Source: Dysgonamonadaceae bacterium
Lineage (GTDB): Bacteria > Bacteroidota > Bacteroidia > Bacteroidales > Azobacteroidaceae
DNA: 36,398 nt
NCBI GenBank assembly: GCA_031260045.1
Contig: JAIRKO010000030.1
Location: 1-36,398 of the forward strand
Reading direction: 5' to 3'
Below are positions 1 through 36,398 of this stretch, in pieces (the stretch's first letter is position 1; each line of letters opens with the position of its first letter). Made by a program: the position numbers and the translations under genes. A model generated the notes under the pieces. The model made no database searches. It was not told the DNA's origin and saw nothing but the letters and a program-made list of their open reading frames with translations.

Positions 1-131
1 TCGATTTGTTCCGGTTGCGCTTTGGTTTCCTGCACGCAGAAAATGTCGGGTTTTTCCTGTTTTAGCCAGTCAAACAATCCTTTGCCGATTGCCGAACGGA
101 TGCCGTTTAGGTTGAATGATATGATTTTCAT
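1..131 (-). CDS. xth: Exodeoxyribonuclease III, N-terminal part (runs off the window)
   Basis: This is the first 43 residues of an exonuclease III / AP endonuclease of the exonuclease-endonuclease-phosphatase fold. The protein degrades one strand of duplex DNA from 3' ends and cuts at abasic sites in base excision repair. Visible family marks are the start [12 protein letters not shown], with the active-site Asn in the first beta strand, and the VQETK motif at residues 33-37, whose Glu35 binds the metal. The start is the ATG at 131-129, directly after a T-rich stretch (A-rich on the coding strand). The gene continues beyond base 1, so the rest of the active site cannot be checked. It may be transcribed from the 131-213 gap, which also holds a short repeat fragment. 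Confidence 0.9.
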
Positions 132-153
132 TGTGTTTGTTTTTATTTTAGTT

Positions 154-170
154 CGTCGTCATTGCGGGCG
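154..170. repeat. Fragment of dispersed palindromic repeat family B
   Basis: The sequence CGTCATTGCGGGCG in the xth-queA gap matches the outer arm of the family B repeats found at 7971, 12834 and 14646. Only one arm is present, so it is a remnant. Confidence 0.4.
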
Positions 171-212
171 ATTAAAATGAATGTGAAATCCGGGCGCTAA
201 ATTACAAAAGAT

Positions 213-1421
213 TCAGGAAAATGTGAGTAACGACCCGTCCCCATAGCTGAGAAACCGGAACCCGTGCGCCAAAGCATAATCGTAAATATCACGCCATTTC
301 CCTTTCACAAAAGCCGATATAAGCAAAAGCAACGTACTTTTCGGCTGGTGAAAATTGGTGATGATGCCGTTCACGATTTTGAAATCGTAACCGGGCGCTA
401 TCAGGATTTGCGTGTGCGCGACGAGGCAGTCTGATTTTCTATGTTCCAGATAGTTCAGTATATTTCTCAAAGCCTCGTCGACCGGCATCCGTCCTGCATT
501 TTCCCCGTAGGCTTGCCATTGGGAAACGTTTAATTCTTCGGGATTTACATTCGGATTGTTTGCCAAAAATTCGCCGATACAATACAAACTTTCCAAACTG
601 CGCACCGAAGTCGTCCCGACGGCAAAAACCCTGCCACTTTTGTTAATCAGTTGTTCGACAGTCGATTTTTTCACGGAAAAATATTCCGTGTGCATCACAT
701 GTCCCGCCAAAGTTTCCGACTTCACCGGTTTGAAAGTTCCCGCGCCGACATGCAAAGTCAGTTCCTCCAAATCAATATGCTTCCGTTTCAAAGATTGAAA
801 TACAGCCTCCGTGAAGTGCAAACCGGCTGTCGGCGCAGCCACCGAACCTTTGATTTTGGCATAAACGGTTTGATAAGTTTCCCTGTCGCTTGCTTCCGCT
901 TTGCGATGCAAATACGGTGGAATCGGGAGTTCGCCGCAGGTTTCGAGCATATCGGCAAACGTTAACGCGGGATTGTCCCACTGGAAACGCACCCGATGCG
1001 TTTCGCCCGCCGCGTCCAGTCTTTCTGCCGTAAACCGTGTGCCGGCGACTTCTTTATGCAGTTTTTCCCCTTTCCATTTTTTTGCGTTTCCGATTAGGCT
1101 TCGCCAAATGCAGGACTGCGTTTGGGCTAAAGAGAGGGCGTAATCGGACGGGTCGTCAGGCTCAAGGCAGAAAATTTCGATTTGTGCGCCGCTCGGTTTT
1201 TGGAAAATCAAACGCGCCGGAATAACGCGGGTGTTGTTGAAAACCAAAAGCGCATTTTCGGGGATGTATTCACTGATGTTTTGAAAGATGTTTTCGGAAA
1301 TCCGTCCGTTGTTCCAGACCAGCAAACGGGATTGATCCCTTTGGGAGAGCGGAAATCCTGCAATCTGTTCGTAGGGAAGGTTGTAATCGTAGTCGCCAAC
1401 CGTTAACGCTTCTATTCCCAT
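213..1421 (-). CDS. queA: S-adenosylmethionine:tRNA ribosyltransferase-isomerase QueA
   Basis: QueA transfers and isomerises the ribosyl part of SAM onto 7-aminomethyl-7-deazaguanine in tRNA, giving epoxyqueuosine at wobble position 34. The 402-residue product has family motifs: [14 protein letters not shown] near the N-terminus, the stretch [33 protein letters not shown] and the C-terminal [18 protein letters not shown] chose the ATG at 1421-1419 because the protein then begins [17 protein letters not shown] longer in-frame reading back to 1622 only translates the tdh gene in another frame. The start codon overlaps the end of tdh by 10 bases (ATGGGAATAG), so the two are probably translationally coupled. 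The functional link with threonine dehydrogenase is not obvious. Confidence 0.95.
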
Positions 1422-2437
1422 TCCAGCAGCACCTTTCCGCAGAGACCGCTTTCCATCGCGTCGAAACCTTTTTGAAAGTCGGCGATAGGAAAACGATGGG
1501 TGATAATCGGCGAAACATCCAGACCGGCTATCAGCATCTGCTGCATTTTGTACCAAGTTTCCCACATTTCGCGTCCGTATATTCCTTTCAGCGTAAGCGA
1601 TTTGAATATTATTTTGCTCCAATCGGCGCCACTCCCGTCGGGCAACATCCCAAGCAGGGAAATATTGGCGCCGCTGTACATGCAGGCAAGCATTTCGTTA
1701 AACGCTTTCGGTGCGCCCGACATTTCCAACCCAACGTCAAATCCTTTGATATTCAGGCTTTTCATTGCGTCGGAAACGGTTTCTCCTTTCGCGGAATTGA
1801 CGGTCAGCGTAGCGCCCATTTTCCGGGCAATTGCGAGCCGGTAATCGTTCAAATCGGTAACAACCACATGCCTTGCGCCTGCAAAACGGGTGATTGCCAC
1901 CGCCAAAGAGCCGATTAAGCCTGCGCCGGTAATCAGCACGTCCTCGCCTGGGAGAGGGAAAGACAATGCCGCGTGCGTGGCGTTTCCGAGCGGATCCATG
2001 ATAGCTGCCATATCGTCGGAAATGCGCGAATCAAGTTGTACGACATTCATTGCGGGCAACGACAGGTATTCCGCCATTGCCCCGTCGCGGTTCACGCCCA
2101 CCCCGGCGGAATTTTCGCAGATATGCCGTTTGCCTCTCCGGCAATTGCGGCAATGCCCGCAACAGGTGTGTCCTTCGCCGGTAATTCGCTCGCCGATGCT
2201 TAAATGCTTGACGTTTGAACCTTTATCGACAATCTCGCCGACATATTCATGCCCAATCGTCATGGGGGTTTTTATCGTATTTTGCGCCCATTCGTTCCAT
2301 TCGTAAATATGGAGGTCGGTACCGCAAATAGCATTCTTTTTTATTTTGATTAAAACATCGTCGCTACCGATTTTCGGAATGGGAATATCTTCGAGCCAAA
2401 TTCCTTTTTTCGCGCATTTTTTTAGCAATGCTTTCAT
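1412..2437 (-). CDS. tdh: L-threonine 3-dehydrogenase (zinc-dependent)
   Basis: A 341-residue medium-chain alcohol dehydrogenase that oxidises L-threonine to 2-amino-3-ketobutyrate with NAD+. Catalytic zinc ligands line up with the well-studied E. coli enzyme: Cys38 in AICGTDLH and His63-Glu64 in [10 protein letters not shown]. The structural zinc site is Cys93, Cys96, Cys99 and Cys107. The Rossmann nucleotide loop is GAGLIG at 171-176. Length and numbering match classical TDH, which favours it over sorbitol or butanediol dehydrogenases. The usual partner kbl (2-amino-3-ketobutyrate ligase) is not in the window. It is upstream of queA on the same strand and overlaps it. Confidence 0.9.
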
Positions 2438-2450
2438 ATATTAATTTATA

Positions 2451-2471
2451 AATGATTAATCGTTAATCATT
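2451..2471. repeat. Short perfect inverted repeat upstream of tdh
   Basis: AATGATTAA and TTAATCATT flank the three-base spacer TCG, forming a perfect 9-bp dyad just upstream of the tdh start and downstream of the DUF4831 stop. It could be an operator-like site or a weak transcript hairpin; there is no T-run typical of a terminator. Confidence 0.4.
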
Positions 2472-2484
2472 AACCATTTCATTA

Positions 2485-3561
2485 TTACTTTATTATTTGT
2501 TTGATGGCTCCGGTAGAAGGATAAAAATAAATTTTTACGGGCGTTTTCTTATCCTCAAACAGGGAAGTGGCAAGTGTCTGTTTTTTACCGAACTGCGTAA
2601 CTTGAACGGTGTTTTTGTACAAAGCATTTCGTCCGTAAAATATTTCTACGGAAGCTTTTCCCGGCACATTGTAAACGATGCTTTTCAAGTCTTTGTCTTT
2701 CTTTTTGGCGTCCGGTTCGGCAGAGGGATTTCCTTCGTCGATTTTTATCAGATTGATATAGACGGGATTTCCGCTCAAATCGTTCGCATCGACAAGCCCC
2801 GAATGGATTGAAAAGCGGAAAAGCGTTTCTTTGTTGATGTCTGACGCCGGTTCGATTTCAAATTCGGACGTCGTTGTTTCGACCATCGCAGTACCCGTAA
2901 ACAGTTCCACCCATGCTTTTTCCTGCGCTTCGAGTGCGGCAAGGACTAATTTCATTCCTTCGCCGTCGCGGGGAACATTTTCCGCATCGCCCGTCAGCAC
3001 ATCGTTTCGGCTTTCGCGCAGTCTGTAGATTTGTTTGGCGGCAACTTCTGCCATTTTGAGCGTTGAGCCGGCGAGCAGGTATTCTTCGGTGAAGAGGGAC
3101 TGCACATTTATGTCCGGAAGTTTTTCCGCGTTATTCTCTGTTTTAGCGGTTTGCGCGTCTTCCGGCAATTCGTATTCGGCATTAACGCTGCAAATCAACC
3201 CGTCTTCGGTTAAACAGACAAAAGGAGCGGTTGTTTTTTCCTTAAATTCAACCAAATACGACTCTCTTTTGTCGGGAATACCTTTGTTTTCGACGGTTAT
3301 TTTGTCTAAACGGTAATAAATTCGGTCGTCCGAAATGATGGATTTTTCATCCAACCCTAAGAATTTCCCTGCATATTTGGCGTAAATGCCTGCTTTTGAG
3401 GTTATTTTACTGTATTCTACATGTACGGTCAAAACCGTTTTCGGCAAAAAATATTCGACCCCATAGCCGGCGCTTTTAGTCGCGCTCGTTCTCACAACGT
3501 TGGTTTGAGACGAAAGTGTGAGGGGGAACAGCAGCAACAGTAAAACATTCAAACATTTCAT
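2485..3561 (-). CDS. DUF4831 family secreted protein
   Basis: A 358-residue protein with a clear signal peptide (MKCLNVLLLLLFPLTLSSQ), so it is exported to the periplasm or outer surface. After it comes the DUF4831-type start, where the protein is described as 'YGVEYFLPKT' followed by 'VHVEYSKI'. Residues around 40-100 carry the family-like AGIYAKYAGKFLGL stretch. DUF4831 is common in Bacteroidota and has no established function. I chose the ATG at 3561-3559; a longer reading to 3654 would translate part of the palindromic repeat at 3624-3714 and is rejected. It stands alone between that repeat and tdh. Confidence 0.75.
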   Translation of the reverse strand: MKCLNVLLLLLFPLTLSSQTNVVRTSATKSAGYGVEYFLPKTVLTVHVEYSKITSKAGIYAKYAGKFLGLDEKSIISDDRIYYRLDKITVENKGIPDKRESYLVEFKEKTTAPFVCLTEDGLICSVNAEYELPEDAQTAKTENNAEKLPDINVQSLFTEEYLLAGSTLKMAEVAAKQIYRLRESRNDVLTGDAENVPRDGEGMKLVLAALEAQEKAWVELFTGTAMVETTTSEFEIEPASDINKETLFRFSIHSGLVDANDLSGNPVYINLIKIDEGNPSAEPDAKKKDKDLKSIVYNVPGKASVEIFYGRNALYKNTVQVTQFGKKQTLATSLFEDKKTPVKIYFYPSTGAIKQIIK

Positions 3562-3623
3562 ACTATGTAATTTTAGTTGATTAATAAACAATTCAAGTTG
3601 TCGCGGGGCTAAAATACCGCAGT

Positions 3624-3714
3624 CGTCATTGCGAACCGCGAAGCGGTGAAGCAATCCAGAGAATTACGCAGTGGTTTTCTCTGGATTGCTTCAGGCTTCG
3701 CCTTCGCAATGACG
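3624..3714. repeat. Dispersed palindromic repeat family A, complete copy (A1)
   Basis: A 91-bp element bounded by CGTCATTGCGAA and its complement TTCGCAATGACG. Inside are perfect inner arms GAAGCAATCCAGAGAA / TTCTCTGGATTGCTTC, and each side holds a small hairpin of its own (CCGCGAAGCGG on the left, GGCTTCGCC on the right). A transcript could fold into a cloverleaf-like shape. A second full copy in opposite orientation is at 33013-33100; partial copies are at 25088 and 31889. Confidence 0.85.
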
Positions 3715-3770
3715 CTACGATAATTTAAATGCCTTACCGGCTGCAAAAGTAATAAAATTTTCACGAAGTA

Positions 3771-5480
3771 TCATTCCTTCCCAATCTTGCCAATTCCCGA
3801 TACATTCGTATACTTTTTCACCGGCTCCTCTTTGTAAGTCAAACTTCCGATTCCGCTGACCGTTCCGTCCAGATACGCCACCGGATTGCACTTGATTGCA
3901 CCGACGCCATCCACTTCCGCATATACCGAATCGGCAACCAGTTCCAGCGCGTCGATCAAACCGGCACCTTCCATCTCAAACCGGGCTTTCCGGACTTTCC
4001 CACCTAAAATCATCCTGCCGACGCCATCGGAAATTGCTTCCAAGAATTGGACGTCCAAACTGTCGGCGCGGAATTTCCCCGCGCCGTCTAATTCAAGTTT
4101 CAGGACATCCGACTTAAATACATTGGCTATCAATACATTTCCTACCGAGTTAAATTCTATTCCTTTCACTTCCAAAGTATTGATTTGAATATTTATTCTT
4201 TCAAATTCGGAGGAAAACTTTTTGACGATATGCCATTTCTTCCGTTCTGGAACCGACAGGTGAAGTCGTCCTTTTTCCACCTCATATCGAACATGGTTCA
4301 CCAAACGCTCATCGCCGCTGATTTTGATTGTTGCAGGTCCTTCCGCCGTTTGTTCGATTTGCACATCGCATACCAAATCATCATCCAAATCAATGTGCGT
4401 AAACGGCTGATTGATAATGTATTTCTGTTCAGTATAAACATCATTATCCATTTTTCCGTTCGATTGCCATTCCCAAAAACTGTGATTTTTATTTATCCCG
4501 CACCCAGAAGCCAAAAGCGATAGCAAAGCCAATACCCAAATAACCGAAATAATTCGTTTTACGTTTTTATTCACCGGAGTAAACTCGGCAATCCGCGCTA
4601 TTATGCTGTAAATGAGGGCAGCCAAAGGGATACCGATAACAAAAACAAAAGAAACGGCAGCCAAAAGCGGATATTCAAACCCGAAAGGTATTGCCGCCGA
4701 CAGTTCGCCGCCAACTCCGAACAGGACGGCAAACAACGCGATGATTGTAATCACGAGCGCAAAAATTAAGGGCAAGCCTATCAAACAACCTATGCCTATC
4801 AAGCAAATTTTCATTAATGCCACAACTATTTCAAGGAATTTTTCCATACATCCCCGCTTTTCGAGTTTTCTCTCCGGTTCGGTTTTCGCAGCAACGGTTT
4901 TGCCGATATTTTCAACGGTAATCGGCATTCCCTGCATCTGCAATTTTTCGGAAGCGGTTTTTGCCGCTGGGAAAATAACCCAAGCCAGCAAATAGAGGGG
5001 AACAAGCGCCAATGATGAAACAAACATCAAAACGATCGCGACAATCCTGACAACCGAAACATCCCACCCAAAACGGGCGGCAAGACCGGAACAGACGCCG
5101 CCCAACATTTTGTTGTCGTTGTCCCTGAAAAAAGTTTTCTTTGCCTGCTGGGCGTTCTGTTGAAAAGACGGTTCGTCTTTCCGATTTTCTTCCTCATGAC
5201 TGCGATTTTCCGGTTCGCCGTCGCCGAAATCAGCCGGTTTGCCTACCCTGGCAATCACTTTTTCTACCTCTTCGATGGTAATTACCTCGTATCCCAGCCG
5301 GACACGTTCGCTGAAAAGTTCTTCAATCCTCGCTTCAAAATCGGCGATGATTTCCGCCGAGCCTTCTTCCCAGCGAAAATAAATCCGAATGTTAGCCAAA
5401 TACTTATCAAGCAATTGATAAGCGTCTTCGTCCATCGTGAACACCCTGCCGTTGAGGTTCACAGTTACTGTCTTTTTCAT
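3771..5480 (-). CDS. PspC-domain membrane protein with C-terminal GIN (DUF2807) domain
   Basis: A 569-residue envelope protein. Residues 1-90 are a soluble helical region common in Bacteroidota PspC proteins (VNLNGRVFTMDEDAYQ). Residues about 115-175 form the PspC domain (MLGGVCSGLAARFGWD, then a membrane helix ending LAWVIFPAAKT). Three or four further membrane segments lie between about 225 and 345. The last 200 residues look like a repetitive beta-rich GIN domain, with recurring 'GAGK', 'GVGRM', 'GVGAI' and 'GIGSL' turns. PspC proteins are linked to envelope stress. The start at 5480 overlaps the padR stop by ATGA, so the two are translationally coupled and PadR probably regulates both. 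Confidence 0.85.
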   Translation of the reverse strand: MKKTVTVNLNGRVFTMDEDAYQLLDKYLANIRIYFRWEEGSAEIIADFEARIEELFSERVRLGYEVITIEEVEKVIARVGKPADFGDGEPENRSHEEENRKDEPSFQQNAQQAKKTFFRDNDNKMLGGVCSGLAARFGWDVSVVRIVAIVLMFVSSLALVPLYLLAWVIFPAAKTASEKLQMQGMPITVENIGKTVAAKTEPERKLEKRGCMEKFLEIVVALMKICLIGIGCLIGLPLIFALVITIIALFAVLFGVGGELSAAIPFGFEYPLLAAVSFVFVIGIPLAALIYSIIARIAEFTPVNKNVKRIISVIWVLALLSLLASGCGINKNHSFWEWQSNGKMDNDVYTEQKYIINQPFTHIDLDDDLVCDVQIEQTAEGPATIKISGDERLVNHVRYEVEKGRLHLSVPERKKWHIVKKFSSEFERINIQINTLEVKGIEFNSVGNVLIANVFKSDVLKLELDGAGKFRADSLDVQFLEAISDGVGRMILGGKVRKARFEMEGAGLIDALELVADSVYAEVDGVGAIKCNPVAYLDGTVSGIGSLTYKEEPVKKYTNVSGIGKIGKE

Positions 5481-5800
5481 TTTTTCAATATTTTTATTGT
5501 TTCTTCTATTTCGCTCCAAGCCATTCCCAATTCGTTCAGAAAATTTTTGCCCGCATCCGTTAGAGCGTAATATTTACGGGGCGGTCCCTGTGTTGATTCG
5601 ACCCACCGGTAGTTCAGCAAATCCATGTTTTTCAAGCGCGTTAACAAAGGATATAGCGTTCCTTCGACAACTATCAGGCGCGCTGCCTGCAATATGCGGA
5701 TAATATCGTTTGCATAGGTTGGCTCTTTATTGAGTATCAACAAGATGCAATACTCCAAAATTCCTTTTCGCATCTGTGATTTTACATTGTCTGCATTCAT
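5477..5800 (-). CDS. PadR family transcriptional regulator
   Basis: A 107-residue winged-helix repressor of the PadR family (short, PadR-s2 type). It starts NVKSQMRKGILEYCILLILN, followed by ANDIIRILQAARLIVVEGTLYPLLTRLKNMDLL, the usual helix-turn-helix and wing-preceding helix. The C-terminus (YYALTDAGKNFL...) matches the family dimer helix. It overlaps the PspC gene by 4 bases and probably autoregulates the pair in response to an unknown envelope signal. A possible -7 box reading TATCTTTG on the minus strand lies at 5838-5831, but no -33 box sits at the normal distance. Confidence 0.9.
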   Translation of the reverse strand: MNADNVKSQMRKGILEYCILLILNKEPTYANDIIRILQAARLIVVEGTLYPLLTRLKNMDLLNYRWVESTQGPPRKYYALTDAGKNFLNELGMAWSEIEETIKILKK

Positions 5801-5950
5801 ATTTTTATATGATCCGTTTATTTAACGCTGCAAAGATATGTAAAATATTAATACCTTGTTTTGCAAAGTACCATATTTTTTATATTAATGTTTATAAATC
5901 GCTGTCATTGATGATTTTAATAGCCCGTCATTGCTAAAATATACCCACCC

Positions 5951-5981
5951 TTGCAAAACATCGGATTTTCACGTACTTTTG
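5951..5981 (+). promoter_or_regulatory. Bacteroidota-type promoter of leuS
   Basis: TTG at 5951-5953, 20 bases, then TACTTTTG at 5974-5981 fits the Bacteroidota sigma-ABfr consensus (TTG, 19-21, TAnnTTTG). Transcription would begin near 5988, about 70 bases before leuS. Confidence 0.65.
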
Positions 5982-6060
5982 CCGCCGAATTAAGAACATT
6001 TACTTAACTATAATTATTTTTAAAATTCAAAATAGTTTCTAAATAAATCAAAGAAAATTT

Positions 6061-7668
6061 ATGGAATACAATTTCAAGGAAATTGAAAAAAAATGGCAAG
6101 CCTTTTGGAAAGAAAACCATGTTTATAAGGTAAAACCGGACACGAGCAAACTCAAATTTTATGTGCTCGACATGTTTCCCTATCCCTCCGGCGCCGGTCT
6201 GCATGTCGGACATCCGCTCGGCTACATCGCCTCCGATATTTATGCGCGTTACAAACGGTTGAAGGGTTTCAACGTCCTTCACCCCATGGGTTACGACGCT
6301 TACGGACTGCCCGCTGAACAATATGCCATCCAAACCGGACAGCATCCCGCAATCACGACGGAACAAAACATCAAACGCTACCGCGAACAGTTGAACAAAA
6401 TCGGCTTCTCGTTCGACTGGGACAGGGAAGTGCAAACCTGCGACCCGAAATATTATAAATGGACGCAGTGGGCTTTTATCAAAATGTTTCATTCCTATTA
6501 TTGTTACGATGCAGGGCAGGCGCGTCCGATAGAGGAATTAATCAAAGCATTTGAATTGCGAGGAACAAAGGATTTAAACGTCGCCTGCACAGAGTCGCTG
6601 TCTTTCACTGCCGAAGAATGGAACGCCAAGCCGGAAAAGGAAAAACAGGAAACGCTGATGAATTATCGCATCGCTTATTTAGCCGATACGATGGTCAACT
6701 GGTGCGCCGATTTGGGTACGGTTTTGGCTAACGACGAGGTTAGCGAGGGGCTTTCCATACGCGGCGGCTATCCGGTGGAGCAGCGCAAAATGCGACAGTG
6801 GTGTTTGCGTATTTCCGCATACGCGCAACGTTTGCTCAACGGGCTGGACAAAATCGACTGGACGGATTCGTTGAAGGAAACGCAGCGGAATTGGATTGGG
6901 CGGTCGGAAGGGGCGGAAATACGCCTCCTCCACTCAGAAGGAGGGGAAGAGGTGATAGTTTTCACCACGCGCCCCGACACCATCTTCGGTGTAACCTTCA
7001 TAGTCTTAGCCCCCGAATCGGAATATGTCCCTCGGCTCGTAACCCCCGAACAGCAACCGGAAGTAAATGCCTACCTCGAAGCCGTCAAACGCCGCACCGA
7101 ACGCGAACGCATTGCCGACCGCAAAGTTACCGGCGTTTTTTCGGGCGCGTATATCATCAATCCGGTGAACGGCGCAAAACTTCCCGTCTGGATTTCCGAT
7201 TATGTGTTAGCCGGTTACGGGACGGGGGCGATTATGGCTGTTCCCGCTCACGACAGCCGCGACTATGCTTTTGCCCGCCATTTTAACCTGCCCGTCATTC
7301 CGCTGATTGAAGGCGCTGACGTTTCGGAAGAAAGTTTTGATGCCAAAGAGGGACGCATGATGAATTCGGGCTTTCTAAACGGATTGACCGTCAAGGAAGC
7401 GATTCAAAAAGCCAAAGAATATATCGTAGAAAACAATCTGGGAAAAGTAAAAATCAATTACCGCCTGCGCGATGCGATTTTCAGCCGCCAGCGTTACTGG
7501 GGCGAGCCGTTCCCGATATATTACAAAGACGGGATGCCTTATGCCGTTGCCGAAGAAGACCTGCCCATTGAATTGCCCGAAGTGGACAAGTTTTTGCCTA
7601 CGGAAACGGGCGAGCCACCGCTGGGGCGGGCGAAAAACTGGGTGTATGAAGAGCCGGGTTGCGAATAA
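6061..7668 (+). CDS. leuS: Leucyl-tRNA synthetase, N-terminal half (HIGH and editing domain)
   Basis: This 535-residue frame encodes the front part of class I leucyl-tRNA synthetase, which charges tRNA-Leu with leucine. Visible are the HIGH-type motif HVGH at 48-51 in [18 protein letters not shown], and the CP1 editing domain with TTRPDT at 302-307 and [17 protein letters not shown] at 385-401. These remove mischarged amino acids. The post-editing catalytic motif [10 protein letters not shown] is at 476-485. The protein stops after [14 protein letters not shown], in the loop before the conserved block [17 protein letters not shown], which lies in a second gene at 8117. An intact bacteroidal LeuRS is about 920-945 residues; the halves sum to 925. 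There are no internal stops or frameshifts, so it is probably expressed as a subunit. Confidence 0.93.
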
Positions 7669-7683
7669 TATGCTATTTATAAA

Positions 7684-7894
7684 TGGAAAATAAAAACAAA
7701 CAATCCTTTGCTTGTGACAATCGTGTCGCTGATTGACAACGCCTGCCGCAAAGTAGCCGTTGCCGTCAATAGCGAATTGTCGGTTTTGTATTGGCATATC
7801 GGCAAACAGATTAACGAAAGTGTGTTGAATAATGAAAAGGCGGATTACGGGAAAACAGTCGTGAAGGAATTAAGCGCAGAATTAACAAGGATAT
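7684..7894 (+). pseudogene. DUF1016 (YhcG-type nuclease) N-terminal fragment inserted in leuS
   Basis: In the frame of 7708 the translation reads LVTIVSLIDNACRKVAVAV, then SELSVLYWHIGKQINE and NEKADYGKTVVKELSAEL. This is the hallmark start of the DUF1016_N domain found before PD-(D/E)XK nuclease domains in YhcG-like proteins. Similarity ends near residue 62; the frame then runs into the palindromic repeat at 7971. No ATG precedes it, only a TTG at 7708, and the nuclease domain is absent. I call it a gene fragment carried into leuS with the repeat, not a working gene. Confidence 0.7.
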
Positions 7895-7970
7895 TATGGT
7901 TCCGATTTTATTTCGACAGGTTCAACCTACAGAGTGCAAATCTAAGGTGTCAAATGAGGCGGTTTCAAAA

Positions 7971-8065
7971 GCCCGTCATCCCGTGCTTGACGCGGGATCC
8001 CCTGCAAAACAAGCTGCGGTTTTCGGGAGATTGCGGATCTTCGCTTCGCTACGCCCGCAATGACG
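7971..8065. repeat. Dispersed palindromic repeat family B, complete copy (B1)
   Basis: It begins CGTCATCCCGTGCTTGACG, contains the hairpin CCCGTGCTTGACGCGGG and ends GCCCGCAATGACG. The outer arms are imperfect complements. The same layout appears at 12834-12918. It forms the right-hand part of the insertion that separates the two leuS frames. Confidence 0.8.
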
Positions 8066-8116
8066 ACGACTTTTCACTAAAAACAATAACTCACCATAAA
8101 AAAAATAAAACATAAA

Positions 8117-9289
8117 ATGAAAAAAAAGCACCCCCTCGAACTAAACACCATGCCCGGTTTCGCCGGCTCGTCTGCATACTATTTGCGCTACGAAGACCCG
8201 CACAACGACCGGGCGCTCGTTTCCCAAGAAGCCAACGTCTATTGGGGAAACGTAGACCTGTATGTCGGCGGAACGGAACATGCCACCGGACACCTGATTT
8301 ACAGCCGTTTTTGGAACAAATTCCTGTACGACTTGGGCGTTACGGCAAACGACGAGCCGTTTCAAAAACTGATTAATCAGGGAATGATTCAGGGACGGAG
8401 CAATTTTGTGTACCGGATTAAAAACAGCAATACGTTCGTTTCTTTCGGCTTGAAAGATCGCTACGACGTAACGCCCATCCATGTCGACGTTAATATGGTT
8501 TCCAACGACGCGCTTGACTTGGAAGCCTTCCGAAACTGGAATCCCGAATACAAAACCGCCGAATTTATCCTCGAAGACGGCAAATATATTTGCGGCTGGG
8601 CGGTCGAAAAAATGTCGAAATCCATGTTCAACGTCGTCAATCCCGACGACATTATTGAACGTTTCGGAGCCGACACTTTGCGACTGTATGAAATGTTTCT
8701 CGGTCCGGTGGAACAGTCCAAACCTTGGGATACTAACGGGATTGACGGCGTTGCAAGATTCCTGCGCAAGTTCTGGAACCTGTTTTTCCAAGGCGGTGCA
8801 TTCGCCGTTTCCGACGAGCAGCCCACGCCCGAAGAATTGAAATCCATACATAAGCTAATCAAAAAAGTGGGGCAGGACATTGAAAATTTCTCGTTCAACA
8901 CTTCCGTCGCCGCATTCATGATTTGCGCCAACGAACTGACCGCCCTGAAATGCAACAAACGCGCCGTGCTGTCTGATTTCGTCGTCGTTTTATCGCCATT
9001 CGCCCCGCATATTGCCGAAGAATTATGGCACAGGCTCGGAAATGACACAACCGTTTGCGACGCGGTATTCCCTGACTATAACGAAAAATACCTGAAAGAA
9101 AACACGGTGAAATACACGGTTTCTTTCAACGGGAAAGTTCGTTTTACGATGGATTTTCCGGCAGATGCGGCAAAGGAAGCCGTCGAAAAGGCGGTTTTAG
9201 CCGATGAAAATTCACAAAAATGGATGGAAGGGAAAACGCCCAAAAAGGTGATTGTTGTGCCGGGAAAGATTGTGAATATTGTTGTTTGA
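8117..9289 (+). CDS. leuS: Leucyl-tRNA synthetase, C-terminal half (KMSKS and anticodon-binding domain)
   Basis: A 390-residue frame that continues LeuRS. It opens [19 protein letters not shown], of which only MKKK is new. It has the zinc-free core block [16 protein letters not shown] at 51-66 and the leucine-specific region. The KMSKS motif is at 165-169, and the C-terminal helical anticodon-binding domain includes [13 protein letters not shown]. The last domain ends with a beta segment ([13 protein letters not shown]) that contacts the tRNA in bacterial LeuRS. The frame differs from the first half. Its ATG at 8117 sits in an A-rich stretch, as is usual for starts in this phylum, so independent translation is plausible. 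With the first half it would make an alpha-beta LeuRS. Alternatives are a recently inactivated gene with another leuS elsewhere, or an assembly join. Confidence 0.92.
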
Positions 9290-9329
9290 CGATGAAATCG
9301 GTTGTTTCCTCACAGGCAAAAGATGGCGG

Positions 9330-9465
9330 AAAACGGCATATTTTAATAATAGCAAAAACCTGCCTAAGCAGTTTATTTGCCAAGCAATGAGAGCCGTTTT
9401 TTCGGTTTTCCGTTCAGAAGCAGACGTTCATAAAATTCCTTACACGCCCTATTGAACCTGTAGGA
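9330..9465 (-). pseudogene. IS110-family transposase C-terminal remnant, frameshifted
   Basis: On the minus strand the stretch NRACKEFYERLLLNGKPKK is followed, after changes of frame, by ALIA and then ANKLLRQVFAIIK. Joined, they give the typical end of an IS110/IS116 transposase (KPKK-ALIAxANKLLRQ). At least two frameshifts separate the pieces and no upstream catalytic part is present, so only a scar of an insertion sequence remains. Bases 9510-9530 next to it match part of the family B repeat arm (CTTCGCTACGCC). The whole 9290-9649 gap holds nothing else I can identify. Confidence 0.6.
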
Positions 9466-9649
9466 TGACACAGTGGGATTGAAATATCGCCGCCGCTGAA
9501 CCTCATTTGGCTTCGCTACGCCTACAATTCTTCCCCAATTCATAAACAGCAACAAGAATTAATTCCCGCTTTTCACGTATTTAAGTCAAAAAAACCGTAA
9601 TTTTGCATGGTGAAATCCACATATGCCTTTAATTCAATTAAAACAAGCA

Positions 9650-10636
9650 ATGAAGCGCATCCTCTTTCCGTTCCTTTTTATGATGGTTTTCCCGAATGTT
9701 AAAGCTCAAAACTATAACACTCAGGGCGATTTGGCAATGGAAAGAAAAGATTATCAAAGCGCCCGCACGTGGTATAGCGAAGGGCTGGAAAATTGCGACC
9801 GATACAGCATCCGGCGACTGACGGACATCTGGAAAGAACAACCGGAAATGCGGGCAAGTATGCGTTTATCCGTGTGGAAATGCTACAATTGTCTGCTGCC
9901 GCTCGCCGAACAGCAAGATCAGGAAGCCATGCTCCTGATTTCGGATTATTTCAAGATGGGAATAGGCATCGCCGGCGATTCCGTCAAAGCGGAATATTGG
10001 TTGAAAGAATACGCAAAATCATTGGGTTTACAGGTAGAGGCGTCCGTTTCCGATGATCTGGAAAATGTCGCCCCGTCGCTAAATCCACTCGCTACCGAAA
10101 CGCCGAAAAAAAGCCTGTTGTCGAACCGCTTTTATTCATTTTTGGCATACTCTTATTCCCGCTTTGAACCGGTGGGCGGAACCGTCGGTTTTTATGATAA
10201 ATTCGGATTGTATTTCAGCCATCGAACCGATTTGAATAAGGAGGAAGATTACGTTTATACAAGCAACAACGCGAGAGTGCCGGAAATTGACCTCGAAAAC
10301 CCGCCCTACCGGTTTGCTCGCGAAAGATGGAAATGCAGCATAACCACAGGCGGCGTCTTTATTCCGGTGCGGGACAGGAAAATTTTCCTTTCCTTGGGGG
10401 GCGGATACGCCGTGAGGCAATATTTTAGGGAAATCGTATCCCTGTCAGAAGACAAAGTTTTTGAAAAAAACGGGGAAACAACGGCTTGGTGCTACAATAC
10501 GGAAGCCTCCTACAAAGGCTGGAACGTGGAAATCGGCTTGTTGATGAAATGGAAACGGGTCGTCTTTTTCGGGGGAATTAATTCTACGAAATTTAGGGAT
10601 TTGGATGGGTTTTTGAGTATTGGCTATTCCTTTTAA
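9650..10636 (+). CDS. Secreted protein of unknown function with possible Sel1/TPR-like N-terminal region
   Basis: A 328-residue protein with a signal peptide (MKRILFPFLFMMVFPNVKAQ). I placed the start at the ATG at 9650; the upstream ATG at 9623 would add nine residues before it. After the signal comes a helical region with repeat-like character: NTQGDLAMERKDYQSARTWYSEG, a TPR-like helix pair (here broken as NTQGDLAMERKDY and SARTWYSEGL), then EAMLLISDYFKMGIG...AEYWLKEYAK, which resembles a Sel1 repeat. The second half is beta-rich with aromatic strand ends and closes with GYSF, suggesting an outer-membrane or surface barrel-like part. Six bases separate it from the lipoprotein gene, so they probably form an operon. 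Function unknown. Confidence 0.75.
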   Translation: MKRILFPFLFMMVFPNVKAQNYNTQGDLAMERKDYQSARTWYSEGLENCDRYSIRRLTDIWKEQPEMRASMRLSVWKCYNCLLPLAEQQDQEAMLLISDYFKMGIGIAGDSVKAEYWLKEYAKSLGLQVEASVSDDLENVAPSLNPLATETPKKSLLSNRFYSFLAYSYSRFEPVGGTVGFYDKFGLYFSHRTDLNKEEDYVYTSNNARVPEIDLENPPYRFARERWKCSITTGGVFIPVRDRKIFLSLGGGYAVRQYFREIVSLSEDKVFEKNGETTAWCYNTEASYKGWNVEIGLLMKWKRVVFFGGINSTKFRDLDGFLSIGYSF

Positions 10637-10642
10637 AACTAT

Positions 10643-11914
10643 ATGAAAAAAATATTTACATATTTTATTCTCTTTTTATTCCCTGCATTGCATTCATGCC
10701 TTGACACGCCCGAAATGCCTGTCGGGATTGCCAACCTGAAAGACAAACCGACCGTCGTTTCGGGTAAAAATGTCGACTTGTCATACGACGGCGTTTTGAT
10801 ATTCACCGGCGAACTAATCTCTTCCGGCAAAATCACCGACATATTTGAAAAAGGCTTTTGTTGGGGCGTTGACGCCGGCAATCTCGCCGATACCGTTTTC
10901 CTTGAAAATAAATCCACCGATCCGGGCGACTTTTTCTTCCAAGTGCAAAATGCGCGCAGCAACACAACTTACTATTGGCGGGCGTTTGCCGAAAACGATT
11001 TCGGTATGACGCTCGGTGAAATCAGGACATACAACACGCCTGCGGTTTTTGAAGCCGACAATGAATTTACCGGAAAACCGAGATCGAATTTCACGGTTTT
11101 TACCCTGAAAAATGTATTTTATATGACTTGCGGGTACTACAACAACGCTATTTTTTCCGATATTTGGCGATACAACGGCAGCCGCTGGTGGAACGATCTC
11201 AGCAATATTCCCGGACCGGAAAGGAGGCATGCCGTCGCTTTCACAATCAACGATTCGCTGGCTTATGTTGGCACGGGGTCTGGGATTGAAGGCTTATACC
11301 GTATTGCTTACGGCGATTTTTATCGCCTCGACGCGACCGCCAGAAGATGGAGCGAAATCGAAACGCCGCCCGAAATGCCGAGATATGAAGCGATTGCTTT
11401 CGGCTTGAATAACAAAGGATATATCGTGGGCGGACGCAGCCCCGAAAATGAAGCCTTTCAGGATATGTGGGAATATTCGATTGACAGCGGCGTCGGGATA
11501 TGGAAAAAATGCAACGATTTCCCAAATCCTTTCTACGCGGGGGTGTGTATATACAACCAGGAACGTGTTTTCGCCGGCTTCGGCAGCAACAGCGAAAGTG
11601 AAAATATTTTGTGGGAATACAACGCCGTCAACGACGAATGGACGGAATTTATCGCACCCCCAATCGACCGGCAGGGAAACCCTGCGAAAATTCGCGCGGG
11701 ACAGATTATTCGCGACAAGATGTTCCTGCTCGACGCCGCCAATATTATTTGGGAATTAGATTTGAGAACAAAACAATACAAGCAAAAAAGCGCGCTTCCG
11801 AGAGAGTTTCCTTTGCAAAACGAGCAATATATGTTTTCCATGTACGACGTGATTTATTTCGGGTTGGGGGGGACGAGTTTATTTTATAAGTATTATCCTT
11901 TTTGGGACAATTAA
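10643..11914 (+). CDS. Kelch-repeat lipoprotein
   Basis: A 423-residue lipoprotein: the signal peptide ends in the lipobox LHSC, so Cys19 is likely lipidated. Residues about 40-135 resemble a fibronectin III-like module, with the YYWRAFAENDFG motif common in Bacteroidota surface proteins. Residues 150-420 hold Kelch-like blades: 'DIWRYNGSRWWNDLSNIPGPERRHAVAF', written in parts as IWRYNGSRWW and PGPERRHAVAF, then YIVGGRSPENEAFQDMWEY and LWEYNAVNDEW. Such beta-propellers bind ligands or sugars at the cell surface; the ligand is unknown. It follows the secreted protein gene at a 6-base gap and ends 12 bases before the serine acetyltransferase. Confidence 0.8.
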   Translation: MKKIFTYFILFLFPALHSCLDTPEMPVGIANLKDKPTVVSGKNVDLSYDGVLIFTGELISSGKITDIFEKGFCWGVDAGNLADTVFLENKSTDPGDFFFQVQNARSNTTYYWRAFAENDFGMTLGEIRTYNTPAVFEADNEFTGKPRSNFTVFTLKNVFYMTCGYYNNAIFSDIWRYNGSRWWNDLSNIPGPERRHAVAFTINDSLAYVGTGSGIEGLYRIAYGDFYRLDATARRWSEIETPPEMPRYEAIAFGLNNKGYIVGGRSPENEAFQDMWEYSIDSGVGIWKKCNDFPNPFYAGVCIYNQERVFAGFGSNSESENILWEYNAVNDEWTEFIAPPIDRQGNPAKIRAGQIIRDKMFLLDAANIIWELDLRTKQYKQKSALPREFPLQNEQYMFSMYDVIYFGLGGTSLFYKYYPFWDN

Positions 11915-11926
11915 AATATTAATATA

Positions 11927-12826
11927 ATGAGCAACAATTCAATACAAACAACCGTTCAGGCGCTGGTGGATAATCACAGCCAAAAATTTCCCTTTATTCC
12001 CATCCACGAACGGCGTTTGCCGGCTACGGCAAGTTTGGCGGGAATCATCGAAACCGTTCGTTCCGTTATTTTTCCCGGCTATTTCGGAAGTCCGTTGGCG
12101 AAGGAAGATTCGCTGGTGTATCACATCGGGACGGGCGTGGAGAAAATTTTTAACGACCTTTCTCACCAAATATTCGATGCGCTGTTTTTTCAGTCGGAAG
12201 AAACGGACAGCGCACAAATGCGAACCAAAGCCCGCAAACTGACTTATGAATTCCTAAACCGCTTGCAGCATGTCAAACAGCGGCTTTCGTCAGACGTAAA
12301 AGCCATATTCGATTCCGACCCGGCGGCGAAAAACTTGGGAGAAGTTATCTTTTGTTATCCGGCTGTAAAAGCCGTTTCCAATTACCGCATCGCGCATGAA
12401 CTCTATTTGTTGGATGTGCCTTTGATTCCCAGAATGATAACCGAACTGGCTCATGCCGAAACGGGAATTGATATTCATCCGGGCGCCGAAATCGGCGAAT
12501 ATTTCAGTATTGACCACGGCACGGGCGTTGTAATCGGACAGACGGCGATTATTGGAACACACGTAACGCTCTATCAGGGCGTTACTCTGGGCGCGAAAAA
12601 CTTTTCTCTCGACGCGACCGGTCATCCGATAGATGAGCCGAGACATCCGATTATCGAAGACAATGTAACGGTTTATTCCAATTCTTCTATTTTGGGTCGC
12701 GTAACCATCGGACACGACACCGTTATCGGCGGTAATGTTTGGCTTACTCACAGCGTTCCGCCTTATTCGCGGATATTGCAAACTAAGGCTGTGAAGTTGG
12801 ATTTGACGGATGGGGCAGGGATATAG
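11927..12826 (+). CDS. cysE: Serine O-acetyltransferase (EpsC/CysE type)
   Basis: Transfers acetyl from acetyl-CoA to L-serine, giving O-acetylserine for cysteine synthesis. The 299-residue protein has the long helical N-terminal region of the EpsC-type enzymes and a left-handed beta-helix from about 180 on. Catalytic region: HAETGIDIHPGAEIG at 176-190 and the His in DHGTGVVIG at 196-204. Hexapeptide repeats follow, through GVTLGAKNF and HPIIEDNVTVYSNSSILG. It lies only 12 bases after the Kelch lipoprotein gene, so it may share a transcript, although the functions are not obviously linked. A family B repeat begins right after its stop. Confidence 0.9.
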   Translation: MSNNSIQTTVQALVDNHSQKFPFIPIHERRLPATASLAGIIETVRSVIFPGYFGSPLAKEDSLVYHIGTGVEKIFNDLSHQIFDALFFQSEETDSAQMRTKARKLTYEFLNRLQHVKQRLSSDVKAIFDSDPAAKNLGEVIFCYPAVKAVSNYRIAHELYLLDVPLIPRMITELAHAETGIDIHPGAEIGEYFSIDHGTGVVIGQTAIIGTHVTLYQGVTLGAKNFSLDATGHPIDEPRHPIIEDNVTVYSNSSILGRVTIGHDTVIGGNVWLTHSVPPYSRILQTKAVKLDLTDGAGI

Positions 12827-12833
12827 TTACATG

Positions 12834-12937
12834 CGTCATCCCGCGCTTGACGCGGGATCCCCGAAAAAACGAACTGCGGTTTTGCGGGGATTGCGGGTCT
12901 CCGCTTCGCAGTTCGCAACAAGTCTATTGCGAACTGC
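12834..12937. repeat. Dispersed palindromic repeat family B, copy B2, with extra inverted repeat
   Basis: It starts CGTCATCCCGCGCTTGACG with the perfect hairpin CCCGCG-CTTGA-CGCGGG and continues GGGGATTGCGGGTCTCCGC. At its right end GCAGTTCGCAA and TTGCGAACTGC form a second perfect inverted repeat around CAAGTCTA, a core also seen in repeat family C (16533, 31281). Confidence 0.8.
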
Positions 12938-12953
12938 AATCCGAAAAAATAAG

Positions 12954-13243
12954 ATGAGTAACGCAGTAAAATTCAATATTCAGACGAAGCAAAGAAAGCA
13001 CTTGCAAAATGCAAAAAAGTCCAATCCCGTTTTTTATAAAAAATTCTCTCGCCTAATAATCGAAATTGCAGAACATCCAAAAAATATGTAACAGGGCATC
13101 CGAAGCTGCTTGTAGCGGGGGATAATATAACGTATTCAAGACGAATTTCTGCAAACAACCGAATTATTTATGACATTTACGATGATATTGTGACCGTTTT
13201 GATTTTGTTTATTGAAAGGCATTATGATGAATCGAACGCATAG
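12954..13243 (+). pseudogene. YoeB/Txe-like toxin, frameshifted
   Basis: The first frame (12954-13091) reads MSNAVKFNIQTKQRKHLQNA and ends EIAEHPKNM-stop. From 13091 another frame continues TGHPKLLVAG, then YSRRISANNRIIYDIYDD and VTVLILFIERHYDE, stopping at 13243. Joined they match a YoeB/Txe ribosome-dependent mRNA interferase of about 95 residues (EHPxTGxGxPxxL...YSRRI...NRIIYDI...HY). The break lies in a run of six A at 13079-13084; seven A would restore the frame. No antitoxin gene is adjacent: the place where it should be is taken by the repeat at 12834. This could be a true pseudogene or a homopolymer sequencing error. Confidence 0.7.
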
Positions 13244-13391
13244 ACATTCCCGCCGATATTGACTTCAAAGTCGCTATTGGCGCGGATGCACGGGCATAAT
13301 CTATCATGTACATGGCAAATTCCTCGAAAATTTTGTAGTTTCGACTGGCGTTTGCCCATGCAATGGTAGAAACATTGCCCGTCTCGCACAA
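13209..13391 (-). pseudogene. Unrecognised coding fragment
   Basis: A 60-residue minus-strand reading (MCETGNVSTIAWANASRNYK, then FEEFAMYMIDYARASAPIAT) has protein-like composition and codon use like the neighbours, and the reading continues upstream to about 13415 without a start. I do not recognise the family. It overlaps the tail of the toxin remnant, so at most one of the two was cut by the other. The rest of 13392-13588 is A+T-rich, without a gene, and leads into recA; TATATTTG at 13523-13530 is a possible -7 box. Confidence 0.3.
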
Positions 13392-13588
13392 AAAATGCTC
13401 GTAACTATCGAATTATCAAAATTTCAAAGAACGCTTTTATAAAATTAATGCAACACTAATGATTTGAAATGAAGAATTGCACCCATAAATTTTCACATTA
13501 CCTATTGTTTATAAAAAAACACTATATTTGTAAAAAAAATTCAATAATAAAAAGTCTAACTCATTTAATTTTATAAATATTTACAACT

Positions 13589-14611
13589 ATGAACGAAAAA
13601 ACAAAGCCCGCAGAAAACAACAATGCCGAAAAATTGAAAGCGCTACATGCGGCAATGGACAAAATTGAAAAGAACCACGGCAAAGGTTCCATCATGAAAA
13701 TGGGCGACAATGTCATTGAAGAAGTTGCCGTTATCCCCACCGGCTCGGTTTCGCTGAATGCCGCTTTAGGCGTGGGCGGCTATCCGAGGGGACGGGTCAT
13801 TGAAATCTACGGTCCCGAATCGTCGGGAAAAACGACCCTCGCCATCCACGCCATTGCGCAAGCACAAAAGGCGGGCGGCATTGCCGCTTTTATCGACGCG
13901 GAACACGCTTTCGACCGCTTCTATGCCGAAAAATTAGGCGTGGACGTGGAAAACCTTTGGATTTCACAACCCGATTCGGGCGAACAGGCGTTGGAAATTA
14001 CCGAACAATTGATACGTTCTTCAGCCGTCGACATTGTCGTGATAGACTCCGTCGCCGCACTGACACCCAAAGCCGAACTGGAGGGCGAAATGGGCGAATC
14101 CAAAATGGGGTTGCAAGCCCGCCTGATGTCGCAAGCCTTGCGTAAACTCACGTCGGCAATCAACAAAACCAACACAACCTGCATTTTCATCAACCAATTG
14201 CGCGAAAAAATCGGCATCATGTTCGGAAACCCCGAAACAACAACCGGCGGTAACGCTTTGAAATTCTATGCTTCCGTCCGTTTGGACATTCGCCGGATTT
14301 CGCAAATCAAAGACGGTGAGGAAGTAACAGGTAACCAAACCCGCGTAAAAGTGGTGAAAAACAAAGTTGCCCCGCCTTTCCGCAAAGCCGAATTCGACAT
14401 CATGTTCGGGGAAGGCATATCCAAACCTGGGGAACTGGTCGATTTGGGTTCCGAATTGAACATCATCAAGAAAAGCGGAAGTTGGTACAGTTACAACGAA
14501 GCCAAACTGGGACAGGGGCGCGAAGCCGCCAAAGACTGCCTGCGCGACAATCCCGAACTGGCGGATGAAATCGAAGCTAAAATTATGGCGGCGTTAAAAA
14601 CTGATAAATAA
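13589..14611 (+). CDS. recA: Recombinase RecA
   Basis: RecA forms ATP-dependent filaments on single-stranded DNA, drives strand exchange and triggers SOS-type self-cleavage where that exists. The 340-residue protein has Walker A GPESSGKT at 75-82, Walker B ending in [11 protein letters not shown] with Asp153, and the DNA-binding loops [19 protein letters not shown] and [16 protein letters not shown]. The C-terminus is short and charged. It is monocistronic. A possible -7 box (TATATTTG) lies at 13523-13530, about 60 bases upstream; no -33 box at the usual spacing is seen and I see no LexA-like dyad. Confidence 0.98.
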
Positions 14612-14645
14612 AGTCTGTTTGGTTTCGCCGATTATAACGTTTTTG

Positions 14646-14684
14646 CAGGGGATTGCGGGTTCCGCTTCGCCCGCAATAACGGCG
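14646..14684. repeat. Partial family B repeat (B3)
   Basis: CAGGGGATTGCGGGTTCCGC followed by TTCGCCCGCAATAACGGCG matches the right half of the B1/B2 elements with a few changes. It lies between recA and porQ. Confidence 0.6.
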
Positions 14685-14747
14685 ATTTATAAATAGCAAC
14701 TTGAATTATAATAATAAAAAAATATTTTACGAAACTTTTTAGACAAA

Positions 14748-15737
14748 ATGCGAACAATATTTATTTTATCCATCCTGATTTTAACTCTTTTTCCGGCATC
14801 CGCCCAAGATGGAAATTCGGCATTTACTTATTTGCTTTTGCCGGGATCGGCGCGTGCGTCGGCTTTGGGCGGCACAAATGTTTCCATCATTGAAAACGAT
14901 TTGCCGCTGATTTGGCAAAATCCCGGTTTTCTCGGTCAGGAAATGGATAATACGTTAAATGTGAATTTCTTGTCATATGTTGGCGACGTTAAGTTGGGAA
15001 GCGCCACATTTGCCAAAGCGTTGGGGGAAAGGAGCGCTTGGGGCGTCGGCGTCAATTTTTCCAATTACGGTAAAATGCTGCAAACAACGGAAAACGGCGA
15101 AATTCTGGGCGATTTGAATGCAAGCGATATTTGCGCAAACGCCTTTTTTTCCCGCGATTTGTCTGAAACGTTACGCGGCGGGGTGGCTGTCAAATTTTTG
15201 TATTCCAACTATTTACATAATACGGCAATTGGGCTGGGCGTTGATTTGGGAATCAGTTATTATAATCGGGAAAAAGACCTTTCCATCGGTTTTGCGGGCA
15301 AAAATTGGGGGCGGCAAGTAAAAGCCTATGAGGACGAACTGCTCAATTTGCCTTGGGATATTCAACTGGGTTTCAGTCAAAAACTGGGTCATGCGCCGTT
15401 TCGTTATTCGGTTACGGTTGTCTCTTTGACCCAATGGAAATTCTACGATTGGCAGCAGGAAAAGAAAGATTCTTTTGTAAAAACGCTCTTCAAGCATTTT
15501 GTTTTCGGTGTTGAATTTCTTCCTTCGGAAAATTTCTGGATTGCCGCAGGATACAATGTCAAACGGGGCGCCGACATGAGCCTCAATGAGGGCGGCAACA
15601 AATGGGGGGCTTTTTCCGTCGGCGCCGGATTGAAAGTAAAATCCTTTAACGTAGGATGTTCCGTTGCCAAATACCATCCGGCAGCCACTTCGTTTATGCT
15701 TAGCGTTTCTACTTCGTTGACGGAAATGAAATTATGA
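14748..15737 (+). CDS. porQ: Type IX secretion system protein PorQ
   Basis: A 329-residue outer-membrane beta-barrel protein with a signal peptide ending FPASAQ. The PorQ marks are the opening LLPGSARASALGGTNVSI, the block LIWQNPGFLG, NVNFLSYVGDVKLG and the turn YGKMLQTTENGEILGDL. PorQ takes part in the attachment complex that cuts the C-terminal signal of secreted proteins and anchors them to the surface. In Bacteroidota porQ commonly lies beside cmk, as here (49-base gap), which supports the call. It implies a complete type IX system elsewhere in the genome; the partial gene at 36190 may be one of its cargos. Confidence 0.88.
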   Translation: MRTIFILSILILTLFPASAQDGNSAFTYLLLPGSARASALGGTNVSIIENDLPLIWQNPGFLGQEMDNTLNVNFLSYVGDVKLGSATFAKALGERSAWGVGVNFSNYGKMLQTTENGEILGDLNASDICANAFFSRDLSETLRGGVAVKFLYSNYLHNTAIGLGVDLGISYYNREKDLSIGFAGKNWGRQVKAYEDELLNLPWDIQLGFSQKLGHAPFRYSVTVVSLTQWKFYDWQQEKKDSFVKTLFKHFVFGVEFLPSENFWIAAGYNVKRGADMSLNEGGNKWGAFSVGAGLKVKSFNVGCSVAKYHPAATSFMLSVSTSLTEMKL

Positions 15738-15786
15738 AACCCGCATAAATCATGAAGCGGATTTCATATGACCTTGATTACTTACA

Positions 15787-16494
15787 ATGAAAAAAATAAC
15801 AATTGCCGTCGACGGATATTCTTCGTGCGGAAAAAGCACGATGGCTAAATATTTAGCCAAAACGGTGAAATATAATTACATAGACAGTGGCGCCATGTAC
15901 CGCGCCGTAACCCTCTACGCCATCAAAAACAGCCTGTTTAAAGGCGATTATCCCGATGAAACAGCCCTGAAAAAACAAATTAACCAAATTCATATTGATT
16001 TCCGACATAATAAAACGAAAGGAAAATCAGATACTTACCTGAACGGCGAAAACGTTGAAAAAGAAATCCGCAGCATGGAAGTCGCCGACAAAGTAAGCTT
16101 GATTGCGGCAATCGGTTTTGTGCGGGAAGCATTGGTGAGGCAACAACAGGAAATGGGCAAAAACAGAGGCATCGTGATGGACGGGCGGGACATCGGGACG
16201 GTTGTTTTTCCTGATGCAGAACTAAAAATTTTCGTTACTGCCCGCCCGGAAGTCCGCGCCCGACGACGTTTGGCGGAACTGACCGCCAAAGGCGAAAACG
16301 CGACGTTTGAAGAAGTCCTGAAAAATTTGACTAAACGCGACCGCATCGACGCCACGCGGAAAGATAGCCCGCTACGCCAAGCCGACGACGCTGCGGTTAT
16401 TGACAACTCCGACCTCACCATTGGAGAACAGAACGCTATTATGTTGAATTTGTTTAGTAATGTAAAAACGGCATACGATAAAGGTTCGGGTTAA
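15787..16494 (+). CDS. cmk: Cytidylate kinase
   Basis: Phosphorylates CMP and dCMP with ATP in pyrimidine nucleotide supply. The 235-residue protein has the P-loop GYSSCGKST at 10-18, the NMP-binding start [15 protein letters not shown], the insertion typical of bacterial CMP kinases, and [20 protein letters not shown], followed by [11 protein letters not shown] and the lid region [14 protein letters not shown]. It is complete. It follows porQ on the same strand and is probably co-transcribed. The gap to guaB (162 bases) carries a family C repeat and the guaB promoter. Confidence 0.96.
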
Positions 16495-16532
16495 GATATA
16501 ACTTAATTTGTGGAATAGTTAACTATGAAAAT

Positions 16533-16569
16533 AGGGAGTTAAAGGGGTTTTCACAACAAGTCTAATGAC
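16533..16569 (+). repeat. Dispersed repeat family C, copy C1
   Basis: AGGGAGTTAAAGGGGTTTTC followed by ACAACAAGTCTAATGACG. An inverted, closely similar copy is at 31281-31318 and a shorter one at 31438-31456. It lies in the cmk-guaB gap. Confidence 0.55.
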
Positions 16570-16596
16570 GTGGCGCATCAATTACACTTCTTTTTA

Positions 16597-16626
16597 TTGA
16601 AAAAACAAAAAAAAACCGTACATTTG
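16597..16626 (+). promoter_or_regulatory. Bacteroidota-type promoter of guaB
   Basis: TTG at 16597-16599, 19 bases, then TACATTTG at 16619-16626, an exact fit to TAnnTTTG. Transcription should start near 16633, about 25 bases before guaB. Confidence 0.7.
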
Positions 16627-16644
16627 CACGCAATAAAATTTTAA

Positions 16645-18135
<1,491 letters not shown>

Positions 18136-18150
18136 CAGCGTAAAAATAAA

Positions 18151-20586
18151 ATGATTTACCCCGAAAATTTTGAACAAAAAACCGGTTTCGACCATATCAG
18201 GCAAGCCATTTTCGCCCGTTGCCTGTCGCCGCTCGGCGAAGAAAAGGTAGCCGGAATGACATTTTCCTCCGATTTCACTTTTATCCGTAAACAACTCTAT
18301 CAAACCCACGAGTTTACGCGAATTATTCGGGAAGAAGACGCTTTCCCCGCCGATTATTTTTTTGATGTGCGCGAAGCGTTGAAAAAAATCCGAATTGAAG
18401 GCGCTTATCTGGTTGAAAAAGAATTGTTCGACATTCGCCGGTCGCTGGAAACCATCAACGGGATTGTTCGGTTTTTCAGCAACGCCGCTTCCCGCAATGG
18501 GCGCGATTCGCACTCTCCTTATCCTTGTTTGCGGGAACTCACCACAGGCGTAAACTCCTTTCCCAAACTGACCGTGCAAATTGACGCCATCCTCGACAAA
18601 TTCGGGAAAGTCCGCGACAACGCCTCTCCCGAACTGTCCGAAATTCGCCGACAACTGACGCAAACGGCAAACGGTATTTCCAAGACTTTGCAAAGCATTT
18701 TACGGTCGGCGCAGTCGGAAAATCTGGTCGATAAGGACGTTGCCCCAACCATGCGCGACGGACGTTTGATGATTCCCATTATGCCGTCCGTGAAACGTAA
18801 AATCAAGGGAATTGTGCATGACGCATCGGCTTCCGGAAAGACCGTTTTTATCGAGCCTGCCGAAGTGGTTGAAGCGAACAATAAAATCCGCGAACTGGAA
18901 AGCGAGGAAAAACGCGAAATCATCCGCATCCTCACGGCTTTTACCAACCAAATCCGTCCCGATATTCCGGACATGCTCAATGCTTACCGGTTTCTGGCGA
19001 AAATTGATTTCATCAGGGCAAAGGCTTTGTTTGCGTTGGACATCAACGCCGTGCTGCCGGCTTTTGAGGATACTTGCCGGATGGACTGGATTCGCGCCGT
19101 TCATCCGTTGCTCTATCTTTCGCATAAAAAGCAAAACAAACCGGTTGTTCCGCTGGATATGGAATTGCCGCCCCGCCCGGTTATCCTGCTCGTATCCGGT
19201 CCCAACGCGGGCGGGAAGTCGGTTTTGCTCAAAACGGTCGGGCTGCTGCAATACATGCTGCAATCGGGATTGCTGATTCCCGTTGACGAACGCTCCAAAA
19301 CCGGCGTTTTCAAAGATATATTCCTTGATATAGGCGATGAGCAGTCTATCGAAAACGACCTGTCGACCTATAGTTCCCATTTGCTCAACATGAAATTTAT
19401 GCTGAAACACGCCAACGCCAAATCCCTGATTTTAATTGACGAATTCGGCGGAGGCACCGAGCCGAATATCGGCGGCGCGATTGCCGAGTCGTTGCTGCAC
19501 CGTTTCAACGAAAAGGGCTGTTTTGGCGTTGTTACAACGCATTACCATAATTTGAAACTGTATGCCGACGCTCATGAGGGCATCGTAAACGGCGCAATGC
19601 TGTATGACCGCCATTTGATGCAGCCCCTGTTTCGGCTTTCCGTCGGGCAGCCCGGTTCGTCGTTTGCCATTGAGATTGCCCGCAAAATCGGGCTGCCGGA
19701 AGATGTGATCGGCGAGGCTTCCGAAAAAGTCGGGCGGGATTATATCAATATGGATAAATATTTGCAGGACATTGTCAGGGACAAACGCTATTGGGAATCG
19801 AAACGCCAGCAGATTCATAAGCAGGAAAAACAATTAGAAGAACTGTCGGAACGTTACCGGTCGGATTGGGAGCAATTGGAAACGCAAAAAAAGGAATGGC
19901 TGGCAAAAGCGAAAACCGACGCAGAAGTTTTGCTTTCGGAGGCTAACGCCCAAATAGAAAAAACAATACGGGAAATAAAAAAAGCGCAAGCCGAAAAGGA
20001 AAAAACGAAAACGATCCGAAAAGAATTAGATGATTTTAAGAAAAAAGTACACGATATGCAACATGCGGAGCGCGAAACGAAACAGCAAACTGCGCCTCCC
20101 AAGCCAAAACCGAGTAAAACGTCCCGCGCGCCGCTTCCCCCGACCATCGCCATTGGCGATGCGGTGCGTATGAAAGGACAGCATACCGCCGGAACGGTGA
20201 TGATTGCCAAAGACGATTTTTTTATCGTGGCATTCGGCGCAGTGAAAGTAGATGTCAAAGCGGAACAACTGGAGAAAATAGCGGATACGCCAATTACGCA
20301 CACTCCCTCAACCATTCCCGATTTATCGACAAAGAAACTGCATTTCAAACTTGAAATCGACGTGCGCGGAATGCGGGGCGACGAGGCTTTGCAAACGGTG
20401 ATGTATTACATTGACGACGCCATACTGTGCAATGCCGGGCGGGTGCGCATCCTGCACGGGACAGGCAGCGGCGCGTTGCGGCAAATCATCCGCGAGTATT
20501 TGCAAACCGCCTCTGGTGTAAAACATTTTCAGGACGAGCAAGTGCAGTTTGGGGGCGTCGGCGTTACGGTTGTTGAACTGGAATAA
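18151..20586 (+). CDS. mutS2: Endonuclease MutS2 (Smr domain)
   Basis: An 811-residue MutS-family ATPase without the mismatch-recognition domain. MutS2 acts on branched recombination intermediates and, in some bacteria, on stalled ribosomes. Walker A GPNAGGKS is at 350-357 and Walker B LILIDEFGGGTEP at 426-438. A long charged coiled coil spans about 530-640 (rich in Glu, Lys and Gln). The C-terminal Smr nuclease domain from about 734 has LEIDVRGMRGDEAL and HGTGSGALR at 769-777. All catalytic parts are present. It lies 15 bases after guaB and is probably co-transcribed; it converges on the DUF454 gene. Confidence 0.96.
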   Translation: MIYPENFEQKTGFDHIRQAIFARCLSPLGEEKVAGMTFSSDFTFIRKQLYQTHEFTRIIREEDAFPADYFFDVREALKKIRIEGAYLVEKELFDIRRSLETINGIVRFFSNAASRNGRDSHSPYPCLRELTTGVNSFPKLTVQIDAILDKFGKVRDNASPELSEIRRQLTQTANGISKTLQSILRSAQSENLVDKDVAPTMRDGRLMIPIMPSVKRKIKGIVHDASASGKTVFIEPAEVVEANNKIRELESEEKREIIRILTAFTNQIRPDIPDMLNAYRFLAKIDFIRAKALFALDINAVLPAFEDTCRMDWIRAVHPLLYLSHKKQNKPVVPLDMELPPRPVILLVSGPNAGGKSVLLKTVGLLQYMLQSGLLIPVDERSKTGVFKDIFLDIGDEQSIENDLSTYSSHLLNMKFMLKHANAKSLILIDEFGGGTEPNIGGAIAESLLHRFNEKGCFGVVTTHYHNLKLYADAHEGIVNGAMLYDRHLMQPLFRLSVGQPGSSFAIEIARKIGLPEDVIGEASEKVGRDYINMDKYLQDIVRDKRYWESKRQQIHKQEKQLEELSERYRSDWEQLETQKKEWLAKAKTDAEVLLSEANAQIEKTIREIKKAQAEKEKTKTIRKELDDFKKKVHDMQHAERETKQQTAPPKPKPSKTSRAPLPPTIAIGDAVRMKGQHTAGTVMIAKDDFFIVAFGAVKVDVKAEQLEKIADTPITHTPSTIPDLSTKKLHFKLEIDVRGMRGDEALQTVMYYIDDAILCNAGRVRILHGTGSGALRQIIREYLQTASGVKHFQDEQVQFGGVGVTVVELE

Positions 20587-20603
20587 TAAGGGATTGATTG
20601 AAA

Positions 20604-20975
20604 TCAGGATTTGTTTTTCTTTGTCTTATAACTCAAAACATGTACGGTAACGCCCGCCGCAACGGCAAGAAGCACAATTTGCAACCACAATTTTCCGTTT
20701 GCGGCAAATATGATTGAACCGGTTATTGTAATCCAAAGCATTGATATTGAAATAATTTTAATACGTAAAGGGATTGTTTTTTCCTGCAAAAAATCGCGAA
20801 TGTATCGCCCGAAAATTTTATGATTGAGCAGCCAATCGTGTAGGCGTTGAGAACTGCGGGCAAACAAAAAGGCGGATAGCAGCAAAAAAGGCGTTGTGGG
20901 AAGCAAGGGTAGAAAAATGCCCAATATGCCTATGCTCAACGATATTATTCCTAAAATAATTAACAGGTATTTCAT
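20604..20975 (-). CDS. DUF454 (YbaN) family inner-membrane protein
   Basis: A 123-residue membrane protein of the YbaN/DUF454 family: two N-terminal hydrophobic segments around IGILGIFLPLLPTTPFLLLS, then the signature FARSSQRLHDWLLNHKIFG, followed by two more helices and a basic tail (KTKKNKS). The biochemical role is unknown. It stands alone on the minus strand, convergent with mutS2 and 73 bases downstream of the DUF2269-like gene. Confidence 0.85.
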   Translation of the reverse strand: MKYLLIILGIISLSIGILGIFLPLLPTTPFLLLSAFLFARSSQRLHDWLLNHKIFGRYIRDFLQEKTIPLRIKIISISMLWITITGSIIFAANGKLWLQIVLLAVAAGVTVHVLSYKTKKNKS

Positions 20976-21048
20976 TGTTTTTTAATTAATCACAAATGAC
21001 GTGTGCGGGGTTTGGCTTCGCCGATTTTCGCCTTTACACTGACGGGTT

Positions 21049-21534
21049 TTATTTTTTCTTAAATTGCGGTTTCATTACCGTCAAACACACGGCTGCAACC
21101 AACAGTAAAAGGATAACGGCAAACGCTCCCGTAAATATATTTTTTGATAAAATAAACGACGGATTCAGCAACGCATCTTCGCCCGTTTCATTCACAATGG
21201 CGAGCATATTTATGATGGATGGCGCAAATATAAATGCGCCGCCCGTCAGCGGAATTAAGTTTATGATATATTTCAGTACAAGCCATTTGTGCTTGAAAAA
21301 TCCCCATGAGGTAAATTTTGAAAACATTATCCCCGTAATGAATGTGATTAAATTTGCCGGGATAATTATCAATAAATCAATGTAATGAATCGCCAATAAT
21401 ATTTCCTGCAAATTATTTTTATTCAAAACAACCGTTAACAAAAACAGCCCGATAACACCCGCTCCAATCCAAACGGATGACGATAAAATGTGAATCGTTT
21501 TGATTACTTTATAGCCCTTGCTTGAGAGTTTCAT
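21049..21534 (-). CDS. DUF2269-like integral membrane protein
   Basis: A 161-residue protein with four membrane segments: KTIHILSSSVWIGAGVIGLF with a His at the first helix, a second near IDLLIIIPANLITFITGI, a third around LKYIINLIPLTGGAFIF and a last near FAVILLLLVAAVCLTV. The layout resembles the DUF2269 group, which is also related to copper-resistance D-type membrane domains. The ATG at 21534 gives MKLSSKGYKVIKTIH; the reading extends to 21639 without support. A possible -7 box (TACCTTTG on the minus strand) lies at 21596-21589. Function unknown. Confidence 0.6.
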   Translation of the reverse strand: MKLSSKGYKVIKTIHILSSSVWIGAGVIGLFLLTVVLNKNNLQEILLAIHYIDLLIIIPANLITFITGIMFSKFTSWGFFKHKWLVLKYIINLIPLTGGAFIFAPSIINMLAIVNETGEDALLNPSFILSKNIFTGAFAVILLLLVAAVCLTVMKPQFKKK

Positions 21535-21720
21535 AAAAATAAATTTTTCCTGCTCTGATGGCTTCGCAGGTCTTGCCATTTTTCGGCGCAAAGGTAAATA
21601 AAAAGGTTGGTTGCGCACATCACTAAACAAGGTATGCAACGTAGTATTTTTATTATAGCGGAAAATTTTAGAAACTTACCGAATTTCAGTATCTTTGCAC
21701 AATATTAATAACAAAAAAAT

Positions 21721-22257
21721 ATGAATAATACAACAAACAATTATGATTTGGTCTGGTATGCAAAAGGCGACTGGAAAGAAGGATTGCAGCGGCAACCGGA
21801 TGAATCGGTTAATAAAGAAGAGTTTATTCGTCAATATGCCGAAAATCCCGAATTGTGGCGGAAAGCTTTCCGCTTTTTGGCAAGTCCGGAATTTCCTCAT
21901 TTGACGGAGGGAAAACACGTAATAGACGGTGAAAACCTGTTTGTGAATATCAGCGAATACGCTACAAAAAGCAAAGAAGACCTTAAATGTGAGGCACATA
22001 TCAAATATGCGGATATTCAAGTGGTGATTTCCGGCGAGGAACTTATGGGTTTGACGCCCTTATCCGACACGCGAAACCACACGCCTTACGACGAGGAGAA
22101 AGACGTTTATTTCGTGGAACCGAATGATATGCGGTATTATTTAGCCGATACTTCCCTGTTTTTCATCTTTTTCCCGAACGACGCCCACCGTCCCGCCGTG
22201 AAAGTTACGAACAGTCTTCCGGTGAAAAAGGCGATTATGAAAGTGCGGATTGCTTGA
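21721..22257 (+). CDS. YhcH/YjgK/YiaL family protein (DUF386, EbgC-like)
   Basis: A 178-residue cupin-fold protein of the YhcH/YjgK/YiaL family, which includes the beta subunit EbgC of evolved beta-galactosidase and proteins linked to sialic acid and other sugar use. The family core is KHVIDGENLFVNISEY, then CEAHIKYADIQVVISGEE with the metal-site His, and later FIFFPNDAHRPAVKV. The N-terminal 50 residues are an added helical segment (VWYAKGDWKEGL) seen in Bacteroidota members. TATCTTTG at 21690-21697 is a good -7 box. Its 3' end overlaps the convergent M24 gene by 23 bases. Confidence 0.88.
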   Translation: MNNTTNNYDLVWYAKGDWKEGLQRQPDESVNKEEFIRQYAENPELWRKAFRFLASPEFPHLTEGKHVIDGENLFVNISEYATKSKEDLKCEAHIKYADIQVVISGEELMGLTPLSDTRNHTPYDEEKDVYFVEPNDMRYYLADTSLFFIFFPNDAHRPAVKVTNSLPVKKAIMKVRIA

Positions 22258-23404
22258 TTATATCTTCCTCAAAAACAGTCAGTTTCTCTATGCCGGAATC
22301 CGTAACAAGGTAGGTATCTTCATTTCCCACCGCGCCGATTCCCGGCAATACGAACTTGGGTTCGTAAGCGAAAACCATGCCCGGCAGCAAATGATCTTTC
22401 GAGCGCCCCGTTAATACAGGCAACTCATTGATTTCCAAACCAACTCCGTGACCGACAAATTTAGCTTGCTGGGTAATTCCCATGAAATTGGCGGCAAATC
22501 CTTCTTTTTCGGACATTTGAATCGACCATTCGTAAATCTCGGCGCAAGCTGTTCCAGGTCTCACGCTTTCCATCAGCCGGCTGTGCATATCCATCGAAAG
22601 CCGGTGCGCCCGATAAGCCTCTGCGGGAAGTTCGCCGAAAGCGAAAACGCGGGTCATATCCGACAGATAAGCGGTAAAACTCCCCGCCATATCAACCATT
22701 ACGGGCGTTCCGTCCCTGATGGTTTCGCCGCTTGCCCCAATCGGAATCGACGGATGAAGTCCGGCTCCGCCCAAAGCAAAATCGAAAGGCGAAGGTTGCG
22801 CCGCATTATTTCCGGTCAGGACGCTTCCCATGAAAATGTTCATATTTCGTCCGTAAACCCGGAAAATACCGAGCGAACCGTGTTTGCGCATAATCCGTTC
22901 GATTTCAATCTGAAATTCGATGTCCGTCATTCCTTCCCGGTAAACAGCGGGGATTTCGCGATAGGCTTCCGCTTGTTTGGCGGCGGAAATGCGGAATTGC
23001 TCAATTTCCCAAGGCGTTTTAATCATACGCGCCTGCCGCAGGATGGCGCTCGCATTGCCGGTATGCGCGGGATTAAACGCCTTTTTCAAACGAACCAATT
23101 CGCTGTAGGCAATTTGGTCTTCTTCCAGAAAAAGGTTCTCCGGCAAAGGAATACCGCGTGCATGGAGTAAAGCGGGAATATCTTCCGGCTTTCGGATTGA
23201 AACGATTTGCTCGCCCTCCCAACCCAAAGGACGCTGAACAAAATAAACGGGTTTACCTTCTGCCGGAAAATATAAAAATCCCATAAATACCTGTTCGGTA
23301 AGATAATAAATATTTACGTCGGTAGCAATCAAACAGGCGTCGCTTCCGGCTTTTGCAAGCAGTTTTTGCACTGAATTCCAGCGGATTTGCAGGTCGTTGT
23401 TCAT
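22235..23404 (-). CDS. M24 family metallopeptidase (Xaa-Pro peptidase type)
   Basis: A 389-residue creatinase/aminopeptidase P-like enzyme that cleaves N-terminal residues before proline or similar bonds. The N-terminal domain is a creatinase-like fold (residues 1-130). The C-terminal pita-bread domain has all five metal ligands in place: Asp238 in VMVDMAGSF, Asp249 in YLSDMTRVFAFG, His319 in FVGHGVGLEINE, Glu348 in FAYEPKFV and Glu362 in AVGNEDTYLVT. Full activity is therefore plausible; substrate preference cannot be read. The start at 23404 is chosen because the homologous part begins MNNDLQIRW; the longer reading to 23482 is not supported. Confidence 0.88.
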   Translation of the reverse strand: MNNDLQIRWNSVQKLLAKAGSDACLIATDVNIYYLTEQVFMGFLYFPAEGKPVYFVQRPLGWEGEQIVSIRKPEDIPALLHARGIPLPENLFLEEDQIAYSELVRLKKAFNPAHTGNASAILRQARMIKTPWEIEQFRISAAKQAEAYREIPAVYREGMTDIEFQIEIERIMRKHGSLGIFRVYGRNMNIFMGSVLTGNNAAQPSPFDFALGGAGLHPSIPIGASGETIRDGTPVMVDMAGSFTAYLSDMTRVFAFGELPAEAYRAHRLSMDMHSRLMESVRPGTACAEIYEWSIQMSEKEGFAANFMGITQQAKFVGHGVGLEINELPVLTGRSKDHLLPGMVFAYEPKFVLPGIGAVGNEDTYLVTDSGIEKLTVFEEDIIKQSALS

Positions 23405-23596
23405 AAAAATACTGTTGAAATAGGGTGCGAAATTATAATTATTTCTGTAATTCTGCAAATATAAGGGTGATAGGAAGTGCATTTGGCTATGCCGATTGCA
23501 CTCTAATTATTTCGGTATCATTACATATAAAAAAAAATCGTATCTTTGCTCACTGAAACATGTAGCCAAACCCTAACAAAACCGATAAAAAACACA

Positions 23597-23683
23597 GGAA
23601 AGATGCCGGAGTGGTCGATCGGGTCGCACTCGAAATGCGGTGTACGGGTAACTGTACCGGGGGTTCGAATCCCTCTCTTTCCG
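23597..23683 (+). tRNA. tRNA-Ser (anticodon CGA)
   Basis: An 87-nt class II tRNA. The acceptor arms GGAAAGA / TCTTTCC pair fully; the D stem is CCG/CGG; the anticodon stem is TCGCA/TGCGG around loop CTCGAAA (anticodon CGA, reads UCG). The variable arm is long, as is diagnostic for Ser. The T arm has TTCGAAT, the discriminator is G, and no CCA is encoded. TATCTTTG at 23541-23548 is a probable -7 box. The gene sits beside integrase remains, as tRNA-Ser genes often serve as attachment sites. Confidence 0.95.
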
Positions 23684-23690
23684 CGAGATA

Positions 23691-23714
23691 AAGCCGCTTT
23701 AATAAGCGGCTTTT
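23691..23714 (+). terminator. Intrinsic terminator after tRNA-Ser
   Basis: Perfect 9-bp stem AAGCCGCTT / AAGCGGCTT around loop TAAT, followed by a short T run. It lies 8 bases past the tRNA. Confidence 0.8.
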
Positions 23715-23798
23715 CTTTGTTTATACGGCTTTCTCTTGTGTTTTTTCGTGTCGTTTAACGGACATAATTAAACAAAAATAGACTTAATTAGACTGTTT

Positions 23799-23871
23799 TT
23801 TCGTACATTTTTTGAAAAAATACGAAAATTTGTACGAAATCTTCAAGCGTTTATTTATATTTGTACGAAAT
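23799..23871. repeat. Repeated GTACGAAA sites ahead of the integrase remnant
   Basis: GTACGAAAT occurs at 23832-23840 and 23863-23871, and its inverse TTTCGTAC at 23799-23806. A related TACGAAAAT is at 23821-23829. Another inverse copy (ATTTCGTAC) lies at 24779-24787 beyond the DUF5053 gene. Spacing next to an integrase gene suggests arm-type binding sites or an operator. TATATTTG at 23856-23863 is also a possible -7 box. Confidence 0.5.
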
Positions 23872-23885
23872 TTTAATATAATGCT

Positions 23886-24158
23886 ATGGATAACGTACAG
23901 TTACGCTATGTTTTTGATCGACTGAAACAGGCTAATAATGAAACAAAAAGAGGGTTGCTTCAAATCGAAGTCCGCCGATCAGGCACGAATGTAAAAAAAC
24001 TGATTTCTACCGGCGTACATCTTTACAAAAATCAATTTTCAGACAAAAACGGTTTCACATGCAAAAATCACGATAATGCCCCGGCGATAACAGGTAAGGT
24101 TGTTCGCATGTTCCGGCAGATTGAAGCTTTTGCCCTGTCGGATAAATGCAACTTTTAG
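23886..24158 (+). pseudogene. Tyrosine integrase, N-terminal arm-binding domain only (truncated)
   Basis: The 90-residue product reads like the arm-type DNA-binding domain that starts Bacteroidota phage and conjugative-element integrases: YVFDRLKQANNETKRGLLQI, then TNVKKLISTGVHLYKNQF and DNAPAITGKVVRMFRQIEAF. It stops at LSDKCNF, before the SAM-like core-binding domain and the catalytic R-H-R-Y part. The rest of an integrase is absent up to 25158. It may be a dead remnant; a small stand-alone arm-domain protein that competes for att sites is less likely. It follows tRNA-Ser by 200 bases, the classic place for an integrase next to attL. Confidence 0.7.
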
Positions 24159-24244
24159 ACGTTCCGGAAAAAGAAAAGGAAAGAGTGACAAATCAATATC
24201 TGGATGACATTCTTAACCGACAAAAGAGATTGAAAGAAGAGTAA
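24146..24244 (+). CDS. Small charged protein, 32 residues (possible)
   Basis: A short frame overlaps the end of the integrase remnant by 13 bases in another frame and reads MQLLDVPEKEKERVTNQYLD followed by DILNRQKRLKEE. It is highly charged and helical. It may be the displaced tail of the preceding frame or a small element-borne protein. The family is not recognised; the overlap of start and stop regions suggests coupling if it is real. Confidence 0.35.
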   Translation: MQLLDVPEKEKERVTNQYLDDILNRQKRLKEE

Positions 24245-24251
24245 GTAACCC

Positions 24252-24272
24252 AGCCCCTCGAAAAGAGGGGCT
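24252..24272 (+). terminator. GC-rich hairpin before the DUF5053 gene
   Basis: AGCCCCTC / GAGGGGCT form a perfect 8-bp stem around GAAAA, followed by AAAATTTGTTTTTATT. The T tract is offset by a few bases, so it is either a terminator for the preceding frames or a leader hairpin 16 bases before the next ATG. Confidence 0.55.
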
Positions 24273-24288
24273 AAAATTTGTTTTTATT

Positions 24289-24696
24289 ATGAATATAAAA
24301 AAATTAATGCAACAGATGCATGACGCTTCCGACCAGGAGAAAAAAATTATTGAAAAGAAAATTCAATCGCAATTCTCTGCGCTATCCGATGTGGAAAAAG
24401 AGGAGGTTCGAAAAGAATTTTTAGAGGGTTGGGATGAAAAATTAGCGGAAGCAGACAGGTTGATAAACAGAATAGATATCGCCCTTGAAATTTCTGAAAT
24501 CTCAAAGTATGTAAGCCTGTCAAAGATAGCTTCCGGTTATTTTGGAAAATCAAAAGAGTGGTTATATCAGCGAATTAAAGGGTATAACGTAAATGGAAAG
24601 AAGGCGAAATTTACAGACGAAGAAATAAAAAAACTCTCCATAGCCTTTGAAGATATTAGCCGAATGGCACACGAAACGTCTCTTAAGTTCTCTTAA
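24289..24696 (+). CDS. DUF5053 family protein (prophage/element type)
   Basis: A 135-residue protein. The N-terminal 70 residues are charged and probably coiled (MHDASDQEKKIIEKKIQSQF, DVEKEEVRKEF). The C-terminal part holds the family signature: VSLSKIASGYFGKSKEWLYQ, then RIKGYNVNGKKAKFTDEEIK, a helix-turn-helix-like segment. DUF5053 proteins occur in Bacteroidota prophages and integrated elements; the function is unknown, with DNA binding suggested by the HTH look. It is complete and the best-preserved gene of this element. A strong terminator follows at 24719. Confidence 0.75.
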   Translation: MNIKKLMQQMHDASDQEKKIIEKKIQSQFSALSDVEKEEVRKEFLEGWDEKLAEADRLINRIDIALEISEISKYVSLSKIASGYFGKSKEWLYQRIKGYNVNGKKAKFTDEEIKKLSIAFEDISRMAHETSLKFS

Positions 24697-24718
24697 GTTT
24701 CGATTAGCTTGACAGCGA

Positions 24719-24750
24719 CCCGTCATCATTCATTTGATGGCGGGCTTTTT
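24719..24750 (+). terminator. Intrinsic terminator after the DUF5053 gene
   Basis: CCCGTCATC / GATGGCGGG pair (one G-T) around ATTCATTT, followed by C and five T. It lies 23 bases past the stop codon. Confidence 0.75.
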
Positions 24751-25158
24751 ATCTGCACCGCGTCTCCATTTCATATAAATTTCGTACGTTGAACTGTAAT
24801 GTTTTGATTATCAGGGGTAATTGCAATCCCGTCCTAATTCCGCAATGAACCTTTGTAGTCAACTGTTTACGAATAGCAGGGACTAACTGCGGAAACCATC
24901 AACTTGGCGCATATACTTGCTGAGTTGAGTGCTACGTGGTACCGCTGAACTTCTTAAACTTACAGCGTCGCATTTTACCGTATCCTACAAAAACAATGTC
25001 GAAGCACTTTTTGTTCGCGGAAAAGCAAAGAGAAAGTATTTGAAGTATGTGGGAAAATGTATGAGATAAACAGCGTAAGCAATATAACTGCTTCACCAGC
25101 AAACTGCGAGCGGTGAAGCAATCCAGAAGAATAATCGGAACTAATTATGATTTACTTA
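24751..25158. other. Gene-poor remnant between the DUF5053 element and cvpA
   Basis: No complete gene is seen. The stretch holds an ATTTCGTAC site (24779) and a 46-codon reading from a GTG near 24930 that ends KRKYLKYVGKCMR-stop near 25069 and matches nothing I recognise. A half copy of repeat family A is at 25088. A duplicate of the tRNA-Ser 3' end that would mark the right attachment site was looked for and not found, so the right edge of the element is unknown. Confidence 0.5.
25088..25127. repeat. Partial family A repeat (A4)
   Basis: TGCTTCACC and GGTGAAGCA flank 14 bases, followed by ATCCAGA. This matches the inner arm of the A1/A3 elements with a rearranged centre. Confidence 0.55.
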
Positions 25159-25626
25159 TTAAAAAAACTCCTTAATATACGGCGAAACTATCGGCAACGC
25201 CATTTTAACAGGCGCGTAAGTAACCGATTTTTCCTGCATTTCCTTAGAAATAACCACCGATTTGGAATCAAAAGTAGAGAGGATATTTAACGCAAAACTC
25301 AGGCTAAGCAACCAAATCAAAACACCGAAAAGACCGCCCGCCAACCGGTTAATCATACCCATCGGCGTGAAATTGATGACTTTGTCGATCACGTTTGCCA
25401 ATAGCGTAAAAACAGTAATGATGAAGGAAAACGCAAAAACATAATATATCGCGTCGTGAATATGCCAATTTACAATATTGCGCAATATGCCCGCAATCAT
25501 GCCTGAAAACACAATCGCCAGAATGAACGAAACAAACGAAACAAGCCGTTTAACCAACCCGTCGTACAGCCCTTTTACAAGACCAGTGCACAAACACACA
25601 CATACAATTATATCCAACCAAGTCAT
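25159..25626 (-). CDS. CvpA family membrane protein
   Basis: A 155-residue protein with four membrane segments. It starts MTWLDIIVCVCLCTGLVKGL, where the Asp in the first helix and the G(L/I)xKGxxxGL pattern are marks of CvpA (colicin V production) proteins. A middle segment AIYYVFAFSFIITVFTLLAN and the GMINRLAGGLFGVLIWLL stretch complete the fold. The C-terminus is soluble. In E. coli CvpA is needed for colicin V release and bile salt tolerance; the molecular role is unclear. It starts 7 bases after infB and is the last gene of the rimP-nusA-infB operon. Confidence 0.85.
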   Translation of the reverse strand: MTWLDIIVCVCLCTGLVKGLYDGLVKRLVSFVSFILAIVFSGMIAGILRNIVNWHIHDAIYYVFAFSFIITVFTLLANVIDKVINFTPMGMINRLAGGLFGVLIWLLSLSFALNILSTFDSKSVVISKEMQEKSVTYAPVKMALPIVSPYIKEFF

Positions 25627-25633
25627 AATTTAC

Positions 25634-28510
25634 CTAAAGCGTTTGTTTCACTTCTATTTCCTCAAAAGCTTCAACGATGTCGCCGATTTTTATGTCGTTG
25701 AAATTATGAATGTTCAAACCGCATTCGTACCCCTGCGCCACTTCCTTGACGTCGTTTTTGAACCGTTTCAAAGAACCCAATTCGCCGGAATAGATAACAA
25801 TACCATCGCGAATAAGCCGGATTTTAGTGCCCCGCTGGATTTTACCTTCGCGCACCATACATCCGGCAACTGTACCGACTTTCGTAATCTTAAACACTTC
25901 GCGAATTTCGACAATACCCGTGATTTCTTCCTTGATTTCTGGCGAAAGCATCCCTTCCATAGCGGATTTCACTTCTTCGATCGCGTTGTAAATAACTGAA
26001 TACAAACGAATATCAACGCCTTCTTTTTCGGCTAATTTCCTTGCCGGCTGGGACGGGCGCACCTGAAAGCCCACAATAATCGCATCCGAAGCCGCCGCCA
26101 AAATAACATCCGATTCGGAAATTTGCCCCACGCCCTTGTGAATCACATTGACCTGAATTTTCTCGGTGGATAAACGCAGCAAAGAATCCGAAAGCGCCTC
26201 AATCGAGCCGTCCACATCCCCTTTGACAATGATATTCAACTGTTTGAAATTGCCGATAGCAATCCGGCGACCAATATCGTCGAGCGTCAGGCGTTTGCCG
26301 GTGCGCAAGCCCTGTTCGCGTTGCAGTTGTTCGCGTTTGGTGGAAATTTCACGCGCTTCCTGTTCCGTATCCATCACATGGATGGTATCGCCGGCTTGCG
26401 GAGCGCCGTTGAAACCGAGTATCAATACGGGTTCCGAAGGTCCGGCTTCCGTAATTTTCTGGTTCCGTTCGTTAAACATCGCCTTTATGCGTCCAAAATG
26501 AATTCCGGCTAAAACAACGTCGCCCAAATGAAGCGTACCGTTTTGCACCAGCATGGTTACCACGTAGCCGCGCCCCTTATCCAGAGAGGACTCGATAACC
26601 GATCCCACAGCTTTCCGTTGCGGATTGGCTTTCAAATCCGACAGTTCCGCTTCCGCCAATACTTTTTCCAGCAGTTCTTTAACGCCGACGCCTTGTTTTG
26701 CCGAAATATCCTGCGATTGGTACTTGCCCCCCCAATCTTCCACCAAATAATTCATATTTGCCAACGCTTCCTTTATTTTTTCGGCGTCGGCTCCCGGCTT
26801 GTCTATTTTGTTGATGGCAAAGACCATAGGAATGTTTGCGGCTGAGGCGTGGTTAATCGCTTCGACGGTTTGTGGCATCACGCTGTCGTCGGCTGCCACA
26901 ACGATAATCGCGATGTCGGTCACACTTGCGCCGCGGGCGCGCATGGCGGTAAACGCTTCGTGTCCCGGCGTGTCGAGGAAAGTGATTTTCCGCCCGTTGG
27001 GCAATTCCACATTGTAAGCGCCTATGTGTTGCGTAATTCCACCCGCTTCGCCGGCAATCACGTTTGTTTTGCGGATATTGTCAAGCAAGGAAGTTTTACC
27101 GTGGTCGACATGACCCATCACCGTGATAATCGGCGAACGGGGCATCAAATCTTCCGGACGATCTTCTTCTTCGGAAATGGCTTCCGTGACTTCCGCGCTG
27201 ACATACTCCGTTTTGTACCCAAATTCGTCGGCGATAATATTGATGGTTTCGGCATCCAAACGCTGGTTGATGGAAACCATCAAGCCGATACTCATACAGG
27301 TGGAAATAATTTTGACGACCGGAACGTTCATCATATTTGCCAAATCGTTGGCAGTCACAAATTCCGTGATTTTGATAACCGTGCTTTCTTGCGCCTCTAT
27401 TTTATCCTGTTCGCTCTGGCGTTGGGAAACGGCGTCGCGTTTTTCCTTGCGATATTTGGCGCCTTTCTTTTGACCTTTGCCCGTCAGACGAGCCAGCGTT
27501 TCTTTGATTTGTTTTTGTACGTCTTCTTCGTTAACGTCGTTTTTAAGGGTGGTTTTTCGGAGCTTCGGGCGTACGCCTTCGCTTTGGTTAAGCGCCGAAA
27601 CACCTCTTTCAATATCTATTTTTTCGCGTTTGATGCGATTGCGTTTTTTCTTTTTCGCCTCGTCCGCCTCGCTTTTTTTAATTAAGACGGGTTTGTCTTT
27701 CTTTTCAATTTCCGCTTCTTCCAGAGTGGTTTTCTTTTGAGCGGACAAAGCGTTTTTCTTTTCCCTTTCAATCCGTTCGCGCCGTTTTTCCGCTTTGGTT
27801 GCTTTCCTCGGACGGGTCGGTTTGATGGTTTTGAGGTCAATTGTATCTACGAGTTTAATTGCCGGTTCCGAAAGAGGTTTATTCAAACGGAAAGGCTGTT
27901 CGCTCTGCGTTGACGGTTCTTCCGGAACGGCGATGTCTTCTTCCTCTTCCGTATCGTCGTCGATTTCTTCTACATCGTTTTCAAAATCTTTTTCTGCCGC
28001 AAGTTCCGTTTCTTCTTCAATTATTTCATCTTTGATAAACGCAGGTATAATTTCTTCCGCTTTTTCGGGGGCGGTTATCGTTTCTTCCGCTTTCAGCGCG
28101 TCTTCCTTGATTTCTTCCGTCTGAGGCGCAATTGTTTTTTTCTTCTTTTTTTCCTTTTTCTCCGGCGGGGTATGTTTTTCCTCGGTAGCGTCGAAATCAA
28201 TCATGCCTGTAGGAACAAGTTTTTCGGGAACTTCGCTTTTGATTTCTTCCGCCTTCGGGGGAGCATTATAACCCTCTACGGCAACCATTTCTTTCTTTTC
28301 CCTCTGCTGGCGTTCCTGACTCATCTTTTCCGATTCGAGTTTAAGGGTTTTATCCTTACTAAACTCTTTGACGAGCAAGTCATATTCTTCATCGCCAATT
28401 TTCGCATTGGGGTTTTCTTCCGTCTGAAAACCCTTCTTTTGCAGGAATGCCACAATCGTGGACAATCCTACATTTAAATTTCTTGTTACCTTATTTAATC
28501 TAATAGACAT
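25634..28510 (-). CDS. infB: Translation initiation factor IF-2
   Basis: IF-2 is the GTPase that places initiator fMet-tRNA on the 30S subunit and promotes subunit joining. The 958-residue protein has an N-terminal IF2N domain ([20 protein letters not shown]). A long low-complexity region of about 80-375 alternates acidic and basic runs (EEE, KKKK). A second IF2N-like domain is near 380-440. GTPase motifs are GHVDHGKT at 466-473, DTPGHEAF at 513-520 and NKID at 567-570. Domains II-IV follow with the C-terminal fMet-binding part. The length is normal for Bacteroidota. It lies between nusA (23-base gap) and cvpA. Confidence 0.98.
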
Positions 28511-28533
28511 ATATTGATTTTTGTAACGGACTC

Positions 28534-29790
28534 TTATTTTTCGTCTTCTTCAAATTCGGCTTTCAGGATACCCAGCACTTCATCTACGGTATCTTCTTCC
28601 AAATCCGCTTTTTCTATAATTTCGTCGCGATTCATTTCAAGCACATTTTTTGCCGTATAACAGCCGATGTTTTTCAATGCTTCGATTACCCACGTTTCGA
28701 TTTCATCCGAAAATTCGTCCAAATAAATATCTTCGTCATCGACATCCACATCGCGGAACACGTCGATGGTATATTCCGTTAACATACTTGCCAGTTTGAT
28801 ATTCAGCCCGCCTTTCCCGATAGCCAGAGAAACTTCTTCAGGACGCAGATATACTTCAGCCTTTTTGTCTGCCTCGTGAATTTTGATGGAAGATATTTTT
28901 GCCGGACTTAACGCCCTCTGAATAAACAATGTTATATTCGACGTATAATTCACGACGTCGATATTTTCGTTACACAATTCACGAACAATCCCGTGAATAC
29001 GAGCGCCTTTCATCCCCACGCAAGCGCCGACGGGATCAATGCGGTCGTCGTAGGATTCGACGGCTACTTTGGCTCTTTCGCCCGGAATGCGGGCAATCCG
29101 TTTGATGATAATCAACCCGTCGCCAATTTCCGGCACTTCCAGTTCAAACAATCGCTGCATGAATAAATTTGAAGTGCGGGAAATAATAATTTTCGGATTA
29201 TTGTTCTGATTTTCAACCTGTACTACAACGGCGCGACGGATTTCGTTTTTACGAAAAAAATCACCCGGAATCTGTTCGCTTTTCGGAAGAATTAATTCAT
29301 TGTCTTCGTCGTCCATAAATAGGACTTCTTTTTTCCATATCTGATAAACTTCCGCCGAAACGATTTGCCCGATACGGTCTTTGTATTTATTAAAAATGCT
29401 GTCTTTCTGCAATTCCAAGATTTTGGACGCAAGAACTTGGCGGAGATTCAAAACGGCTCTTCGTCCGAAACCGGCAAAATCCACTTCGTCGGTAATTTCT
29501 TCGCCGACTTCGTAATCAGGATCAATTTTTTGCGCTTCCGACAGGGTGATTTGCAAATTGGGTTCCGTCAATTCGCCGTCCGGCACCACCTCACGGTTTC
29601 GCCATATTTCACAGTCGCCTTTATCAGGATTAATAATGATGTCGTAATTTTCGTCCGAACCGAACATTTTGCTGATTACATTGCGAAACGCTTCTTCGAG
29701 AATACTGATTAATGTTGTTCTGTTGATATTTTTGTTTTCTTTGAATTCGGCGAAAGTATCAACCATATTCAGCGCTTTTTTCTGTGCCAT
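28534..29790 (-). CDS. nusA: Transcription termination/antitermination factor NusA
   Basis: NusA binds RNA polymerase and nascent RNA and controls pausing, termination and rRNA antitermination. The 418-residue protein has the N-terminal polymerase-binding domain, an S1 domain near 135-200 ([18 protein letters not shown]) and two KH domains with [19 protein letters not shown] and [19 protein letters not shown]. It ends in an acidic helix-hairpin tail without the long AR repeats of gammaproteobacterial NusA. It starts 6 bases after rimP and is followed by infB, the order conserved in most bacteria. Confidence 0.97.
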
Positions 29791-29796
29791 AAAATT

Positions 29797-30264
29797 TTAC
29801 TTGAATCTTATTAAATATTTCGTGTGCTTAATTTCGTTGTAAGAAAAAATCAGGTCTTCTTCGACCGTGATTTTTCGTTTTGCGCCTTCCGGTTTAACCT
29901 GTTTTTCCACCGTGAGGACAAACGTTTCCGCATCGGCGGCTTTTAGGATACCGGTATACTTAACGCCCGTTTTCGTAAGGACTTCCACCTCGTTTCCCGT
30001 GTTTTTGACGTATTGGCGCAGTATTTTGAGCGGCTGTCCGACTCCCGCTGAGCCGACTTCCAACTCATAATCCTCTATATCCCTGTCTAATTTGGAATTA
30101 ATAAATTTGCTGAGGGAAATGCAATCGTCAATGGAAACAGGATCGTCGCCGTCAATCTCAACAACAACGGTATTGTCCGGTTTTACCTGAACCTCAACCA
30201 AATAATTGTTTGAACCGGCTAAAAATTCATCAACGATTTCCTTTACGGTTTCTTTTTTTATCAT
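29797..30264 (-). CDS. rimP: Ribosome maturation factor RimP
   Basis: RimP assists 30S subunit assembly. The 155-residue protein begins MIKKETVKEIVDEFL, with the family block VVVEIDGDDPVSIDDCISLS and the key segment DYELEVGSAGVGQPLKILRQ; the usual form is LEVSSPG, here VGSAGVG. The C-terminal SH3-like domain follows. The start was set at the ATG at 30264: the reading extends to 30408, but the extra 48 codons would lie across the promoter and the GC hairpin. It is the first gene of the operon. Confidence 0.92.
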   Translation of the reverse strand: MIKKETVKEIVDEFLAGSNNYLVEVQVKPDNTVVVEIDGDDPVSIDDCISLSKFINSKLDRDIEDYELEVGSAGVGQPLKILRQYVKNTGNEVEVLTKTGVKYTGILKAADAETFVLTVEKQVKPEGAKRKITVEEDLIFSYNEIKHTKYLIRFK

Positions 30265-30282
30265 AAAAAATAAAACGGGAAA

Positions 30283-30302
30283 GGGGGGCTTTACTGCCCC
30301 CC
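30283..30302 (-). promoter_or_regulatory. Strong GC hairpin in the rimP operon leader
   Basis: On the coding strand GGGGGGC-AGTAAA-GCCCCCC forms a perfect 7-bp G/C stem between the promoter and the rimP start, 19 bases before the ATG. It is followed by TTTCCCG and then TTTTATTTTTT. It could act as an attenuator or mRNA stabiliser. Confidence 0.6.
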
Positions 30303-30318
30303 TCCTCCAAATTTGCGC

Positions 30319-30349
30319 CAAAGGTAATACATTATTTGGCGTTAGCCAA
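30319..30349 (-). promoter_or_regulatory. Bacteroidota-type promoter of rimP-nusA-infB-cvpA
   Basis: On the minus strand TTG (30349-30347), 20 bases, then TACCTTTG (30326-30319). The leader to rimP would be about 48 bases and includes the hairpin at 30283. Confidence 0.65.
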
Positions 30350-30415
30350 ATATTTAAATAAATTTTTTCTATTCCGCGCCACGCAATGACCGGTGCGAAG
30401 CCACGCAATAAAACT

Positions 30416-31111
30416 TCAATCGACTGATAATAAAAGTCCTTTTCCTCTGATGGTTTCGATTTTAATTGCCGTATCTTGCGATAAATATTTGCGTAACTTG
30501 CTGATAAATACGTCCAAACTCCGGGAACTATAAAGATTATCTACTTTCCAAAATTCTTTCAAAAGGTGCTCCCGCAAAACAACGGAGCCTTTTTTCTCAC
30601 ATAATCGGTTCAAAATTTGGGTTTCCCGATAGGACAGTTTCCGTACAATGTTCTTATATTGAAGTATTTGTTTGTCTACATTGAAAATGTATTTTCCAAG
30701 CAGTATAGTATCTCTGTTCTCATAAACGGTGAAAGAATTATAGCTTCGTTTCAGAATAGCCTGTATGTGAGCGTCTAACTCTTCGGGCGTGTAGGGCTTT
30801 TTGATAAGATTATCCGCATTCAGTTTATAATCTTCCAACACGTTTCGGACATCCGCCGCGTCTACGGTCAGCAGGATGGGAACCGTTGCATCCCATTTCC
30901 TGATTTCCTTTGCCGTATCCATTCCGTCGGGTTCAGTTGCGCCAATATCCGCAACAACTACGTCCGGATGAAAAACGAAATACATTTTCACACTTTTTTC
31001 CCCATCCAAGACGGTCTGCACTTCATATTCATAAATCTGTTCGAGATTGGTTTTAACAGAGTGAGCCAATGCGGTATCGGCGTCAATAAACAATAATTTA
31101 ATTTTATTCAT
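30416..31111 (-). CDS. OmpR-family response regulator (orphan, RprY-like)
   Basis: A 231-residue two-component regulator. The receiver domain (1-120) has the acidic pair near Asp10 and Asp12, the likely phosphoacceptor Asp55 in VVVADIGATEPDG, and the switch Lys in NLIKKPYTPEEL. The C-terminal winged helix (130-230) has the OmpR marks KLSYRETQILNRLCEKKGSV, then SRSLDVFISKLRKYL and IETIRGKGLLL. It resembles Bacteroidota RprY-type regulators. No histidine kinase gene adjoins. It has its own promoter at 31181-31210 and lies between rimP and yajC; its targets cannot be read here. Confidence 0.88.
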   Translation of the reverse strand: MNKIKLLFIDADTALAHSVKTNLEQIYEYEVQTVLDGEKSVKMYFVFHPDVVVADIGATEPDGMDTAKEIRKWDATVPILLTVDAADVRNVLEDYKLNADNLIKKPYTPEELDAHIQAILKRSYNSFTVYENRDTILLGKYIFNVDKQILQYKNIVRKLSYRETQILNRLCEKKGSVVLREHLLKEFWKVDNLYSSRSLDVFISKLRKYLSQDTAIKIETIRGKGLLLSVD

Positions 31112-31180
31112 GGTTAAAAAGTATTAGTGGTTTTACAGTAAAAATTACGAAGTGGTAAAACCTAAGGTTTAACGTGTAGG

Positions 31181-31210
31181 CAAATTTAGTGAAAAATTTC
31201 TTTTTGACAA
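31181..31210 (-). promoter_or_regulatory. Bacteroidota-type promoter of the response regulator
   Basis: On the minus strand TTG (31210-31208), 19 bases, then TAAATTTG (31188-31181), about 70 bases before the start codon. The rest of the 31112-31524 gap is A+T-rich, with two family C repeat copies and no gene that I can see. Confidence 0.65.
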
Positions 31211-31280
31211 AGAAAATTTTTACTTTTTTTATTTATTTGTATTTTTTTCAGAAGTTTTGTGTTTCGTCGATAAAACAGCT

Positions 31281-31318
31281 CGTCATTAGACTTGTTACGA
31301 AAATCCATTCAACTCCCT
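31281..31318 (-). repeat. Dispersed repeat family C, inverted copy C2
   Basis: On the minus strand it reads AGGGAGTTGAATGGATTTTC, then GTAACAAGTCTAATGACG, matching 16533-16569 with few changes. Confidence 0.55.
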
Positions 31319-31437
31319 GCTTATTATTCAAGGTGTCAATATTGACGCCGGTAGCTTGACGAAAACGATGGTTATTAAATCCTTTTACTAACTCATATTT
31401 CATTTGGCAAAGATAACTTTTTACTGTAAATGGCTAT

Positions 31438-31456
31438 TTCACAACAAGTTAATGAC
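31438..31456 (+). repeat. Family C repeat, short copy C3
   Basis: TTCACAACAAGTTAATGAC matches the second half of C1; the following bases (AGGTGCGGTTTCAATT) also resemble the flank of C1 (GTGGCGCATCAATT). Confidence 0.45.
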
Positions 31457-31524
31457 AGGTGCGGTTTCAATTCGTGCATTCGCGGCAAACAAATAAAAAG
31501 TTGCCACGAATACACAAATTGATT

Positions 31525-31854
31525 TCAATTACGTGATTGGATCGCCTGCACGTCGTCGCCCGAAGCAAAAACGGAAGCTTTCTCCACTTTCACCCGCACG
31601 TTGTCCGCAATTTCAATGAGAAAATCCTTTTCGTTGATTTCCTTCACTGTCCCATGAATCCCGCCTGCCGTAACGATTTTATCACCGGCTTTCAGGCTGT
31701 TGCGCATTTTTTGAATTTCTTTTTGCCGCTTTTGCTGAGGACGAATCATCATGAAATACATGATGGCGAATACTGCTAATAACATGAGAATCATGCTCCA
31801 ATTAGCGCCGCCTTGCGGGGCTTGTAATAGAATGTAGGATAAATTTGTTGTCAT
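31525..31854 (-). CDS. yajC: Preprotein translocase subunit YajC
   Basis: A 109-residue single-pass membrane protein, accessory to SecDF in the Sec translocon. One membrane segment (SMILMLLAVFAIMYFMMI) is followed by the diagnostic RPQQKRQKEIQKM and the compact beta domain GDKIVTAGGIHGTVKEI. It lies downstream of nusB on the same strand; the 122-base gap between them holds a family A repeat. Confidence 0.95.
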   Translation of the reverse strand: MTTNLSYILLQAPQGGANWSMILMLLAVFAIMYFMMIRPQQKRQKEIQKMRNSLKAGDKIVTAGGIHGTVKEINEKDFLIEIADNVRVKVEKASVFASGDDVQAIQSRN

Positions 31855-31888
31855 AATTAATTAATATTTTAAGAATAATTGTTTTTTT

Positions 31889-31976
31889 TCTGGATTGCTT
31901 CACCGTTGCGCGGTTCGCAATGACGGGAGCGGTGTTTCGCGCCTTAGCGTACAAATATGCCCGCAATGACGGGCGC
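31889..31976. repeat. Family A repeat, half copy (A2), with a family B arm
   Basis: CTGGATTGCTTCACCGTTGC then GCGGTTCGCAATGACGGGAG matches the right half of A3 at 33064-33105, including the flank GAGCGGTGTTT. At 31959-31974 GCCCGCAATGACGGGC resembles a family B arm. It lies in the yajC-nusB gap. Confidence 0.7.
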
Positions 31977-32906
31977 TTACTCGTTTTTCACCAACCTCCC
32001 CTCCTTTTTCAAATCCCGAACAATCGCATCCAAAATGCCATTGATAAAATTCGGACTTTTCGGCGTACTGTAACACCGCGACAAATCAATGTATTCATTC
32101 AAAGTAACGCTCACCGGAATATTTGGAAAATTCAGCAATTCGCTCATGGCAATTTGCATGATATACAAATCCATTTGCGCAATCCGGTCAATATCCCAAT
32201 TGCTGACGTGCCGATTGATGCGTTCGCTGTTTTCCTTTTCTTCCAAAAGCGTGCGATGCAACAGTTTAACAGCAAATTCTCTGTCCTCCTCCTTTTTAAA
32301 CATCGGCATCAATTCCTGTTTGGCGCCTGTTTCGGGTGAAAACTGCTTAATCGTTTTGAGGACAAACGAGCCGATTACGTCCAAATCGTCGTTCCAATAA
32401 ATGCTTTTGTCTTCCAAAATTTCGGATAACTCCTCATCCGTCATGATGATATATTTAAAAACCATTCGCCAAAATTCCACGTCCGCTTCATACGAATTCG
32501 CCGACTCCACATACGCTTTGTAATAATCCGATTGAACGATTTTTTTCAAGAGGTTGCGTATAAATAATGAATCGTCGTCGTTCAAAAAAACGCCTTTTTG
32601 GGTGGAAAACATCGTCAATTGCTCGTTGGTTCTTAATTGTTCGGCGAAACGGTTGTCCGCCATTCGCTTGTTCGGATGCCGTTCCTGTTCGGTAGCCAAC
32701 AACTTGTTGCGGTTTTTTTCGAGCCGTTTTTGTTCGGCGTCCGTCAAAAGCACAATGAGCGACAATAAATAATGATACAATTCGTAGGATTTTTCCAAAT
32801 TGAGTAACAATTCGTTTTCAGCGCTCGCCAAATCCTCGTAATTCTTTCGATAGCAAGCGTATACTATCTGCAGCACTTTGACGCGAATAATAATACGATT
32901 AATCAT
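31977..32906 (-). CDS. nusB: Transcription antitermination factor NusB
   Basis: A 309-residue NusB, long as usual in Bacteroidota because of an inserted helical segment. The N-terminus MINRIIIRVKVLQIVYACYR is the start of the NusB fold. The conserved C-terminal core is seen in RIAQMDLYIMQIAMSELLNF, then IPVSVTLNEYIDLSRCYS and SPNFINGILDAIV, the RNA and S10 binding helix. NusB with S10 (NusE) supports rRNA antitermination. The start at 32906 was chosen over the upstream in-frame ATG at 32951, which lies past a likely -7 box (TATCTTTG, 32931-32924). Confidence 0.92.
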   Translation of the reverse strand: MINRIIIRVKVLQIVYACYRKNYEDLASAENELLLNLEKSYELYHYLLSLIVLLTDAEQKRLEKNRNKLLATEQERHPNKRMADNRFAEQLRTNEQLTMFSTQKGVFLNDDDSLFIRNLLKKIVQSDYYKAYVESANSYEADVEFWRMVFKYIIMTDEELSEILEDKSIYWNDDLDVIGSFVLKTIKQFSPETGAKQELMPMFKKEEDREFAVKLLHRTLLEEKENSERINRHVSNWDIDRIAQMDLYIMQIAMSELLNFPNIPVSVTLNEYIDLSRCYSTPKSPNFINGILDAIVRDLKKEGRLVKNE

Positions 32907-33012
32907 TTTTGCTCTATTCCGCGCAAAGATAATCATTTTTTTTATTTGCAAGGAGGTTGGAATGAGGTTGTGGGCGTTTTATTAAATTGTCTCAAGGCTA
33001 AATTACCGCACA

Positions 33013-33100
33013 CGTCATTGCGAAGGCGAAGCCTGAAGCAATCCGGAAAAACCTGCGTAATTCTCTGGATTGCTTCACCGTTGCGCGGTTCCAATGACGG
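33013..33100. repeat. Dispersed palindromic repeat family A, inverted copy (A3)
   Basis: CGTCATTGCGAAGGCGAAGC at the left and TTGCGCGGTTCCAATGACG at the right bound the same four-arm structure as A1, but reversed: the GGCGAAGCC hairpin is on the left and the ACC-TTGCGC-GGT hairpin on the right. Inner arms are GAAGCAATCCGGA / TCTGGATTGCTTC. Confidence 0.8.
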
Positions 33101-33121
33101 GAGCGGTGTTTGCCGCCACAT

Positions 33122-33151
33122 TTGCAAATTCAAAAACCTTTTGTACCTTTG
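33122..33151 (+). promoter_or_regulatory. Bacteroidota-type promoter of tRNA-Val (and perhaps purD)
   Basis: TTG at 33122-33124, 19 bases, then TACCTTTG at 33144-33151. The expected start falls within a few bases of the tRNA 5' end. No terminator is seen between the tRNA and purD. Confidence 0.7.
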
Positions 33152-33162
33152 CGAGCCTGTTG

Positions 33163-33237
33163 GAACCGTTAGCTCAGTTGGTTCAGAGCGCTGCCTTGAC
33201 AGGGCAGAGGTCGCCGGTTCAAACCCGGCACGGTTCA
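33163..33237 (+). tRNA. tRNA-Val (anticodon GAC)
   Basis: A 75-nt tRNA. Acceptor arms GAACCGT / ACGGTTC pair fully; D stem GCTC/GAGC; anticodon stem CTGCC/GGCAG around TTGACAG (anticodon GAC, reads GUC and GUU); T arm GCCGG/CCGGC around TTCAAAC; discriminator A; no encoded CCA. Confidence 0.95.
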
Positions 33238-33297
33238 CGAATAAACGAGTTGATAAGAAAGCAAAACCGTCTTGTTTACTCGTCAACTCAATTTAGC

Positions 33298-34569
33298 ATG
33301 AATATATTACTTTTAGGCTCCGGAGGAAGAGAACATGCTTTAGCATGGAAAATCGCGCAAAGTCCGAAAATCGGGAAACTGTTTATCGCACCCGGAAACG
33401 CTGGAACTTCCCAAGTAGGAACAAATGTTCCTATTGCAGCGACCGATTTTGAATCGTTGAAAAAATTCGCTTCGGCAAATGCAATTAATATGGTGGTTGT
33501 AGGTTCGGAAGAGCCTTTGGCAATGGGGATTTATGATTTTTTCAAGAACGATTCGGAACTGAAAAATATTCCGGTTATCGGTCCCTCAAAAGCAGGCGCA
33601 CAGTTGGAAAGCAGCAAGGATTTTGCCAAAACTTTCATGATGCGTCATCAAATCCCGACCGCCCAATACCTGAGCGTTACGAAAAATAACGTTGATAAAG
33701 GAATTGCGTTCCTTGAAACGATGAAACCGCCATACGTCCTTAAAGCCAACGGATTGGCTGCCGGTAAGGGTGTTGTGATTATCGACCGCCTGCCTGAAGC
33801 CGAAAAGGAACTGAATGCCATGCTAAACGGGCGTTTCGGGAAAGCCGGCGAAACGGTTGTGATTGAGGAGTTTCTTTCGGGCATTGAATGTTCCATTTTT
33901 GCGATGACCGACGGGAAATCCTACAAAATACTGCCCGAAGCCAAAGATTACAAGCGGATTGGGGAAGGGGACACGGGCGCAAATACCGGCGGCATGGGTG
34001 CCGTTTCGCCGGTTTCTTTTGCCGTTCCGGCATTCATGAAAAAAGTGGAGGAACGGATTGTGATTCCTACCATTGAGGGTTTAAAAAACGAGAATATTGA
34101 TTACAAAGGTTTCCTGTTTTTCGGGTTGATTAACGTCGACGGCGAACCGATGGTGATTGAATACAATTGCCGGCTGGGAGACCCGGAAACGGAAGTGGTG
34201 ATGCTGCGAATTCAATCCGATTTTGTTGATTTGCTGGAAGGTGTTGCGCAGGGGAATTTGCAGGAAAAAACGCCGGTTTTCGACCCGCGTTCGGCGGCGA
34301 CAGTCATGCTTGTTTCAGGCGGTTATCCGGGAAATTACGAAAAAGGCAAAACGATTACCGGACTTGACGACGTAGCGGGAAGTGTGGTTTTCCATGCCGG
34401 AACAACCGCAAAAGACGGGCAAATCCTGACCGACGGCGGACGGGTTATCGCCCTTAGTTCTTATGGAAACGATAAAGACGAGGCTTTGCGGCAATCTTTT
34501 CAAAATGCCGAAATTATCCGGTTCGACGGCAAATATTACCGGAAAGACATTGGTTTTGATTTAAAATAA
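33298..34569 (+). CDS. purD: Phosphoribosylamine-glycine ligase PurD
   Basis: Joins glycine to phosphoribosylamine with ATP in purine synthesis. The 423-residue ATP-grasp enzyme has the N-terminal [20 protein letters not shown], the central [20 protein letters not shown], the ATP-binding [33 protein letters not shown] and the catalytic metal-site [13 protein letters not shown]. The C-terminal block [17 protein letters not shown] is also present. The start at 33298 is set by the family N-terminus; the reading that extends to 33070 only translates the repeat and the tRNA. It is probably read through from the tRNA-Val promoter. Confidence 0.97.
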
Positions 34570-34573
34570 AGAC

Positions 34574-35497
34574 ATGAATATAAGTAAAATACACAGAACG
34601 TTTATTTCCGGTTGGCTCGTGTTTATTCTCTGCATGTTTGCATTCCTTGCTTTCCGGTTGCAGGGAGACTGGACTGAAATCAATCTTTGGGTTTGCACCC
34701 TGCTGCAGATTGCCGCCGCTTTACTCTTATTACTTTTGAACGGCGCTTTTTCGCTAATCCGCAACCGGACTTTCTTACCGGCGATTTTCTACCTGCTTTT
34801 GACCGGATGGAATCCAATATTTCATTATGATTTGGTCGGCAGTATTACAACGCTTGCTATCACGCTTAATTACCTGCTTTTATTCAATACCTATCAGAAA
34901 CGGAATTCTCAATTTAACGCTTTCAATATTTCATTGATATTGCTTTTGGGCGGTTTTTTCCATCCCACGCTATTGCTGTTTCTGCCCTTGTTTTGGATTG
35001 GGTTTTACTGGCTTTGGAGTCTTAATTTACGAACATTTCTTGCGAGCCTGATAGCGATTGTTTCAATTTACTGGATTGGTTTTGCATGGAGCATTTATCG
35101 CCAGGACTGGTCGATTTTTCTTATCTTGCTTCCCAACCTGGAAGATGTTTTCTTTGTAAATATGCTTAGTTTGTCGTATTACGAATGGATTGGTTTCGGG
35201 ATTGTTTCGCTTATCTTAATTTTTGCAGGACTAAATTTGTTTGTATTAAGCAGTTCCGAAAAATTACAAACGGGCGTTTTTTTCAAATTCCTGTACGTTT
35301 CCGCTTGTATTTTTCTACTTTTGAGTTTAGCGCAAAGCGAATACCGGGCTTATTGGGGGGCAATAGCATATATTCCTGTTTCATTGATATTTGCTCATTA
35401 TTTTACGCTCACGAACCAATTGATTATTAAATTTTTGATGTTGCTTTTCATCTTTTCGTTTTGGTGGTTGGGATATTTACACAACTTTCCCGCGTAG
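34574..35497 (+). CDS. Polytopic membrane protein of unknown function (possibly DUF6427)
   Basis: A 307-residue integral membrane protein with about eight to nine hydrophobic helices, including GWLVFILCMFAFLAF, TLLQIAAALLLLLLN and FHPTLLLFLPLFWIGFYWLW. Aromatic residues are frequent (WNPIFHYDL, SYYEWIGFG). It starts 4 bases after purD, so they are co-transcribed and possibly translationally coupled. The position beside purD and the layout are reminiscent of the DUF6427 group of Bacteroidota membrane proteins, but I cannot confirm this. Its 3' end overlaps the convergent mnmD gene by 21 bases. Confidence 0.75.
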   Translation: MNISKIHRTFISGWLVFILCMFAFLAFRLQGDWTEINLWVCTLLQIAAALLLLLLNGAFSLIRNRTFLPAIFYLLLTGWNPIFHYDLVGSITTLAITLNYLLLFNTYQKRNSQFNAFNISLILLLGGFFHPTLLLFLPLFWIGFYWLWSLNLRTFLASLIAIVSIYWIGFAWSIYRQDWSIFLILLPNLEDVFFVNMLSLSYYEWIGFGIVSLILIFAGLNLFVLSSSEKLQTGVFFKFLYVSACIFLLLSLAQSEYRAYWGAIAYIPVSLIFAHYFTLTNQLIIKFLMLLFIFSFWWLGYLHNFPA

Positions 35498-36118
35498 CGT
35501 TTCTCTTTTCCCCGGAGGTCCCGGCATTCGTTCGACGGTAAAACCGGCTTGCTGCATCATTCTCCTGACGCTGCCTTTTGCACAGTAGGTCGTGATAATT
35601 CCGCCCCGGTTCATAGCCGAAAATATCTTGCCGAATAGTTCGGGCGACCACGCATCAGGCTGTTTATTAGGGGCAAACGCATCGTAATAGACAATATCAT
35701 ACCTGTCAGGGAAATTAAAATCCTTAAAATCGGTTTTGATTTTTTTGAGATGTAAATACGGACTCACCGGCTCAAATTTTCCCCATTCGGCGCGGTGAAT
35801 AGATTGAAACAGGGCGGTTTCGGAATAGTTCAACCGGTCTGTAATTTCGGGCGGCAAAGGGAATTTTTCCAATCCGGTGTAAAAAACCTTAACTTTTTGA
35901 TTTTTCGCTTCCAGAGCAGTCAGCAAAACATTCAAACCCGTTCCGAAACCCATTTCAAGGACATGAATTTCCGCTTTCCGGCATTGTTTGAAGCCTGCTT
36001 CGATATACACATGCTTCGATTCGCCGATAGCGCCGTTTATGGAATGGTAATGCTCGTCCATTTCGGGGAGGAAAAGCGTGGGCGAGCCGTCGGCGGTTGT
36101 TTGTATCTTGATTTGCAT
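35477..36118 (-). CDS. mnmD: tRNA 5-methylaminomethyl-2-thiouridine methyltransferase MnmD
   Basis: A 213-residue SAM-dependent methyltransferase that completes the mnm5s2U modification at wobble position 34 of some tRNAs. It corresponds to the MnmC C-terminal/N-terminal methyltransferase part found as a separate protein in many phyla; the oxidase part is absent. Motifs: the SAM loop VLEMGFGTGLNVLLTALEA from residue 54 and the signature YDAFAPNKQPDAWSPELF. It ends with the family tail PGPPGKRETLRGKVV. The start at 36118 gives MQIKIQTTADGSPTLF; six further in-frame codons upstream are not needed. With queA it gives two wobble-base modification genes in the window. Confidence 0.9.
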   Translation of the reverse strand: MQIKIQTTADGSPTLFLPEMDEHYHSINGAIGESKHVYIEAGFKQCRKAEIHVLEMGFGTGLNVLLTALEAKNQKVKVFYTGLEKFPLPPEITDRLNYSETALFQSIHRAEWGKFEPVSPYLHLKKIKTDFKDFNFPDRYDIVYYDAFAPNKQPDAWSPELFGKIFSAMNRGGIITTYCAKGSVRRMMQQAGFTVERMPGPPGKRETLRGKVV

Positions 36119-36189
36119 ATTTTTACTTGTACACAAAGGCTCAAAAACGCCAAGATTTTATTAAGACATCCCTTAGCGTACAATTATCA

Positions 36190-36398
36190 TTACATCTTCC
36201 GCACCCAGCCGGCGCGACCTTTCACAATCAAAAAGCCTTTCGGTATTCGGATGATCGGTGCGTTTCCTTTATACAACAGCACCCCCGAAACACCATAAAC
36301 CATGATGTTTTCATTGGAGGGATTGTAGAGATAATCCCCCTTGCGATAAATATCCGGCTGTTCCGAGTTCGGATGATTGATGCCGGTAGGGTTTTCCG
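36190..36398 (-). CDS. C-terminal end of a secreted protein with a possible type IX sorting domain (partial)
   Basis: The last 69 codons of a minus-strand gene that enters from beyond the window. The end reads NIMVYGVSGVLLYKGNAP, then IIRIPKGFLIVKGRAGWVRKM-stop (36192-36190). The order 'VYGVSGVLLYKG ... IRIPKGFLIVK ... VRKM' resembles the type A C-terminal sorting domain of the type IX secretion system (V-x-G-x-L-V ... G-x-Y-I-V-x ... K). No start codon is present here, and the upstream function is not visible. The presence of porQ supports a working type IX system. Confidence 0.5.
   Translation of the reverse strand, partial: ENPTGINHPNSEQPDIYRKGDYLYNPSNENIMVYGVSGVLLYKGNAPIIRIPKGFLIVKGRAGWVRKM

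Follow-up and report, generated by a model that had tools for sequence, protein, structure and literature searches.

Does a leuS gene that lies in two pieces still provide a leucyl-tRNA synthetase (LeuRS)? The window analysed here, that is, all 36,398 bases of contig C45 of genome G000 (1.99 Mb in 57 contigs), raises this question with two reading frames that each match one part of LeuRS. The locus was compared across a genus sample of 38 genomes (G000 among them), a family sample of 45 genomes (seven of them outside the genus) and 80 contig loci searched for leuS (L-numbers; G-numbers are genomes), and the split genomes are draft assemblies wherever contig numbers are given (57 to 420). The nearest relatives are presumably termite-gut MAGs, and we take the genus to be Azobacteroides-like. 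On the evidence presented below, the two frames are very probably the genes of a working two-subunit LeuRS.

Two adjacent reading frames make up one full-length LeuRS

The first-pass annotation had read the two frames as one LeuRS of full length with 448 bp in between, and both the frame list and a profile search confirm it: leuS-N covers positions 1-471 and leuS-C positions 475-842 of the 843 positions of TIGR00396 (Table 1). The partition of the motifs was also as annotated, with HIGH (as HVGH, aa 48-51), the editing domain and RQRYWG (aa 476-481) in the first frame and KMSKS (aa 165-169) together with the anticodon-binding domain PF08264 in the second, according to Pfam and the motif positions; neither frame has an internal stop, again as stated. 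With its neighbours in frame included, leuS-N scores 598.6 bits, above the curated TIGR00396 cut-off of 548.4, and leuS-C alone scores 318; all tested features of bacterial LeuRS (TIGR00396) are found in the two halves jointly. The genome search for another leuS that the annotation had proposed found none in the 1.99 Mb of G000 (81.6% complete). The other matches in that search were ValRS, IleRS and one short class I match on contig C18, and the ValRS (C3) and IleRS (C12) frames of this genome are unbroken.

Table 1 Positions of the leuS halves and of the elements between them in the window
Feature	Coordinates	Strand	Basis or remarks
leuS-N, predicted N-terminal LeuRS subunit, 535 aa	6061..7668	+	HIGH half of catalytic fold, CP1 editing domain, RQRYWG; end ...[21 protein letters not shown]
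LeuRS editing domain PF13603, aa 276-454 of leuS-N	6886..7422	+	Pfam
Spacer between subunit genes, 448 bp	7669..8116		stop of leuS-N to ATG of leuS-C
Truncated DUF1016_N (YhcG-type nuclease) remnant	7720..7932	+	PF17761, E 3.2e-14, aa 5-75 of frame 7708-8112
Dispersed ~100-bp repeat, one copy	7959..8074		repeat search in G000
A-rich leader before second start codon	8078..8116	+	without TAnnTTTG within 60 nt
leuS-C, predicted C-terminal LeuRS subunit, 390 aa	8117..9289	+	KMSKS half of catalytic fold, anticodon-binding and C-terminal parts; start [19 protein letters not shown]

AlphaFold monomer models of the two halves reached mediocre pLDDT values of 67.6 and 71.6 on shallow alignments (36-40 sequences), and with these models both halves matched LeuRS in Foldseek. 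The weakly modelled regions, which at this alignment depth are weakly informative, comprise, in the N half, the HIGH region and the tail and, in the C half, the KMSKS region and much of the initial ~95 residues, all of them places where contact with the partner is expected.

The break recurs at the same loop across the genus

Reading of the junctions in the 38 genomes of the genus gave 21 with a split and 13 with an intact leuS, and no state was called in four (G007, G012, G018, G061). Both halves were seen in 14 split genomes (G000, G001, G004, G006, G008, G010, G017, G019, G022, G026, G027, G030, G033, G058), only the N junction with its stop in four (G011, G024, G029, G060) and only the C junction with its own start in three (G002, G009, G031). 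Thirteen genes are intact through the junction (G003, G005, G013, G014, G015, G016, G020, G021, G023, G025, G028, G032, G059), some of them ending further out at a contig end. Elsewhere in the family, six of the seven genomes have an intact gene and one (G066) has no call, and no intact leuS accompanies a split one in any of the 45 family genomes. Free-standing C halves occur in six of the 80 contig loci (L194, L196, L197, L246, L249, L270; L194 and L196 match contigs of G022 and G017 in length and position), and the other 74 loci read through the junction. An order-wide sample comprised 295 genomes, of which 278 matched; among the matches listed, a frame near 400 aa was found only in G000 and G318.

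In all 21 split genomes of the genus the break falls at the same loop, which is variable in length among relatives; in the window it lies ~164 residues ahead of KMSKS, and the loop precedes TMPGFAGSS. On the Thermus thermophilus LeuRS 1h3n, the alignment of the window's N half ends at residue 461 and that of its C half begins at residue 495, an interval that we take to precede the leucine-specific domain. Among the genus's 13 intact genes the junction reads RAK[ND]W[TN]Y[KN]GYP in 11; the other two have longer linkers. At the split ends, reads of which take in genomes outside the genus too, N halves end in W.Y plus 2-10 terminal residues in 19 genomes, with the exception of G058, whose N half continues in frame for ~208 residues, and C halves in 22 genomes start with M plus 3-10 residues followed by [YFH]PLEL. 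The window has [17 protein letters not shown] in the N half and MKKKHPLEL in the C half. The annotated loss of about 20 residues is therefore rejected: nothing is missing relative to the 13 intact genes of the genus, and it is only Bacteroides-type genes, in which the loop is longer, that give the appearance of a gap. In the intact leuS of L218 and L247, inspection by eye revealed repeat-like in-frame peptides at this very loop, from which we conclude that it tolerates insertion.

The distance between the halves varies widely. Six genomes carry both on one contig, with stop-to-start gaps of 39 bp (G033), 448 bp (G000), 1.2 kb (G030), 1.7 kb (G001), 2.5 kb (G006) and 11.5 kb (G058), and the halves lie on separate contigs in eight. 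Those of G017 and G022 may still adjoin, since a contig end is near; in G004, G008, G010, G026 and G027 each half has at least 2.6 kb of contig on its broken side, so that any gap must be longer.

ValRS and IleRS are split as well in some relatives

Splits of the related enzymes were sought in the 45 family genomes. ValRS is split after WWGHxIPxYY with both halves present in G005, G008, G009, G026 and G065 and with the N half only in G007, and IleRS is split at DLT/SVHL with both halves in G008 and G033 and the C half only in G009; leuS is therefore not unique. The ValRS of G005 might have been taken for one open frame of 1319 aa, a reading rejected for the many stops between its halves, and it was counted as split. 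At the IleRS split site, the unbroken IleRS of G000 carries a repeat-like peptide, PPAPPKGER.

Few fissions with horizontal exchange, or many independent fissions

How often leuS was broken depends on which tree is consulted. On an rpoB tree of 48 rows, the split or intact state needs 12 changes, nine of them forced by well-supported branches, and one single vertical fission is in conflict with this tree. If no re-fusion is allowed, it calls for 14 origins of fission, for 11 when G020 is set aside, and for at least ten after weak branches are collapsed. The leuS trees require 11 changes for the N half (64 rows) and 10 for the C half (63 rows), and a single clade of split sequences over all lineages, with four long-linker rows excluded, is rejected (p-AU 7e-7 for C and 0.039 for N). 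These counts, the rejected single clade and the splits in ValRS and IleRS speak for a loop that is a hot spot, in which leuS was cut some 10-14 times, each cut being passed on vertically with little transfer. Against this stand the trees restricted to the family: without G020, G032 and G005, the 17 split C halves form a single clade (support 85), with which the N halves are also compatible (p 0.55), so many independent fissions within the genus are unneeded; with G020 and G032 left out and G005 kept, one clade is rejected for C (p 0.002) and not for N (p 0.205). Since the leuS trees within the family fit few origins, we favour few fissions plus horizontal exchange, and the gene trees suggest that the split state spread horizontally, subunit by subunit. 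The repeated-fission account is possible but doubtful, all the more as exchange is seen in the halves themselves.

The two halves of one gene differ in their relationships in several genomes. For the pair G006-G058, dS is 0.64 in N and 0.21 in C, and for G004-G026 it is 0.34 in N and 1.14 in C; G004 and G026 also share, in the gene that precedes leuS-C, a tract of 492 bp with 98% identity, and close similarity continues into the start of leuS-C. The N half of G010 groups with G006/G058 and its C half with G005/G027. Exchange also appears to have crossed the family boundary: G318, assigned by group code and rpoB (82-83% to G124/G227) to a family other than that of the window, has an N half with 83.6% identity to a member of the window's family versus 69-71% to its own, whereas its C half matches its own family slightly better (73.3% versus 72.4%), in agreement with the C tree (97). 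This suggests a LeuRS of mixed ancestry, with a foreign N half and a native C half.

The intact gene of G020, whose long linker is similar to split ends joined together, is nested among split genes in both trees; it looks re-fused. The leuS of G032, nested among split genes by the N tree only, may also be re-fused. Alternatively, both genes may be unsplit intermediates.

Both halves are under purifying selection, and many C halves carry a candidate promoter box

Nei-Gojobori dN/dS values were calculated for 16 pairs; in four, three of them intact, at least one half was saturated. Where dS was unsaturated, pairs with a split member had a dN/dS of 0.04-0.11 in both halves, against 0.07 in the intact pair G015-G016. 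This range bears out the annotated maintenance of both halves where it could be computed and indicates strong purifying selection. The two marks of a natural functional gene fission, no intact copy alongside and purifying selection on both halves, are thus both found. Together with the split in 21 of 38 genomes, these values support the functional two-subunit LeuRS that the first-pass annotation had proposed, at the level of predicted function.

The -7 box of Bacteroidetes promoters has the consensus TAnnTTTG according to the relevant passage of PMC7366714. Nine of 22 split genomes have such a box no more than 60 nt from the C-half ATG, versus 0.73 expected from mononucleotide shuffles; at the corresponding place it occurs in none of 19 intact genes (20 loci given, 19 located). 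It also precedes three of three IleRS C halves (0.04 expected) and two of five ValRS C halves (0.21 expected). Many C halves therefore have a candidate promoter box of their own and are predicted to be expressed independently. The leuS-C of the window has no TAnnTTTG box in the 60 nt ahead of its ATG and is probably co-transcribed with leuS-N.

These data also bear on the reading of the locus as an assembly or binning artefact or as a dying pseudogene, with the true leuS in the missing part of the genome. The incompleteness of G000 and its 57 contigs would fit such a reading, as would the dispersed repeat in the insert, a usual cause of misjoins. However, the same break occurs in 21 genomes of the genus, in six of which (G004, G006, G008, G027, G033, G058) each half sits on a contig of 29-138 kb; selection on the two halves is strongly purifying, and the C halves have their own start codons and in many cases promoter boxes; this explanation is very improbable and already largely refuted. 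Completeness of the split genomes G010, G058, G017, G008 and G027, which hold both halves, is 90-98%. As a control, rpoB was matched in 40 family genomes: 35 hold the whole model at a single site (one of them, G068, with an internal TAA), and the remaining five are cut at contig ends. A general tendency to break long genes was thus rejected, rpoB being unsplit apart from contig ends and the TAA of G068.

The DNA between the halves

In the window, the PF17761 match in the spacer covers positions 2-70 of the 137 of the profile, and a search of the 1.99 Mb of G000 with the spacer gave 41 additional matches, nearly all of them to the repeat. With a DUF1016 remnant and a dispersed repeat as its contents, the spacer looks like decayed cargo. 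The first-pass annotation had proposed that the break originated by an insertion into a surface loop. In relatives the loop does tolerate insertions; the split itself was not made by the 448-bp insert as now found, because many species have it.

Other species carry fuller cargo. The spacer of G030 contains a full YhcG/DUF1016 gene, and that of G058 is an 11.5-kb island with a type II methyltransferase, a DpdE/ZorD-like helicase, YhcG, RhuM and DUF5655. G001 has a DUF3843 gene between its halves, G006 a weak match to the 23S intervening-sequence protein plus other genes, and the 39-bp spacer of G033 no cargo. A DUF3843 gene also lies 3′ of the N half in G022 and 5′ of the C half in G019, as if a block of N half, inserted gene and C half had been broken up. 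In both genomes with the ValRS halves on one contig (G005, G026), a full YhcG gene lies between them. Altogether, YhcG/DUF1016 occupies five of the eight one-contig gaps (six in leuS and two in valS): those of leuS in G000 (as a remnant), G030 and G058 and those of valS in G005 and G026. The reading of these loops as possible hot spots for YhcG or other cargo draws on such individual examples. Elsewhere, RhuM lies 3′ of the N half in G318, an IS200-like transposase 3′ of that in G010, and a phage integrase near that in G004.

That one protein is decoded across the spacer through a self-splicing intron, an intein or ribosome bypass would suit two adjacent frames on the same strand, but is scarcely credible given the spacer contents, the absence of any Rfam match in 7500-8300 at E 1, which led us to reject a self-splicing or structured RNA in the insert, and the eight other genomes with halves on different contigs.

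Discussion

In the two-subunit LeuRS read from these genomes, the editing domain and the HIGH part of the active site would come from the N subunit, and the KMSKS part from the C subunit along with the anticodon-binding and C-terminal domains, such that the active site would be complete only on association of the two chains. Foreign DNA, often with a YhcG/DUF1016 nuclease gene, lies between the halves in several species, with only the decayed remnant and the repeat left in G000. In other species the halves are found at separate loci, the C half often with its own putative promoter box, and halves have probably been exchanged horizontally, sometimes singly.

In the LeuRS of Aquifex aeolicus, HIGH and the editing domain lie on one chain and KMSKS on the other. 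This alpha-beta enzyme was reportedly described by Xu in 2002 and Ma in 2006, and the title of the latter places the break in the leucine-specific domain. In the passages concerned, PMC3436685 and PMC4975002 refer to the A. aeolicus LeuRS as a two-subunit enzyme, and the latter words its break as a site in the tRNA-binding domain. Title and wording are consistent with the annotated view that the Aquifex break lies further along. Both cases are bacterial LeuRS made as two genes and chains, whereas the break of the window lies earlier, between HIGH/editing and KMSKS and not in the leucine-specific domain, a comparison in which the Aquifex site is taken from that title. Aquifex also belongs to a different phylum, and here split and intact genes occur among close species, with cargo between the halves and exchange of single subunits.

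A further parallel is the pheT of Altiarchaeales, which a passage of PMC4975002 describes as split in a loop with variable insertions, with halves on different contigs and inferred to be functional. It is likewise an essential synthetase gene that was split naturally, in an insertion-variable loop; unlike leuS here, it concerns a class II beta subunit in archaea and, as that passage presents it, defines a candidate order with no intact relatives mixed in. The PheT of Mycoplasma pneumoniae, also a subunit of an essential synthetase, in the part of PMC12494982 concerned seemingly still works when a promoter-bearing transposon cuts its gene, which differs from the present case as an artificial insertion in another enzyme. 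Among the matches listed from a search of the open-access literature, there was no described split LeuRS, ValRS or IleRS in Bacteroidetes, in line with the annotators' statement that they knew of no example in this phylum, and open-access literature yielded no described series in which close split, intact and possibly re-fused forms occur together.

The widest reading that these observations would allow is one of exchangeable half-synthetases in termite-gut Bacteroidales, and in our judgement it is evenly poised. LeuRS, ValRS and IleRS, all editing synthetases of class I, would be cut at insertion-tolerant loops, often by YhcG/DUF1016 DNA, a possible selfish agent; the halves would acquire their own promoters and disperse, single halves would be swapped between families so that chimeric enzymes such as that of G318 work, and some genes would be re-fused, as in G020 and G032. 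An essential synthetase split across both halves of its active site is seemingly rare in print, and annotation may label such genes as truncated. The breaks offer natural split points for the engineering of LeuRS, ValRS and IleRS, and with the series it can be tested by what route a single-chain enzyme turns into an obligate complex of two chains, whether the step can be undone and whether half-enzymes are interchangeable between species.

Repeats and divided synthetase genes

When the spacer between the two leuS genes was used as a query, 42 matches, the window's own copy counted, were obtained in the 1.99-Mb genome.

Coordinates of the repeat and of leuS-associated features in related genomes
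Feature	Sequence	Positions
Dispersed repeat, ~100 bp	window	7959-8074
Dispersed repeat, ~100 bp	window	12834-12909
Tract shared by G004 and G026	L119	5690-6181
Tract shared by G004 and G026	L131	5173-5664
Extended leuS-N of G058	L115	2817-5045

A two-gene ValRS, broken after WWGHxIPxYY, was observed in five family genomes, and in a sixth the N half alone was seen (loci L334-L343; G008, G009, G007, G065, G026, G005); between the halves, G005 and G026 carry a full YhcG/DUF1016 gene. IleRS is split at DLT/SVHL in G033, G008 and G009 (L344, L345, L355-L357), where the C-terminal gene has a frame of 272-288 aa and, in 3/3 genomes, a TAnnTTTG promoter box; in G008 and G033 this gene lies on a different contig from the N half.

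Insertions, extensions and probable exchange at leuS

A DUF559 nuclease-like domain, matched by Pfam in both cases, is inserted in-frame within the LeuRS editing region (~residue 290) of L144 (G024) and L284 (G073), adjoined by a repeat-like peptide. The leuS-N of G058 runs on in frame for ~208 additional residues, which gave no match in a Pfam search, and a type II methyltransferase gene comes after it; this leuS-N may represent the fusion of a half-synthetase with a restriction enzyme. G004 and G026, two species, share 492 bp at 98% identity inside the gene upstream of leuS-C, with very similar sequence extending beyond it into the leuS-C start. This tract likely reflects recent recombination.
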